NCBI RefSeq assembly: GCF_036492835.1
Contig: NZ_AP025315.1
Location: 372,001 to 436,000, forward strand
Reading direction: 5' to 3'
Source of the DNA: Fulvitalea axinellae
GTDB lineage: Bacteria; Bacteroidota; Bacteroidia; Cytophagales; Cyclobacteriaceae
DNA length: 64,000 nt
The position numbers and the translations under genes are program-made. Below, piece after piece: positions 1-64,000 of the stretch (its first letter is position 1; each line of letters starts with the position of its first letter). Under the pieces are notes generated by a model. That model ran no database searches. It was given only the letters and a program-made list of their open reading frames with translations, and was not told the DNA's origin.

Positions 1-6
1 CCCATA

Positions 7-480
7 TCAAGCCTTGTCCAAAGCCCAATATTGCGTCTTCCCGGCCACCTTCACGGCTCTCAGCGCCTGCTTGCGGTTGCCTTTCTCCCGAAGCGACACA
101 TGCACCCAGGCGGGCTCAATATCGTCGCCGAATTCCCAAATCAATTGGTCAAACTCGCAGTGCTTCAGGATAAAGCGGAAGATCTCCCTGTTCGAGATAC
201 CGCCGTACACATGCCCGTCCACGTCCATCGCCTGCCCAAAGCAGTGCTGGCTCGTCGGCGACCCGCCGATACGGCGGTTAAGCGCCGGACTGCGGAAAAA
301 GCTCGTCACCGCCACCGGACCGCCGGCCCGTTTCCTGAGCGGTTCGAACACCTCTTCGGCCAAACGGCGCATATTCGCCAGCGCCTTCTCCGTAGGCTCG
401 TTCACTATCGCGTGCCTGATCGCCGTTTCCGACTTCACGGCCTCCCGGTAGCTCACGTTTTCGCTAATGTTATTCTTCAT
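7..480 (-). CDS. Peptidase M15-type endolysin
   Basis: This 157-residue protein resembles Peptidase_M15_3 D-Ala-D-Ala carboxypeptidase/endolysins that cut peptidoglycan cross-links during phage lysis. The zinc-ligand pattern is visible: His79 and Asp86 in SQHCFGQAMDVDG, and His127 in AWVHVS. An upstream TSFFRSPALN segment is typical of the fold. It has no signal peptide, so it would need a holin. It is the most distal gene seen in a leftward block with a holin-like gene four bases upstream. The domain call is firm; the lysis role is inferred from context. Confidence 0.85.
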   Translation of the reverse strand: MKNNISENVSYREAVKSETAIRHAIVNEPTEKALANMRRLAEEVFEPLRKRAGGPVAVTSFFRSPALNRRIGGSPTSQHCFGQAMDVDGHVYGGISNREIFRFILKHCEFDQLIWEFGDDIEPAWVHVSLREKGNRKQALRAVKVAGKTQYWALDKA

Positions 481-483
481 GGG

Positions 484-738
484 TTATTCCCGTTTAGAGT
501 AAATTTCACGTTCCACCTCCGCCACACGCCCCTCCAGCCTGTCCACCTTTTCCTTCTGGTCGATAGCCTTGTTAAAGAGCGTCTTCAGCTGTTCGTTCTG
601 CTTCACCAGCTCCATCCGGATCTCGTTTATAAGCGTCTTCAGGCTTCCCATATTCTGAAGGAACACCCGGAACAGCAACAGCAGGACCGCCACCAAAAAG
701 CCGGCGACCCCGCCCAACACCCACACTTGCGTCTCCAT
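484..738 (-). CDS. Holin-like small membrane protein
   Basis: This 84-residue protein has one N-terminal membrane segment (about residues 6-27, rich in Val, Leu and Phe). A charged coiled coil fills the rest, with a leucine/isoleucine heptad pattern from about residue 33 to the end. It lies between the major capsid gene and the M15 endolysin, which suggests a holin or other lysis accessory protein. A spanin-like or structural membrane role cannot be excluded because single-span holins are too diverse to recognise by sequence. Confidence 0.55.
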   Translation of the reverse strand: METQVWVLGGVAGFLVAVLLLLFRVFLQNMGSLKTLINEIRMELVKQNEQLKTLFNKAIDQKEKVDRLEGRVAEVEREIYSKRE

Positions 739-747
739 AGCCTACGC

Positions 748-1659
748 TTATGCGGTAGCCTGGCGGATCACCACCACGCCCTTGTTGTCCTTGCGTCTAC
801 GGCGTCCGCCGGCGCGTACCAGCATCGAGCACAGATCCCCGTAATATTCGGGCTTGCCCTGCTCTTCGAAAAACTTCACCGTACCCATCGCCTTGGAAAG
901 AGCCCCTTTCTGCCAGCATAAGGCGCCTTCGCAATCGCCCGAAGCGCCCGCCGATCCCGGTGCCTTCAAGGTTCCGTCCGAGGCGTAAACCAACACCGTG
1001 CTTCTTTCCAAAACCTTGAAACTATGAAGCTTGGCGATAACGCCCATCCGTCGCTCTTCCTCCGTCAGGTTCTGCTGGAGCAGGGCCGACGTTTGGTCGT
1101 CCGGAAAGAGCTGCGACTCCATATCGGACGGGAGAACCGCGAAACGGTCTTCCTTGGAAACCCCTTGCTTGTTTAGCTTTACCTTCGCTTTCTTCAAATC
1201 GTCCCGCACACAAGATTTACGGTTTCCTGTAGCCGAATCGGCTGTGGCTCCCGTCGATGCGCCCGACGTCTCGATAATGCTCGACGCGGGCAAGTCCTTG
1301 GCCCACTTATAAAAAAAGTCCTCGGCCACGGTCTCCTTCAGCGCCTGCTTGTCCTCGCCAATCACCGAGTTGCGTTTGTCGTAACTCAGTTCCACCTTCT
1401 CCGCGTTGGTGATCAAAGTGGGGTCCGTGGTGTACTCGTCCAGCGGATACACGATGTCGGTATCGTCCCTGCGCCGGATGGAAGCGGGCAAAGTTCCCCT
1501 GTTTTTCTCCACGTTCCCCGGTCCGCCACTCTGCGGAATATGAACCACGGCGCCGTTCAGCACGTATTCCGACTCGTCATGAACATGCCGAAGGAATTCG
1601 TTGTCCTTAAAGACCGCCTCCTGAATGTCCTTTTGCCAAATTTCTACTTGTACGGCCAT
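748..1659 (-). CDS. Major capsid protein (Mu-like phage)
   Basis: The 303-residue product follows the prohead protease/scaffold gene with a two-base gap, the usual place for the major head protein. The N-terminus (VEIWQKDIQEAVFKDNEFL) and the overall length fit capsid proteins of Bacteroidota Mu-like phages. A basic arginine cluster lies near the C-terminus (GGRRRRKDNKG, about 285-295), and low-complexity Gly/Ala/Ser stretches interrupt the middle. No enzyme motifs are present. The assignment rests mainly on synteny and general resemblance; a coat protein of another fold class is possible. Confidence 0.7.
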   Translation of the reverse strand: MAVQVEIWQKDIQEAVFKDNEFLRHVHDESEYVLNGAVVHIPQSGGPGNVEKNRGTLPASIRRRDDTDIVYPLDEYTTDPTLITNAEKVELSYDKRNSVIGEDKQALKETVAEDFFYKWAKDLPASSIIETSGASTGATADSATGNRKSCVRDDLKKAKVKLNKQGVSKEDRFAVLPSDMESQLFPDDQTSALLQQNLTEEERRMGVIAKLHSFKVLERSTVLVYASDGTLKAPGSAGASGDCEGALCWQKGALSKAMGTVKFFEEQGKPEYYGDLCSMLVRAGGRRRRKDNKGVVVIRQATA

Positions 1660-1661
1660 GC

Positions 1662-2621
1662 TTACGCGCTTTTTGGTTCAACTCCATACTCGGCTTTGTA
1701 CAGCGCGTTGAAGCGGGCCGAGTCGTTCAGCTTCAACTTTTCCAGATAATCCGGATGCTTCTGGCTAAGCTCCGCGAAGCCCATATTCTTGGCTCCCTCG
1801 GGCGCTCCCGGATTCCCGTCGCCACCGCCTTGGGGCACATCGCCAAGGTTCACCACGGCGGGCATTGTCTCGAAGATGTTCTTCAGGTCAGCGTCCGACA
1901 GCTTCATATAAGTCTCTTTCGAGCCCGCCGTAATTTTCCTGTCCGCTATCGCCTTGTCCACCAAGGCTTCGCGGTCCTTAAGCTCCAGGGCTTTTTTAGC
2001 CTCGGCTTTTTCGGCCTTCAGCGTTTCCAGCTCCGCCTTCATCTTCACGTTATCGGCGTTAAGCTTCAACACCGATTTGATCACTTCCCCGTCACTGGCG
2101 CCGTCGCTCAGCTCCAGTCCGGCCACAAGCGTCACTTTCAAAGTGTTCGTTTTCTCGTCGCTCATTTGTCGTTTATTGTTTTTCAAATCAAACTTCTCAG
2201 TCACAGCCGACAGGTTCATCACGTTCCCCTTGTCGTCATAAAGCACAAAGGCGTTTTGGTTTCCTCCGAACGGCACCACGCTGATCTCGCGAAGTGTCCA
2301 CTTGGTCACCCATTCGCCCTCAATCTCCTGCGGAATCACGCCCACGCTCGCCATCCTGATATAGCCGTCATCCACCTTGTCCTCGATCTTCCGGGCAAAC
2401 TCGTCCTTGCCGTCAAACTCGGCCTCCGCCGTTATCTTTCCGCCGTCCCCGGTCTTCAGCTCCGTCCAGCGCCCTATGGGCGGGCGGTCCTCGTCGTGGT
2501 TGTACAGCATCACCGGATTCTTCCGGAACTGCCCGAAATCCCCGCCGTCGCTCTTCAGCCGGAGCCCGTACACGTTCTTGCTCTCGTCCGAGACCAAAAA
2601 CCGTCTTTTGTCTTTACTCAT
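1662..2621 (-). CDS. HK97-type prohead protease fused to scaffold region
   Basis: The N-terminal part (about residues 1-130) looks like a phage prohead serine protease. It has the YNHD histidine motif near residue 40 and a C-terminal protease-core motif LREISVVPFGGN near 110-121. The remainder is a Lys/Glu/Ala-rich helical segment (about 175-230) followed by a Gly/Pro-rich tail, as expected of a scaffold or delta domain released during capsid maturation. It sits directly upstream of the capsid gene in the same leftward unit. The catalytic serine is probably in the LREISVVP strand, but this was not proven. Confidence 0.75.
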   Translation of the reverse strand: MSKDKRRFLVSDESKNVYGLRLKSDGGDFGQFRKNPVMLYNHDEDRPPIGRWTELKTGDGGKITAEAEFDGKDEFARKIEDKVDDGYIRMASVGVIPQEIEGEWVTKWTLREISVVPFGGNQNAFVLYDDKGNVMNLSAVTEKFDLKNNKRQMSDEKTNTLKVTLVAGLELSDGASDGEVIKSVLKLNADNVKMKAELETLKAEKAEAKKALELKDREALVDKAIADRKITAGSKETYMKLSDADLKNIFETMPAVVNLGDVPQGGGDGNPGAPEGAKNMGFAELSQKHPDYLEKLKLNDSARFNALYKAEYGVEPKSA

Positions 2622-2779
2622 GCGCCATTCGCTTTCCGTTTCGTTACCAATCGAGACCTAATATTAACCCCGAAGACCGGCGCCGACAAACAACAGTGCA
2701 AGCCTTCCACGGATCAATGCAAGCATAGCGCAACGCCTTTTTTATAGGCGTGTCACCCCCCAATTTCACGGGAAAAACG
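2622..2779. promoter_or_regulatory. Divergent late-gene intergenic region
   Basis: These 158 bases separate the leftward capsid/lysis block from the rightward terminase/portal block, so promoters for both must lie here or be replaced by read-through. No convincing promoter box or operator was recognised. An in-frame GTG at 2750 could extend the terminase gene, but the ATG at 2780 gives a much more typical N-terminus. Confidence 0.4.
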
Positions 2780-3214
2780 ATGGGCAAATACGACAAAAAG
2801 AGAGAGCTGGCGCAGGGCCTGTATATCAAGGGGACGCTCTCCAAAAAGGAGATAGCCAAGTTTGTGGGAGTGACGGACAAAACCCTCCGTACGTGGGCCG
2901 AAAAATACGCTTGGGACCAACTCAAAGAGGCGCAGAGCGTAACCCGCCAACAGCTTCTGGCCGACGCTTACGCGCAACTCAAGGCCGTAAACCAAGCCGT
3001 ACAGGAACGGGGCGGGGTGCCCGACAAGGCGCTCACCGACGCCAAAAGCGTACTGCGCAAAGAGATAGAACAGCTCTCCGACAGCCCGCTGCACCTCTAC
3101 GTCGAGATATACACCGAAGTCTCCGAATGGCTGGTGGAACAGCGTCCCGACAAGGCCGGAGAGGTCAGCAAGCTGTTTTTGGAATTCCTGGACGAAAAAC
3201 ACGAAGGCGCATGA
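2780..3214 (+). CDS. Phage small terminase / HTH DNA-binding protein (gp27-like)
   Basis: With the ATG at 2780 the protein has 144 residues. It begins MGKYDKKRELAQGLYIKG, followed by a helix-turn-helix (SKKEIAKFVGVTDKTLRTWAEKY, about 20-42). This layout is common in DUF1804/terminase small-subunit-like proteins that recognise phage DNA before packaging. The rest is helical. Its stop overlaps the start of the large terminase in an ATGA arrangement, so the two are translationally coupled. The packaging role comes from that context. Confidence 0.7.
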   Translation: MGKYDKKRELAQGLYIKGTLSKKEIAKFVGVTDKTLRTWAEKYAWDQLKEAQSVTRQQLLADAYAQLKAVNQAVQERGGVPDKALTDAKSVLRKEIEQLSDSPLHLYVEIYTEVSEWLVEQRPDKAGEVSKLFLEFLDEKHEGA

Positions 3215-4737
3215 AATCGACCAAAAAGGACAAGGACGCCCTGAAGGCGTACCGCGAACGGGTACAGTGGATTCTGGAGAACTCCAAAAACGGCGTTTTC
3301 GAATCGCCCCAAGACCGCCAATCCGCCGTCGAAAGGGCCAAAAAGGACATCGGCTATATGGTGAAACGCTACTTCTCCCATATCGCCGACTGCGAGTCCG
3401 GCGCCTTCCAGATCCAGCTGGCCAAAATGGTCCGCCGAAACCCCACGTTCAAAGGCTTCGCCGAGTGGCCCAGGGGCTTCGCCAAATCCGTCTGGTGCAC
3501 CATCTTTATCCCGTTCTGGCTCCATATCAACGGCCAGACCGAATACTTCCTCCAGATTTCCAACAGTTTCGACGCCGCAGCCGATCTGCTCGACGACCTG
3601 CGGGCCGAACTGGAGGCCAACGAAAAAATCATAAAGGATTTCGGACCCCAAAAGACCATTGGCAAAAAATGGGAACGGGGCTATTTCATCACCGCCTCCG
3701 GCCTGATCGGGCGAGCCCTGGGCATCGGGCAGAAGGTTAGGGGACTGCGCGTCGGCAACAAGCGCCCAGACCTATGCGAAGTGGACGATCTGGAAACCGA
3801 GGAAATAAACGGCAACCCCGCAAGACAGGACAAGTACGCCAAATGGATAGAGCGCTCCCTGATCCCCACCATGACGGGCAAATACCGCCGTCTGCTCTGG
3901 TCAAACAACCGCTGGGCTGAGCGCATGGTACAGACCGTGCTCCAGAAGAAGCACCCCAAATGGAAAGTCCACCACGTTAAGGCCTACGATCCCGCTACCC
4001 TGGAGTCCTTGGCGTGGCCCCAAAAATACCCGAAGTCATACTGGCAAAACCAGATAGAGGAACTCGGAACGCTGGCCTGCCAAGCCGAATACAACCAGGA
4101 GCCCCACACCGAAGGCAAGATCTTCACCGACAACCTTTTCCGCTACGAAAAGCTCCCCCGCATCGACAGCTACGACGCCATTTTGGGCTACTGGGACGTG
4201 GCATATTCCGACAAGGACACCGCCGACTCCAACGCCGTCCGCATATGGGGACGCAAAGGGCAGAACTATTACCTGGTCAAATCATTCGTGCGCCAATGCA
4301 AAATGACCGACGCCATCGAGTGGATGTTCCTTTACTCGGCCACCTTGCCCGAATCCGTGTCACTGAGCTTCCACTACGAAAGCCAGTTCTGGAACGACGC
4401 CCTGTCAATGTCATACCGGACCGTCCGCGACAAATACGGCAGGGACATCCCCCTGATCCGCGACGACCGGACCAAAGGGCGCAAGTACGACCGTATCCTG
4501 ACATTGCTTCCGTACTACCAGCAGGGCCGGATCATCTACAACACCGCCGAACAAAGTTCCGACGACCACCAAGTGGGATTGGCCCAGCTCAAAGGCATAG
4601 AGCCCGGCTACAAGTGCCACGACGACGGCCCCGACGCCGACGAAGGCGCCCTCGACAAGCTAAACCGGATATACGTCCCCACCGACAAAAACAACCGCCC
4701 CACAGCCGGCGGACACCGGAGACAAACCCGGTACTAG
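3211..4737 (+). CDS. Terminase large subunit (gp28-like)
   Basis: This 508-residue DNA-packaging motor has an N-terminal ATPase and a C-terminal nuclease. A divergent Walker A-like segment (EWPRGFAKSV) starts at residue 85. The Walker B-like LCEVDDLE starts at about 188. The RNase H-like nuclease is marked by YWDVAYSDKDTADSNA near 327 and a terminal acidic DDGPDADEGALD. Length and order agree with Mu gp28-type terminases. The start overlaps the small-subunit stop. Large antisense reading frames in this GC-rich gene are shadows. Confidence 0.88.
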   Translation: MKSTKKDKDALKAYRERVQWILENSKNGVFESPQDRQSAVERAKKDIGYMVKRYFSHIADCESGAFQIQLAKMVRRNPTFKGFAEWPRGFAKSVWCTIFIPFWLHINGQTEYFLQISNSFDAAADLLDDLRAELEANEKIIKDFGPQKTIGKKWERGYFITASGLIGRALGIGQKVRGLRVGNKRPDLCEVDDLETEEINGNPARQDKYAKWIERSLIPTMTGKYRRLLWSNNRWAERMVQTVLQKKHPKWKVHHVKAYDPATLESLAWPQKYPKSYWQNQIEELGTLACQAEYNQEPHTEGKIFTDNLFRYEKLPRIDSYDAILGYWDVAYSDKDTADSNAVRIWGRKGQNYYLVKSFVRQCKMTDAIEWMFLYSATLPESVSLSFHYESQFWNDALSMSYRTVRDKYGRDIPLIRDDRTKGRKYDRILTLLPYYQQGRIIYNTAEQSSDDHQVGLAQLKGIEPGYKCHDDGPDADEGALDKLNRIYVPTDKNNRPTAGGHRRQTRY

Positions 4738-4746
4738 CCCAGATAT

Positions 4747-4787
4747 TTTACCCTTTACTCAGTACTCTTTACTCTTTACTCTTTACA
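4747..4787. repeat. Short CTTTAC-type direct repeats
   Basis: The gap between terminase and the gp36-like gene carries repeated TACTCTTTAC-like units, about four imperfect copies. A related cluster lies at about 12477-12505 between two early genes. Both clusters contain GTACTCTTTAC followed by CTTTAC. Function is unknown. Confidence 0.55.
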
Positions 4788-4790
4788 AAT

Positions 4791-5195
4791 ATGTATATCA
4801 CCGAAACCGACCTACAGCAACACCGGTACCCCGAACTGATCAACGCCGTCAGCCGGGACGATCCCAACTTCGTCCTGGCCAACATCGGCCGGGCCGAGCG
4901 GGAAGCCGACGGCTACCTCAACCAAAAATACGACACCGCCGAACTCTGGGCCCAAACAGGCGAAGACAGAAACCCCATAGTCAAAGGGCTTGTGATCGAC
5001 CTGACGCTATACCACATCTACAGCGTAGCCGAAGAAGTTCCCATCATCATCCGCGAGCGATACGACTACGCCAAAACTGCGCTGAAAGAAATCCGAAAAG
5101 GCGAGACCCTGCTGACAGGCGTCCCCCTGCTCGCCGACAAAGAGCGGGACCCGGACCCCCAAATCCTATACGGCCACCGATCCAACAGATACTAA
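4791..5195 (+). CDS. Mu gp36-like protein (DUF1320)
   Basis: The 134-residue product starts MYITETDLQQH and continues with the helical pattern of DUF1320. Recognisable parts are the IGRAEREADGYLNQKYD segment (about 38-54), then the VKGLVIDLTLYHIYS helix (about 64-78) and a degenerate acidic tail. In Mu-like phages this family sits among head/neck genes and is thought to act as a head-completion or adaptor protein. Here it lies between terminase and portal, an unusual position but still inside the head block. The family call is fairly good; the function is taken from family context. Confidence 0.7.
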   Translation: MYITETDLQQHRYPELINAVSRDDPNFVLANIGRAEREADGYLNQKYDTAELWAQTGEDRNPIVKGLVIDLTLYHIYSVAEEVPIIIRERYDYAKTALKEIRKGETLLTGVPLLADKERDPDPQILYGHRSNRY

Positions 5196-5218
5196 AAAAA
5201 TCCCCGGCCGAATCCATC

Positions 5219-5276
5219 GCCGTCGCAAGGCTCCAGCCTTGTGACCACAACCTACCGTCAGGCTCCAGCCTGACAC
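5219..5276. repeat. REP-like double palindrome, intergenic copy
   Basis: Two hairpin-forming palindromes occur in series: CAAGGCTCCAGCCTTG (5226-5241) and GTCAGGCTCCAGCCTGAC (5257-5274). They are framed by CCGTCG and ACAC. The same two-palindrome unit recurs inside the portal gene at 6550-6606. It resembles the short dispersed palindromic repeats seen in Bacteroidota intergenic regions. Confidence 0.85.
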
Positions 5277-5290
5277 AACCCAACAGAAAA

Positions 5291-7498
5291 ATGAGCAAGA
5301 AAGTAACAAAGCGCACCCCGAAAAAGAACAGCGTCAACATCATAGACCTAAGCCTCTCCAACGTTGACCGCTCCTACAAAGGCATAAAAGAATGGCGCCG
5401 GGCCATAGAGTCCGCCACCAGCGTCACCAACCCGATCCGGCGCTCCCTCTACGACCTCTACGAGGAAATAACCCTTGACCTGCACCTTACCGCCGTCCTC
5501 GAAAAACGGCGCAACAAAGTCGTGAACCAGCCCATACACTTCTTCAGCGCCGACGGCAAGGAAAGCGACGAAATCAAAAAACTGATCGAAACCGAAGCCT
5601 TCGAGGATATGCTGAAAGACATCCTCGACAGCCGTTTCCAAGGCCACAGCCTCCTGTGGTTCGACGCCGTGGCCGACGGCAAGATAAACTACCAACTGAT
5701 CGACCGACGGCACGTACGCCCCGAGACCGGCCAAGTGGTAAAATATATCTACGACGACAAAGGCATAGACTACACCCGACCGCCATACTCAAACTACTGC
5801 CTCACCGCCGGCAAAACCAAAGACCTCGGCCTTCTCTCAAAAGCCGCCGTCGCCGTAATCTACAAAAAAGGCGACGTGGCCGACTGGGCCCTCTTCGCCC
5901 AGATTTTCGGAATGCCCTTCCGCGAATACATCTACGACGACCCCAGCACAAAAGCGCAACTGGAACAAGTCGCCAAAGAGCAGGAATCCGCCTCCTATAT
6001 CGTGCGCCCGCGCAACTCCGAATTCAACGTGCACGATACCGGCTCCAAAACGGGTTCCTCCGGCCTGTACAAAGACTTGGCCCAATTCTGCGACGACCAA
6101 ATGTCAAAGCTCATCCTGCTCAACACCATGACCACCGACGCCCAAGGCGGGAACTACAAAGGCGAAGTGCACGCCCAGTCCGAGCAGGAAGTGGCCGAAG
6201 CCGACAAGCGTTTTATCCTCCGCATCCTCAACGAGAAGTTCAGAACCGTCCTGGCCAACTTCGGATACGCCGTTGAGGGCGGAACATTCGCATACGACGA
6301 CAAGGTGAAAATGTCGCCCAAAGAACAGCTGGAGTTCGATATAAAATTCAACCAGATAGCCCCCCTCGACGAGGACTATTGGTACGAAACCTACAACCGC
6401 CCCAAGCCCAAGAAAAAACCGGAAACCCGAAAAGAAACCGAAAAGGACAAACCCGAAGAAAAAAACCTGAACGACACAAGCGGAAAACTAACCCTGTCAG
6501 CCCCCGAAACACCGAATGCCACAGCGCTGTCGCCAAGTTCGGCCCCGTCGCCGTCGCAAAGCTCCGGCCTTGTGACCGCCCCAACCGTCAGGCTCCAGCC
6601 TGACACGCACACCCGACAAACCGGCTTCCTCTCCGAAGTCCTCCAAACACTAAGAAACATATTCCGGAAAACCGAACTGAACGACCAGATCGAAACCCTG
6701 TACGGCCACGCCTGCCACTCCCGGATCAATCTGGCCGACACCCCCGTACTCTTCGACACAAGCCAAATAATAGAAGACGCCCTGGCCGACGTCTACGCCG
6801 AAGGCAAACCCGAAAACATCAGCCCGTCTCTCTGGAAACTGACATTCGACCGCCTCAACGAAGCCGTCTCCGAAGGCCTTGCCCAAGCCGGATACGACCT
6901 CGCCGACGAAGCTTTCGAACAGGCCCTGTCCGACAACAACGCCGTATTCTCGGCCTTCAAGGCGCACCAACAGCAAAAAGAACTCGTAGCCCTGCTCCGG
7001 GACCAAAACGGCAAGCTCAAAAGCTTCTCCGCCTTCAAGCGCGATACCGCCGACATAATCGGGAAATACAACAAAGAGTGGCTCCGCACCGAATACAACA
7101 CCGCCGTATCGCGGGCCAGATCCGCGGCGCAATGGAAAGGGTTCCAAGCCCGGAAAAAGACAAACCTCCGCTGGACACCCTCCAGATCCGCCTTCCCCGA
7201 AGCCGTGCACAAATCCTTCTGGAACACCGTATTGCCGATGGACGACGCTTTTTGGAAAAACCATTTCCCCGGCAACCGCTGGAACTGCAAATGCGACTGG
7301 GAAGCCACCGACGCCGAAACCACCGAACGCCCGAAAATCCTTAAAGAGCACAAACCCGACAAAGGCCTCGAAGGCAACCCCGGCCAAACCCTGACGCTCT
7401 TCACCGAAAAACACCCCTACGTAACCAACACCAAAAAGAAAGACCGGCCCGCCATAACCAAACAGGCCAAAGACCTCCAAAACAACAATAACCAATAA
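5291..7498 (+). CDS. Portal protein (DUF935) fused to MuF-type minor head protein
   Basis: This 735-residue polypeptide combines two phage head proteins. Residues about 1-375 match the DUF935/Mu gp29 portal family, with the LEKRRNKVVNQP region, then RFQGHSLLWFD, LIDRRHVRPE, the WALFAQIFGMPFREY core and the NTMTTDAQGG loop. Residues about 488-690 match Phage_Mu_F/SPP1 gp7 proteins, ending in the typical NRWNCKCDWE motif near 663-671. The linker (about 380-487) is Pro/Glu/Lys-rich, and residues about 420-438 are encoded by a REP-like palindrome pair. The portal forms the DNA entry channel. MuF proteins are minor head components, sometimes co-injected. Fusion of the two is uncommon. Confidence 0.85.
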   Translation: MSKKVTKRTPKKNSVNIIDLSLSNVDRSYKGIKEWRRAIESATSVTNPIRRSLYDLYEEITLDLHLTAVLEKRRNKVVNQPIHFFSADGKESDEIKKLIETEAFEDMLKDILDSRFQGHSLLWFDAVADGKINYQLIDRRHVRPETGQVVKYIYDDKGIDYTRPPYSNYCLTAGKTKDLGLLSKAAVAVIYKKGDVADWALFAQIFGMPFREYIYDDPSTKAQLEQVAKEQESASYIVRPRNSEFNVHDTGSKTGSSGLYKDLAQFCDDQMSKLILLNTMTTDAQGGNYKGEVHAQSEQEVAEADKRFILRILNEKFRTVLANFGYAVEGGTFAYDDKVKMSPKEQLEFDIKFNQIAPLDEDYWYETYNRPKPKKKPETRKETEKDKPEEKNLNDTSGKLTLSAPETPNATALSPSSAPSPSQSSGLVTAPTVRLQPDTHTRQTGFLSEVLQTLRNIFRKTELNDQIETLYGHACHSRINLADTPVLFDTSQIIEDALADVYAEGKPENISPSLWKLTFDRLNEAVSEGLAQAGYDLADEAFEQALSDNNAVFSAFKAHQQQKELVALLRDQNGKLKSFSAFKRDTADIIGKYNKEWLRTEYNTAVSRARSAAQWKGFQARKKTNLRWTPSRSAFPEAVHKSFWNTVLPMDDAFWKNHFPGNRWNCKCDWEATDAETTERPKILKEHKPDKGLEGNPGQTLTLFTEKHPYVTNTKKKDRPAITKQAKDLQNNNNQ
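6550..6606. repeat. REP-like double palindrome inside portal-MuF coding sequence
   Basis: This is a second copy of the unit at 5219-5276. It has CAAAGCTCCGGCCTTG (6557-6572, slightly mismatched) and the identical GTCAGGCTCCAGCCTGAC (6587-6604). The spacing between palindrome starts is 30 bases here and 31 in the intergenic copy. It is translated in frame as part of the interdomain linker. Confidence 0.85.
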
Positions 7499-7514
7499 GC
7501 CCGGATTCAGGTAC

Positions 7515-7534
7515 AGACAGGGCATGCCCTGTCT
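7515..7534. repeat. 20-bp perfect palindrome
   Basis: AGACAGGGCATGCCCTGTCT is a perfect palindrome in the short gap between the portal-MuF and gpG-like genes. It lacks a following T-run that would make it a terminator. It may be another REP-like mobile hairpin type, or a site that modulates translation of the next gene. Confidence 0.7.
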
Positions 7535-7556
7535 CTGCTCCCCAACAAAAAAAAAC

Positions 7557-7997
7557 ATGAGAGACTTCATCCAAAACATAAAAGCCCTCCAGGACTACAT
7601 CAACACCGAAGCCCTCGACGACATCGGGGACGAAGCCGTGTCCCACTACAAAAAATCATTCCGGGACGAAGCCTTTTCCGACAAGTCCGAAAAAGACATG
7701 CCCTGGCAGGAAGTCAAACGGCGCCAAGGCAACAAACGGAAAAAGCGCGCCGCCAATACCCGCAAGATCCTCACCGGCGACACCGGCGACCTCGGGCGCT
7801 CCATCGACTACCGCAAGGAAAACAGGGCCGTAATCATCACCAACCCGAAAATATACGCCAAAGTACATAACGAAGGGGGCAAGGCCGGCAAAACGGAATT
7901 CACCATGCCCAAGCGCCAATTCATCGGCCCCTCGCTGATACTCAACAGGAAACTTAAATCCAGACTAACCCGCAACTTCAAAAGAATACTAAAATGA
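7557..7997 (+). CDS. Phage virion morphogenesis protein (gpG-like)
   Basis: The 146-residue basic protein resembles the phage virion morphogenesis/Mu gpG family. It has a KILTGDTGDLGRSIDY segment (about 76-91) and the conserved YAKVHNEGGKAG...MPKRQFIGPS stretch (about 101-127). In Mu, gpG-family proteins act in tail or neck completion. The ATG at 7557 is preferred over an in-frame ATG at 7524 because the latter lies inside the palindrome at 7515-7534. Its stop overlaps the next start (ATGA). Confidence 0.8.
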   Translation: MRDFIQNIKALQDYINTEALDDIGDEAVSHYKKSFRDEAFSDKSEKDMPWQEVKRRQGNKRKKRAANTRKILTGDTGDLGRSIDYRKENRAVIITNPKIYAKVHNEGGKAGKTEFTMPKRQFIGPSLILNRKLKSRLTRNFKRILK

Positions 7998-8401
7998 TAG
8001 AGCTATACCTAAGCGTCAGCGAACACCTCGCCGACAAAGTGCCCGAGCTGGCATGTATCGACATCCAAGGCGCCGACATCACCAAAACGTACCCCTACGC
8101 CGAAATCGCCATTTCCAGAATCCCATATACCCAACTTGCGCAAGGCAACGTCCTGGGCGAACTCCGCTTTACCGTCACCGTACACCTAAAGCCCCTCCGC
8201 CGTTCCGGACACGATTCCCCCGAACTCCAAAGGCTCAGGGAAGCCTTCGCCGTAGTCAACAAAATCAAAGACACCCTCCTGATCACCGACCCCTCCATGA
8301 TCCACGGCGCCCAGCTGGTGGCCGAAGACCTGCAAAAACAAAGAGACCTCTACAAGGTCTCTTTGGAATACGTCGCCAGAGTGGAGCGTATCACCCAATA
8401 A
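7994..8401 (+). CDS. Head-tail or tail-completion protein (gp37/DUF1834-like)
   Basis: This 135-residue protein is translationally coupled to the gpG-like gene. It has alternating strands with a conserved-looking GELRFTVTVHLKPLRRSG stretch and a C-terminal LYKVSLEYVARVERI, as in small phage neck/tail-terminator proteins (gp37- or DUF1834-like). It is the last gene of the rightward late block and stops directly at a bidirectional terminator. The position supports a virion role; the exact family assignment is tentative. Confidence 0.6.
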   Translation: MIELYLSVSEHLADKVPELACIDIQGADITKTYPYAEIAISRIPYTQLAQGNVLGELRFTVTVHLKPLRRSGHDSPELQRLREAFAVVNKIKDTLLITDPSMIHGAQLVAEDLQKQRDLYKVSLEYVARVERITQ

Positions 8402-8402
8402 A

Positions 8403-8431
8403 AAACGGCTCCGATTTTCGGAGCCGTTTTC
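8403..8431. terminator. Bidirectional rho-independent terminator
   Basis: AAACGGCTCC-GATTTTC-GGAGCCGTTT forms a strong stem with A- and T-runs on both sides. It separates the convergent late block (ending 8401) and lipoprotein gene (ending 8433). Confidence 0.9.
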
Positions 8432-8432
8432 T

Positions 8433-9041
8433 TTATTCAGCATAGATATATTCGTACTCAGCAATCTCTACTTTTCTCGCTTCTTCCTTCTTCTTCTCTA
8501 TTTCTGCCGGGCTAAACATTTCCAAATCTACTTGATCAGGGATGTATTCCCCCAAATACATTATATAAACAGGGTCTCTATTATTATTTTTCCTAATGCG
8601 CATAGCTTGGGTCTTCACCTTAGTGTAATAGGAATACATTATTGTTTCCACGCTATCCCGATCTAGAACAAAATATTGATCTGGATTCTTCAGGTTATCA
8701 GCATCATAATAAAACAATGTATCATTGTTATTTATCATGACACTAGCCAATTTGTCATCTATATATGAGTAAGTTTTATTTCCTATTTTTTCATCTTTAA
8801 CCTTATTTCTAAAAAATGATGTATCAGGAACAGCCTTCTCCTTATACCAAATTGTCTTTACCTCATTAATGTTAGGCGGGATATCTTTACGGCTTATTTG
8901 ATACAATAGTTTGTCTTTTATTGTATCGCCTAAAACTATCTTTGTGGAATAAACGGAAATGATACGCTCCTCAATTTTCCTTTTTTCTGCGGAACAGGAA
9001 AACAAAGCGACAATAAGTAACAAAAGGACTGCATTTCTCAT
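8433..9041 (-). CDS. Prophage-borne lipoprotein (probable moron)
   Basis: The 202-residue product begins MRNAVLLLLIVALFSCSAEK, a clear lipoprotein signal with the acceptor cysteine in LFSC. An alternative start lies ten codons upstream. The mature part is hydrophilic with Asn/Lys/Asp/Tyr-rich beta-like segments and matches no family I recognise. The gene is AT-rich with chromosomal-type codon use, unlike the GC-rich phage genes on both sides. It is bracketed by terminators at 8403-8431 and about 9125-9147. This autonomous layout fits a lysogenic-conversion moron displayed on the cell envelope. Function is unknown. Confidence 0.75.
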   Translation of the reverse strand: MRNAVLLLLIVALFSCSAEKRKIEERIISVYSTKIVLGDTIKDKLLYQISRKDIPPNINEVKTIWYKEKAVPDTSFFRNKVKDEKIGNKTYSYIDDKLASVMINNNDTLFYYDADNLKNPDQYFVLDRDSVETIMYSYYTKVKTQAMRIRKNNNRDPVYIMYLGEYIPDQVDLEMFSPAEIEKKKEEARKVEIAEYEYIYAE

Positions 9042-9124
9042 AGCGGTAAAAAATATGGTCTTACTATACATATCGAATATTAATCGCTAATGGTTTAAAA
9101 AACAACCGTTTGACCAAAACAAAA

Positions 9125-9147
9125 AAGGACCGACAAGCGGTCCTTTA
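9125..9147. terminator. Hairpin terminator upstream of the moron
   Basis: AAAGGACCG-ACAAG-CGGTCCTTT forms a good stem flanked by A and T residues. A second hairpin-rich stretch (GCCGGGTTTCTACCCGGT, about 9175-9192) follows. Together they probably end leftward early transcription and insulate the lipoprotein gene. Confidence 0.75.
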
Positions 9148-9203
9148 AATCATAAAAGGGTAGGGTACGCCCTCGCCGGGTTTCTACCCGGTGGCTACCC
9201 AAC

Positions 9204-9521
9204 CTAACTACCCAGAAACCCCGAATCCCCAAACAGGTAAAGCATCATGGTAAACGGTTCCGGATACCCTTTGGCCTTCTCCTGTACAAAAGCCCGTATC
9301 CCGGCCCGGTCCCCAAACGTGCCCCGCCATTCAAACTCGTCATAAGCCTTAACCATGCCTCCGCCCGTTTTGGAGGGCGAATGCGAAACCACGCCCCTAA
9401 ACACTATCTCGCCCGGCCCGAACGGCTCAGCCAGATCCCCAAGCCCCCGGTCCAATATGCCCGCTAGCTTATCCAGGTTCCCGGCCACTTTGCCCGTATC
9501 TATCCTTAATAACGTTTCCAT
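9204..9521 (-). CDS. Hypothetical early phage protein
   Basis: The 105-residue protein (METLLRIDTGKVAGNLDKLAG...) is not recognised. It is compact, mildly acidic and lacks membrane segments. It is the last gene of the leftward early operon, ending just before a terminator cluster. Codon use matches the other phage genes, supporting that it is real. No function is proposed. Confidence 0.6.
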   Translation of the reverse strand: METLLRIDTGKVAGNLDKLAGILDRGLGDLAEPFGPGEIVFRGVVSHSPSKTGGGMVKAYDEFEWRGTFGDRAGIRAFVQEKAKGYPEPFTMMLYLFGDSGFLGS

Positions 9522-9530
9522 ATGCTGAGG

Positions 9531-9770
9531 TTATAAGGCATGCTGTTCCGTGTTAATTTCCAAGTCTTCCCGAAACGTCCTAAACATCTCGCAAGTACCG
9601 TCATTCTTCACCAAGTGATCCAGAATATCCCTAGAGGTTTCGCCTTCTTCAGCGTCATAGTTATAGACGTTCTGAACATAAGCGATGGGACAGGACTTTT
9701 GTCCGAACTTGCATTTCGAACATTGCGCCTCAAAACAAGTCCCTTCCGCCCCGTTACTGAAATAAGCCAT
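9531..9770 (-). CDS. Cys-rich small phage protein (putative metal-binding)
   Basis: The 79-residue protein contains an N-terminal cysteine cluster (CFEAQCSKCKFGQKSCPIAY, residues 12-31, five cysteines) plus a later Cys at about 60, suggesting a zinc or iron-sulfur site. Similar Cys-rich small proteins occur in early regions of Bacteroidota Mu-like phages. A DNA-binding or regulatory role is possible but not shown. It lies in line with its neighbours in the early operon. Confidence 0.65.
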   Translation of the reverse strand: MAYFSNGAEGTCFEAQCSKCKFGQKSCPIAYVQNVYNYDAEEGETSRDILDHLVKNDGTCEMFRTFREDLEINTEQHAL

Positions 9771-9792
9771 AATCTTTTGTCGTTTTTCGGGT

Positions 9793-10002
9793 TTAGAACA
9801 AACTCAACTGCCGGTCCATCGCCTTCAGCTCCCGCTTGGCCGGAATCGCCAAATAAGCGTAAAACGTCCGTCTGGAAATATGATAGACGGGTTTGATTTT
9901 ACGCTCATAAATCCACTCGTTCGTATGGTCGTCCTGATACGCCAACACCACGTTCTGAACGTCCAGAACGCGCTTCAACAAGTTTCTGCGATTGTATGCC
10001 AT
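9793..10002 (-). CDS. Small conserved phage protein (MAYNRRNLLKR type)
   Basis: The 69-residue basic protein begins MAYNRRNLLKRVLDVQN and ends with PAKRELKAMDRQLSLF. This type of small protein is recurrent in early operons of Bacteroides-type transposable phages. It is largely helical with clustered Arg/Lys, compatible with nucleic-acid binding, but no motif defines a function. It is preceded by a strong hairpin at 10066-10094, which may attenuate or terminate the upstream part of the operon. Confidence 0.7.
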   Translation of the reverse strand: MAYNRRNLLKRVLDVQNVVLAYQDDHTNEWIYERKIKPVYHISRRTFYAYLAIPAKRELKAMDRQLSLF

Positions 10003-10065
10003 AGTTCGGAAAAAACGCTAAAAGGAAAACGGACACAAGCCTCAAACCCCACATACAAAGATACG

Positions 10066-10094
10066 AAAAAGCGCCCTTTCCGAGGGCGCTTTTT
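10066..10094. terminator. Hairpin terminator within early operon
   Basis: AAAAAGCGCCCTTTCCGAGGGCGCTTTTT is a perfect stem with A/T runs on both sides, in a 138-base gap between the genes at 9793-10002 and 10141-10368. It may split early transcription into two units or act as an attenuator. Confidence 0.85.
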
Positions 10095-10140
10095 CGCAAA
10101 CCAACTGCACTAAACCCACTGTTTTTCAATTGTTTAAAAA

Positions 10141-10368
10141 TCAAATCGTAAGATGACCCACCGCCGGGTTTACACCCTTCGGCAGTTCGGCCATCGCCAC
10201 CAGGCTAAACGCCCGCGCCTTTTCGTCCCGCTCCAAAAGCTCCTTCACCTTGGCCTCCGCCTTCCCGAAATCCGAAGCCTTCACCGAATACTCCCGCGTC
10301 TCGCAACTCAAAAATCCTCCTCCCACCGAGACGCCGCTTTTTACCGTGCATTTGATCCACTTTTCCAT
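10141..10368 (-). CDS. Hypothetical early phage protein
   Basis: Using the ATG at 10368 the product has 75 residues (MEKWIKCTVKSGVSVGGGFLSC...). A helical segment DFGKAEAKVKELLERDEKARAF occupies the middle. It is not recognised. It lies 26 bases from the DUF3164 gene in the same operon. Start choice is uncertain, since an upstream in-frame start would add nine residues. Confidence 0.55.
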   Translation of the reverse strand: MEKWIKCTVKSGVSVGGGFLSCETREYSVKASDFGKAEAKVKELLERDEKARAFSLVAMAELPKGVNPAVGHLTI

Positions 10369-10394
10369 AAAAATCATATTTGGTTTACCGGTCA

Positions 10395-11045
10395 CTAAAT
10401 TCTCGAAAACGCCATAGGCACGTCATCCCAACGCTCACGCTCCTTGTCCCACACATACGCCCGCATATAAGTGGACGACCCCACCGTGTTATAGCTCTTG
10501 CTCAGCTGGTCCAGCGCCTCCGAAAATTCCCTGTCGTCCACTTCCCCCTCAAATTTCCGCAGCTTCGCCACCAACCGCTCGTCATAGTCGCCCTTCTTGT
10601 TCTTTACCAATATCCCGTCAAGGATATTGTACATCGTCTTGTTTCGCACCGCGAACTTGGCCCTAAACACCTCCTTGATCGTCTCTATCGCCACCGTCGC
10701 CGTCTCGTCCAGCTCCTGGCGTTCCTGCCTGTCGATCACCAGCTTCATCATCCCGTCCTCCGTCACCAGGCTGAATTGCTTCAGGCCTTCCTTCTCCTTC
10801 TTGCCGAACACCTCGTACATCTCCTTGTGCAAGGCGTTACCGTTGCTTACCGCCTCGCCCTTAAAGTCCCGCATCATACCGCTGATCTCCCGCATCGTCC
10901 CCACGGCCTTAGTCACAAAAGCGTCCTTCACCTCCCGCCAGCTTTTCTCCCGCTTCTCCTGTTCCCTGTTTTCGGCCTTTTCCCTCTCGGCCAGCGCCTT
11001 CCGCAATTCCTCGGCGGACATAGCGCTCAAATCCATCTTTTCCAT
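10395..11045 (-). CDS. DUF3164 family phage protein
   Basis: The 216-residue protein has a charged coiled-coil N-terminus (about 10-60, Glu/Lys/Arg-rich). Its C-terminal half fits DUF3164: a SEALDQLSKSYNTVGSSTYMRAYV segment near 180-203 followed by basic and aromatic residues. DUF3164 is a marker of Mu-like phage early regions, but its biochemical role is unknown to me. The ATG at 11045 is chosen; an upstream TTG would add two residues. Confidence 0.75.
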   Translation of the reverse strand: MEKMDLSAMSAEELRKALAEREKAENREQEKREKSWREVKDAFVTKAVGTMREISGMMRDFKGEAVSNGNALHKEMYEVFGKKEKEGLKQFSLVTEDGMMKLVIDRQERQELDETATVAIETIKEVFRAKFAVRNKTMYNILDGILVKNKKGDYDERLVAKLRKFEGEVDDREFSEALDQLSKSYNTVGSSTYMRAYVWDKERERWDDVPMAFSRI

Positions 11046-11080
11046 AATCAAACGTCTTTTAAATACTGTTTAAAAACTCT

Positions 11081-11365
11081 TTAAGCGCCGGCAAACTCCT
11101 CGTTCCCCTGTACGGCCAAAGTGTAAGCTTTCCGCGTTTCCTCCAGGTCGGCCCGCGCCTGTTTCAGGTTCTTTTTCAATTCGTTCAGTTCCTTCCACTC
11201 TTCTTCCCTGGCCTTCAAAACATCCAGCACCACCGTCATATTCTCCCGCTTGGTCTTGTATTCCTCCCTGTTACCGGGAAATTGAGCCTTCTGCTCACAG
11301 TTGCGGTACTTTTCTATTTGGCCCTCTACAAACCTGACCGCCGTCTTTTGCATAAAATCTTCCAT
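11081..11365 (-). CDS. Coiled-coil early phage protein
   Basis: The 94-residue protein is almost entirely charged helix. Residues about 45-85 (KAREEEWKELNELKKNLKQARADLEE) look like a coiled coil. It sits between the GemA-like and DUF3164 genes. No family was recognised. Oligomeric scaffolding or partner binding is plausible, but this is only inference from composition. Confidence 0.6.
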   Translation of the reverse strand: MEDFMQKTAVRFVEGQIEKYRNCEQKAQFPGNREEYKTKRENMTVVLDVLKAREEEWKELNELKKNLKQARADLEETRKAYTLAVQGNEEFAGA

Positions 11366-11397
11366 CGTTTAAAAATTTATAGGTTAAAAACTCAAAT

Positions 11398-11805
11398 TCA
11401 CTTACCCCTTAGCTTATCCTCGTACTGCCTCACCATCTTGTCCGATATTCCCACCAACTTGCTCAGCTCAGCCTGTTCCACATCGTTAAAATCCAGCTTC
11501 GTCTGCTTCCTTACCCAAGACTTGGCGCTTGCCACGGCGTCCTTATAGCCCATCTGGTGAAAATTCGAGATAATCCGCCTACGGCTTCCGTTCGCCTTGG
11601 CGTCCCAGCGCTTCGTCCCGGTCCCAATCCCGAAGCTTTGCCCGATCCTTGTCAGCTCGTCCATTACCTTGGCGTATTCCCACTTGTCCAAAGCCCTCAA
11701 AGACCGCTTGCCCGTAATGCCCTCGATAAAATCCTCACGCTCGCCCAAGTCGCGTTGCTTGCTGATCCGGCCCCACAACGAAAAGAAAATCTTAAAACCC
11801 GACAT
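11398..11805 (-). CDS. GemA-like phage regulatory protein (gp16/DUF1018)
   Basis: This 135-residue protein resembles the Mu gp16/GemA family, which modulates host gene expression and DNA topology. The cues are FIEGITGKRSLRALDKWEYAKVMDEL (about 27-52), a RRRIISNFHQMGYKDAVASAKSWVRKQT segment (about 74-102) and a helical ISDKMVRQYEDKLRGK end. A strong Shine-Dalgarno (AAAGGAGGTT) precedes the ATG. The start overlaps the upstream gene's end by 14 bases, indicating coupling. Confidence 0.7.
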   Translation of the reverse strand: MSGFKIFFSLWGRISKQRDLGEREDFIEGITGKRSLRALDKWEYAKVMDELTRIGQSFGIGTGTKRWDAKANGSRRRIISNFHQMGYKDAVASAKSWVRKQTKLDFNDVEQAELSKLVGISDKMVRQYEDKLRGK

Positions 11806-12235
11806 CCCCGAACCTCCTTTCCATTCTCGCCGTCCAGCGTTCCCAAGTCTCTTGGTCGCCCGTCAGCCGGTCCTCCATATACACCCTCAGCGTAGCCTCC
11901 GTAAATTCCGGCACATCCTTTCCGCCACCGGCCCGGAGCGCCTCCAGCGCCATATAAGCCTCCGTAAAATCGGCCAGCGCCATAGCCCAACGGTTCCGCC
12001 AAAATCCCCAAAAACCGAAGGCCTCCTTATACAAAATATCCTCAGCCCGGCAGACCGAACACTCCCCGCCGAACCGCCCGCCAAAGGCCAGCCCCGTATC
12101 CAAAAACAAATCGTCCAGAGCCTCCGCGCCAATTCCCAGCGCCGAGACCAATTCCGATTCCCGGACCCTCAAAGCCTCCGCGTCACGCGCGGCCTTGCCC
12201 GGTTTCCGTTTTTCGCTTGCTGTCGTGGTTTTCAT
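11792..12235 (-). CDS. Hypothetical early phage protein with CxxC
   Basis: The 147-residue protein is alanine- and glutamate-rich and helical. A single CSVC pair lies near residues 59-62 in GGECSVCRAEDILYKEAFGFWGFWRN. It is not recognised. It overlaps the GemA-like gene start and shares its codon use, so it is very probably real. Confidence 0.55.
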   Translation of the reverse strand: MKTTTASEKRKPGKAARDAEALRVRESELVSALGIGAEALDDLFLDTGLAFGGRFGGECSVCRAEDILYKEAFGFWGFWRNRWAMALADFTEAYMALEALRAGGGKDVPEFTEATLRVYMEDRLTGDQETWERWTARMERRFGDVGF

Positions 12236-12312
12236 TATTCCGATTAGTACTTTCTGTTTATGCGTCTCAATATCTCTTCGGGGTCAATCTCCCGTCTCGG
12301 TTTCTGGAGGGG

Positions 12313-12456
12313 CTACCAAGGAAACACCTCCAACAGCGCCCTCACAACCTCGTCCCTGTGCGCCTTGTCTTCCTCCTTAAGCCCGTAGAACTCCATATAG
12401 CCGTTTTCATAGCCACGCTCGTCCCGCCAGTTTTTCTTTTCGATTTCAATTTCCAT
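12313..12456 (-). CDS. 47-residue hypothetical phage protein
   Basis: A small gene fills the gap between the two neighbouring early genes. Its product begins MEIEIEKKNWRDERGYENG and ends VVRALLEVFPW before a TAG. It is acidic and amphipathic. Orientation, spacing and GC-rich codon choice match the operon. No homologue is recognised, and its small size keeps confidence moderate. Confidence 0.5.
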   Translation of the reverse strand: MEIEIEKKNWRDERGYENGYMEFYGLKEEDKAHRDEVVRALLEVFPW

Positions 12457-12476
12457 CGCCCAATAACTTTAAGTGG

Positions 12477-12505
12477 AAATACTCTGTACTCTTTACCCTT
12501 TACCA
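12477..12505. repeat. CTTTAC-type repeat, second cluster
   Basis: Units TACTCTGTACTCTTTACC and CTTTACC resemble the cluster at 4747-4787. The two clusters lie in gaps of the late and early transcription units. Confidence 0.45.
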
Positions 12506-12507
12506 AC

Positions 12508-13140
12508 TCACTCCGCCTCGCCCCAATAATCCGCCGCTCCCTCTTCCCAGATCACGTAAGGCCTCCCGCCTCCGTACCGGCTGGTTGGCAAGGCCCTGTA
12601 GCCTTCCACCCGTATCTTCACGTCGGCGTCATACCTCACGAACTTCGCCGAACGTCCCTCGGGCTGTTTGCCCTCGGCGTGGCTTACAAACACGAAAAGT
12701 TTGTCGGGGAACTCGCCTTTCAGCTTCAGGTACTTGGGCTTGCTCAGGCCCATATGCTGAAACGAATCGACAATCACTATATCGGGGCTGTTACGCTTTC
12801 TCAGCCTTTCCCTTAACTCGTCTATAGGTTCGCGATTCAAGACCGTTAAACGCTTCACCTGCTCCATATGCGACTCCCTCAGCACTTTCTGAAAGGTCAT
12901 TCTGGCGCCTTCCTCCATTGTGTCGTAGACTACCTTCCCAAAGTGGGTGAGATACTTTGCCAACTGCATGCAAAACCGCGTCTTTCCGTTGCCCGAATTC
13001 CCCCACACCAACCAAACCCCGCTCATCTCCAGCTCTTCGCCGAAACTCTCTTTCCAAGGCCCCAAAAAACGCATTGTCTTGAATTTCTTGCGCAACAGTG
13101 CCTTTACGGACATCGCCCTGCGCAATTTCTTGTCATCCAT
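12508..13140 (-). CDS. Phage P-loop ATPase (RecA/DnaB-like fold)
   Basis: With the ATG at 13140 the product has 210 residues. A Walker A motif GNSGNGKT lies at 47-54 within VWLVWGNSGNGKTRFCMQL. A Walker B-like strand PDIVIVDSF follows near 110. The compact size and the KLFVFVSHAEGK strand (sensor-like) fit RecA-superfamily ATPases. It is a second ATPase next to the MuB-type protein and may help target selection, replication or remodelling of the transposase complex. The partner and role are inferred from position. Confidence 0.7.
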   Translation of the reverse strand: MDDKKLRRAMSVKALLRKKFKTMRFLGPWKESFGEELEMSGVWLVWGNSGNGKTRFCMQLAKYLTHFGKVVYDTMEEGARMTFQKVLRESHMEQVKRLTVLNREPIDELRERLRKRNSPDIVIVDSFQHMGLSKPKYLKLKGEFPDKLFVFVSHAEGKQPEGRSAKFVRYDADVKIRVEGYRALPTSRYGGGRPYVIWEEGAADYWGEAE

Positions 13141-13182
13141 AATGCTCGGGTTAAAAAATACCAAACAATCCCAAGCGCCGTA

Positions 13183-14025
13183 TCAGGCGCCTTGCCGGTA
13201 CGCCCGGACTTTCTGCTTTACCCTGCGCAGGTCGCCCTCGCAGTCGTTAAAAATCTCCCTGATCACGTCCCGGTCATCCACGCCGTTGGCCATGCACACT
13301 TGCGTCACGTCCGAGATGCCCACGCCCTTCAGCTCTATAAACTTCCGGTTCACACGGCTGTAGATCTCCTTGTAGCCCTTCTTGTTCAGCTTCAGTCCCT
13401 TGCGTATCCGTTTCGAAAGGTGGTCCGTAGCCAAAAGCACTATCCCGCAGTGGTCCTCCAGTTGGTTGTAAAGCGTGATAAAGAAATACAGTACCTGGTC
13501 GCTCAGCTTGTCCGCCTCGTCCATGATTATCAGCGGGTTCTCCTCCTTCTTCAGCGCCCGCACCAGTTCCACCATCATATCCGATACCGTCAAGCCCGAC
13601 GAATCCCTGCCCATAGCGCCCAGCGCCTCCATCAAAAAGTACTTCCTGTTCCAGAACTCGTTGCACTGGAGCAGGTAGGCCCGCTTGTGCTCCGAGGCGT
13701 ACAGCCTTGTAGCGAAAGACTTCCCCGTCCCGGCCTCTCCCGTAACGGCAAACACTAGGCTTTCCGTCCGCGCTTTCTCCAAAAGCGTCCCCAGCACCTT
13801 GAAATCACCGGTCTTGACCGCCTGCCATCCCTCCGCTGTCCACCCCACATGCGCCGCCACCTTGCGCCACATACCCTCGCCAATACCGTCCCACTTGCCC
13901 GAAACCATCATATTCACCATCGCCGGACTCACGCCCTTCATGGATTTGGCCGCCTTGTTTTGCGAGCCGTACTTTTCCACCTTCAGGCGCAGCTTCGCCA
14001 CCACCTGTTCCTTGTTAATTCCCAT
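13183..14025 (-). CDS. MuB-like transposition target-selection ATPase
   Basis: The 280-residue product has an N-terminal DNA-binding helical domain (about 1-60, with AAKSMKGVSPAMVNMMVSG as a helix-turn-helix). It is followed by an AAA+ ATPase: Walker A GEAGTGKS at 96-103 and Walker B NPLIIMDEAD at 163-172. A LLATDHLSKR sensor-like motif comes later. In Mu, MuB binds target DNA and activates MuA. The gene lies directly downstream of the transposase. The ATG at 14025 is chosen over in-frame codons overlapping the transposase. Confidence 0.88.
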   Translation of the reverse strand: MGINKEQVVAKLRLKVEKYGSQNKAAKSMKGVSPAMVNMMVSGKWDGIGEGMWRKVAAHVGWTAEGWQAVKTGDFKVLGTLLEKARTESLVFAVTGEAGTGKSFATRLYASEHKRAYLLQCNEFWNRKYFLMEALGAMGRDSSGLTVSDMMVELVRALKKEENPLIIMDEADKLSDQVLYFFITLYNQLEDHCGIVLLATDHLSKRIRKGLKLNKKGYKEIYSRVNRKFIELKGVGISDVTQVCMANGVDDRDVIREIFNDCEGDLRRVKQKVRAYRQGA

Positions 14026-14086
14026 AACTTTCCAGATTATCGTTAATACTTTTTTCCTTATTCCACCGCCCGCGTTCCGCGCGCCC

Positions 14087-16108
14087 CTATACCAGATTAT
14101 ACAGATCAATCTCGCCGGCCTCGGTCGCGTTGCTTATCGCCTTTTCCACTTGCCCCACGGTCACCTTCTCCACCTTGCGCCGTTTCGCCTTCTTGCCCTT
14201 TTTGCTTTTGCGCCGGTTCTCCACGCCCTTCACGTTAGGCTCGTTCAGGCCGTAGTCCTCGTTGCGCGCGCCGAAGGCCTCCAATATCTCGTCCGCTTCG
14301 TCCCGCGTCTTTATCCTTGCCTCGTCCGTCAGCTTTTTCATATCGGCGAAGAACCGCGCCTCGAATTCCTCCTGGTCCTGCTTGGCCCTGTGCACCTCCA
14401 GCTTCGTCTCCGCCGCCGTCACAAACCGCAAGCCCACGGCGTCCCGCTCATACAAATAAATCAGGTCCATGTTCTCGGGGTCAAACCGCACCGTAAACTT
14501 CCGGTCTATATTATCCCTTAGCCACTCCACGTCCGGCATCCGGTCCTTGCCGTGCACCATATACGTGTATTCCGTCTTCTTCTCCGTAAAGCTGATCCCC
14601 CTGGCCGTACAGGTCACCTCCTTGGGGCGCTCTATCCAGAACAGGTCCACCATATCCCACAGCTCCAGCCTCTTGGCCTTCGGGTTCAGGCTCGCCCTGT
14701 ACATCTCCGCCCTCGGCTCGCCCGTGGCGTAGTGGGGGGCGTTGTTCCATTCCTCACGGCGCTTGCGGTACGTCTCCTTTATCTCCGCCAGGCTCGGCAG
14801 GTTCTCCTTGTTGGCCAATATATGCTCCATATTCGCCTTGCTTTCCAGACTCTTCGCCGTAATGTTCTGCCCGGTGAAGAACCAGTCCCGCTTAAGGAAT
14901 TGCTTCTGGAACCGCCCGAAGGCGCTCTCGATGGTCTTCGACTTGCCGTTGTACGGTTTCGTCCGTATCGCCAGCCTCGCCACCTTGTCCAGCAGTTTGC
15001 CCGCCTTCAGCTTCGCGTGTCCGCCCTGCCCGTCAAACTTCAGCTCGTAAGGCCGGTGTCCGCTCACCTTCGAGGCCATTTTCAGCGCGTAAAACTGCGC
15101 CTCATAGTCCTCCGTATCGCTGATATGGTAGCCCAAAAACACCTCCGAATAAGCGTCCATCACCTCATACACCTGCACCGTCCTTATCTTCCCGTCCTCG
15201 GCCAAGTAGTAATAGTTCAGCTTCGTGCCGTCCGCGTACCAGAGTGCGTCCCTACAGCTCGCCATCCTCGTGCTGTGCTGGTAGCCGTATTTCTCCTTGG
15301 CCTTCAGCTCGCCGTGGCGGTGCCCGTACCAAAGCGCCCTCACCTCCGGCTGGTTCAGGTAATTGTGAATCGTCTTCTCGTCGCTCAGCGCCGGCCAGCC
15401 TTCCGCCTCGGCCTTCTCCAGATACTCCCCGTGCAGTTGCGCCATCGACGTCACGCGCTCCACCCGGTCGGCCCACCGGCTAAACAGCCACAATTTGGCC
15501 TCCTCCGTCAACTTCGCGCTGTTCGCGTTCCCGTACTTCCCGCTTACCAGCGCCCCGTAACCGCCCTTTTCAAAATCCCTCAGCTTCTGCCTCAGCCTTC
15601 TGCCGTTCTTCGGCAGGCTATGGGGCCACGTATGCCTCGGAAGCTGTTCCGCTATCACCTTCGCCAAATTGTCCCACATAGGCCCACGGCCACCGCCCAG
15701 CGCCTTCCGTCTCTCCGTCCGGTTATCCCTGAACACCTTCACCGCTTTCAAAACGGAAGCGTTCGCCGTATACTCCAGCCTCGCCTTCTCCGGCAAAGCC
15801 CCGCCGCTCTCCAGCGTATACGCGTCAAAAAACGCCTTCGCCTCAACGTCCAGCTCCAAAAGATCGCTGAACCGGTTCCTGCGCATCGTCTTATGCGGAT
15901 TCCCGCACTTCCCCTCAATCAAAACCCGAAACCGCTCCGGCAAACTGTCATATTCAACCAAAGCCGTACGTCCGTTTCCGCCTTTGCGAAGTAATGTGAT
16001 ATGTTTTCGGTTTATTAGGTTCCTATAATTGTATAAAGACATTATTTGCCCATCTTCATACAGCCATGAACCCTGAATACACAATATGTTGTTAAAAAAT
16101 TCAAACAT
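14087..16108 (-). CDS. MuA-like DDE transposase
   Basis: This 673-residue transposase would pair the prophage ends and catalyse strand transfer. The DDE core is visible: Asp293 in LWYADGTKLN, Asp359 in LKFDGQGGH and Glu394 in KTIESAFGRF. It is preceded by DNA-binding helical subdomains (about 30-230) and followed by a beta-barrel region and a basic C-terminal tail (RRKSKKGKKAKRRK, about 632-645), likely for MuB interaction or nonspecific DNA binding. AAAGG precedes the ATG. It lies in the leftward early operon behind the Ner-like gene. Confidence 0.93.
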   Translation of the reverse strand: MFEFFNNILCIQGSWLYEDGQIMSLYNYRNLINRKHITLLRKGGNGRTALVEYDSLPERFRVLIEGKCGNPHKTMRRNRFSDLLELDVEAKAFFDAYTLESGGALPEKARLEYTANASVLKAVKVFRDNRTERRKALGGGRGPMWDNLAKVIAEQLPRHTWPHSLPKNGRRLRQKLRDFEKGGYGALVSGKYGNANSAKLTEEAKLWLFSRWADRVERVTSMAQLHGEYLEKAEAEGWPALSDEKTIHNYLNQPEVRALWYGHRHGELKAKEKYGYQHSTRMASCRDALWYADGTKLNYYYLAEDGKIRTVQVYEVMDAYSEVFLGYHISDTEDYEAQFYALKMASKVSGHRPYELKFDGQGGHAKLKAGKLLDKVARLAIRTKPYNGKSKTIESAFGRFQKQFLKRDWFFTGQNITAKSLESKANMEHILANKENLPSLAEIKETYRKRREEWNNAPHYATGEPRAEMYRASLNPKAKRLELWDMVDLFWIERPKEVTCTARGISFTEKKTEYTYMVHGKDRMPDVEWLRDNIDRKFTVRFDPENMDLIYLYERDAVGLRFVTAAETKLEVHRAKQDQEEFEARFFADMKKLTDEARIKTRDEADEILEAFGARNEDYGLNEPNVKGVENRRKSKKGKKAKRRKVEKVTVGQVEKAISNATEAGEIDLYNLV

Positions 16109-16124
16109 GCCATTACCTTTCCGC

Positions 16125-16325
16125 TTAGTTGTTAATGTCTTCCAGGTCGATAATCACATCATTGCCCTCTTTGAGAAGGAGTTCCTTCGCTCTTTTTCTA
16201 ATAGCCTTCGACTTTTCCGAGTTATACACATATTGAAGGCTCATCCTAACAGCCTGATTAGAGCATTTCATCTCTTTCTCAATAATTTTCATGTGGTCGC
16301 TGTGTAGTCTTATCCTTTTTTGCAT
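16125..16325 (-). CDS. Ner-like small DNA-binding regulator
   Basis: From the ATG at 16325 the product has 66 residues, MQKRIRLHSDHMKIIEKEM followed by SNQAVRMSLQYVYNSEKSK, a helix-turn-helix layout. It is the first early gene, divergent from the repressor and next to palindromic operators, as expected of a Ner/Cro-type switch protein that damps early transcription and represses the repressor gene. A start seven codons upstream is possible. Confidence 0.75.
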   Translation of the reverse strand: MQKRIRLHSDHMKIIEKEMKCSNQAVRMSLQYVYNSEKSKAIRKRAKELLLKEGNDVIIDLEDINN

Positions 16326-16346
16326 AGCTTTAATATTGACAATCAC

Positions 16347-16433
16347 TCAGTTAATGTTACAGTACAAATGTGTACACAAATTGTGTATCACGCAAGTCTT
16401 TTAATGATTTTAATACACGTATTGTTTATTTTT
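16347..16433. promoter_or_regulatory. Prophage repressor/early-operon operator region
   Basis: The divergent gap between the Ner-like gene and the repressor contains two overlapping dyads: GTACAAATGTGTAC (16362-16375) and TACACAAATTGTGTA (16373-16387). These are likely repressor and/or Ner operators that cover both promoters. A GTATCACGCA decamer next to them recurs near 17300 beyond the repressor gene. Confidence 0.75.
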
Positions 16434-17279
16434 ATGGATAAAGGACTAATACTCAATGAGTTGAAAAAGCATTTAAATTTAAGCACAGACGCTAAACTTG
16501 CGGATTTTTTAGGGATAACCCCTCAAAACCTATCAAACTGGAGAGCGAGGAACCGAATTGATCCTGAATTGATATACACAAAATGTGAACAGATAAATCC
16601 TTCCTGGCTACTTACTGGAGAGGGAAGTATGCTAAAAGAAGAAGGCTCCCCTAGGATTCTCACGAAGAAATACTCCATTCCCTTTCATGCCGACGTCAAA
16701 GCGAGTGCAGGTTTGGGAGTGGCTCCAGTTATACCAAACATCACTAATGCGGATGGCCTAAACTTATCATACCTGGGCAACACAGAAACACTAAGGGCAT
16801 TCGTTGTATCAGGTCACAGTATGTCTCCAACTATTGACGATGGTGATGTGATTGTTGGAAAAAGGATCAATAGCAAAGACGGCCTAAGAGATGGGCAAGT
16901 TTACATTATCGTCACTACTGAAAATCAGGTTTACGTCAAAAGAGTAAAAGGGGTAATGAAAAACATCACCCTACAAAGTGACAATGAAGAGTATGATGAC
17001 ATAAACTTCGAGGCAGATCTTATTAATGAGCTTTACCTTTTGGAGCTTATATTAACCAAGCCCCATAGGGGGCGTTTGTGGCAAGTAGAATCGATTAGCT
17101 ATAAGCACAAAGTGGAAGCTCTTAAAATAGAAAAAGAGGCTCAAGAGAAAGAACTGCGCGCAATGGACATAGAGATCAAGGCGAAAGATCAGGAATTAGA
17201 GTCGCAGAAAGAGATTCTAATGTTGCAAAGCCAACTTATAGAGGAGCTAAAAAAGAAGAAGAAAAAGAAAGTGGAATAA
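16434..17279 (+). CDS. Prophage repressor (CI-like HTH with S24 peptidase domain)
   Basis: The 281-residue protein has an N-terminal helix-turn-helix (AKLADFLGITPQNLSNWRARN, about 20-40) and a LexA/S24 autoproteolytic domain. The cleavage-type Ala-Gly lies at 92-93 (KASAGLG), the catalytic serine in SGHSMSP at about 129 and the lysine in VYVKRV at about 169. This layout predicts SOS-dependent self-cleavage and prophage induction. An extra charged coiled coil (about 225-281, ending in a poly-lysine stretch) is unusual. The ATG at 16434 keeps the operators upstream. Confidence 0.88.
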   Translation: MDKGLILNELKKHLNLSTDAKLADFLGITPQNLSNWRARNRIDPELIYTKCEQINPSWLLTGEGSMLKEEGSPRILTKKYSIPFHADVKASAGLGVAPVIPNITNADGLNLSYLGNTETLRAFVVSGHSMSPTIDDGDVIVGKRINSKDGLRDGQVYIIVTTENQVYVKRVKGVMKNITLQSDNEEYDDINFEADLINELYLLELILTKPHRGRLWQVESISYKHKVEALKIEKEAQEKELRAMDIEIKAKDQELESQKEILMLQSQLIEELKKKKKKKVE

Positions 17280-17333
17280 GCGACAGCGTATACAGTTACG
17301 TATCACGCACACTTTTATACGGGAATCAGTATC

Positions 17334-17369
17334 AAAAACCGCCTTTAACAATGTGAAAAGGCGGTTTTT
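17334..17369 (+). terminator. Repressor terminator
   Basis: AAAAACCGCCTTT and AAAGGCGGTTTTT form a strong stem about 55 bases after the repressor stop, with A/T runs on both sides. Confidence 0.88.
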
Positions 17370-17477
17370 GAACCTTTCCTTATGACATTACACCCCCTCT
17401 AACTCGTCATAAAAAGGCTTTTTTTGCTCTTTTTTTGACATTATCCCTATCATTCGAAGCGCTAAAAACAACCAAAA

Positions 17478-17513
17478 TGAATATCCAACTGAATATCCAA
17501 CTGAATATCCAAA
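17478..17513. repeat. Three tandem 12-bp repeats
   Basis: TGAATATCCAAC occurs twice and TGAATATCCAAA once, head to tail, in the prophage terminal region. They could be an enhancer-like or transposase-accessory site. Confidence 0.8.
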
Positions 17514-17909
17514 ATCAAGTCAGGACCTTTGAGCGGATTTTAAGAAATGGAATAAATAGACCAGGCCAAACACTATGCCGGCGGGCCATTGCCGTCCGGC
17601 GCAAAAAAGAAAACGGCCCGCAAAACGCCATTTAAGCGCCCTACAGGCCGTTTCGCACCCCAAAACGGTAATTTCCCCAGCCAAACGGTAAAAAAACGTC
17701 CACAGCCCCGCAAAACACCCCAAAACCACCGCTCAAAATGATACCAAAAAGATACCAAAACGGTAATCCCGGCACATTTCGTTTTCCACCCCCAAAATCC
17801 CAAAACCACCCAAAAACCGCCCTAACAACATCACCACCCCCGTTTTTCCCTAAAATCCCCCAAAGCCAAATAGGCACGCTTCGTTTTTACCCCTATATAT
17901 TGGCAAATA

Positions 17910-18572
17910 TTATCGTTCGGTATATCCGTAACCAATCACTTTTAGAAATTTTCGCCCCAATCTTGCCAGAGCCGAGTTATTACTCTCCTGTATTTTTCTT
18001 TCGGCATATTCTACTAAACGACCATCTTCTTTCACACTCTTCTTTACCCAAAGAGAATTATAATTATTTTCATATCCAGATATAGCCTTAACCCCCTTTT
18101 TATTTGTGGCATAAGAGAATTCGGATAGATAAAAATATTCAAACGTCAGGTTTTTCTTTTTAATCTGTTCCCCTGCTTTTATTACTAATTCATCTTTCTC
18201 TAAATTTCCCCAAGAGTCATAGCTATAATGATGAGTGTAAATTGACTCTCCTTTTATATAGCGATATGTTATTATTTGTCCTTGGTCATTCTTAACTGTG
18301 TGGCCATTATTATCGTCAATTCTCAAGAGTGAATTGTGTTTGTCTACATAGGTGTTCAGATTATAAGAAAGGCCGTCAACCTTTGATTTTGCCTCAATTA
18401 GTTCTTTTCCCTTAAAGAAATAATATCGCTCCTCTTCTATTTTGGTAGTATCGACTTCTCCGTTTACGGAGATTTGGAAATACCGTTCAGTAAGCTTGAC
18501 ACTTTGGGAGTAAAGGTTCCCAACTGAACATAAAAGTGAGACGAGTAATAGGATGTTGATCTTTTTCATCAT
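17910..18572 (-). CDS. Secreted hypothetical protein
   Basis: The 220-residue product begins MMKKINILLLVSLLCSVGNLYSQ, a Sec signal peptide with a probable cut after YS or YSQ. The mature part has YD/RHS-like hydrophilic beta segments (TYRYIKGESIYTHHYSYDSWGNLEKDELV) as in small Bacteroidota envelope proteins of unknown function. The stop codon sits four bases beyond the inferred prophage end, so the phage may have inserted at its extreme 3' end and altered the final residues. Confidence 0.7.
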   Translation of the reverse strand: MMKKINILLLVSLLCSVGNLYSQSVKLTERYFQISVNGEVDTTKIEEERYYFFKGKELIEAKSKVDGLSYNLNTYVDKHNSLLRIDDNNGHTVKNDQGQIITYRYIKGESIYTHHYSYDSWGNLEKDELVIKAGEQIKKKNLTFEYFYLSEFSYATNKKGVKAISGYENNYNSLWVKKSVKEDGRLVEYAERKIQESNNSALARLGRKFLKVIGYGYTER

Positions 18573-18741
18573 GATATAGTTTTGTTCCGAATACAGTAGC
18601 AAATCTATGCGACTATTTGGGAATTATTGATTTATATCATAATGTGTTTTTACTGCAGTGTTGTTTTTATGTGGTTGATTTTCAGTTTGTTGAAGTGGTT
18701 GTTTTTAGCTAAAGTTTATATCGGCCCAAATTAGTGTTATA

Positions 18742-20391
18742 TCATTGGGAATGTTGATTGGAGGCAACCAAAAAACGAACAATATCCCCTTTTTCGCCAG
18801 CCTTTATTTTTTTTCGGACGCTTGATTTTCTTTGGTATATGGTCCGTACGCTTTGTTGGGTAATAACGCTGATTTCTTTGGTGGAAAATTCGGCGCAGAG
18901 TAAGCAACACAGCTGTAGCTCCTTTTCGTTTAATAATTCTCCGTATTTGGAGTATGCCTTTGTATAAAAACCATTATATACGGTGTCGATGATCGGGTAC
19001 AGGTCATCCCATATTAAAAGGCTGTCTACTTTAATGTCCGAATTGGATATACGGGTCATTTGCTGGAGAAGTTCCTGGTTCTGTGTCGTGGGTTTGGTTG
19101 CGATAAGTTTGATAATACCCAATTGTTGTAACAAGATTTTTCTGAAGAAATTCTCGTCCTTGTTTAAGGTCTTTTCATTTAAAGTGTCATCAAGTAACCG
19201 TTGTAGGGTCTCCCTCTTCTCCTCTTCTTCAATTAAGAGCAGACTCTTTTTGCGGTTGTAACTAATAAATAAGACAAAAACAATAATTACAATAATGAGG
19301 ACCACTCCTCCGGTTAAGTAGGTTTGCTGACGCTGGATTTTTAGCTTAAGAATGTCGGTCTCTAGTCGGATTTTGTCACTAAGTTGTTTGCGGATGATAC
19401 GTTGTTTATTATAATTTTCAAATACGATGGAATCGTTGAACTGTCCTATTTGAAACATACTGATATGTTGTCGTCTTTTGGTGTTTAAGACAGCGTCAAG
19501 TGTCATAATGACGTTCTTGTAAGATAGGTATTTCGTGTACTCTTTGCCTTTCATCGAGCCCAATACGCTTTTTGCCCGATCAAGATAAAGTGTTGCCGAA
19601 TCGATCTGATCCAATGCGGAATATGACAGCGCATAGCTGGTATATAGATTGGCCAAAACGACACTGTCGGGACAATTCTTAATTTGGTCGAGTTGCTCTA
19701 TTGATTTTCGGTAAAGCTTCTTCTCGTAAAGAATATCGGCGTAATTTCTTACTCTATGATTAAAAAGATCAGTCGGTACTTTACCGCTGTACAGGAAACT
19801 TTTATTCATGAAAAAATTTACCGAATCTAACTCACCTTTATAGGCGTAGTTTAACGCCAAGTCGTAATAAATGCTGGCTTGATTATCTTTATTAAACAAG
19901 AGCCGTTGTTTGAAATAAGTAATGGCTTGATCATACCCTTTGCTCTCCATGTGAGTGCCACCAATTAACTCGCAGAACTGATCTATTATTTTTTTATCAT
20001 TATTTTTTTTGGCGAGTAGGTATCCCTCTTTTAGGTAGCGGAGCGCTTCTGAAAATTTCTTTTTTAGTAGCCAATAACGCCCTGCTATCAGATACGTTTC
20101 ATAGGCCTTGTTTAGCTCGTCATTCCTTTTATAATAGTTTATTGGCTGATCAAACGAAACCCTACCCAGAGTTGTGGAAGCTGAAAAAAGCTGTGTGTAA
20201 GCATAAAGCCTATTGTAATCGGCTTTAAGTTTTTTGGGAAGATTTGTCGTGTCCAAACCATGGATCAAATGAGCGATACTGTCCGGAGTATTTTTGTGAT
20301 TTTCCGCTAGGTATAGCCTTTGCTCAACCCCCATCTGGTCAGAGCAAGAAAACAAGAGGACAATGCCGAGAAGTAGTAAAAATCTATTCAT
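18742..20391 (-). CDS. TPR lipoprotein/membrane regulator with LuxR-like C-terminal HTH
   Basis: The 549-residue protein starts MNRFLLLLGIVLLFSCSD, a lipobox-type signal. Tetratricopeptide-like helical repeats occupy about 60-310. A transmembrane segment (GGVVLIIVIIVFVLFISY) follows near 360-380, then a charged coiled coil and a C-terminal helix-turn-helix (ELQLCCLLCAEFSTKEISVITQQSVRTIYQRKSSVRKKI). This architecture occurs in Bacteroidota signal-transduction proteins that combine an extracytoplasmic TPR sensor with a cytoplasmic LuxR-type domain. Whether the N-terminus is lipidated or is a membrane anchor is unclear. No partner gene lies adjacent. Confidence 0.75.
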   Translation of the reverse strand: MNRFLLLLGIVLLFSCSDQMGVEQRLYLAENHKNTPDSIAHLIHGLDTTNLPKKLKADYNRLYAYTQLFSASTTLGRVSFDQPINYYKRNDELNKAYETYLIAGRYWLLKKKFSEALRYLKEGYLLAKKNNDKKIIDQFCELIGGTHMESKGYDQAITYFKQRLLFNKDNQASIYYDLALNYAYKGELDSVNFFMNKSFLYSGKVPTDLFNHRVRNYADILYEKKLYRKSIEQLDQIKNCPDSVVLANLYTSYALSYSALDQIDSATLYLDRAKSVLGSMKGKEYTKYLSYKNVIMTLDAVLNTKRRQHISMFQIGQFNDSIVFENYNKQRIIRKQLSDKIRLETDILKLKIQRQQTYLTGGVVLIIVIIVFVLFISYNRKKSLLLIEEEEKRETLQRLLDDTLNEKTLNKDENFFRKILLQQLGIIKLIATKPTTQNQELLQQMTRISNSDIKVDSLLIWDDLYPIIDTVYNGFYTKAYSKYGELLNEKELQLCCLLCAEFSTKEISVITQQSVRTIYQRKSSVRKKIKAGEKGDIVRFLVASNQHSQ

Positions 20392-20797
20392 GTCTTTTAG
20401 GCATGGATTATATATCAATATCGTATTGACTAATTTACCTTAAAGAAACGACAGAACATGAGAAAATATTCCGACTGTTGAAGTGAAAATAACTTCAATG
20501 AGTAATTGAAGGGTTTATTAACCATGGGATGATTGGGGGCTGAATATTAATTTTATGGAATAGAGAAGAATCTAAAGCGCAGAAACTAGGGGTTTCAAAA
20601 AGTTACATAAAATGTTTTTAAGCTAAGGGGATGCATTTTTTCGGATATGTCCAACAATAAAAATGTGGTTTGGGACAAGATCGTATTAGGTCTTTATATA
20701 TGTTTTGCATGTCACTAAGCAGATATTGCTCGATGTGAATTTTTTAATATTTTGGCTTTTAAAATGTTTTATTATAAGTCAAAAATGTAATATTATA
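20392..20797. other. AT-rich intergenic region
   Basis: About 400 bases separate the TPR regulator from the rightward membrane-protein gene. No RNA gene, repeat or convincing promoter was seen. Confidence 0.5.
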
Positions 20798-21328
20798 ATG
20801 GAAGTTGAGGAAAAGAAGGTTCAATCAAGTGCTAGAGGCGGTCTCTTTAGTGAAGACGGAAATAAGATTATAAATATTCTGACATTATTAACGGCAGTTT
20901 GTTTCCTTTATCTGGTTTGGTCTTCCGGACTATTTCATGGCGGAGCGTTTTTAACAGTATTAAAGTATAATTGGCTTGTTTTTCTTTTTCCGGTAGGCAT
21001 TTTTCTTTTTTGGAGAAAGAGCCAATATGGTTGGAGTATGTTGGCTACGCTTTTCGTTTTATGGATCTTCGAAGCGGCGGTTCAGTTGCCGGATGCGTTT
21101 GCTCCCCATTCTACAACTGGAAATACAGGCGGATTAATGAGTCTATTGGATGAAATTAGACCGACTCCGGGTGATTTGTTTTCTAAAATAGGGCTTTGGA
21201 GTTCTTTATTGATAGGAATTTGTCTACCTAACGTTAGACAAGCGATTTCAATTCGTAAAATGGATATGGCTATAATGGCTTGTTCTGTAGGGTTGTTGAT
21301 CGCTAAACGTTTTTTGTTAGGTTATTAG
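20798..21328 (+). CDS. Small multi-span membrane protein
   Basis: The ATG at 20798 gives 176 residues with a hydrophilic N-terminus (about 1-28) and four or five membrane segments: IINILTLLTAVCFLYLVW, WLVFLFPVGIFLFW, MLATLFVLWIFEAAV, SSLLIGICLP and MAIMACSVGLLIAKR. No family was recognised. An upstream TTG would add a further hydrophobic stretch, but the ATG gives a more natural start. It converges on the large leftward gene ending at 21464. Confidence 0.6.
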   Translation: MEVEEKKVQSSARGGLFSEDGNKIINILTLLTAVCFLYLVWSSGLFHGGAFLTVLKYNWLVFLFPVGIFLFWRKSQYGWSMLATLFVLWIFEAAVQLPDAFAPHSTTGNTGGLMSLLDEIRPTPGDLFSKIGLWSSLLIGICLPNVRQAISIRKMDMAIMACSVGLLIAKRFLLGY

Positions 21329-21463
21329 TCCTTTGAAAATCACAAATCTGGTATGGGCTTTTTGCCCGTACCGATATGGTGTTATCCAATTGGTTGATTT
21401 TGAAAAAAGATAGTATATGCCAATTAAAGACCTCTTGAAAGTCTACCTGAACAGTCTTTTGCG

Positions 21464-24400
21464 TTATTGATGTAAATGAAAACTAATTGGTTCATCATGC
21501 GCTACAGTCCTGAATTGGCACCCAAGGTGTTCAAGTAATTCCTTTTTGTCCGAATTATAAAGGGACCTGGCGGGAATGGCGCTAAGTTTCCCACGAAGCG
21601 TTTTCACTTTTTCGTCACTAAGGCCCATACTTTTTAGATATGTGATATAGACCCGTTCGGTCCGAGCTTTCTTTTCGGGTGTTTTTTCTCGGTCCATTCC
21701 AGACATTCTGTCCCAAGAACATGGCAAAACTTTGGCTTTTGGCATTTTCACTTCCTCTTCACCTGTTGGCTCTTCAGCGTCGAAAGTTTTTCGTCTGCGG
21801 AAGGCTGTTTCCAGCTCATCGAACATATTCTTGAGTGCCACCTCCTCGTATTCATCCCCTTGGTCACTCACATGGAACACCCTTTTTTCCCCTTCGGTGG
21901 TGCCTGCTCTTTCTTCTCTTTTAAAGTTAGTGTTTTGGGGAAGCTCCCACACGTTGTATTCAATAGACCGTTGCGCGTGTTTCATCACTGGTTTTCCCGT
22001 CGCTTCCAGAATTACGGTGGGACATCCCGCAAGCAAGACGTTTACGGCATCGCCGACCACACTGGCACCCGGAAGCAAATATAACGGTATGCGGTTGTCC
22101 CGAATAAAATGGCCTAAATGAAAATAATCGAAATTTTCGTCACTGGCTTTGAGATCGCTGATCAGAATCCCCGCAGGAGGGTTGTCCGAGTTGAACATCT
22201 GCTTCAGCGTCATTAGCATGCCATCCAAGATATGCCCGCTGACCAGCACGAATGTTGAATGTCCTATTTTCACTTCCACCACCAACGGAGAGCCGTTCGG
22301 GTTTTCATAAATATTACCTTCGTCTATGGACACGATTCCTTTTACATCAGCGGACTCGTGGTCCTTGTCGCTGACCAACTTAATTCTTCCGGCTTCGCTT
22401 TCCCTTGTTCTTAATAGTTCACCCAGGTTTGAGCGTCCAAAAGACTCGGTAACGGAACAAATGGTATAAACCATTTGGAACAGGGCTTTACCCGCAAACC
22501 GTTCCCGCTCACCCAATACTCTGGCGAAGGCCAAACATTCGTCCTTTCTTTTACTGACTTGTAAAAAGCAGTTTAACATTCCGTTGGTTAGGTGGTTGTA
22601 AGCTCCAGGGTCTTCGGGAATGCGGAATCCATGAGCCATTCTGTAATATGGTTGCCCAAAAGTTTTTCCCTCCGAAACCTCTTCGAAGAAATTCAGCAAA
22701 TAATCGCATAAGACGCTAATGACATCCTCTTCGGTCATGTTCGCATGGTTACCGGTAATATGGCTTGCCAAAAGCCTATGCCCGTGTCCGTTAAACCTAG
22801 GTTCGTCCGCAACTAAAGTGGCGGAGCAGTAATTTCCATATACCCTAAAAGGACTTCCGAGCATAACTGTCCGTTGGCCTGAAGCTCTTCTGTTTCCCGG
22901 TATCCAATTGCCCATCAAGACGGCCTGCATTATCGCTTCGCCCAGTCCGTACCAAAAATGGGGATTGCTGGCTAGATCTGTCGCTTTCATCGTTTCGAAC
23001 GGCCGTTTGTTATCCGGTTTCAGCATTCCCATTAATCCCACAAAACCCTCGGTTTTGTAATTTCCTGATTCCAGAGCTTGCGTAAAATCGTTATACTGAA
23101 CCCATGAAGATGTCCGCCAAATTTTGTCCGGAGTCGGTACTTCAAGAGGTGGTTTTGTGGATTCCCAAAGCCTAGTGGGTTTGCTGTTTTCTAGAATGGT
23201 ACGTGCCATTTCCCGTCTTCCCCAAGATTCCATCGTCTGGAATCCGGGGGTGTTTCCGTCTTCTAAACCAAGCTTTTTTTCTTCTGACAAAGCGGTGGCC
23301 AGCGTGTTGGTACGAAGTTTTTCCCAAACGTTTTTGTCCGACCTGACTGGCACCCACTGTGGAGCGTTACTGCTTTTCCCCATGATATTAATAAATTCTG
23401 AGGCAAGAACAGTGTCCATTCCGTCTTTTTCGGTTCTGTATCTGCCGAACCATTTGAAACCGAGATCTTCGAATTCGCCGAAAATATAATTCTTGCATGT
23501 GCCCGGCCTTACAATGTCTATCCCGCCTTTACGAAATGGAGTCAAAAAGCGTAAGTCCGCCGATTCGGGAAATACTGTTTTTAGGTTAGGGACATTGCCC
23601 ATTTCTCTGAAAAGTTGTTTTTGGAGACGCTGATATTCTCTTTCCCTTTTGCCCACTTCAGCTTCCGACTCTTCTAATGCCAAAGGAACAAATGGCGGGA
23701 CAGGGTATTCTTCGGATTGTAGGGGCGGTTGTAAAAACAGTTCATCGTTTCCAATTCCATAATCTTCGCTACCTCTTACCATGAGGTTCATTTCTTGCCT
23801 GCTTCGCAATTCGTACAATAGCTCAGCCATTGGGTCCCTCCTCTCTTCCGAAAGCGCCTGTTTTTTCATCTTACCGCCAGACAGGACCCAGCGTGTCATT
23901 GTTTTTAGACCTCTCATAATGCCACTTTCATGAGCTCTTTCTCCTGCGTCTGGTTGTGGCTGGCGCTCATTTAGCAATTGGGAAAAGACAAGCAAGTAGT
24001 TTGGAAGATATGTCCAAGAGATGGGCGGAGCGTTCGACGCGCCGGTGGGCCTGTTTTCCAACAAAATATCCCCGCCCTTTAAATCGACATAATAAACGGG
24101 CGGACTGTTTGGCGAAATGCTCTCAGGAGGTTTGCCACTGCGAAAAGCTATGGGTGTTGATCGGTGTTGGCTTTCCACTTCTTCTAATACCTCTTCTCCA
24201 AACCGGTTTCTAAGCATTTCCCAGTTAACGGCGAATGTGGCCATGCCTCGGATCATGTTAGCTGGAAAATCTATTTGCGAGTGACTCTTTCTGGGCCAAG
24301 AAAGAAGGAAAGACAGTGCCTCTCGTTCCGCATTAACTTTTCGCAATAATTCCCCGACAAGCGCCAAAGAGTTTTGGCCTTCGGCCGTTGCGTCGAATTT

Positions 24401-24703
24401 TAGGCATAGACATTTCCACTCTAAATCACTAAGTAGAGAAAGGCGTGTCGTGAGCAATTCGTCACACTTATCTTCCGTACAGGAATTGTATTCGTGTTCA
24501 TTTTCCTCAAGGGCTTCGAGTAACGGAAAGAATTCGGGGCCCAAAGAGTTCTTGTCGATCAGTCTGGTATAGAGTTCTTCAGCGGGCATTATGCTCCCCC
24601 AAGCCGAAAAGTTGTACCTGCCTGGTGGCATTTCGTTTGTAGCTTCTGCCCCGCCAGTAGGTGTGCTCTTCTTTTTCCGTTCGCTATTAGGGGGAAAGAA
24701 CAT
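21464..24703 (-). CDS. Unrecognised 1079-residue protein
   Basis: This very large protein lacks a signal peptide or membrane segments and matches nothing I recognise. The N-terminus is low-complexity and charged. The body is mixed helical with notable segments YYVDLKGGDILLENRPTG (about 208), FVQGS-like glycine-rich turns, and WYGLGEAIMQAVLMGNWIPG (about 590). A Gly/His-rich GNYCSATLVADEPRFNGHGH stretch lies near 632-651. The C-terminal region has an orderly alpha/beta run (PLVVEVKIGHSTFVLVSGHI...GILISDLKAS...VNVLLAGCPTVILEA, about 830-930). A cytoplasmic effector or toxin-like role is possible but unsupported by motifs. Confidence 0.6.
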   Translation of the reverse strand: MFFPPNSERKKKSTPTGGAEATNEMPPGRYNFSAWGSIMPAEELYTRLIDKNSLGPEFFPLLEALEENEHEYNSCTEDKCDELLTTRLSLLSDLEWKCLCLKFDATAEGQNSLALVGELLRKVNAEREALSFLLSWPRKSHSQIDFPANMIRGMATFAVNWEMLRNRFGEEVLEEVESQHRSTPIAFRSGKPPESISPNSPPVYYVDLKGGDILLENRPTGASNAPPISWTYLPNYLLVFSQLLNERQPQPDAGERAHESGIMRGLKTMTRWVLSGGKMKKQALSEERRDPMAELLYELRSRQEMNLMVRGSEDYGIGNDELFLQPPLQSEEYPVPPFVPLALEESEAEVGKREREYQRLQKQLFREMGNVPNLKTVFPESADLRFLTPFRKGGIDIVRPGTCKNYIFGEFEDLGFKWFGRYRTEKDGMDTVLASEFINIMGKSSNAPQWVPVRSDKNVWEKLRTNTLATALSEEKKLGLEDGNTPGFQTMESWGRREMARTILENSKPTRLWESTKPPLEVPTPDKIWRTSSWVQYNDFTQALESGNYKTEGFVGLMGMLKPDNKRPFETMKATDLASNPHFWYGLGEAIMQAVLMGNWIPGNRRASGQRTVMLGSPFRVYGNYCSATLVADEPRFNGHGHRLLASHITGNHANMTEEDVISVLCDYLLNFFEEVSEGKTFGQPYYRMAHGFRIPEDPGAYNHLTNGMLNCFLQVSKRKDECLAFARVLGERERFAGKALFQMVYTICSVTESFGRSNLGELLRTRESEAGRIKLVSDKDHESADVKGIVSIDEGNIYENPNGSPLVVEVKIGHSTFVLVSGHILDGMLMTLKQMFNSDNPPAGILISDLKASDENFDYFHLGHFIRDNRIPLYLLPGASVVGDAVNVLLAGCPTVILEATGKPVMKHAQRSIEYNVWELPQNTNFKREERAGTTEGEKRVFHVSDQGDEYEEVALKNMFDELETAFRRRKTFDAEEPTGEEEVKMPKAKVLPCSWDRMSGMDREKTPEKKARTERVYITYLKSMGLSDEKVKTLRGKLSAIPARSLYNSDKKELLEHLGCQFRTVAHDEPISFHLHQ

Positions 24704-24956
24704 TGTTTGACTTGAATATCAGAAAAGGGGTTTCGGAACCCAAAATTGGGCTTTGGGCTTGAAGGTGTTAAGTATTATTGATATCTAAACTCTTTTGTAG
24801 GAAGCGTGTTTGATAGGGCTTTGAAAGGTGGACTAATACTACTGTTGTTATTAGGCGCGGCTAAGAAAAATAAAGTCTGGGATTAGCCTGAAAGAATAGC
24901 AGTTTATATCTTTTTATCAAAAATATAGATTTGATTCTTAACAGATTAAGCATGAT

Positions 24957-24982
24957 AAAGCCACTCCAGTCGGAGTGGCTTT
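24957..24982 (-). terminator. Rho-independent-like terminator
   Basis: AAAGCCACTCC-AG-TCGGAGTGGCTTT (one mismatch around the loop) lies directly downstream of the hydrolase gene ending at 24991, with A/T flanks. Confidence 0.85.
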
Positions 24983-24990
24983 GATAATGT

Positions 24991-26058
24991 TTAAAGACCG
25001 AGTAATTTCTCATTAAACCAGTCGATCGTACGTGTCCTGGCCAATGTTTTTTGATCAGAATCCGGTAGATCAAAACCATGCCCTACCCCTGTGTATTCGT
25101 ACTTCTGCACGGGAGCGTTTTTTCCGACTAACATATTATAAACCTTTAAGGTGTTAGAGGTTAAATAACCGTCCATCGGTAGATGATAAAGCATCGGGGC
25201 GTAATTGTAATACACATTATTTGAGGCAACACTGAGGCTACCGAAATAACCGTAGTGTCCGGACCCCCCATAGTAGAGAACTGCACAAGCAAAACCTCCT
25301 GACGCAGGTCTGGCTACAGGGGCTTTTACTTCGTCCGTATAGACTTCATCATCATCGAATTCCTGCTCCCATTCCCAGTTTGCCGGAGTCGGGTGATCCG
25401 TGTCATACATAGTGGCCATGGTGGCCGAGGCTCCGTCGGAGATGCCCATCAAGCCGATTCCGTCTTGCTTGACTAATGGATCCCCTTCCGGAGTCACGAA
25501 ACGCTTTAACAATTTTAGTGCGGCGTAAGCGTCGGCTGGGCGAACGAATTGGGCACTGATATCAAAATTCTTCGGTGCCGTAGTCCAAATTCCTTCACGT
25601 TCTTCGCAACCTCTTGGAGAATAGCTGTCTGGGAAAATGCTGATAAAGCAATTGCTGTCCAGCAGTTCTCTCCATTCTTTGAATTGCTTGGCAAGTTCGT
25701 TGTTTTCCGGAATGTCGTTTTTCCACAGACCGCCTGAGCCATGTAAAACTACGACTCCGGCATACTCGGCATTGTTACAACCCTGCGGAAATGAAACGTA
25801 AAACTTGACATCGTCACCGTCTACTTTAACCGTATAAGTAGCTTGACTGGTTTCTTCGATGTCAATGACTATTTTTCCGTGGTAACCAGCTTGTTTGCTG
25901 TCGGGTAATTCTCCCAAGCGTGAAGGAGAACGACTTCCCTTCTTCACATACGGGTGGAGCTTTTTAGTTGGGGCGGGAGTAAGTTCCGTGTCTCCGCAAG
26001 AGCACACGGCCATGGCTACGAACAGTGCCAATGACAGAGTGCGAAATAGATTTTTCAT
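24991..26058 (-). CDS. Lipoprotein alpha/beta hydrolase (dienelactone hydrolase-like)
   Basis: The 355-residue protein has a lipoprotein signal (LALFVAMAVCSCGDTE). The alpha/beta-hydrolase fold is indicated by VVVLHGSGGLW (about 110-120, oxyanion-loop HGSGG), a nucleophile elbow GLMGISDGASATM (GxSxG form, serine near 213) and a terminal histidine in YTGVGHGFDLPDS (about 330). This fits dienelactone-hydrolase-like enzymes acting on small esters or lactones at the envelope. Substrate is unknown. A terminator follows directly. Confidence 0.8.
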   Translation of the reverse strand: MKNLFRTLSLALFVAMAVCSCGDTELTPAPTKKLHPYVKKGSRSPSRLGELPDSKQAGYHGKIVIDIEETSQATYTVKVDGDDVKFYVSFPQGCNNAEYAGVVVLHGSGGLWKNDIPENNELAKQFKEWRELLDSNCFISIFPDSYSPRGCEEREGIWTTAPKNFDISAQFVRPADAYAALKLLKRFVTPEGDPLVKQDGIGLMGISDGASATMATMYDTDHPTPANWEWEQEFDDDEVYTDEVKAPVARPASGGFACAVLYYGGSGHYGYFGSLSVASNNVYYNYAPMLYHLPMDGYLTSNTLKVYNMLVGKNAPVQKYEYTGVGHGFDLPDSDQKTLARTRTIDWFNEKLLGL

Positions 26059-26581
26059 AACAGCATTATGTGTTTTAAATTAATTACAAAGTTGATTATC
26101 AGCTGATATGGTGTAAAATTAAGCTGGATTGTTTTTTATTAAAAATCAAATATTTTTTTACAACAAAACAAGTGTAATAATAACGAGACTTTTTATTGGA
26201 GGGGAATAAGACTTTTTGAAAAAATCATGATCGGTATCAATATTTTGACCCTTTTTCTTAAGGATTATACTTTTTTCGCAAGGCCTCAAGGTTTAGAAAG
26301 GAGGTGATGTATTGAAGTAGTTTCTAAAGAATAAGGTATAGGTGGAGTAAGGATGAGGTAATAAGGCGTCGATGGCCACCTGATTTAGATTGCTAAGCGT
26401 ATGCGGAAATGCGACCATTCTTGGCTTAAGTACATTCTCTCCGGACAGTTTTTGGAATTGGATATTTATTGCCTAGTATTTTATAGTTTTCATTTGAAAT
26501 CCAGAAAAGGTAATGCTTCAGGGGACAGACTTTATTTGACTACAATTAGTTCGATTCAGAAGCTTTAATTTTTAATCAAAT
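26059..26581. other. AT-rich intergenic region
   Basis: About 520 bases between divergent hydrolase and LRR genes. They must hold promoters for both, but no consensus box, repeat or RNA gene was confidently identified. Confidence 0.5.
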
Positions 26582-28672
26582 ATGCGAAAAGATTCAATAG
26601 ATCCGATAAATAACGCCATCAAGAAAATAGAAGAAGCTTTACAGATAACTTTAGAGGAAGACAATAGTGAGCTGGTGCAGGAGCATACATATAAGTGTTA
26701 TAGTGACAGAAGGATTGATAACCTAAGCTTTTCTAATCTTACCTTTGAAAATTTCGATGCTTTGGCACCGGTATTTCGGATGGTAAATCATCTGAAATTC
26801 GTTAACTGCACGATAAAAAACGTATCGGAACTGCTGAAATTAAGATACGTAAACCACCTAACCTTGGACGGGGTAACCTTAGAGGACATTTATAGTCCGG
26901 ATGTAACGCCAGCCGACACGAGGAAATGTCATTTTCAGGTAGTGGACTTCATAAATATGGACGTCAAACACATTAGCTGTATACGTTCCATTTCCAAAAA
27001 TTTAGAATATCTGCATTTCACAAACTGCAGGCTCTGGAATTTTTATGAGTTAAACCTATTGCCTAAGTTATATTCTTTAAACCTGACAAACGTTTTTATC
27101 CACAAAAGCCCCGACGATATTATCCATAAGACTGATTTAGGGACTACGTTCCTAAGCTTTCATGAAATGGAGATTAATGATTTCAATTTTTTTTTACCGA
27201 TCGTGGGGAATGCCAAAATCATGGACCTATATGCTAGTGCAGTAAAAAGCTTAGAGGGAATCTTGAACTTTCCAAAGCTGGAAATGCTCAATATTGACGT
27301 CGCAACCACCGTAGAGGTAATGACTCCTCCTAGGGAAACGAAGCCTTACAGACTCAAGGAATGCTCCATTGATAATATCGAGTCCGAAGATGATGATATG
27401 GAGTCAATCAACCGGCCTGTTTTCGATTTACGGACTTTGGCTTCTATCTCTCCAAATATAGGAGGATTGAAATTAGACCAGTACCATTTATCCAATTTGG
27501 ATTTTCTGGAACAGTTTATTCAGTTGGATACTTTAGAAATCAAACAAAGTAAAGTCGATTTCAATGATTTTCTTCCTGTTGCTCATCAGATTATTAATCT
27601 TGACCTCGATACCTGCAAGCTTAAAAATACGGCGAGTCTAAAGCATTATAAGCGTTTAGAACTCATAGAGGTAAGGGACGGGTATTTTCACGGAAAAGAG
27701 ATCAAAACGCTGAATAAGCTCAAACGTCTTTTGCCTTTGAAGAACCATCTTAAAAAATTATGTATTTGGGAGAATGATATAAAAGGCATTAAGCATATAG
27801 AAAAATTTACAGCTTTGGAGTCGCTATTGCTGTTAGATGCCTCGGTAAGAAATACGGAGCGTATATTTTCAATGCCTTCCCTAAAAAGGTTGAATATCAG
27901 CATTGAGAATAAACAAAAATGTACTTTTAATTTAAAAGGCATACGGAATATAGAATGGCTGGTGGTGCATGCCGACAAGAAGGTGAAGCTTAAGGGGTTG
28001 AAACACCTTAAGCGTTTGGAAAGGCTGGAGCTTGAAGAATATAAATCCAGTGCCCGAAATATACATCGCCTTAAAGCTTTAAAGTATTTTAAATGCAATT
28101 CGGTAACAGATATCAATAAAGTGGGTACCATTAAGACACTCCAAACCTTGGTGCTTGACATCTCCGAAGAGTATAATGTGAAAGGTTTGGAGCAATTCCC
28201 CAATTTGGAGTATTTGTCGATACGGGGAGGTGGAGAAATCTCTTTGGGCAAGATGGAAAAACTGAAAGTGCTGGATATGGAGGGTGGATATCCGGAAAAA
28301 ATGGATTTCCTAACGAACCTTCCAAACTTGGAGAAACTTGATTTGGGATTGAATGGCTTTAAAGAGGTTCCTAACCTTGAAACGTTGACTAACCTTAGGG
28401 TTTTAAGTCTTGCCGAAAATAGTATCGAGAATATAGAAGGGCTACAACATTTGAAGCGCCTGGAACAGTTGAATTTATTTTGTAACGATATTTCTGATAT
28501 TCGGATACTTAACACATTGCCTAACCTAAAAGAGGTAAACCTAGCGGGTAATCCGATTGCATTGGAAAAGAAAGACATTAAAGCCCAACTCAAAAAAACT
28601 GAAATAGCGATTTTCTACAGCCTACCTTATGTGCCTTTTAGGATATGGAAAAACGATTATTTCAATGTCTAA
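26582..28672 (+). CDS. Leucine-rich-repeat protein (SDS22/internalin-like LRRs)
   Basis: The 696-residue protein has no signal peptide, so it is probably cytoplasmic. Degenerate LRRs run through most of the chain and become canonical at the C-terminus (LEKLDLGLNGFKEVPNLETL, LRVLSLAENSIENIEGL, LEQLNLFCNDISDIRIL, LKEVNLAGNPIALEKK; about 580-680). The 22-residue spacing is SDS22-like. LRRs bind protein partners. The gene converges on the DUF4132/ubiquitin-like locus and ends before a shared terminator. A functional link to that locus is only positional. Confidence 0.8.
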   Translation: MRKDSIDPINNAIKKIEEALQITLEEDNSELVQEHTYKCYSDRRIDNLSFSNLTFENFDALAPVFRMVNHLKFVNCTIKNVSELLKLRYVNHLTLDGVTLEDIYSPDVTPADTRKCHFQVVDFINMDVKHISCIRSISKNLEYLHFTNCRLWNFYELNLLPKLYSLNLTNVFIHKSPDDIIHKTDLGTTFLSFHEMEINDFNFFLPIVGNAKIMDLYASAVKSLEGILNFPKLEMLNIDVATTVEVMTPPRETKPYRLKECSIDNIESEDDDMESINRPVFDLRTLASISPNIGGLKLDQYHLSNLDFLEQFIQLDTLEIKQSKVDFNDFLPVAHQIINLDLDTCKLKNTASLKHYKRLELIEVRDGYFHGKEIKTLNKLKRLLPLKNHLKKLCIWENDIKGIKHIEKFTALESLLLLDASVRNTERIFSMPSLKRLNISIENKQKCTFNLKGIRNIEWLVVHADKKVKLKGLKHLKRLERLELEEYKSSARNIHRLKALKYFKCNSVTDINKVGTIKTLQTLVLDISEEYNVKGLEQFPNLEYLSIRGGGEISLGKMEKLKVLDMEGGYPEKMDFLTNLPNLEKLDLGLNGFKEVPNLETLTNLRVLSLAENSIENIEGLQHLKRLEQLNLFCNDISDIRILNTLPNLKEVNLAGNPIALEKKDIKAQLKKTEIAIFYSLPYVPFRIWKNDYFNV

Positions 28673-28705
28673 AAATTGAAACTGTGTGCGGTTGTTTACG
28701 GCTTA

Positions 28706-28747
28706 GAAAAACGGCCATTGAATCAGGACTCAATGGCCGTTTGTTTT
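28706..28747. terminator. Bidirectional terminator between LRR and DUF4132 genes
   Basis: AAAACGGCCATTGA and TCAATGGCCGTTT form a long stem with A- and T-runs on both sides, between convergent genes ending at 28672 and 28798. Confidence 0.9.
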
Positions 28748-28797
28748 TGTCGAAATATGGTTTGATATCCACCTAAATAAGTTTCATTACCAGTAGC

Positions 28798-31407
28798 CTA
28801 TTTTTCGGACTGTACCTGTGGCCTTATTTGGCTTAAAATTGTCGGATCCTTTATTTTATGGTCTTCCGCCAATAAGAACGCTTTTGACAACACCAAAGAC
28901 AAACCATGGTCTCCCTCAAATGGCACGAATATCTTTTCGGTTATATCCTTCTTACCTCTTGATTGAACAATACACAGATACTCTTCATTGGGTTCCATTA
29001 AGATATTAGAGCTTCCTATATGGATCTTATATGTTCTGTATTTTCCTTTTACCACTAAGAATCTGCCCTCTACCCTAGCGACTTTATTGATTTTAAGCCT
29101 AGGAATCAGGCGCTCCAATAAATCTTTCCTAGTTTGGGAAATCTCTGATAAATCTCCGAAAAGATAACTGCGCCAATATGATTGTACTTCCGGAGTAACT
29201 CCGGAATCTTGCCATTCTGGATCATTGCCAACGCTGGCCACCCCTACAAAAAGATCAACGTCACGCATGATTTCAGAAAACACAACCGCAGGTATATCAA
29301 TCAGGCTTATTGTATCGTCCGAATCGATTTTCAGAAAACGTACTTGGTCAGTACTCACATAGGCCAATATTCCCGAATCTGTAACCCCGTGGTCTGTTTC
29401 CACGCCACTTGTCCAAAATTGGGCCTTTAGCCCGTGTTCGGGCAGAAGTATTTCCGCAAAATCAGACGCTTGATAATCCCACGCTCCGGTTAGTTCCGCT
29501 TTCCAACCACGCACTCTTGCCAAATTCACATATTGGTGCTGTTTTAAAATGTGCGCGGCCATACGGTTACTGTATAATCCGGTATCTTTCTCGGCGTCGG
29601 TGAGTATATACACTTCTCTGTATGCCTGCTTTACCGGTTGGCGTATCTCGTTGTTTACCAAAAAATCTCGCCAAGCACCTACCTCTTCTACGGAAGCGAT
29701 GGATGGATGCCATAATTTCACGGTATCATTTTCCGATGGCGCAAACACTTCGCCTTTTGCGTCTATCCATTTCTTTCCAAAGTAGATTCCTATACGGGTA
29801 GAAATATTCGTATTTTCAAAAACCCATATCAGTCGTTTGGTAAAAAAGGAAATCAATCCGTGTTCCAGATATTGTTTTTCAAAATTGACCCAAGCCCATT
29901 TTCTATCGGACCTAAACATTCTGTCTATCCTGTCTCTTTGTGTCGCACTGGTTTGGTCCAACTGTTTTTTTGAAGCTTTTAGCTTCTTAAGCTGATCAGC
30001 AAAGTCCTTTTTCACGAAAGCGGGAACGGTTTTTTGCTGTGAGCCATCTGGTTTATACCAATGAATAGATGACTTTCCGGGACCGTCGAATTCCAAAGAA
30101 GCCCGGTAATCCGAAAAATGAAATTCTGATTTCCCGTTTACCAAACCAAAATCGTCTACGGCCAAGTCCGCTATTTCGTCAAGGGTTAGTCCCATTTCTT
30201 TGGCTGTGATTCCCAAAAACTTCTCAATAGTTTTTTTGCCGCTCGCTTGTTTGATCCTGATGCTTAACCTAGCTAATTGGGCGACTCCTTCAAGGACTTC
30301 GAATCTGGATAACGCAAATATGCAGGCATTGCCCAAAGCCGCCGACAAAGCGCCTATTTGAGGATATTTTTTATAACAACGTTCGGTAAGGTTACCTAAA
30401 TCAAATGCCAAGGCTGCGTTATTGCACAATGCGGTAGTCCAGATTATACCTTTCAGTATATCTATATTCGGAGGAATAATGAAATCGTAATATTGCTCTT
30501 GATACGTATATCCGGATCGGTGGATATCCAAAGTGATCAGCTCCGGTTTGATCCCCAAAATATGTTTTACCCATTCGGAAATACCAGTTATGAATTCTTC
30601 TTTACCTATCGAATCTACAATTGGCTGTGCCAGTTCCAAGTATTTCGCTTTGGGTTGCGCTCCTTTCGCTGTTTTTGCCAATGCTATCAAACGAAACCAA
30701 TCGGAACGTTTTTTATCCGAAGCCAAACCGTCTAGCCATTTTCTGGAATAAAGGGCGAAACTGTCTTCTCCCATAAAATACTCCGGCTTCACTCCTTCCG
30801 GATGTTCTTCATCCGACAAGATCTCATCAATCAATTCCAGACACCGGAATTGGTTATTCAGATCAAGATAACTGTATTGTTTTCTAATACTGTCAGCGAG
30901 TGCGTTCAAAGCCTTTACCGTATTTTCACTCGGCAGGCGATCTTTATAACGGGGTTTGATGTTATTTAAAAATGTACTTATTGGCCATGACGATACTATA
31001 TATGGCTCCCAGCACCTTGAATGTCGTATAGAACCCAATATTTTGGCTACCTCATCTTCATTAGCCGAAGAAGCCAGCGAAGGTTCCCCCAAAAAGAATA
31101 TCGCATAAGAAATAGCTGTCGTAACGCTTCGGTCTTTTTCCGTTGAGGTGGGATGGTGACTTACCACAGGATTCAGGTCATTCCTGCCGATATTGACGCA
31201 GTACAGTAAGAATTCAATTTTTTGGCTATCAGGCCAACTTTTGATATGGTTTTTATATTCTGGTAAAGCCCAGATATCTTTACGTTCATAGTATCTCTTC
31301 CACCCTCCATGGACAGGCGGAAGGGAGTTTATAATGGAAGATTTGAATAGGTTTAACTTATCGTCATTGAATGACAGTCGATATTTTTCTTGATCTAAAA
31401 AATTCAT
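28798..31407 (-). CDS. DUF4132 (MolR-like) protein, 869 residues
   Basis: The C-terminal third matches DUF4132. The cues are the helical linker LKKLKASKKQLDQ and an RMFRSDRKWAWVNFEKQYLEHGL segment (about 510-540). They continue with the IRQPVKQAYREVYILTDAE motif (about 607-625), FSEIMRDVDLFVGVASVGND (about 735-754) and a terminal FVPFEGDHGLSLVLSKAFLLAEDHKIKDPTI. All recur in the 1704-residue neighbour. The N-terminal part is helical, HEAT-like. Function of DUF4132 is unknown. The gene lies 143 bases downstream of a Gly-Gly-ending beta-grasp protein on the same strand, forming a two-gene module. Confidence 0.85.
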   Translation of the reverse strand: MNFLDQEKYRLSFNDDKLNLFKSSIINSLPPVHGGWKRYYERKDIWALPEYKNHIKSWPDSQKIEFLLYCVNIGRNDLNPVVSHHPTSTEKDRSVTTAISYAIFFLGEPSLASSANEDEVAKILGSIRHSRCWEPYIVSSWPISTFLNNIKPRYKDRLPSENTVKALNALADSIRKQYSYLDLNNQFRCLELIDEILSDEEHPEGVKPEYFMGEDSFALYSRKWLDGLASDKKRSDWFRLIALAKTAKGAQPKAKYLELAQPIVDSIGKEEFITGISEWVKHILGIKPELITLDIHRSGYTYQEQYYDFIIPPNIDILKGIIWTTALCNNAALAFDLGNLTERCYKKYPQIGALSAALGNACIFALSRFEVLEGVAQLARLSIRIKQASGKKTIEKFLGITAKEMGLTLDEIADLAVDDFGLVNGKSEFHFSDYRASLEFDGPGKSSIHWYKPDGSQQKTVPAFVKKDFADQLKKLKASKKQLDQTSATQRDRIDRMFRSDRKWAWVNFEKQYLEHGLISFFTKRLIWVFENTNISTRIGIYFGKKWIDAKGEVFAPSENDTVKLWHPSIASVEEVGAWRDFLVNNEIRQPVKQAYREVYILTDAEKDTGLYSNRMAAHILKQHQYVNLARVRGWKAELTGAWDYQASDFAEILLPEHGLKAQFWTSGVETDHGVTDSGILAYVSTDQVRFLKIDSDDTISLIDIPAVVFSEIMRDVDLFVGVASVGNDPEWQDSGVTPEVQSYWRSYLFGDLSEISQTRKDLLERLIPRLKINKVARVEGRFLVVKGKYRTYKIHIGSSNILMEPNEEYLCIVQSRGKKDITEKIFVPFEGDHGLSLVLSKAFLLAEDHKIKDPTILSQIRPQVQSEK

Positions 31408-31550
31408 GTCAAAAGTATTTTCAATAGATGATATACCTTGTGAAGCAAAATATAAAAGGACTTAAAAGTACTGGCGGTACAAGGTTGGTAACAGGTAGTT
31501 TATCGCTCGGGAATTATAAACTTATACTGTCAGGCACGAAAAGTAAAAGC

Positions 31551-31937
31551 CTAACCTCCTACCAAAGAAACTAACTTTATGAACGTTACAACGGTATCGG
31601 GTTTTAACTTGACAAGGGTTTCCAAGCTTTCGGGCTGAACATTATCTACAAGTATGAAAAAACCATTTTTCTGATAAGCGTCCAACGCTACGTAGACTTG
31701 CTTTTCGGCATCGAGATACTTCTTGCCTTTCGGGCCGTTAAGGAGGCTTTCCTTTTTTTCCGGCTGTATCAAGCGGTTATGATGCACATTATTTGAATCA
31801 TTTTTTAGAGCAACTTCTCTTTTTACTCTTTCCGTAATAATGTCTTTTACTGTGACCTCTTCCGCATCAAACTCGAAGGTCTGCTCTTGTATTCCTATCC
31901 CCGACAGGTTCTCGTCTTTTATTGTAACTCTCATCAT
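31551..31937 (-). CDS. MoaD/ThiS/ubiquitin-like beta-grasp protein ending in Gly-Gly
   Basis: The 128-residue protein looks like an enlarged beta-grasp (Ubl) fold. It has a beta hairpin (MRVTIKDENLSG, then QTFEFDAEEV), a helix (VKDIITERVKREVAL) and an inserted Lys/Asn-rich segment (about 48-80). The C-terminal block FILVDNVQPESLETLVKLK precedes PDTVVTFIKLVSLVGG. The end mimics ThiS/MoaD (valine-rich strand then Gly-Gly at 127-128, directly before the stop). Such tails are adenylated and conjugated or thiocarboxylated by E1-like enzymes; none lies in this window. It is homologous to the 157-residue protein encoded divergently. Confidence 0.7.
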   Translation of the reverse strand: MMRVTIKDENLSGIGIQEQTFEFDAEEVTVKDIITERVKREVALKNDSNNVHHNRLIQPEKKESLLNGPKGKKYLDAEKQVYVALDAYQKNGFFILVDNVQPESLETLVKLKPDTVVTFIKLVSLVGG

Positions 31938-32311
31938 TTCCCTTTAGTGAAAAACCAGTTATCAAGCCCCCATATTTCGTAATCGCAAGAACGGAAATTA
32001 TTGTTTTTTCATTGTCACGGTTTATGGGGTAAAAATTGAGGATCATTCAGTAGTGATAAGGGGTCGTCTTAAAAGCTAAAAATCACTTAAAACCATAATT
32101 ATACATTGAAGATATTGGGAAGAACGTAATCCTAAATATTTTTTAGAAAAAACGATAGGCGTGGTTTGTTTATATACGACTCTAGAAAGAAATGATAAAT
32201 AATGTGGCAAAAAAGAGCACAAACCTGTATGTTGCATATATTTTATTGCTAAATACTACTAATGATCGTGATCGCATTCCAATCAATTTTCGCTAAGAGA
32301 AAAACGATATT
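31938..32311. promoter_or_regulatory. Divergent promoter region of the two Ubl-DUF4132 modules
   Basis: This 374-base AT-rich region separates the two divergent modules and must carry both promoters. No convincing consensus promoter was recognised. A GATCGTGATCG near-palindrome occurs around 32263-32275 and could be a regulator site. No RNA or ORF was supported. Confidence 0.55.
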
Positions 32312-32785
32312 ATGAGACTTCTTTTTACAATAAAACAGGTAGGCAAGCGAAAACCATTTTTGTCCAAAAAAGAGATAATCTTTCCAGATGCTGAAGCCAA
32401 GGAGTATTCCTTAGAGGAACTATTAACAATTATAGTGCATCAACAAGTCAGGGTATTTAATGAAAAAAGGGAAGAGCTGATTCTTTCCAGGCTTTTGGAG
32501 GGTTCTGGAGTTACGCTTGAGAATCCAAAGAGTAACGTTTTATCCAAAAAGAAAATTGACGATCAAGCAATCTCCGGAAAAGTGACTTTTGGCGATATGG
32601 AAAACCTAAAACTGGCCGATGTGCAAGAGGCTATTGAAACCATGAAGCTTGCCATCAAAGACGGACTGGTAGCGATTTTCCATAACGGCGAGCAATTAGA
32701 CTTGTTAACGGATAGACTCCAAGTAAAGGATTTTGACGAGTTCACTTTTGTGCGACTTACCTTTTTGGCGGGAAGTACTTATTGA
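32312..32785 (+). CDS. MoaD/ThiS/ubiquitin-like beta-grasp protein, capped tail
   Basis: The 157-residue protein shares the order of the 128-residue neighbour. It has strand MRLLFTIKQVG, strand KEIIFPDAE, helix SLEELLTIIVHQQV and an insertion (about 55-100). The C-terminal block GLVAIFHNGEQLDLLTDRL ends in DEFTFVRLTFLAGSTY. The NGE-loop and final strand are MoaD/ThiS-like. The tail has AGSTY instead of Gly-Gly, so it cannot be conjugated without processing, or is a non-conjugated paralogue. It lies 100 bases before the large DUF4132 gene on the same strand. Confidence 0.65.
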   Translation: MRLLFTIKQVGKRKPFLSKKEIIFPDAEAKEYSLEELLTIIVHQQVRVFNEKREELILSRLLEGSGVTLENPKSNVLSKKKIDDQAISGKVTFGDMENLKLADVQEAIETMKLAIKDGLVAIFHNGEQLDLLTDRLQVKDFDEFTFVRLTFLAGSTY

Positions 32786-32885
32786 GCATCAATTCTTTTT
32801 TAGGCGATAAGTACTTTTTGAGTAACAAGTCATAACCCCACAACAGTTGGTTTGAATATTATTTTATGTATTTCAGTTTATTGAT

Positions 32886-35800
32886 ATGGACAAGAGTTTT
32901 TTAGAGACAAGGTTGAAAACCGCTTATTTCAGTGGTTTGAGGAAGGATATTTTTAATAATAATGAAAGAGAAGGAATTAGGTTAAGTAAAGAACACAAGC
33001 AATTCATTCAAGATCTGATCGATCCCAAAAGGAAAGGTAAGGGAGAAGAAAATTACCATGACTTATATCTGCAAGAGGGCCATGAGAAAGTGCGCCATTA
33101 TGCGGAATTATTGGATCGGTTAGATACCGATAATAGTTTTGACGGTGAGTATTTCAATATATTGGAATATTGTTTTGGTAAGGAATACGCTACTTATTTG
33201 GCAACATTTTTTAGAAAGATGCCTTCCTTGCCTTACCTCACAGGTTGGGAAAGGAAAAGTTTCCGGATTACTTACACGGAAAATGAGGATATTAGAAGAA
33301 GGATCTTTGCCAAGCAACTTAATTTTTTGGTTGAGGCTATAATAAACAATAAATACGACCTGACGCTTGAGGAACTCGTAGCGAACAGTAATGATTATCA
33401 CCTCAGCTCCTTCCCTATAGCCGAACTTTTAGCTGGAGCGATCAATAATGGCAATACGCAGATAGAGCGACTGCTTATAGATATAGTAATGGGAAACCAT
33501 GAAACTTATAAAGTAAGCAGAGAGGTCCTTAAGGCTTTACTTTTTTCCGAATCCAGAGAAGGTATCGAAGCGATAAAAAAGTTGCTTGTAGCCGCGCAAC
33601 GACAAGAAGGCTTGCGCCAAACAATCCTGGAAGTGGTTGACCAATGTTCGATAGAAGTATTTAAAGAGTTCATCATACTAATCAATAGGGAGCAAATGTA
33701 CCGTTTTGCGGCGGTGGTCAGAGCGTTTGATGTATGGACGGGCTTAATGATCAGTGCCGAAAAACAGAGCCTTGTAAAAAGGTGCTTTCAGTTGGCCGAA
33801 CACTTTTTGGAGGAACCCGATACTATTCCCGGCGCTATCATGAGTAACGATAGTATTGAGGCTTATTTGGCGCTTTGGGCTTGCGCTTCGGAGAACTCAG
33901 GTCTTGAATTAGGTCAATATCTCTCGACGTTAGCGGAAGATGAAAAGTCGCAAAGAAAGCTGCTGGCGTTTTATTTGGCCAAAATGACTCAAATTGATCC
34001 GTATAAAAAATTGGTATCGCAAAATAACCTGGATCACCCCGATATTTCGGTAAAGATAGGCGCATTAGATCTTTACAACGAGTTTGTGAAGGAGGTATCC
34101 GAACAAGAGAAAAAAGACTACATACGCATTTGTTCCGAAATTATTACGGAGATTCCTAAGGACGGTATTGGGCTAAATACGAAATTATTCGCCTGGCAAG
34201 AAAGAAGAGTTAAGTCTTCCGAGATAATTTGGCTTATGTCTAACGCATTGGACTATGGCAAGGAGAGCGATTGTGAATTGATTTATCCTATATATGATCT
34301 GGTTGACGCCGATGCCAGATCAATCATAGTTAATAAAATATTGCCATACACTTACTTCAAAGGATACAATATTAAACCACACCAAAGAAGCTTTGCTTTC
34401 AGGATATTAACCGACAAATCGTCTTATATCAGAGAACGGGCGCTGGAAACCATTAAAAAAACGGAAATCAAGCAGGATGAGCTCCCGGTATTTGTCAGCT
34501 TGCTTAAAGGTAAATCCCAATCCGTAAAAGACGCTGTTTATAAAATTATTTTTGACAAAAATAAACAATACAAACTCTGGGTAACGGATAGCTTACTGAG
34601 CAAAAAGTCAATAGAGCAACGACTTGTCGGATTGGATTATCTTTTAAAATTGAAAAGCGGGGAATCCGATTTGGATAAGACAATAACGGGGCAGGAAGGT
34701 ATTGGGCTTAATACGGATACTACTTTTAGACAATGGATTGAATCCAAAACAGCCCAATTCATACAAAACCGCCCGAAGCCTACCGCAAAAGAAAAGGACG
34801 CTTTGGCCCTATTGCAATCCCATGGTAAGGAAGACGCAGAAGCGACTTACGCCAATGGATACGGAAAATTGTATGACCCTTCTAAAGTGACTCTGCTGCA
34901 GGATGATAAAGTAAATAAAGACACTCTTAAGGGAATTATTCAAGAGAATGGAATTCCTGTATTGTATAAAGACCATACGCTTAACGAATACTATACGGAC
35001 AGTTTTAGGCCCTCCAAATCAATTGAAGATATAAATAAGGATATCCGCACTCTTTATGACTTGTTTGTCAACAACTTCGATTTTGAATACACAAGCGTAA
35101 GCGAATGGGGATCGGAAGTATGTTTGTTGTCGAATGGGTTTAAATATCTAGTCCGTGAAACGGATTCGGACAAAGATGAATTCGTTCTGGAGAACTATCC
35201 TTTGGCTGAAGTTTGGGATGAATGGTACGCCAATTCGGGACTCACTCCGTTGGATTTGTGTTTTATTTCTTTAAACAATAAAGAAAGGATAGACGAAAAA
35301 AGTCCCGGTGCCATAAAAAGAAGTTTCAAAAAGACCTTAAGTAATTTAGGCTCTTTTATCCCGGAATATAAAATTGAAACTCCTTATAAATCGAGATATT
35401 ACTATTCTAATCCACTCTATAATATTATACACTTATTAAGCAAAAAATATCCTTATGAAAGAAAAGAGGAGTTTTGGCTGTCTTGTCTCGCTTCGGCATA
35501 TTATGCTGTTGATCCTGAGGAATATAGTTCGAAAATAGAAAGGAAGTATTCGGGAAAAGTCAATTGGACGGGTCTTCCTTTAATGAGCCGTTTACAAAAA
35601 GAAGTTGAAAATTATGATACCCTGAATGACGAACTTTTTAAATCGTATTGGAAGCTTGACAATTGGAGAATAAACTTCCGAAAGTTTGAAGAGCTTAACC
35701 GTGAGGGGATCCGCAATTATAGTTTTTATCTGAGGGCATACGAGTTAGGACTCATTACGGTGGATGACCTTTATTGGAAATCATTCGAAAAAAACGCCGT

Positions 35801-38000
35801 AAGCGTTTTGAGCAGTTCCCGTAAAGTAAAAAGGAATTACTACAGAGAGGTGCTTCAGCCCGAAGATTACGAGCGATATCCTGTATTGAACGAACTGAAA
35901 GAAAACGTTATCAACAGAATCATTCAGATTGAGCTGTCGCGTACGGTGTCTGAGACTTCTGTCACTAAACTGATTACGTCAGTCAATGAAGTGCGGGGTG
36001 TGGATTACCTGTTTGATTTTATCGCCAAATTAGGAAAAGAGAAATTGGTTAGGGGTTATATCTCTTCTTATTCCAATTCGGTTTCCCTAGCCGAAACTAT
36101 GTCGCATTTGATCCGAAACTGCCACCCGAAAACCGATGACACTCAGGCACAATTCAATCAGCATATCAAAAAAAGCAAGCTAACGGACCAGAAGCTTCTC
36201 GACATCGTTATGTATGCGCCACAATGGCTGAACTTTGTCGAAAATTATTTGGGATGGAAGCTATCCTCGGCGGTTTGGTGGCTTCAGGCCCATACCAAAG
36301 ACGATACGACTAACCCTTCCGAAGAGAGTATAGCCATGTATTCGAAGCTTTCCCTGAACGATTTCAGCAATGGCGCTGTAGACGTGGATTGGTTCAAGAA
36401 AGCGTATAAAGAGTTGGGCAAGAAAAAATGGGACATGGTATACAAGTCCTCTAAATTCCTAAGCATGGGAGGACAAAAACGGGCCCAACTATATGCGGAC
36501 GTATTATTGGGTAAAACCAAGATTACCGAAGTAAGGAAAAGAATAGTGGATAAACGTAATCAGGACTATCTGAAAGTATACGGATTGGTGCCTTTGAGCA
36601 AAAAAGTTCCTGAGAAAGACGTATTGAACCGTTATCAGTTCCTGTTGAAATTTTTGAAAGAAAGCAAACAGTTTGGCTCGCAACGACAAGCCAGCGAAAA
36701 GCTTTCGACCCAAATTTCCATGGAGAATCTCGCGCGTACCGCAGGGTATGCCGATCCGATAAGACTTACTTGGGCAATGGAAGCCAAAGAGGCTACGCAG
36801 ATTATGCGAAACTCAGTGGTGGAAATCGATGACGTTAAAGTTCGCATTCAAATAGACAATTCAGGAAATGCGGGATTATTAGTCGAAAAAGCGGGAAAAC
36901 ATCAAAAATCAATACCAGCCAAACTAAGAAAAAATAAAGATATCGAAGCGTTGAAGGCCTCGGTCAAATCGCTGAAAGAACAATACAAAAGAGCGAAAAT
37001 AAGCCTGGAAGAAGCGATGATATCGGGAGACGGTTTTGAATTGTCGGAATTCAGAAATTTAATGGAACACCCCGTAATTCATCCATTGGTCAAAGATTTA
37101 GTATTAGTATCTGGAGAAAAACACGGGTTTTGGAAAAACGGCCAACTCCATACCGCTTTGGACAGGATCTTTGAATTGGCGGACAACGATAAATTAAGCA
37201 TAGCGCACTGTACCGACTTGTACGCAACCGGAGAATGGAGCGACTATCAGAGATATTGTTTTTCCAATAGTGTCAAACAACCGTTCAAGCAAATTTTCCG
37301 TGAACTGTATTTGCCGACAGCGGATGAAAAGCAAGAAAACGACAAGTCTCGTCGATATGCTGGTCACCAAATTCAGGCAAACAAAACTTTGGCTTTGTTA
37401 AAGGGGCGTGGTTGGATAGTCAACCATGACGAAGGACTTCAGAAGATTTTTCATCGGGAAAATTTTATAGTTAGTTTACTGGCTTACGCCGATTGGTTTT
37501 ACCCTAGCGACGTGGAAAGCCCAAGTATCGAAGCGGTAGAATTTTATCAGAAATCATCGTGGAAACGACTGATGATAACGGATATAGACAAAAGGGTTTT
37601 CTCCGAAATTATGAGAGACTTAGATCTGGTAGTATCAGTGGCCCATGTAGGCGATGTTGATCCAGAAACCAGTCAGTCGTCTATGGAATTACGCGGAGCT
37701 ATTGCTAGGGAAACAGCCTCGTTGTTTAAGTTGGACAATGTGGAAGTGAAGGCGAGCAACGTGATAATAAAAGGAGTCCATCAGCAGTATTCATTGCATC
37801 TTGGCAGTGGAGTGGTGCATGTGATGGGAGGAACGGCTATGAATATCCTGCCGGTGCATTCGCAACATCGAGGAAAAATATTCCTCCCGTTTGTTGATGA
37901 GGATCCGAAGACAGCGGAAATCATTTCTAAAATGTTATTGCTTGCCAAAGACGAAAAAATTCAGGACCCTACTATCGTTCAGCAGATAATGAACGCTTAA
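32886..38000 (+). CDS. DUF4132 (MolR-like) protein, 1704 residues
   Basis: The C-terminal region (about 1350-1704) repeats the DUF4132 signatures of the 869-residue paralogue. These are SVKQPFKQIFRELYLPTADE, the FSEIMRDLDLVVSVAHVGD block and the terminal IFLPFVDEDPKTAEIISKMLLLAKDEKIQDPTI. The N-terminal thousand residues form long HEAT/ARM-like helical repeats with clustered Arg/Lys/Glu. No Walker or nuclease motif was seen. It may be a scaffold that recognises a target through its repeats. It follows a Ubl-like gene, mirroring the opposite module. Confidence 0.85.
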   Translation: MDKSFLETRLKTAYFSGLRKDIFNNNEREGIRLSKEHKQFIQDLIDPKRKGKGEENYHDLYLQEGHEKVRHYAELLDRLDTDNSFDGEYFNILEYCFGKEYATYLATFFRKMPSLPYLTGWERKSFRITYTENEDIRRRIFAKQLNFLVEAIINNKYDLTLEELVANSNDYHLSSFPIAELLAGAINNGNTQIERLLIDIVMGNHETYKVSREVLKALLFSESREGIEAIKKLLVAAQRQEGLRQTILEVVDQCSIEVFKEFIILINREQMYRFAAVVRAFDVWTGLMISAEKQSLVKRCFQLAEHFLEEPDTIPGAIMSNDSIEAYLALWACASENSGLELGQYLSTLAEDEKSQRKLLAFYLAKMTQIDPYKKLVSQNNLDHPDISVKIGALDLYNEFVKEVSEQEKKDYIRICSEIITEIPKDGIGLNTKLFAWQERRVKSSEIIWLMSNALDYGKESDCELIYPIYDLVDADARSIIVNKILPYTYFKGYNIKPHQRSFAFRILTDKSSYIRERALETIKKTEIKQDELPVFVSLLKGKSQSVKDAVYKIIFDKNKQYKLWVTDSLLSKKSIEQRLVGLDYLLKLKSGESDLDKTITGQEGIGLNTDTTFRQWIESKTAQFIQNRPKPTAKEKDALALLQSHGKEDAEATYANGYGKLYDPSKVTLLQDDKVNKDTLKGIIQENGIPVLYKDHTLNEYYTDSFRPSKSIEDINKDIRTLYDLFVNNFDFEYTSVSEWGSEVCLLSNGFKYLVRETDSDKDEFVLENYPLAEVWDEWYANSGLTPLDLCFISLNNKERIDEKSPGAIKRSFKKTLSNLGSFIPEYKIETPYKSRYYYSNPLYNIIHLLSKKYPYERKEEFWLSCLASAYYAVDPEEYSSKIERKYSGKVNWTGLPLMSRLQKEVENYDTLNDELFKSYWKLDNWRINFRKFEELNREGIRNYSFYLRAYELGLITVDDLYWKSFEKNAVSVLSSSRKVKRNYYREVLQPEDYERYPVLNELKENVINRIIQIELSRTVSETSVTKLITSVNEVRGVDYLFDFIAKLGKEKLVRGYISSYSNSVSLAETMSHLIRNCHPKTDDTQAQFNQHIKKSKLTDQKLLDIVMYAPQWLNFVENYLGWKLSSAVWWLQAHTKDDTTNPSEESIAMYSKLSLNDFSNGAVDVDWFKKAYKELGKKKWDMVYKSSKFLSMGGQKRAQLYADVLLGKTKITEVRKRIVDKRNQDYLKVYGLVPLSKKVPEKDVLNRYQFLLKFLKESKQFGSQRQASEKLSTQISMENLARTAGYADPIRLTWAMEAKEATQIMRNSVVEIDDVKVRIQIDNSGNAGLLVEKAGKHQKSIPAKLRKNKDIEALKASVKSLKEQYKRAKISLEEAMISGDGFELSEFRNLMEHPVIHPLVKDLVLVSGEKHGFWKNGQLHTALDRIFELADNDKLSIAHCTDLYATGEWSDYQRYCFSNSVKQPFKQIFRELYLPTADEKQENDKSRRYAGHQIQANKTLALLKGRGWIVNHDEGLQKIFHRENFIVSLLAYADWFYPSDVESPSIEAVEFYQKSSWKRLMITDIDKRVFSEIMRDLDLVVSVAHVGDVDPETSQSSMELRGAIARETASLFKLDNVEVKASNVIIKGVHQQYSLHLGSGVVHVMGGTAMNILPVHSQHRGKIFLPFVDEDPKTAEIISKMLLLAKDEKIQDPTIVQQIMNA

Positions 38001-38036
38001 ATGGTTTAGATTTTAGGAACATTATTCAAAATCCGA

Positions 38037-38071
38037 AAAGTCCCTGTCAGTTGTTTACTGGCGGGGACTTC
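38037..38071 (+). terminator. Terminator after the large DUF4132 gene
   Basis: AAAGTCCC(T)G(T)CAG and CTGGCGGGGACTT form an imperfect stem followed by a T-rich run, 37 bases after the stop at 38000. Confidence 0.75.
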
Positions 38072-38113
38072 TTATTTTTAGAGCAGGAATCAAAAGGCTA
38101 AGGCTCTCACATT

Positions 38114-39473
38114 ATGATGGAAAGATTTAATGTTTTGAAATACGTTTTATGCCTGCTCATTACGGCAAGTTGCGCAAAAGAAGAGAAACGGCTGGAATTG
38201 GAAAAAGGGATGGTCGTAATCACAGGAAGGGTAAGCAATTTGGATGAGGGCGCCCAAATGATCAGGTTTGCGGCCGAAAGCACAATTGAATCCATCGAGA
38301 AGACTGCCATTATTGACTCTTTAGGGAATTTCAGGCTGAAAATAGAGTTATATCATCCCCAGAATGTACAAGGATTTTTAAAAAAAAGTATTATAAAACT
38401 GTATCTCCGGCCATTCGACAGCATTCATCTAGACATTGACGCCTCCCTTTTGTCAAAAGAAAGAATTCCTGATTTTAGAATAACAGGGACAAGCCCCGAT
38501 GCGGAAATCTCTAATGAAATACAAAAGTACTTACAGTATTGCGGGGAGCATGGATTCAATCCGGACACAAAAGTAAAGTCAACCAAGGAGTTTCTTCAAA
38601 TATTAAAGGAACAGATCAACTTGCAAGACTCCATCCTTCAAACCTTTTCCAAAGAATATAACCCTTCAATGGAGTTTGAAGACTGGGCAAAAAAAGACAT
38701 CAAATACGGCATTGCTAATTACCTCCTCCAATACAAATTCGCTAATCAGGGTTATGAAGGTGATTTGTTTGATAAATCGATTTTCCCAATAAATGATGAC
38801 GACGCGATTGTCTCCAGTCTTTATCCTCTGCATTTAAAACATTATGCGCTGAATGTAGGGATATGGCAAGATAGTGTTACGCTTAATCATCTAAAAACGA
38901 ATAACAACGTCGAAGCATATCGACGATGTATGGAGACAATTATAAGTAGTGTTGAGGAAGGCTTGAGCAGAGACATAATGAGTTTTAAGTTATTGTCAGG
39001 TTTGTTGAATGAGTCATATGAAGATTACGAAATCGTATCTGTGAAAATTGACTCTTATATAGAAAATGGATTACTAAAAAAGGTTTTATCTGATAAAGCA
39101 TACGGTTATAAAAATCAAAAAGCTTTAGACATCTCATTTTTTGATTCGGATAGGCAGGGAGAAAAGAAAATAACAAGGGATTTTTGGACTGAATTAAAAG
39201 AAAAACATAAAGGAAAAGTGGTGTATGTCGACATTTGGGCTACTTGGTGTGGACCTTGTAGAGGGGAAATCCCGCATGCGATTAAATTGCATAATTATTT
39301 TAAGGGAAAAGATATTGCCTTTGTTAACCTGTGTTTGGCCTCAGACAAGGACGAATGGTTGAAAATGATTAAAAACAGCAACATTAAAGGGGATAATTAT
39401 TTTTTCAATAAGGCCCAAGAACAGTTACTAAGAGATCAATTACAATTTGATGGTTATCCAACGTATTTAATCA
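38114..39473 (+). pseudogene. TlpA/thioredoxin-like lipoprotein, N-terminal part (IS-disrupted)
   Basis: The reading frame begins MMERFNVLKYVLCLLITASCAK, a lipoprotein signal. An N-terminal Bacteroidota-type DUF4369-like beta domain follows (about 30-130), then a helical linker and a thioredoxin domain with WATWCGPCRGE (Cys379 and Cys382). A DGYPTYLI strand comes at the end, where an IS interrupts the chain. As it stands, the product would end with about 16 IS-encoded residues (to 39520). Intact TlpA-like proteins are periplasmic thiol-disulfide oxidoreductases. Joining 38114-39473 with 40675-40778 gives an in-frame 487-residue protein. Confidence 0.9.
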
Positions 39474-40667
39474 CTGACCTTTCGCTCGCCTTTCCTATTG
39501 CAATTTTGGAAATTATATGATAAGTGACCGATTTTTGAAAAATGAAAAGGAGAGACGGATTTGAATTATACACGGATTATCTTATTGCCAGTCGAGGGCA
39601 AGCCACCTCAACAGGGCTCTCAGCATCTTTGGACAATCAGATTCCCCATGATTATTTCAGCGACCTCCTCAAGCAACCGGACATGGACCAAAAGGCTTTT
39701 TGGAAAGAGGTGAAGTCTTTCGCCAGGAGTATTGAGGGCGAAGAGGCGGTTTTGAGTATCGACGATTGCATTGTCCACAAGCCTCATTCCTCGGAAAACG
39801 ACATCGTAGCTTATCATTTCGACCATACTGTAGGCAAAGCGGTCAAAGGGATCAACTCCCTTAACTTTCTTCTGAGCAATACCGTGGAAGGACAAACGGT
39901 TAACTGTCCGGTCGCTTATGAGATCGTCCACAAGACGGTGAAATACATAGACAAGAACGGGAAGGAAAAGCGTAAAAGCGAGAAAACGAAAAATGAGATG
40001 GTACTGGAAGTTTTACACCGTCTAAACTTTCTGAACAAACTGGTTTTCAGGTACATTCTTTTCGATACGTGGTTCACCGCCAGCGATACGCTGAAGTATA
40101 TTCATTACAAGCTCAAGAAGGTTTTCGTTTGCCCGCTGAAGAGCAACAGGAATATAGCAATGAGCGAAAAGGACAAAAACGAGGGCAAATTCATTCACGT
40201 TTCGGATGCGCCTATTGAAAGCGGTCAAGTGAAGCGGGTGTGGGTCAAGGGAGTTGATTTTCCTGTCACGCTCGCCAAACAAGTCTTTACAAACAGGGAC
40301 CGGTCGACCGCGGAACAATGGCTGGTTACCAACGGGGAGAACATGGCTTTCGAGGATATCGTAGCGATCTACCAAAAACGGTGGAAAGTCGAGGAGTTCC
40401 ATAAGTCGCTCAAGCAAAACACGATGTTAGGCAAGTCTCCCACAAAGATGGAGATTACCCAATTGAACCACATCTTCGCTTCCATGATCGCCTACATAAA
40501 ACTGGAAAAACTGAAGGTTAAGGAGAAGCTGAATCACTTTGCGATAAAATCAAAATTGTATTTGAAGATGATAAAGGCTGCCATGGAAGAACTTGACGCC
40601 TTGCGGTCGGCCTGAAATATATTCATTAAGAATCGCTCTCCCAAATGCAGGGAGAGCGAAAGTTCAG
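39474..40667 (+). mobile_element. Insertion sequence in TlpA gene (7-bp TTAATCA duplication)
   Basis: The 1194-bp element has imperfect terminal inverted repeats: CTGACCTTTCGCTCGCC at the left and, complemented, CTGAACTTTCGCTCTCC at the right (two mismatches). It is flanked by TTAATCA copies at 39467-39473 and 40668-40674. It encodes one DDE transposase. The right inverted repeat includes a hairpin (GCTCTCC-CAAATGCA-GGGAGAGC). Deleting the element and one duplication restores TYLIIDKNGKLV in the host gene. Confidence 0.92.
39542..40615 (+). CDS. IS4/IS701-like DDE transposase
   Basis: The 357-residue transposase has VLSIDDCIVHKP as its first catalytic Asp motif (Asp near residue 78), then YHFDHTVGKAVKGINSLNFL. 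A YILFDTWFTASD block carries the second Asp (about 179), and YQKRWKVEEFHKSLKQNTMLG the glutamate-containing Y(2)R(3)E(6)K-like signature (about 280-300). These motifs are typical of IS4/IS701-type DDE transposases, though family subdivision is uncertain. It appears complete and may be active. Confidence 0.9.
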   Translation: MKRRDGFELYTDYLIASRGQATSTGLSASLDNQIPHDYFSDLLKQPDMDQKAFWKEVKSFARSIEGEEAVLSIDDCIVHKPHSSENDIVAYHFDHTVGKAVKGINSLNFLLSNTVEGQTVNCPVAYEIVHKTVKYIDKNGKEKRKSEKTKNEMVLEVLHRLNFLNKLVFRYILFDTWFTASDTLKYIHYKLKKVFVCPLKSNRNIAMSEKDKNEGKFIHVSDAPIESGQVKRVWVKGVDFPVTLAKQVFTNRDRSTAEQWLVTNGENMAFEDIVAIYQKRWKVEEFHKSLKQNTMLGKSPTKMEITQLNHIFASMIAYIKLEKLKVKEKLNHFAIKSKLYLKMIKAAMEELDALRSA

Positions 40668-40778
40668 TTAATCATTGATAAAAATGGGAAGTTGGTAAAC
40701 AAAAATGCTTCAAGACCTTCTTCCGGAGAAAATATAAAACGAGAATTAAATAACTGGATTCAGAAAGATGTCTTGTAA
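40668..40778 (+). pseudogene. TlpA/thioredoxin-like lipoprotein, C-terminal remnant
   Basis: Beyond the IS the frame resumes as LIIDKNGKLVNKNASRPSSG followed by ENIKRELNNWIQKDVL and a stop. This is the typical last strand-turn-helix of a TlpA thioredoxin fold. The remnant lacks its own start. It proves the insertion is in frame with the upstream part once the duplicated TTAATCA is removed. Confidence 0.92.
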
Positions 40779-40970
40779 AATAAGGGGCTGTTCAACCTTT
40801 TATTACTAGGCACATTGGACGCATATGTATCTTTCATTCCGGCGGTTTCATATCAGATGCACTCGAATATTAATTGGGGTGGATTTGTGGGCAAAACACT
40901 TAGAACTTGAAACAAAGTTGCCTGGTTAATCACACAAGTTTTTGCTGAATCACCCGGCATACGACAGTTC

Positions 40971-42110
40971 ATGAAACAAGAGACTATGGAAGATCAAGAG
41001 ATGACCACACTCGTTTTACCCACTTTAGATACTTTTCTCAATGATAAATGGGAAATGACTAAAGGTATCACAGGACCCTATTTTTCTACTGTATGGGAGT
41101 TATACCCGAATCAGGAATTCCAGGTGATTATAATATTGGGTCGATATGAAATTGTAGATAAAAAGATCAATATAAAAATAAGTTGTCAAATCGAAGACGC
41201 TAACGGAAATGTCGTGATACCGCAAGTGTTCAAAAGGCAATTGCAAGCCGATGATTTGGAAGGAGAAATAGGGATGATTCTGATGCCGGAACTTCCTAAG
41301 TTTAGTTTTGGCCCTGAACATAATGAGGGAGAGTACTATATCGTGGTTCGCAGAAATGACGAAAATACCGATGAGGAGGAGGAAATAATAAAACGCAAGA
41401 TCACGTTCAGCAAAAAAAGCCCTAGCCAGTTTAACGAATTGGACGGAACGTTGGAAGAGTGGAGACAAAATTATTATTTAGATCCCAAGCCGACCGAATT
41501 AATATCCTCTTATTTCAAGTCCATGGAAGAAATAGGGATTAATAACGACGCCAATATACTGTTTTATGTAGAGGCGTTTAATAACGCTCTTTTTTTGGTG
41601 GACGATGTCAATCAATTGTTGCTTAAAGGGGAGATTTCGAGAATGGAACGAAACGCTTTGATCATGCTGATGGCTAGGTCCAAATACGAAGACGTTGACT
41701 TGGAAGGGTTTTGGAAAGAGGAGTTGGAGGTATTGCATGAAATAAGGGACGAAGGAGTTTATAACCCTCTATACGTGGAGCAAATAGGCCATCCCCGGGG
41801 CTTGGATATGCTGTGGAGTCTGTTTTTCGCAAACGGTAAATACGAGAATATTGAGAAAATTATTTCGGTATTGAATTATAAGAAAGGCAAAGATTTAGAA
41901 AGTATAAAGAGCCTTGGCGAAGAGGAACAAATACAATTTGCTTTCGGGATGGCAAGCGCATGGTCTTTGGGGGAACACGGAATGGATCACCCGATGGTAA
42001 AAGTTTATATTCAATATACGTTGAATAGGCCCGATATTTCAGATTATTTGAAAGAGGAATTGACCTCTATTCTTTCGGAGATTGACGAGGCGGAGGAAAT
42101 CGAAGAATAG
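40971..42110 (+). CDS. Hypothetical acidic protein
   Basis: The 379-residue product lacks a signal peptide or membrane spans. The N-terminal half (about 20-140) is beta-rich (FSTVWELYPNQEFQVIIILGRYEIV, KINIKISCQIEDANG), suggesting an immunoglobulin- or C2-like sandwich. The C-terminal half is helical and acidic, ending DEAEEIEE. No family was recognised. It follows the IS-disrupted TlpA gene but is probably a separate unit. The exact start is uncertain, as ATG codons at 40971, 40986 and 41001 are all in frame. Confidence 0.6.
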   Translation: MKQETMEDQEMTTLVLPTLDTFLNDKWEMTKGITGPYFSTVWELYPNQEFQVIIILGRYEIVDKKINIKISCQIEDANGNVVIPQVFKRQLQADDLEGEIGMILMPELPKFSFGPEHNEGEYYIVVRRNDENTDEEEEIIKRKITFSKKSPSQFNELDGTLEEWRQNYYLDPKPTELISSYFKSMEEIGINNDANILFYVEAFNNALFLVDDVNQLLLKGEISRMERNALIMLMARSKYEDVDLEGFWKEELEVLHEIRDEGVYNPLYVEQIGHPRGLDMLWSLFFANGKYENIEKIISVLNYKKGKDLESIKSLGEEEQIQFAFGMASAWSLGEHGMDHPMVKVYIQYTLNRPDISDYLKEELTSILSEIDEAEEIEE

Positions 42111-42311
42111 TAACCCTGAATGTGGTTAGCGATTAATTAAGACTGTCTATCGTTCTGCTGAAAGCAAAATATCCGTTTCCAGTTAATGCCCTGAAAACTC
42201 TGTATTCTCCAAAATCTGTTCAGATAGGCAATCACAATGCTTATGAATAAGATTGAAGTGGAATATTGAAGTAATCAGGGCTATTTTGTCATGTACATAG
42301 AATTTTGATAT

Positions 42312-43187
42312 ATGAGAGAGGTAGAAACCATAGACGATTTCAACAAATATTTTGGGATGCCAGCTCCTATTCTTAAGGATATCAGTGTGGGAAAATACGA
42401 CGATATCGAGCGGCAAAGACCTGCGTCTCCACCAATACATCCTAGAATCTATAGAATATCATTAAAGTATGATTTCGAGAAGCCGGACATCAATAATATA
42501 GCGGAAGAGGATATTGGTGAATGGCAGATATTTTTCTCGGCTCCCGGGACCGAACTGGAATGGAAATTAGACAAGCCCACGTCCGGGTATTATATCCATA
42601 TTTCGCCGGAACTATTGGAGAACAATCAGCATTTGTCTTTTAACTTCCTTCATTACGGAATGCACGAAGCACTGTTTCTTACCAAACAGGAAGAAAAGCG
42701 TCTGATTACTTTGTTTGATGATACCTTAAAGGAATATGATGCCCAAAACGATTCGTTGGATGTTCTTATGGCTTATATAAATCTTATTTTCAGCTATATC
42801 CAGCGTTTTTATTTGAGACAATTCGGTTCGAAAAACGATAACTATCACCATTTAAGCCAAGCGTTTATCACGGAATTGAATCAGTATTACGCCGAAAACG
42901 CTGAGGTAAAGGAATATCCCAACGTAGGTTATTTTGCCGAAAAGCTGAACGTGTCCACAAATTATCTGAGTGATATTGTAAAGGTAAATACCAAGAAGAC
43001 GGCTAAAGAGCATATCAATAAGTATATACTGAAGCAAGCCAAACGTTTGCTTGATGTCCGGAAACACTCAATCTCCGAAATCGCTTATATATTGGGTTTC
43101 GAATATCCCAACTACTTCGCTAGATTTTTTAAAAGAGAGCTAGGCTACTCACCTTCCCAGTACAAAAAATCGATTGTCAGTAAATAG
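42312..43187 (+). CDS. AraC-family transcriptional regulator
   Basis: The 291-residue protein has an N-terminal cupin-like sensor domain and a C-terminal AraC/XylS domain. The first helix-turn-helix is NVGYFAEKLNVSTNYLSDIVKVN (about 205-228). The second is SISEIAYILGFEYPNYFARFFKRELGYSPSQYKK (about 252-285), with the classic closing FKRxxGxSPxxY signature. It lies directly upstream of an MdaB-like gene and next to a 21-bp-spaced direct repeat that may be its operator. Confidence 0.92.
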   Translation: MREVETIDDFNKYFGMPAPILKDISVGKYDDIERQRPASPPIHPRIYRISLKYDFEKPDINNIAEEDIGEWQIFFSAPGTELEWKLDKPTSGYYIHISPELLENNQHLSFNFLHYGMHEALFLTKQEEKRLITLFDDTLKEYDAQNDSLDVLMAYINLIFSYIQRFYLRQFGSKNDNYHHLSQAFITELNQYYAENAEVKEYPNVGYFAEKLNVSTNYLSDIVKVNTKKTAKEHINKYILKQAKRLLDVRKHSISEIAYILGFEYPNYFARFFKRELGYSPSQYKKSIVSK

Positions 43188-43243
43188 TATCCGTTATCCA
43201 GTAAAAAGTATCCGTTACCGGGCCTGCCCCTGCCCTACTTTTG
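43186..43243 (+). promoter_or_regulatory. Direct-repeat operator and Bacteroidota promoter for quinone reductase gene
   Basis: AGTATCCGTTATC (43186-43198) and AGTATCCGTTACC (43207-43219) are near-identical and spaced 21 bases apart, two helical turns, as for AraC-family sites. A TACTTTTG box (43236-43243) matches the Bacteroidota -7 element TAnnTTTG. The first copy overlaps the regulator's stop codon. Confidence 0.75.
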
Positions 43244-43354
43244 TGTCATCGAAAATGAATAAATATTTCGGGGCTTAGGGTACGGACAGAATCGATGCCT
43301 TCATTAATGCTCCGATAAGTTTATACGTTGTAAACAGATAATAGGAGCATTAAG

Positions 43355-43966
43355 ATGAAAAATATACTGATAATCAACGCACACCAAAAGTACCCTTTCG
43401 CAGAAGGAAGACTAAACGCAAGCTTGGTAGAAAAATCGAGAACGTTTTTCGAAAGCCGGGGCGACAATGTCAAGATCACGACTATGGAAGATGAGATTGA
43501 CATTGAGAGCGAGGTGGAAAAACACGTTTGGGCCGATGTGATCATGATTCAAACGCCCGCTTATTGGATGGGTGTGCCTTGGGCTTTCAAAAAATACATG
43601 GACGAAGTGTATTCGACCGGAACCATGGGTAAGCTCTGCGATAATGACGGAAGGACAAGCAAAGAGCCGAAAAAGAATTACGGTTCCGGGGGCCAATTGA
43701 AAGACACGAAGTATATGCTTTCGATTACGTTCAATGCGCCGGAAGAGGCGTTTAACGATCCGGAAGAATATCTATTTCAAGGCAAATCGGTTGATGATCT
43801 ATTCTTCCCTTTGCATATGTGTATGCGATTCTTCGCCGCAGAAGCCTTACCGACTTTTGTGTGCTATGATGTTATCAAGAACCCGGAGGTCGAGAATGAT
43901 TTTTTGAGGTTTGATAATCATCTCAATGGGTTGTTTAAGGAAAGATTAGAGTCTCGTACTAAATAA
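43355..43966 (+). CDS. NAD(P)H-dependent quinone reductase, MdaB-like
   Basis: The 203-residue flavodoxin-fold protein starts MKNILIINAHQKYPFAEGRLN, an FMN/FAD phosphate-binding loop. It continues with the WADVIMIQTPAYWMGVPWAFKKYMDEVY core (about 63-90), then YGSGGQLKDTKYMLSITFNAPEEAF and a C-terminal CMRFFAAEALPTFVCYDV. These are MdaB family features. The enzyme should reduce quinones using NAD(P)H, protecting against oxidative stress. It is probably controlled by the upstream AraC regulator. An AGGAG precedes the ATG. Confidence 0.9.
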   Translation: MKNILIINAHQKYPFAEGRLNASLVEKSRTFFESRGDNVKITTMEDEIDIESEVEKHVWADVIMIQTPAYWMGVPWAFKKYMDEVYSTGTMGKLCDNDGRTSKEPKKNYGSGGQLKDTKYMLSITFNAPEEAFNDPEEYLFQGKSVDDLFFPLHMCMRFFAAEALPTFVCYDVIKNPEVENDFLRFDNHLNGLFKERLESRTK

Positions 43967-43998
43967 AAGCGTAGAGAAGGAGGGCTTATTTAATCATC

Positions 43999-44037
43999 AA
44001 AAACGGGTTATGCGGTTTGTAAGCGTAACCCGTTTCT
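43999..44037 (+). terminator. Terminator after quinone reductase gene
   Basis: AAAACGGGTTATGC and GCGTAACCCGTTT form a stem downstream of the MdaB-like gene, with A-rich flank on one side and a T-containing tract on the other. Confidence 0.8.
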
Positions 44038-44164
44038 ATATATAGATCAAATGAGAAACAATAACAATAACCAATTATAAATCAGTAGATTATTTAGTAC
44101 AAACTTGCACTAAGTTTGTCCCCTACTCTTTGTTCATCAGCGCAAGCTTTCCTTTATTGTAGCT

Positions 44165-44731
44165 ATGCCACAGCTCAATATCTATCATAGAGCCCAAATT
44201 TTCCTCGGTATACAAGCGGGAAAGACCGATGCTACTATAGCGAAGGCTATAGGAGTACATCGGTCTACCGTAGGGCGAGAGATTGAGCGCAATGGTGGCC
44301 GTAAGACCTATGATCTTTGGAGTGCCCAACGTGCCCGGGATTTACGACAAGGCCAAGCTGTTAAAGCCCGGATGCTTTTTGGCGGTGGTGTGCTTTTTAA
44401 TTCCCGTTTACGTAAACTGAATTTGAAATACGCCCACCTCTCCCACTGTCATATCCATTGGTATGACCAAGACTCGTTTCCCTATCGTTTTGCCCGCTTG
44501 GCGGAGGCTTATCGTTACCGTCCCTATAAGGTTAACTTTTTTAAACGAAAGACTAATCAATTCAAAAGATTTAATGTTCTTAAACTCGACTTTGACCTTA
44601 CTGAAAAAAAGGGGGGAAAGGGCAAAAACACCTTTCAGCAAAACGAGGACAGTCATATTTATCGGCTTATCACTGCCGATGTTCGGAATAACTATGCCCT
44701 TACGGTGCCTGTACAGTGGCTTTCTGCGTAA
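44165..44731 (+). pseudogene. IS30-like transposase fragment
   Basis: The first 70 codons encode a typical IS30 helix-turn-helix (IYHRAQIFLGIQAGKTDATIAKAIGVHRSTVGREIERNGG). The remainder loses the integrase core, and overlapping frames in 44463-44948 look like scrambled remnants. The sequence is a decayed fragment, not a functional transposase. No flanking repeats were identified. Confidence 0.7.
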
Positions 44732-45083
44732 GGACGTCTTGTTTTTTTCATTATTCCCTTTTTTCCGTATCAATTACACATTCGTTTCTCGGGATAATTA
44801 TTCTCTGTTCCTTGTCGCTTACTTTGAAAATAGTCCTTTGGGCTGGTTATACAGACCTTGTTGCGTTTTAATAAGATCTTCCGGAGACATTATAAGCGAA
44901 AGAGATAACCACATAACTATAGAAATACAAAGTGAATGTAATGAGTGATGAACCCTTTACTGAAGTGTATCAATGACTGTTTGTGTTATGAAGTTTTTTT
45001 CAAACGATGCTATAAGTATATTTATGACAGATAAATATAAATTTTTGCAGCTAAGGCATTTGCCCGAAAATATAGTAGAGTAA
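44732..45083. other. Region without supported gene (IS debris)
   Basis: This stretch contains further open frames that look like shadows of the decayed IS30-type fragment. No RNA gene or regulatory site was recognised. Confidence 0.5.
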
Positions 45084-45761
45084 ATGAAAAATGAATTTAT
45101 AGAAGTAACTGGAGAGGGAGAGTATCAAGAGAGAATAGAAAAGTATATCTTGGAATTAAGAATAGAAGTTAGGGCCTCTGATGAGGAAAAGGCTTTGAAA
45201 GATGTTTTTTCCTTAAAAGATAAAACCGTTATAGAACTTAAGCGTGCGGGACTAGCTACCGATAATATAATTGATGGAGGGCATGAGCTTTGGAAGCCTT
45301 GGTACGGAAGGAAAAAGACAGGGAAATGCGCTTACTATAAATTGATTCTTGAAACCGGGGACGAGAATCTTTTAAGCAAGTCAATTGAAAGGGCCACATT
45401 GCTGTTTCAAGAGCAAAGGTTTAATATGACGTATGAAATGAAACAGCCTAAATACGAAAACCCTATAGAAGCGGAAAAGCAGGCTATCAATGACGCGTTT
45501 GAAAATGCGATGAAAAAAGCGTCCGCAATTGCTGTATCGAGTAGTATTGAAATAGGAAACCTCTTGCAGGTTACTGAATTATCCAAATCAAAAAGAAATT
45601 CAGGATCATACGGAGATGAGGATTGGTTCGGTGATGAATCCAGGTTTGGAAGTGCACTTGTAGCGGGAGCGGCGGAAGAGGACAATCCCGCCATGAAAAA
45701 AACCGAGCGGACTGTCTGGATTCGATATAAGTTCAGATTCGAGATAAATCAAGTAACATAA
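45084..45761 (+). CDS. SIMPL-domain protein (DUF541), no signal peptide
   Basis: The 225-residue protein matches the SIMPL/DUF541 fold. The beta-alpha N-terminal FIEVTGEGEYQERIEKYILELRI is followed by FSLKDKTVIELKRAGLATDNI. The conserved helix AEKQAINDAFENAMKKASAIA leads into SSIEIGNLLQVTELSK. The C-terminal strand is IRYKFRFEI. Most family members are exported, but this one lacks an obvious signal peptide, so it may be cytoplasmic. Function is unknown (some members assemble into large oligomers). Confidence 0.78.
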   Translation: MKNEFIEVTGEGEYQERIEKYILELRIEVRASDEEKALKDVFSLKDKTVIELKRAGLATDNIIDGGHELWKPWYGRKKTGKCAYYKLILETGDENLLSKSIERATLLFQEQRFNMTYEMKQPKYENPIEAEKQAINDAFENAMKKASAIAVSSSIEIGNLLQVTELSKSKRNSGSYGDEDWFGDESRFGSALVAGAAEEDNPAMKKTERTVWIRYKFRFEINQVT

Positions 45762-45880
45762 AAGCACTGATACAAAGATAGTATTGCCGAGGGTTGTTGC
45801 GCACAACGACTTTGGGTACTTAACAATGTTAGTGAGTCGGATAACACTTTATAGACTTACTGTATGCATAAAGAAATAAA

Positions 45881-46369
45881 ATGAGAATAGAACAGATAGA
45901 AGAAAACTTTAAAATTGATATTGGGGCGCCAATGCCCACCATTCTGTCAAATGAATACAGCCTTTATCTGATCTTTTACATCAGAGATGTCGATCCGAAT
46001 TGGGACGGAAAGTCGGTGAAGGTTCGGAATAAAAAGAATAACGGAATCGTAACTGTAAAATTTGACGGATTCACTCAGTACAAATTCGGGAATCCGAATG
46101 ATGAGACAATAGATGGGCACCCGTTATATAAATTCGGACTTGAACCTTATTCGATTCAAAAGGTAATCGGATCGGAATGGATAAAAGAGTTGATGAAAAT
46201 GAATTCTGTTCATCCGGCCCATAAGGACGAATATTTTAAGGACTACGAGCATTTCATTTTCTTCTTCCATGATACTTGTCTGGAAGTAGTGGCAACAGGC
46301 TATTCATTTGAAAAAGACTCAGAGTCGAATATGAGAGAAGAGATTCAGCGAGTATGTAAGTTGCTATAG
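45881..46369 (+). CDS. Hypothetical protein (162 residues)
   Basis: The product is acidic and beta-rich: IGAPMPTILSNEYSLYLIFYIRD, NNGIVTVKFDGFTQYKF, then a helical KELMKMNSVHPAHKDEYFKDYEHFIFFFHDTCLEVVATGYSF. It lacks a signal peptide or membrane span. It resembles small cytoplasmic proteins common in Bacteroidota accessory islands, some of which act as immunity proteins, but no family was recognised. It has a self-contained position with intergenic space on both sides. Confidence 0.6.
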   Translation: MRIEQIEENFKIDIGAPMPTILSNEYSLYLIFYIRDVDPNWDGKSVKVRNKKNNGIVTVKFDGFTQYKFGNPNDETIDGHPLYKFGLEPYSIQKVIGSEWIKELMKMNSVHPAHKDEYFKDYEHFIFFFHDTCLEVVATGYSFEKDSESNMREEIQRVCKLL

Positions 46370-46599
46370 ATCTGTTGTAAACAGATCCCGAACCTAATAG
46401 TGGTTAACAAGAATGATTTCGTATGAAGGAAGGTAACATCGGAATCTGCTTAAAGTTAATCGCTTATGTTTTCAGTGCCAAAAAGTTATATCATAGTACA
46501 TGTCTTTATGTGTGATCATTTAAGAAAGACTATCCGGTTAACACTGAACATAAATACCGAAAGGGCATTTATCATATACATGACCATTGCGTATAGTAA

Positions 46600-47748
46600 A
46601 TGCAAAAGCTTGATATATTGATTGTAGGGGCGGGAATCGCTGGACTTACCTGCGCCGGCTTATTAAAAAAACACGGCGTAAGTCCCGTAATAATTGAAAA
46701 AGAACAAGAGGATAAATTCAACACTAGCGGATATATGCTAGGCTTGTTCCCCTTGGGAGGGCGTGTGCTTACGGCGCTGGACCTGTATGACGAATACCGG
46801 AGCCACAGCGCCGGGATGAACTATTATGATATCTATACGGCCAGAGGAAAACGACACCGAACCTACCCGCTTGGGGATTTAAGCAAAAAATTCGGCCCTT
46901 TAAGAGGGGTGAAAAGACAGGAGCTAATAGAGTTGCTTAAGAGCAAAACGGAAAACCGGATACGTTTCGGCATTACGATTAAGAGTATAAAACAGGAAGA
47001 TAAAAAAGTAAATGCCTCATTTTCTGATAATAGCTCGGCGATTTTCGATTTAGTGATAGTCGCGGACGGTATACACTCCTCTACCCGATCACTTTTATGG
47101 TCAAAAAACGAATACTCTTTTTACGACACGAACTGGGGCGGATGGGTGGAGTGGATCGACGAACCGAGTGCCGACCGGTACAAAGAGTGTTGGGATGCGG
47201 GATCGTTTGTGGGGATATATCCGGTAAAGGATAAGGCGGGGATATTTTTGGGAGGCCCGCATTCTATTAACCAAAGCAAAGGCCATAAGGCAATTGCGCA
47301 AAAGCTGAAACAGAGAATATCCCCCTCATGCGAATGGGCGCATAAGGCTCTCGATCAGTTTATAGAAACTAAAACTGGCGATCCTTTTTACTGGGAATTC
47401 CATGATTGCCAAACCAAAAACTGGCGCAAAGGCCAAGTGATATTATTGGGCGATGCGGCCTGCGGGTTTTTGCCCACCGCGGGCGTAGGGGCCTCAATGG
47501 CCATGGATTCGGCCGTGGCGCTGGTGGATGAACTCTCCCGGACCGACAAAGAACATATCGAATACGGCCTACACCTTTATATATCCAGACAAAAGAAAAG
47601 GGTGGAATCCGCCCAGAGAAATTCGCGGAGGCTGGCCAAGCTAATGTTCGTCGAATCAAAGTTTCGCGCCCGCCTGCGGGACTGTCTGTTGAGATTCTAT
47701 TCCCTTGATGATTTTATAAAGGATATCCGCAAGATTATGGAGGGATAA
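46600..47748 (+). CDS. FAD-dependent monooxygenase (PHBH fold)
   Basis: The 382-residue protein has the FAD-binding GxGxxG at 10-15 (ILIVGAGIAGLTCAG), a central DLVIVADGIHSSTRS segment (about 152-166), and the second FAD motif ILLGDAACGFLPTAGVGASMAMDSAVAL (about 280-308). These are hallmarks of class A flavoprotein monooxygenases or related oxidoreductases. The substrate is unknown. It lies upstream of the HopA1-like gene but with different character, so the two need not be linked. Confidence 0.9.
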   Translation: MQKLDILIVGAGIAGLTCAGLLKKHGVSPVIIEKEQEDKFNTSGYMLGLFPLGGRVLTALDLYDEYRSHSAGMNYYDIYTARGKRHRTYPLGDLSKKFGPLRGVKRQELIELLKSKTENRIRFGITIKSIKQEDKKVNASFSDNSSAIFDLVIVADGIHSSTRSLLWSKNEYSFYDTNWGGWVEWIDEPSADRYKECWDAGSFVGIYPVKDKAGIFLGGPHSINQSKGHKAIAQKLKQRISPSCEWAHKALDQFIETKTGDPFYWEFHDCQTKNWRKGQVILLGDAACGFLPTAGVGASMAMDSAVALVDELSRTDKEHIEYGLHLYISRQKKRVESAQRNSRRLAKLMFVESKFRARLRDCLLRFYSLDDFIKDIRKIMEG

Positions 47749-47801
47749 GCTAGAAAAGAGTGACTTCATGCCTGATACCGCTTTGCGCATAGGCGGGCTT
47801 T

Positions 47802-49802
47802 TTGTTTTCAGAGCTTGTTTTGATTTCCTTACCTTCAATTTCCGCATCTATACAGGGTGGCTACTCCTGTTCTGCCCATTCGCTTGAAGTTAACTTGGCC
47901 CAAGGCTTGCGTAAGGCTACAAAAGAAATCTCATTCCAAAGAATTCAATTTCACACAGAGCCTGTGTTTGTTTCCAAAAACAAGAGAAGAGCCACGCATC
48001 CGCATAACGGGGCTGTCACATCACAGCAATCAGGCCTTTATGTTTTACCCGCTACCGACTCGGTGATACAAGCCATGCTGATGTCGGGGACGGTGATGAG
48101 AAGGATTCACGGTTATTATCCTGGTAAAACAGGCATGATACCCTTGCCGAAGGTTACCCTCCAAGCCGGGCAACGGGTATTGCTTGACTATAATTCGAAG
48201 ATCGAAAAAGGAGAAGACGGAGCGAAAGAAGTCTGGTGCCAAGCTTATACCGACGGAGTGTTTGACGACTTTTGGATAAACGAAAATTATGTGGAATGGA
48301 CGCAGGCCACTGGCAATTCGTTTGAACAAATGATGAGAATGTTCGAGGAATGTTGGGATGGAAGCTTGATGAATAGACGTGATTTCGAATGGTTTTCTGG
48401 CCCTTTGCAAAAAAGCCTGTTTAACCATTATGGGCAATGCAAATGGCATAAGCCCGAATGCCATCAGCCGGGTCAGTTGAGGATAGCTCAAGAGTTGGTT
48501 AAAATTTTTCTGGCTAGGCCGAAAGAGAATGCCGGCCTTAAACAAAGCGGTGTGGGGTACCCGACAAAATATTATTCCCGTAGACAATTATCCTCACTCC
48601 GAGACTATTTGCCTTTATGTAAATTCTTTTTAAGAATAAGTGCTCAAGGAGGCGAAGGCACGTCTGCCAAAGTCCGGCCGTCGGCGGGAAGGGACGTGCC
48701 TTTTTGTTACGAAGTTTTTCTGAATGTCCCCGCCCAATTTCTGGTTGCCGTAATGACAGACTTGGTACCTCTACTGGATAACCTAAAAGAAGATTGTGGC
48801 GATATGGACATCGACTCCATATCGGTGGCCCCATTGAATGATTTGGCCAAACGGGCGGATAGTATTTGTATTAGCGTGAATTCGGAGAAGGGATTTGAAA
48901 GGGTAAAAGCGTATTTGATCGATTATATAGAAAAGCATGGAAGCCATTTTGTCGATGAGTCTTTGTGTTTGACCGAACGCTTCGCAAAGGGGGCCAGCTG
49001 GAGTCAAGATCCTGTGTTTAGTAACGTATGGGAAATGGACGAAGGGTTGCTGGCCAGCGTTTCCCGCTTCCTTGACAGAGTGCGTGACGCATTGGAAGCA
49101 TACCATAGAAAGCCTCCGTTTTTTGATTTCAAAAGCCAGTCGTGGGCTGACTTAAAAAGGTTACACCAGAGGGTCTCCGAACAAATGGCTTCGGAAGAAA
49201 AGGGAGTTCAAATAAGCAAAAAAGACCTTAGGCAAATGGACAGGACGGCGGGCGTATTAAAGATTCAAGGTTTGTCGGAGCCCGTCACGGATTGGATGGA
49301 TCATTTTGAACGATACGAGAAAAGTCTTTCAAAAGACAGAAAGACGTTCTTGGGACTTCGTATGGAAGCTTTGGCCCAATTGGCGGAAAAGAAATTAAGA
49401 AAACGGAACTTGGCTATTCGGACTTATATGCGCATCTGCGAACGTTTGGGGATAGACTTTTTTTATCCGTACCGGAATCTGCCCATTAAACCTTTTACCG
49501 ATGACGATCTAGTAATAGTAAGCGAAGAACGTGAAGAAAGCGAATCCGTGGCCGGAGTTTCTGCGCCTGAGGCCCTGTTTCTTCCGAACATCGATTTTCC
49601 GGAGGAAGGCGAGGTGGAGTCAAGCGCAACAGCCAGTTTTGTTCCTGGACTCGGCAGAGAGATGACTACCTTCAGATCAGAACAGGAGGAGGCGATGGAA
49701 TGCGTTCGGGATGCCCTGTCAAAAGCTTATATGCAAGTAGTAGCCGGTGAAGAAAGACAAAGGTTGAAGACCGAAAAGCCCGATCGGCCAAAACAAGAAT
49801 AA
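47802..49802 (+). CDS. HopA1-like effector domain protein
   Basis: The 666-residue protein contains a region (about 300-600) resembling the HopA1 type III effector family. The cues are a strand FCYEVFLNVPAQFLVAVMTD, an RADSICISVNSEKGFERVKAYL block and the VDESLCLTERFAKGASWSQDP segment. A late ERLGIDFFYPYRNLP resembles the family's C-terminal PYLN-type motif. The N-terminal ~150 residues are unrelated and contain SVIQAMLMSG and a compact beta domain. The TTG start is uncertain. It is convergent, three bases apart, with the next gene. An injected effector or toxin role is plausible but unproven. Confidence 0.6.
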   Translation: MFSELVLISLPSISASIQGGYSCSAHSLEVNLAQGLRKATKEISFQRIQFHTEPVFVSKNKRRATHPHNGAVTSQQSGLYVLPATDSVIQAMLMSGTVMRRIHGYYPGKTGMIPLPKVTLQAGQRVLLDYNSKIEKGEDGAKEVWCQAYTDGVFDDFWINENYVEWTQATGNSFEQMMRMFEECWDGSLMNRRDFEWFSGPLQKSLFNHYGQCKWHKPECHQPGQLRIAQELVKIFLARPKENAGLKQSGVGYPTKYYSRRQLSSLRDYLPLCKFFLRISAQGGEGTSAKVRPSAGRDVPFCYEVFLNVPAQFLVAVMTDLVPLLDNLKEDCGDMDIDSISVAPLNDLAKRADSICISVNSEKGFERVKAYLIDYIEKHGSHFVDESLCLTERFAKGASWSQDPVFSNVWEMDEGLLASVSRFLDRVRDALEAYHRKPPFFDFKSQSWADLKRLHQRVSEQMASEEKGVQISKKDLRQMDRTAGVLKIQGLSEPVTDWMDHFERYEKSLSKDRKTFLGLRMEALAQLAEKKLRKRNLAIRTYMRICERLGIDFFYPYRNLPIKPFTDDDLVIVSEEREESESVAGVSAPEALFLPNIDFPEEGEVESSATASFVPGLGREMTTFRSEQEEAMECVRDALSKAYMQVVAGEERQRLKTEKPDRPKQE

Positions 49803-49804
49803 AG

Positions 49805-51244
49805 TTAGCGTTTGGCTTCTACCCCAAACTTTTCATGAGGTTCCCCATATTTGTAATCTTCGCCCCTATTGAGTTCATACATATAGGCAAACCATTTTCT
49901 CAATTGTAAAATCACTGGTTCAATACCATGTACCACAGGCAGGCTTCTCATTTCGAAGATGGGCATTTCTTCATCAGTTCTCAGGTTTAAGTCCGTTTGC
50001 CTTCCCAAGCCACCAATGGATTCCAATCTGGGACGGGCGGATTTATCCGGGAAGTTTTTTTGCGTCAAATAGTCTATCTCCGGAATACTGCAGGCCCACA
50101 TGCCACTGCTTAGTTTATCCAAAACTGTTGTCGGGTATTTGTTGTAGAAAACTCGGTCCCTATAAATTCCCTTCGCAAAGAAAGGCGCTTTTAAGTCTAT
50201 AACTTTTGCGTCGCAAGCGGGCATTAATATCTCAGGCTCGGAATACATCGACCAGTCTGTTCTCTCTTTTTGGTAAACAGAAGGGGAACACATTAAATGG
50301 ATCAATTCATCCCATTTCTCATGCCCTCTTCGTGAAAGATAAGTCCATTCGGTACTCGGTAATAGGTCGAACATTTTTTTGAAGTCCGTTCGGGCGAGTA
50401 TCGTCATGAAGGCCTTCGCATATGCGCCTACGCCTTGGGTTCCTCTGATAAGGTATGCGGCAACAAGATTAAGCAACCCCTGAAGGTGAGGGCTTGGGCC
50501 ACGGTAACGCAAGTCAGGATTCAATTTCCAGAATTGCCTTAAGGCCTCTTCCGCTATCAAAGTGGCTCTTCCTAATAAAATCAAATTCGCTCGATACCCA
50601 TGCGCTGTATCGGATCCGATCTCTAAGCGCCCGGCTTTCCTACGTTCCGCCATTTCAAAGCTCTCATCGTCTTCACTCATGCCAAAGTCTTTGATAAAGG
50701 GCGATATCATACCCATTCGTACGCCTGAGGTTGCCTGAGCACGGATGCGTGCTCCTCTATGAAACATTAGTAGCGAAAGCAGGATTCTGTCTTTCACAAT
50801 TCTGCCAAGCCCTTGTCTCTCAAAATCAATTAGAGTGATTATGGAAGGTGAAGTGTTTAAAATATGATAGAAACGCCTTAGCTGGCGAAAAAACACTGAA
50901 AGCTGATAAAACCCCTCATCGTCTTCCTCAAAAGGAATACTGACGATCTCTAAGGCAGAGTCTGAGGAATAGGAGCCTTCCTCGGCCTCAAGATCAAATA
51001 GGGGCGCCTTGAATAATTTGTCTCCTTTTGGTAAGATGTTTTTTTTGCCGTCTTCAAAACAAAGATGATCGTATGCCTTCTGATCGATGGATTGGCCTAC
51101 TCTTATATTAAAAAATTCAATCTCAAAGCCTGTTTTGCATTGAATAGGAGCCAAAGAAAGCTTCGGAGGGGATTTAGATGCTTCTCCATGGTCGCCGTAC
51201 GGAGACTTCTCTTGCTTTATCCCCTTTTTTTGATAACAAAACAT
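49805..51244 (-). CDS. Protein with amidoligase-like N-terminal motifs (candidate effector)
   Basis: The 479-residue product has LAPIQCKTGFEIEF (about 31-44) and a LEIVSIPFEEDDEGFY block (about 99-114). These resemble the GxExEF and E-V-V-S-P motifs of COOH-NH2 ligase (amidoligase)-type proteins and occur near the N-termini of exported effectors in Bacteroidota. The remaining sequence is mixed helical. Catalysis is not demonstrated, and conserved residues beyond these two motifs were not verified. It ends three bases from the HopA1-like gene, suggesting a joint cargo locus. An alternative is a stand-alone ligase. Confidence 0.5.
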   Translation of the reverse strand: MFCYQKKGIKQEKSPYGDHGEASKSPPKLSLAPIQCKTGFEIEFFNIRVGQSIDQKAYDHLCFEDGKKNILPKGDKLFKAPLFDLEAEEGSYSSDSALEIVSIPFEEDDEGFYQLSVFFRQLRRFYHILNTSPSIITLIDFERQGLGRIVKDRILLSLLMFHRGARIRAQATSGVRMGMISPFIKDFGMSEDDESFEMAERRKAGRLEIGSDTAHGYRANLILLGRATLIAEEALRQFWKLNPDLRYRGPSPHLQGLLNLVAAYLIRGTQGVGAYAKAFMTILARTDFKKMFDLLPSTEWTYLSRRGHEKWDELIHLMCSPSVYQKERTDWSMYSEPEILMPACDAKVIDLKAPFFAKGIYRDRVFYNKYPTTVLDKLSSGMWACSIPEIDYLTQKNFPDKSARPRLESIGGLGRQTDLNLRTDEEMPIFEMRSLPVVHGIEPVILQLRKWFAYMYELNRGEDYKYGEPHEKFGVEAKR

Positions 51245-51613
51245 GCTAAGAAGGACAATGAAGGTTTTTGTTTCCTTGTCCTGAAGTTCTTTTGAGCTCT
51301 AATGTAGTATGAGTAAATGATGACGTATGCACTTACGAGGGATATAGATCAAACAAAATGCTAGACTGTTCAACAGAAGCTATGTCTTCCATATTTGGCA
51401 AGCGTAATTTAAAAATATAGGATATTCGATTTTATAGGTGCTATTAAATTCAATGACCTGCGAACCCTGGTACAATTGCTCTAAAACCGTCTATTGTAAT
51501 TTAAAGGAGCCTATTGATTACGTCTGTTATTTATAAGTATAATTACTGGTTGCTTTGGGGTATATTAGTAGTAAAATGGACGTCTATTATCGGCAGTTTA
51601 AACTAAAATTGAA
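51245..51613. other. Intergenic region between effector-like gene and lipoprotein
   Basis: The region of about 370 AT-rich bases contains no supported gene, RNA or repeat. It likely holds promoters for the leftward candidate effector and the rightward lipoprotein, but no motif is convincing. Confidence 0.45.
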
Positions 51614-52081
51614 ATGAGAAAACTAACAGCTATCTCGGTACTTTTTGCGTCAATAATTTTTTCAGCTTGTAGCGCATTTACAGGTGAAGAAGTCGGAAGA
51701 CTGCCTATAAACAAAATCAGTACTGATAACACGAATAAGTATATTCAAGAAACATCATTAAACCTTAAGAAGGGTGATGTGATTGCGATTTGGTCTGAAA
51801 TGGATTTGGCTTTTAGGGGAAATTTAGACTTAAAATTCATAATTGAGGTTTTGAGGGACGGTGAAAAGCTAGATGGGTTTGAAATTGATCCATCAGATAA
51901 GAAAATGACTATTGGAGAGCTTAGAACTACGGTCTCAGGAGCCACAGATTGGAGTTTTTTAGGAAGACACAGAAAAATGTCTATCGAAAAAGATGGAAAC
52001 TATACTTTCAAAGGAAAATTAGTTTCTTCGAAAAACTCATCTGTTAAAATAAAGAAAGCTGAAATTGTATTGAAAAAATAA
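51614..52081 (+). CDS. Small lipoprotein
   Basis: The 155-residue protein begins MRKLTAISVLFASIIFSACSAF, a clear lipobox. The mature domain alternates beta strands (KGDVIAIWSEMDLAFRGNLDLKFIIEVLRDGEKLD, then WSFLGRHRKMSIEKDGNYTFKGKL). It looks like a small beta sandwich displayed on the outer membrane or periplasm. No known family was recognised. The adjacent IS630 remnant suggests an unstable neighbourhood. Confidence 0.75.
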   Translation: MRKLTAISVLFASIIFSACSAFTGEEVGRLPINKISTDNTNKYIQETSLNLKKGDVIAIWSEMDLAFRGNLDLKFIIEVLRDGEKLDGFEIDPSDKKMTIGELRTTVSGATDWSFLGRHRKMSIEKDGNYTFKGKLVSSKNSSVKIKKAEIVLKK

Positions 52082-52109
52082 ATGATAAACGAAGCGAGCA
52101 ATGTAACCC

Positions 52110-52690
52110 AAAAGCAATGAAAGCATTCAACTTACGTCAACCACCCTAAGGACAACAAGGAGACTCATCAAGAGAACGAGAAGTACTTTCCCTTAGCCTG
52201 AGAACCGTTATCCGTTTTTTTAAAGGTAGAGCTGTTTGGAAAAGAACGAGAATGGCGACTGGTCGAGGAACGGATTATTACGAAGAGTTCCTGCTCGAAG
52301 ATGATCAACGCATTTGGGTTGATGAGCAAGAAAGGAAGACTAAATGTCTATTTTTTTAAGAGACTATCGATAGCGGGTTTGTTTTCGAGTGCGTAGACGA
52401 TTTCTGCGAACGTCTGGAAAAGCTCACTGTCCTAGTTCTAGATAACGCCCCTTGGCATAAATCAGAACAAAAAGAGCGGTGGAGAGAAAGGGGGCTTTAC
52501 CTGTTCTTTCTGCCACCGTATTCACCCCAATTGAATCTGGTTGAAATATTGTGGAACAAGATCAAATACGAGTGGCTCGAATTAAAAGACTACGCCACCT
52601 CCAAAACGCTAAAAGATGCTATAGTCAGTATTGTCAATGGCTTTATGACAGCTTATTGCATTTTAGTAGATGATCCGATCCGGTAAGTGC
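52110..52690 (+). pseudogene. IS630-like transposase remnant
   Basis: A disrupted frame encodes LTVLVLDNAPWHKSEQKERW and LPPYSPQLNLVEILWNKIKY (catalytic Asp and Glu motifs of IS630/DDE_3 transposases), followed by a C-terminal tail. Upstream there are stops and shifts (for example after GKCLFF-like residues). The element is degraded and should be non-functional. No terminal repeats were recognised. Confidence 0.85.
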
Positions 52691-52746
52691 TTTTTACTAA
52701 ATGTTTCGGGAGTCTTTTGGATTGGTCTTTTCTTTATGCATGAATA

Positions 52747-54927
52747 CTACACGTAGAGTTGCTCCAAAAAATGTTTTGTAGCCTTCACATCAAAATATCG
52801 ATTACCATAGCTGTTTATTAATAAATCATCAGGGACATATTCATCGTATTTTTCAATATGACGAACTCCTATTATTGACGATAACTTTGCATTCGTCCAT
52901 TCACCCATTAGAATTGATGGATTTTTCAACAGATTCTCAATCTTATGTCGATCAACATTTTTTATTTCGATGATTCCATGAAAAGAAGAAACTTCATATC
53001 CTTTGGATCCAAAGATCATTTGCAGTGTTTTGACAATCTTGTCACTTGCCCATAAAACGAGGTATACATAGCCGTTTTCGTTGATGATCTTATTACGGGA
53101 AAGGTCATGCTTATTAAAGTATTCAAGACCTTCTTTGAAAAGATTCCGAGCGCTTGAATCCAGAAAATCCACCTTCGATCCGCCTATGTCGATTCTATAA
53201 TCTCCCGTGTTGAAGATTTTATACATCTCGTCCCTGATCTTCTGGTGTAGTGGAATTGGGTCTCCGATAAACTTAGGGGGCACACCTCCTTTAGAAAGAT
53301 TAACATAAACCGTTTTCTTCTCCTCATCTACATCATTTACTTTCCACCGTCTTCCGGCAAAAATAATATGCTGCCCCTTTGTAACAAGCGATTCGGTAGG
53401 CAGTGACCCTATCGTTTTCTCATTATTGACGACTCGATATTCTTCAGGGGTATTAAAGACCGTATAAAAGTTATAATTATTGACCAAACGTTCTCCTTCT
53501 ATTCCTAGAACTAATTCACCATTATGCATTTGCTGGATTAGTTCTTTTTTCCCCATATGGGTTAATATCTTTTTGAAATCCGGAATGGTGACGTTTCCAA
53601 AGCTTCCCTTATCACACAATTGGTCAAAAATTTGAGCCGCTCTCGCTCCTCCCCACTGCGCTATCAATGCTAAGATTTGATGTACAAGTGTCGAAAAATG
53701 AAAGTGGCTTGATTCGGCAGGCTCATACCATTTTTCGACGATATATAATCTTATGATGGCTATAGATTGTAATAACCTCAACCTTAGTTTATCCCCGGGA
53801 CTGGAAATATGGGATATTTTGTCTTCCGGAATAAGCATTCGAAGTACTGAAGGTGTCCCTCTTCTACCAGATCGCCCCATCCTTTGCCGTAGACTGGCGA
53901 CAGAATGGGGTGGTGTTACTTGAATGACCGAATCGACTTTACCAATGTCAATACCCAGTTCTAGTGTCATCGTACATACGGCTGTAGTAGGCAAGTCTTC
54001 TTTCTGAAGCCTCTTTTCCAAGAACTCCCTCAGCTCTCGTGATAATGAACCGTGGTGTGGAAAAAACTCATTTGGGACAAAATTATTTTCGCATAAATCG
54101 GAGGCCCTAGCGGCAATATCTTCAGTGTTTCCTCTGCTGTTGGCAAAAACCAGATGCGAACCTCCCCTACATATGGCGTAGAGGTCCTGCAATGCATTTT
54201 CGTTTAATCGCTGCGCTCCCGGAAGGTCGTAATACCCTTTTACGACAAGTTGAAGTTCGGACTCTCCTTTCCCTTGTATAATCTCGCAAGGCATATTATA
54301 ATTTTGCCTTAGTAGAGCGGGGGTATCATTAATGTTGCCTAAAGTAGCGCTTAAAGCGACCCTTGGTATAGGAAGATCTCGATCTTGAGCCAACGCATCA
54401 AGCCTATTCATAAGTGATGTAAGCTGTTGCCCTCTCTCAGTTCCTACAAAAGCGTGAAACTCATCTATGACAATATATCTCAGAAATGAAAAGGCCCTTC
54501 TAACCCACCCCATATCCTTAATCAAGCGAGCCTCCAATGACTCCGGCGTCATAAGAATAATGCCTGAAGGATTTTTCTTCGCTTTATTCCTCCTCGCTTG
54601 AGAGATGTCCCCGTGCCAAGGAACCACGTTCATGTCAAGCATCTCGCACAAACCTTCCAGTCTTCTGTATTGGTCGTTTATTAGTGCCTTTAACGGACTG
54701 AGGTAAAGGATGCCGAATCCTTCATCCTGATCTGCTATCTTAGTGCATGCTGGTAGGAAAAAAGCTTCAGTTTTACCTGAAGCTGTCGATGCGCTTATGA
54801 CAACATCGCTACCTTCTTTTAATATCGGCCCAATTGCTTGCTCTTGTATATCCCTTAAGTTTTTCCACTTCTGCCTGTGCACCCATCTCTGAACTCGATG
54901 GTCTAATTGATTAAAGCCTATACTCAT
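52747..54927 (-). CDS. Lhr/BrxHI-like DEAD/DEAH-type helicase
   Basis: The 726-residue helicase has a Q-like N-terminus, Walker A ASTASGKT at 46-53, TPESLEARL, a DEFH box at 155-158 (VIDEFHAF) and the LSATLGN motif III. Helicase-C motifs follow (VFANSRGNTEDIAAR, TMTLELGIDIGKVDSVIQV, SLRQRMGRSGRRG). A winged-helix/accessory region comes last. This combination is of the Lhr/BrxHI type found in BREX and related DNA-processing systems. It overlaps the ATPase gene by 4 bases, so the two are coupled. Confidence 0.85.
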   Translation of the reverse strand: MSIGFNQLDHRVQRWVHRQKWKNLRDIQEQAIGPILKEGSDVVISASTASGKTEAFFLPACTKIADQDEGFGILYLSPLKALINDQYRRLEGLCEMLDMNVVPWHGDISQARRNKAKKNPSGIILMTPESLEARLIKDMGWVRRAFSFLRYIVIDEFHAFVGTERGQQLTSLMNRLDALAQDRDLPIPRVALSATLGNINDTPALLRQNYNMPCEIIQGKGESELQLVVKGYYDLPGAQRLNENALQDLYAICRGGSHLVFANSRGNTEDIAARASDLCENNFVPNEFFPHHGSLSRELREFLEKRLQKEDLPTTAVCTMTLELGIDIGKVDSVIQVTPPHSVASLRQRMGRSGRRGTPSVLRMLIPEDKISHISSPGDKLRLRLLQSIAIIRLYIVEKWYEPAESSHFHFSTLVHQILALIAQWGGARAAQIFDQLCDKGSFGNVTIPDFKKILTHMGKKELIQQMHNGELVLGIEGERLVNNYNFYTVFNTPEEYRVVNNEKTIGSLPTESLVTKGQHIIFAGRRWKVNDVDEEKKTVYVNLSKGGVPPKFIGDPIPLHQKIRDEMYKIFNTGDYRIDIGGSKVDFLDSSARNLFKEGLEYFNKHDLSRNKIINENGYVYLVLWASDKIVKTLQMIFGSKGYEVSSFHGIIEIKNVDRHKIENLLKNPSILMGEWTNAKLSSIIGVRHIEKYDEYVPDDLLINSYGNRYFDVKATKHFLEQLYV

Positions 54928-56246
54928 ATTTTGAAGCCGGCTAACCCATCATTGTCTTTCTCTTCTCTTTCACTGATATCATCAGTGACCATACCGCTTG
55001 GCATCTCCTCTTTCAGATCTATGTCATTAATCAATGTCTTCCAATCGGTTGTTGGGTTCTGTTCTAGAACGGACAGTAAATCAATGAATTCTTTAATCGT
55101 GTTTCTAGGTGTTCTGAAATAAGCGTCTCCGATAGTCTGACTGCAGTGATGTAAGAACGCCCTTAAGGCTTCATCAGGTAAGAGGTAATTTCGAGCATCT
55201 CCGCTAGCGAAAACGTGAAGTAGGTTTCTTAATAGAATATATAATTCCTCGGGTGTCAGATTGGCTAGATGAAGAGCCGGTGAAGAATAGTCGATGACTC
55301 CAGCTTTTTGTGCGAATCCATTCTCTGCCAAACGTGTCCGCAAGGCTTCATAGCTATATAGCCCCCTTCTTGCGTCTAACAAAAATTCAGGCGTTCCCCC
55401 CAGTAAAAATCCAATGTGTTCCGCTGTTCCTTGTAGACAGTCATTAAGAATTCTCAGGATCTGCTCGTAATTGGTCGTTCTGGCTTGAGTGCTGTTAAGC
55501 TTGTAAAGGTTGACAAGCTCGTCAAGGTTTACCAATAAGCCGGTGTAACCCGCTTGTTTGATGAACAGGCTCATTAACTTCAATGAATCGTAAAACGAAT
55601 TGTCATTGATGATATTCCGTACACCTAAATCTCTTCTGGCGTCCGTTTTCGTCGAATATTCAGCGCGCATCCAACGTATCGCATTGCTTTTCTTTAGCTC
55701 GTTATCTTCCTCATGACCTTCCCAATACGCCTCAATGACCTTGGCGAAATCATACCCCCCCACTAGTTCCGAAAGCTCTTTTAACCTTTCGTGTATAGCG
55801 TCGCTAATACTTGTGTTATTCTGTTCTGAATCCTGTCTGGCTAGCGTAATGAAACGCTCCACAATGCTTGTCATGGCATTGCCATCTGGCTTGCTTCGGG
55901 TCGAAATATTCCGCATTAATTCAGAATAAAGATTCCTGGCCTGTCCCGAAGAGGCATTAATTCTACGATCAGGAGATAAGTCCGCATTAATTGTGACCAT
56001 CTTCTTCTCCAAAGCAATCGATCGGATCACACTCAGGAAGAATGTTTTGCCCGAACCGTATTCTCCTATAATCAATCTGAAGGTAGCTCCCCCATCTACA
56101 ATACGATCGATATCCTGACATAGGGCTTTGATTTCCTGATTCCTTCCAACTTGTATATGTTGTATGCCAACCTTAGGTGTTACTCCCGATTTTAATGATT
56201 GGATTATTGCGTCCCGTTCTTTTGCTCTTATTCTTTTTGCTGTCAT
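54924..56246 (-). CDS. BrxD-like (DUF2791) P-loop ATPase
   Basis: The 440-residue protein contains a Walker A GEYGSGKT at 61-68, a Walker B YTGLLVNLDELVNLYK near 235-250, and a DUF2791/BREX-ATPase-like body (HIGFLLGGTPEFLLDARRG..., LTPEELYILLRNLLHVFA). Such proteins accompany Lhr-like helicases in type 2 BREX and in TerB-associated DNA-processing clusters. The start overlaps the TerB gene stop by 4 bases and the end overlaps the helicase start, forming one coupled unit. Confidence 0.85.
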   Translation of the reverse strand: MTAKRIRAKERDAIIQSLKSGVTPKVGIQHIQVGRNQEIKALCQDIDRIVDGGATFRLIIGEYGSGKTFFLSVIRSIALEKKMVTINADLSPDRRINASSGQARNLYSELMRNISTRSKPDGNAMTSIVERFITLARQDSEQNNTSISDAIHERLKELSELVGGYDFAKVIEAYWEGHEEDNELKKSNAIRWMRAEYSTKTDARRDLGVRNIINDNSFYDSLKLMSLFIKQAGYTGLLVNLDELVNLYKLNSTQARTTNYEQILRILNDCLQGTAEHIGFLLGGTPEFLLDARRGLYSYEALRTRLAENGFAQKAGVIDYSSPALHLANLTPEELYILLRNLLHVFASGDARNYLLPDEALRAFLHHCSQTIGDAYFRTPRNTIKEFIDLLSVLEQNPTTDWKTLINDIDLKEEMPSGMVTDDISEREEKDNDGLAGFKI

Positions 56247-58069
56247 GCTAATTCTTTTAATTCTTTCGCTATTTCCATATCCACATAGATTTCTCCCTCA
56301 TCATCGATGAGTGGGGCGTCGACCTGTTCATAGCTCCATTCATTTATTGATTCAATGCCTCCGTCAAGCATTAGTCCCAGTTTTTTGCAGAACTGATTGA
56401 CCTCTTTCCTATCCCATGTTTCTTTTTCCACGAGGAATTGATATAACTCCCTTTCTTTCGGGGATAAACTATCAAATACCTGAGGTACGTCTTCTTGTAG
56501 TTCCGGCGTTTCCTCTTCTTCCTCTATGAAGATATCCGACAACAGCTTTTGAGCGTCTCGTGTCTCCGTTTCGTAATGATTGATTAGCTTATGGTCCAAT
56601 TCGAATGTACCTGTATCTTTGGCTCCATCTTGAGATGATATACCACTACGATTTCTGGATGTAACCTTATGAATATCAGAGCTGACGGTAGTTTTGTCCA
56701 AGCCCAAAGCAGTGTATGTCTTCTCTATCTGCTTAATTTCACTAGGGTCTATTGTTCCGTCGGCCAAAGCCACTTCAATTAATATTTCACTGAATACCGA
56801 TTTATCTTTTTGACTTAGATGCGATAATTTCGCTTTCAGGCCAGTCATGCTGATAGGTGTTTTTAGACGCCATTTCAAATATGCGTGCAAAGACCTTTTC
56901 TCGGTCGATGTCAGGTTATCATCTTCATCTACCAATTCTTGTAGAAACCTCATTTCCTGAGCGTCGACATCTTCGTCAGCGCTTGCGATCATGGCCCCTA
57001 GCCTGATCTTAAGTTCTTTCTGATAGAATAAATCAGACGGCTTAAAGAATTTGAGGTGCTTCTCATGAAATAATATTAGCAGTCCATCCATGGTCGGTTT
57101 CTCATGGTGGAATCTAGGGTCCGGAGCAAACCCGAAACCCAACCTGTCTAGGAGTTGCTGGATAAAGCTTATCTCTTTTTTATTAAGCTTCTGAGGAATA
57201 TCTACTCCTGTTTGGCCCCATAAGTCCTTAATTTTCACCTCACCACCATTCTGCTTCGATATTTCATCAGTCGCCCAAGTTCGGAATTGATTCAGTACGG
57301 AAATATTATCACTATGGAAGAGTTCTTCGGGAAGTAATAGGATTCCTTCTATATCATCTTTAGAATTACCCTTTCGCCCTAAGTATCTGCTATATGGATC
57401 TAATGCGTCTTCACATTGGTCTGCGATGTTAAAGAGCTTGTTTACAGGTTTAGATAAGATGCTTGGATCTGGAAGGTCGGGGCTTGGTATGGTAATCCCT
57501 CTTAAACTTGGACTGGCGGGTCTGAATTCATAACGCAACTTGGTTTTATTAGGCTTGACTATCATGCCCTCTCCAAATGCATTGTCATACCTTATAGTAA
57601 ATAAGCGTTTGAATTCCGCTTTGCATCGGTATGCGGGAGTTCTAAACGAATGATCGGGATGTTTCCTAATCCATGTAAACGCAAGCTCCGCAGGAATTGG
57701 TTTGCCTTCTGAAACGGTTTTCGATAGTCTATATTTGAACAATGGAGAGTAGTAAGGATACATTATTTCATCAACTTCAATGTTTATTATCTCCGGTGAC
57801 TTTAAACTCACGTATTCTAAAAGGCTGTCAGAATAGCCTTTGAAAGAGTTATTTTCGCCATAAACCCGTTGAAGTCTCTGGATTTCTCCACACAATTGCT
57901 TATACTCTTCATCTGATACCTTCCCCTCAGTCCAGTCGATTAACAAACGCCTTTCTAAACCATAGAAATAAAGGAAAATATAGCTTATTGGCGTCTCGGG
58001 GTGGCTCCTTTTACCATTAAGCCATGAAAGGTAGGCTCCTCTCGCTTTTGGAGATAGATCCTTATAACA
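56243..58069 (-). pseudogene. TerB_N/TerB/TerB_C protein, C-terminal part (IS-split)
   Basis: Directly left of the IS the frame reads YKDLSPKARGAYLSWLNGKR and SYIFLYFYGLERRLLID, the TerB_N hallmark. It continues through a central TerB-type helical domain (KIRLGAMIASADEDVDAQEMRFL...VALADGTIDPSEI) and a TerB_C-like acidic end. A TTG near 57946 gives a shortened ORF, which may or may not be expressed. TerB-type proteins appear in membrane- or stress-linked complexes. This fragment joins in frame with 59728-60120. Confidence 0.9.
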
Positions 58070-59720
58070 GGGTTTACTGAAAAAGTAAAAACCACAAGAT
58101 TATCAGTGGATTAGGTAGCTTGTTTCCCTTTCCAAAGCACAGGGAATATTCGTAAATTGGCCTTAGAAAGGACTGAGAGCATTTTTTCCCTTGCACCTAT
58201 GATCAAGACAAGTTCCTCGCAATTGAGTATAGAAGGTTTTTTGGACCCGGAAATAGGGCGCCTTAACCCGGAAAACAGATGGGTGAAGTTGGCCAACTCC
58301 ATCCCCTGGGCGGAATTGGGTTTGGTCTACGAATCGAAAATGTCGACGGGCAAGGGCAGTCCGTGCAAACCGGCCCGGCTGGTCATCGGCGCGCTGATCG
58401 TGAAGCATAAGCTGAACGTTTCGGACGCCGAGGCGATAGAACAAATCAAAGAAAATCCGTATCTCCAGTATTTCGTGGGACTCGGCTCGTTCACCACGGA
58501 AAAGGCCTTTGACCCTTCGCTGTTCACGACGGTCCGCAAGCGGCTCGGGTACGGGGATTTTAACAGGATGAGTTCGCTTTTGCAACACGAGGGGATCCGT
58601 ATTGCGGAGGGCGATCGGGATGAAGGGTCCAAAGACGGGCATTCCGGGGACGCCGAAGATGACAAGCGGGTTGTCTCCTGCGACGCGACGGTGGCGCCGC
58701 AAGAGATTCCATACCCCACGGACCTTGGGCTGTTGGCTACGGCGAGGGTGCAGTCGGAGAAAATCATCGACCTCCTTTGGCCCGTCGCCAGGGATTCCGG
58801 TTTATCCAAAAAGCCCCGGACTTACCGGGATAAAGCCCATAGGGAATATGTCGGGGCGACGAGAAAAAAGAGGAAAGGAGCCGAATTCTGGCGCGTGTGC
58901 GCACGCCGACAGCTGAATTATCTGGAACGGAACCTACGGCATATCGACAGCCTCATAGAGGCCAACAAGGGCGTTATACGCCTAAAAAGCAGGTTTTTGA
59001 AGATTCTGATGGTGCTTCACGAAATCGCCAGGCAACAGTCGCTCATGCTGGAGACCGGTGCCAACAGGGTGGACGGCCGCATCGTGAACGTCTTCCAGCC
59101 CCATGTCCGGCCGATAGTCCGGGGCAAAAACGGAAGCGACACCGAGTTCGGCGCCAAATTGTCCGTAAGCCTTCACGAAGGCTATTCCTATCTGGACAAG
59201 GCGCAATGGGACGCTTACTACGAGGGTGACGCGGAAGTGATCCGCGGGCACATCGACAGTTTCGGGGAGAGAAACCCGGAAATGAAGCTCGGCAAATTCG
59301 TCGGGGACAAGATTTACGGAAACAGGAACGCCCGGCAGACCATGTCCGGCGCGGGTGTGGAATTCGTGGGCTCCCCGTTGGGAAGGCCTCCCTCAAGTCC
59401 CGAAAAAATCAGGGAACGCAAGGAAAACCGGACGCTTCACCAACGGCACCGGAGCAGGGCGGAAGGAAAATTCGGGGAAGTGAAACGGGGACACGGATTG
59501 GACAAAATACAGGCAAGGAGAGCGGACACTTCGCTTTCATGGATCGCCTGCATTTTCTTCGTGTCCAACTTGAAAAGATTTCAGAGCGAAATCTTTTTTG
59601 ACCTTGTTTTCCTGAGCTGGAAATACGGGATATGGCTTCAAGACGGCGAAAAGAAACAGGAAAAGACTGTCTGGCAAAATATCCTAGCTGGGTAGCCCTC
59701 TGGGCTTTTTCAGTAAACCC
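58070..59720 (+). mobile_element. IS5/IS1182-like element splitting the TerB gene
   Basis: The 1651-bp element has perfect 16-bp inverted repeats GGGTTTACTGAAAAAG and is flanked by TATAACA at 58063-58069 and 59721-59727. It carries one DDE transposase gene (58199-59695). Its GC content is higher than its neighbours, suggesting recent arrival. Confidence 0.93.
58199..59695 (+). CDS. IS5/IS1182-type transposase
   Basis: From the ATG at 58199 the product has 498 residues. The N-terminal DUF772-like domain is ENRWVKLANSIPWAELGLVYE, then KPARLVIGALIVKHKLNVSD and NPYLQYFVGL. The DDE core is marked by VVSCDATVAPQEIPYPTD, KFVGDKIYGNRNAR and SRAEGKFGEVKRGHGLDKI. It is apparently complete. Confidence 0.92.
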   Translation: MIKTSSSQLSIEGFLDPEIGRLNPENRWVKLANSIPWAELGLVYESKMSTGKGSPCKPARLVIGALIVKHKLNVSDAEAIEQIKENPYLQYFVGLGSFTTEKAFDPSLFTTVRKRLGYGDFNRMSSLLQHEGIRIAEGDRDEGSKDGHSGDAEDDKRVVSCDATVAPQEIPYPTDLGLLATARVQSEKIIDLLWPVARDSGLSKKPRTYRDKAHREYVGATRKKRKGAEFWRVCARRQLNYLERNLRHIDSLIEANKGVIRLKSRFLKILMVLHEIARQQSLMLETGANRVDGRIVNVFQPHVRPIVRGKNGSDTEFGAKLSVSLHEGYSYLDKAQWDAYYEGDAEVIRGHIDSFGERNPEMKLGKFVGDKIYGNRNARQTMSGAGVEFVGSPLGRPPSSPEKIRERKENRTLHQRHRSRAEGKFGEVKRGHGLDKIQARRADTSLSWIACIFFVSNLKRFQSEIFFDLVFLSWKYGIWLQDGEKKQEKTVWQNILAG

Positions 59721-60120
59721 TATAACAGTTCCAATATCCTAAGCTGTCGTCTTCATAAAATTCATCTGCGATTTGAACCGATAACTTATTATCGATTAAA
59801 GAAGCTTCGGTTGAGTATTGATCGAAAGATTTTAGATAACTCCCATAGAAAAACAATCCCCCCGTAACTTCCTGACCTCCAATAATTCGTGTTTCTCCAT
59901 ATTTTACCCATTCCGCTTTTTTCCCTTTCTTTGGTTTGGCCTTTTTTCTTTCCTTCGAATAGTTATTCTCGGAAATACTGAAGGTGGACAATTCCTCCTC
60001 GGTGGTTTTATTCCATGTTCTTGAAGTCGGCTTCAACCTAGTATTTTTAGGTGTGGAGAATATCGATTTTAACACTCGATATAAAACGTAAAAAATTAAA
60101 ATATAAACTACCGTAGACAT
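59721..60120 (-). pseudogene. TerB_N/TerB/TerB_C protein, N-terminal part (IS-split)
   Basis: The fragment begins MSTVVYILIFYVLYRVLKS, a membrane anchor, then a basic linker (KERKKAKPKKGKKAEW) and the beginning of TerB_N (YGETRIIGGQEVTGG...DDSLGYWNCY). The IS insertion adds RVY and a stop (at 59710). Removing the IS and one TATAACA restores NCYKDLSPKARGAYL, giving 739 residues in all. The protein was therefore a membrane-anchored TerB protein. Confidence 0.93.
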
Positions 60121-60177
60121 CTCATTAGGCTTTCATGTATAAAAATTGAAATTGATCTCAAAAAGGTGGTCCGCTTA

Positions 60178-61020
60178 TTAAACATGAACTCCTATCTTTT
60201 CCAAAAATTCACCTTCAAGCATAATGATAATTTCACTCCCTTCGGCATTATACTTTTCTATTTGTTTCATTTTTGAGGGACCAGGCTTCTTTCCCGTTAT
60301 CACATAATTCGTTCGTTTGCTGATGCCTGTATCTATATCTGCTCCCTGTTTTTTAACCAGTTCGGCAGCGTCAATCCTTTTTATCGACTTCAAAACTCCT
60401 GTGAAGACAACTTTTTTGTCATAAAAAAAATCTTCCGGACTAGCCTGTGATAAATCCTTCTTGAGAATGTCTCCTTTTAAACGCTCCTCTGAATTACCGA
60501 ATGGAACTCTATTGTCTTCTTTATCAGAGATATGTGCGCCTTCTTCGATTTCTCCTTTCAACAACTTCAAATAGATTTCAGCGCAAGCGATAGCATCGAA
60601 TATTGCTTCATGATGGTTTTCCAAGCTTACTCCATACAATTCACAAAGCTTATCTAATTTTCCCCCTATCCGCTTTAAAGTACAATCACAGCTAAACATA
60701 GGAACTGGAAGTCCATAATATTTCAGGGTCTTTTCAAGACAGTCTACATCGAACATCGCATTATGGGCGACCAACAATTGTCCTTCGATATAAGGTGAAA
60801 TATCTTCCCATATTTCCGGAAATATGGGAGAATTTCTGGTATGTAATGCATGTATTCCGTGTACGTTGGTATTCCAGTTGGAATATTCGTTTTTCGGAGG
60901 TTTTACCAGTTGTGAATATCGATGTACTATCTTGCCAGATTCAACTCTTACGAGCCCCACTTGACAGATGCTCCACCGAGCCCCAATTGCAGTTTCAAAA
61001 TCTATTGTGGTGAAATCCAT
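60178..61020 (-). CDS. DnaQ-like 3'-5' exonuclease with C-terminal BRCT domain
   Basis: From the ATG at 61020 the 280-residue product has the exonuclease motif I TTIDFETA (Asp7, Glu9), motif II HNAMFDVDCLE (Asp91) and motif III HHEAIFDAIACAEI (His137, Asp142), a DEDDh set. A BRCT domain covers about 199-278 (FFYDKKVVFTGVLKSI...NYVITGKKPGPSKM). It lies 57 bases upstream of the TerB gene in the same orientation, consistent with one operon. It may process DNA ends together with the helicase/ATPase. An upstream in-frame ATG at 61050 is less typical. Confidence 0.9.
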   Translation of the reverse strand: MDFTTIDFETAIGARWSICQVGLVRVESGKIVHRYSQLVKPPKNEYSNWNTNVHGIHALHTRNSPIFPEIWEDISPYIEGQLLVAHNAMFDVDCLEKTLKYYGLPVPMFSCDCTLKRIGGKLDKLCELYGVSLENHHEAIFDAIACAEIYLKLLKGEIEEGAHISDKEDNRVPFGNSEERLKGDILKKDLSQASPEDFFYDKKVVFTGVLKSIKRIDAAELVKKQGADIDTGISKRTNYVITGKKPGPSKMKQIEKYNAEGSEIIIMLEGEFLEKIGVHV

Positions 61021-61576
61021 ATCAATAAAAATAGTTTCAAAAGTTAACATTTGGTTATTGATGTTTTCATGTAGCCTAGTATGGTTTCAAAATGTGACTA
61101 TTACGACGCCTCTTACGGGGTAAGTCTGTTACCCAAATGACTGTTTGGATCGTGAATGTAAGGCTACTTTCAAAAGTGTATGTGAAAGGAGTGTTATATC
61201 ACTTCTGTGAAAGAAAGTGAACTTTCTGTATAAGTGCAATTCCATTTGATTTTTTCCCGCATAGTTTGTTAGATAAATTTTAGTTTTATACTATATATAA
61301 AATGAATTTAATGAAATAAGGTTATAGAATTGTTGATGTTACCCTTTCTCAATTTCAATGATTATTGCTTTTATAGACTTTGCGACTTTCATCACAATAA
61401 AGTAAACAAAACCTTACCCTACCTATTATGGCTGTCGGGTTTTGTTGGTTCTATATTGTTAATTATAAGGATGTTAATTTTAACAAGCCTAGTATGTGCA
61501 CCTATCCTCCAAAACCTAGTAAGAATAAAATAAAACCACCAGAAGGTTCTTCGTTATTAAACTTTTAGAGAAAAAT
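61021..61576. other. AT-rich intergenic region
   Basis: The 550-base gap holds no supported gene. A 67-codon frame at 61330-61533 encodes a hydrophobic peptide but has no other support. The region must contain the promoter of the DnaQ/TerB operon. Confidence 0.5.
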
Positions 61577-61609
61577 AAACCCCGACGCAACAAGAATGCA
61601 TCGGGGTTT
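61577..61609. terminator. Terminator of the beta-galactosidase gene
   Basis: AAACCCCGA and TCGGGGTTT form a stem about 32 bases downstream of the leftward gene's stop, with A- and T-rich flanks suited to both directions. Confidence 0.88.
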
Positions 61610-61640
61610 AATTTTTATTTGTGGTTTACAAATATTCTAT

Positions 61641-63998
<2,358 letters not shown>

Positions 63999-64000
63999 TT

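Follow-up and report, generated by a model that had tools for sequence, protein, structure and literature searches.

The question raised by this locus is what a small ubiquitin-like (Ubl) protein does beside a large DUF4132 protein, and what it means that a single genome contains the combination twice. The window (i.e. the whole stretch of DNA analysed, 64,000 nt of Fulvitalea axinellae, NZ_AP025315.1 positions 372,001-436,000) contains two divergent gene pairs at 28798..38000, each comprising a Ubl gene and a gene for a large DUF4132 partner. The features are as follows, with positions numbered from the start of the window.

28798..31407, minus strand: short DUF4132 protein, 869 aa, with a predicted helical-repeat N-terminal half (approximately 13-412), DUF4132 (455-635) and DUF7737 (758-861)
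28972..28974, minus strand: Cys812 codon, within the motif YLCIV in DUF7737; the sole invariant cysteine of the short family
31551..31937, minus strand: type A Ubl, 128 aa, C-terminus ...SLVGG, predicted beta-grasp
31554..31559, minus strand: codons of the Gly-Gly in which the type A Ubl ends, with the stop codon next
31938..32311, no strand: divergent intergenic region of 374 bases, AT-rich (32% G+C), presumed to contain both promoters
32312..32785, plus strand: type B Ubl, 157 aa, C-terminus FLAGSTY, without Gly-Gly; homologous to type A as judged from sequence
32886..38000, plus strand: long partner, 1704 aa, with domain matches to DUF5724, DUF4132 and DUF7737
37842..37844, plus strand: Asn1653 of the long partner, which aligns with Cys812 of the short protein

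The Ubl-DUF4132 partnership

DUF4132 and DUF7737 are common to both large proteins, and the type B small protein is homologous to type A by profile comparison, in agreement with the homologies originally proposed. The type A protein is predicted to adopt a beta-grasp fold. In the structural comparison that had been suggested for it, MoaD and ubiquitin are nearest, and the top match of the fold search is a chain of molybdopterin synthase. The original assignment of both small proteins as beta-grasp is therefore upheld, for type A by structure prediction and for type B by its homology to type A.

Both modules lie in the AT-rich part of the window, where G+C is 36-47% (16-58 kb); over the first 16 kb most values are 53-58%, and beyond 58 kb they are mixed. 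Ten neighbours of the modules were scanned with Pfam, three on the 28-kb side and seven on the 38-kb side. Six match leucine-rich-repeat, thioredoxin-like, transposase, AraC, flavodoxin and FAD-binding families, and the other four gave no Pfam match. The leucine-rich-repeat protein (696 aa, 26582-28672) is encoded convergently with the short DUF4132 gene, and had no match in the other loci searched. A DDE transposase gene (39542-40615) follows the long module, with a thioredoxin-like gene in between.

Contigs were scanned with short DUF4132 proteins, and the best 80 of 546 matches (Bacteroidota and Pseudomonadota) were kept. Together with further loci and the window these gave 88 distinct loci with a short protein, after L058 (a duplicate of L028) and L103 (a duplicate of L014) had been dropped and with L016, L057, L083 and L115 included beyond the output of the ORF caller. 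Four of the 88 are cut by a contig end (L082, L091, L107 and L116), leaving 84 informative for the upstream count. A survey of DUF4132 neighbourhoods had been set beforehand as a test that could refute the partnership; in this set, built around the best 80 of 546 matches, 78/84 loci, the window included, have a type A gene upstream in the same orientation. Of the 74 gaps to the DUF4132 gene that were measured, 65 do not exceed 60 nt, and none is above 1.3 kb. The six loci lacking an upstream type A gene are L014, L061, L085, L088, L093 and L104. Five of these genomes encode a full-length Ubl ending in LVGG elsewhere; the exception is L104, where a genome search found no LVGG Ubl. The partnership, predicted to be functional from the window itself, is real.

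The same pairing of small and large genes recurs in other phyla. A type B gene is near the long gene in 13/13 long-type loci (the window, L030-L036, L121, L122 and L126-L128; L037, a 56-aa remnant in genome G295, is excluded), lying directly upstream in 11 and on the downstream side in L035 and L036. No Ubl was found by neighbourhood search beside the large proteins of Nonomuraea or Acetobacter. At L147 a type B Ubl (1414-1839) ending in LAGSYW is followed by a large ORF that leaves the stretch, and the same genome has a stand-alone type A Ubl.

The two proteins also occur together at the level of genomes. An alignment search for the Ubl found it in 11/395 genomes of the phylum, all within the 12 that have DUF7737 in a sample matching it in size and, going by the listed handles, in make-up (Fisher p 1.5e-20, own genome included). 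In the twelfth, G295, the large gene is present only as the 56-aa frame, and one of the 11, G396, has only a remnant of it. Such strict co-occurrence would also be expected if the small protein were a tightly bound subunit or inhibitor in both modules, with Gly-Gly and Cys812 serving as interface residues. Retention of the type B protein, which has no Gly-Gly, with its partner is consistent with this explanation, which we regard as a minority possibility.

DUF7737 is rare, occurring in 6/98 relatives, 12/395 genomes of the phylum and 4/398 genomes around a Moraxella genome, each count including the genome at its centre. This patchiness (own genome included in the first two counts), together with the occurrence of modules on large plasmids or secondary replicons, might suggest anti-phage defence or a toxin-antitoxin module, and Ubl-like conjugation is known in bacterial immunity (PMC10097602). 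Yet there was no convincing PADLOC match (the best being Csx19 for window protein P0003, E 0.014), window protein P0001 had no match in 50,697 phage records, and in five genomes the Ubl gene lies apart from its partner. With the control by a damage repressor described below, a defensive role appears improbable.

C-terminal Gly-Gly, an E1-like gene and Cys812

The type A Ubl ends in Gly-Gly at the stop codon in 76/77 distinct proteins of the relatives, a set derived from the best 80 of 546 matches and others. The window type A protein also ends in this way (LVGG), but its type B protein does not (FLAGSTY). The free C-terminal Gly-Gly of the short-type small proteins, not remarked on originally, is a new observation. 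The one type A exception in the set (L076, 7011-7364) has a frame that stops early. A Gly-Gly at the very end of these proteins is not readily explained if the small protein is simply a bound regulator.

Clustering of neighbouring proteins gave one frequent extra family, ThiF, in 20 loci; the next clusters, which include the RNA-repair genes described below, reach 7. The protein has about 236 aa, and the member tested matched Pfam with E 2.5e-62. Its gene is directly downstream on the same strand, at -4 to +4 nt, in 19 of the 85 distinct loci with enough sequence (three with <600 bases downstream were omitted), and not directly downstream in the other 66, the window among them. Some relatives thus have a ThiF/MoeB-type E1-like gene within the operon, which is also new, and which again is not readily accounted for by a non-covalent regulator. 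Alignment of 18 of the ThiF proteins revealed 20 invariant positions, including a GGLG motif and one cysteine, both of which we take to be catalytic. Four operon enzymes were tested; MoeB/ThiF models come nearest, yet none of the four reaches any NCBIfam cut-off. A Pfam scan of 23 neighbour proteins recognised no E2 and no JAB gene.

It had been noted that no E1 gene lies in the window, so that any activating enzyme would be encoded elsewhere. This agrees with our search, in which the genome gave three ThiF-family matches (41%, 39% and 33%), all on other contigs. These are candidate activating enzymes; the two best have 377 and 357 aa, and the second domain of each looks by eye like rhodanese.

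ThiF/MoeB enzymes also serve sulfur carriers, and MoaE and ThiG are the acceptor enzymes for the sulfur carriers MoaD and ThiS. The adenylated Ubl might be converted to a C-terminal thiocarboxylate, with the DUF4132 protein as the acceptor enzyme sulfurating RNA, a cofactor or a metabolite. The molybdopterin synthase fold match, the MoeB/ThiF models nearest to the four operon enzymes (albeit below the NCBIfam cut-offs) and the apparent rhodanese domains are all in its favour. By contrast, MoaE or ThiG chemistry is not known to account for a conserved cysteine in the large partner, and in the Bacteroidota long type the partnership persists although the Gly-Gly is gone, a loss that would abolish sulfur carriage. 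On balance we consider this explanation a serious rival, as likely as that of a bound regulator but less so than the scheme proposed below.

The cysteine in question is Cys812, the only one invariant in the short large proteins (76/76 in the alignment, where the runner-up is present in 62/76); it is kept in 86/86 short rows. Among 102 rows a cysteine occupies this position in 87/87 pairs whose Ubl ends in GG, i.e. 81 short, 4 Deinococcus long and 2 distant pairs; in five of the 81 the Ubl is located elsewhere in the genome. Neither GG nor cysteine is present in 8/8 Bacteroidota long pairs, including the plus-strand module of the window (Asn, FLAGSTY). This association is a further new finding. 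Cys812 is kept despite a truncated Ubl in one short pair (L076) and in four short rows with no Ubl known (L082, L091, L104 and L107). Where no Ubl was found, Nonomuraea has kept the cysteine and Acetobacter has Phe in its place. The association is not simply one of short versus long proteins, since both features are kept in the Deinococcus proteins, which group with the long ones. It does represent few evolutionary events, because the Bacteroidota long proteins form a single clade. Note that Cys812 could be structural rather than catalytic.

The two modules had been thought to result from duplication and inversion of a single unit. A recent event of this kind is not borne out; they differ in size, in the C-terminus of the small protein, in the cysteine and in clade. 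A tree was built from 102 C-terminal halves by a quick method, after removal of L116 and other rows no longer than 600 aa; some of its branches are long. The 12 long proteins in it form one supported group, which divides into 4 Deinococcus and 8 Bacteroidota rows. The short protein of the window has a long branch, and the 40 rows with which it groups include 15 of the 19 ThiF-linked ones. The window holds one member of each of two old clades, which are also found separately, and the modules did not arise by local duplication.

We suggest that the minus-strand pair may be a module for Ubl activation and transfer. The 128-aa beta-grasp protein would be made with its C-terminal Gly-Gly ready for use and be adenylated by an E1-like ThiF/MoeB enzyme, a dedicated operon enzyme in some relatives and probably a housekeeping MoeB-type enzyme in the window genome. 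Its C-terminus would then pass, as a thioester, to Cys812 in the DUF4132-DUF7737 protein and from there to a target. In the predicted structure of the short protein, helical repeats form the first half and DUF4132/DUF7737 the second. The repeats may hold the substrate, so that the protein would stand in for E2 and E3. A fold search with the model, including its N-terminal half, found no solved relative of the C-terminal half. Adenylation, thioester, transfer, targets and physiological role are parts that we infer, and we favour the scheme as a whole tentatively, at somewhat below an even chance. The plus-strand pair, a long DUF5724-type relative, probably forms a non-covalent complex, since Gly-Gly is missing from its Ubl and a cysteine from the aligned position of its large protein. 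The original suggestion that the Ubl proteins act as non-covalent regulators may thus hold for the plus-strand module, while the minus-strand one seems to have what covalent chemistry would require.

The Deinococcus radiodurans pair and a possible link to damage

In a D. radiodurans record trxC and a DUF99 gene flank a homologous pair. The pair appears to be DRA0165-DRA0166, judged from the domains and the published gene order, in which DR_A0164 (Trx1) is followed by DRA0165 and then by the DUF4132 protein DRA0166. Two YeeE/YedE-family genes and trxC directly precede the pair (L121, 5787-7316), a possible link to sulfur, and thiamine genes including thiS are located about 4-5 kb downstream. 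YeeE/YedE proteins are linked to sulfur uptake. These surroundings speak for the sulfur-carrier alternative, but sulfur-related neighbours were seen in this one species only.

According to PMC8533742 the DRA0165-DRA0166 operon is a target of DdrO and strongly upregulated on its depletion, and mitomycin C raises DRA0166 protein in an IrrE-dependent manner. It is this regulation by a damage repressor that argues against a defence module. PMC9650054 reports that DRA0165 is raised by gamma rays and H2O2, that Trx1 binds it, and that it has a predicted likeness to molybdopterin synthase, again as would suit a sulfur carrier. The deletion mutant survives H2O2 better, which is the opposite of a protective role. 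The same source states that DRA0165 has no RDRM site, whereas PMC8533742 lists one, and that it is restricted to the Deinococcus family, in conflict with our profile matches. DRA0165 tagged at either end co-purifies the same 157 proteins (PMC9650054). A C-terminal tag blocks the Gly-Gly, so these contacts need no free C-terminus, as would be expected of a non-covalent regulator.

RNA-repair genes recur near the modules, which is suggestive; a gene of RtcB, RtcA, RlaP or PNKP-like type is present in the flanks of 10/106 loci searched (9 without the L108/L139 duplicate), and none was found in the window. This too could be taken in favour of a sulfur carrier acting on RNA. Upstream of the long module in one genus (L030, L032 and L033) there are two genes of the RlaP family and one for a PNKP-like kinase-phosphatase. 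In L076 (5935-6951) and L104 (5294-6310) the module is separated from a divergent RtcB gene by a WYL-regulator gene, assigned by Pfam in the former and by 65% identity in the latter.

Both modules probably serve a response to damage, be it to DNA, oxidative or to RNA. In its broadest form our proposal is that DUF4132-DUF7737 proteins might be a new class of Ubl transfer enzyme, in which one helical-repeat protein with a single catalytic cysteine does the work of both E2 and E3. It would receive the Ubl from a MoeB-type E1 and, after genotoxic or oxidative damage, mark proteins with it (perhaps the machinery of RNA repair or translation). The Bacteroidota sister clade would have lost this chemistry, Gly-Gly and cysteine at once, while retaining a non-covalent complex, and one genome has both types back to back. 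Taken as a whole this is a possibility well short of an even chance.

Comparison with known systems

In line with the original remark, no published Ubl-DUF4132 system was found in the open-licence literature searched. In that literature three papers, PMC9334617 among them, mention DUF4132 or DUF5724, and none mentions DUF7737 or the Pfam accessions.

The type A modules share the predicted beta-grasp fold, the C-terminal Gly-Gly and a ThiF/MoeB-type E1-like enzyme with the sulfur carriers MoaD/ThiS and their MoeB/ThiF enzymes. They differ in that the partner is a DUF4132-DUF7737 protein instead of MoaE or ThiG, and in that the four operon enzymes tested score under all the NCBIfam cut-offs. Activation of a Ubl or protein C-terminus by an E1-like enzyme is also a feature of BilABCD, operon class 6d (Iyer 2006) and CBASS Cap2. 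However, BilABCD and class 6d have E2 and JAB genes, where none was recognised here in the 23 neighbours scanned; here a large DUF4132 protein stands in the second position. If our proposal is correct, bacterial Ubl systems extend to ones without recognised E2 or JAB genes.

E. coli YehI has a DUF4132 region with approximately 22-23% identity over query residues 348-654, but the match stops short of DUF7737. YehI is located with MoxR, DUF5682, VWA and SWIM genes, and there were no MoxR, DUF5682 or VWA genes among the ten window neighbours scanned with Pfam. No small gene is listed directly before YehI in the PLSDB tables, which are incomplete.

The pairing looks like an undescribed bacterial system for protein tagging or sulfur carriage, linked to damage responses. 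DUF4132, a domain without established function, gains a near-obligate Ubl partner and a testable chemistry. The closest studied example is DRA0165-DRA0166, the homologous pair whose locus names we take from gene order, and which is reported to be damage-induced; PMC8533742 and PMC9650054 each deal mainly with one of its two genes. As this pair is reported to be damage-induced and both proteins have already been tagged in those studies, D. radiodurans, which is tractable in the laboratory, offers an immediate test of the hypothesis.
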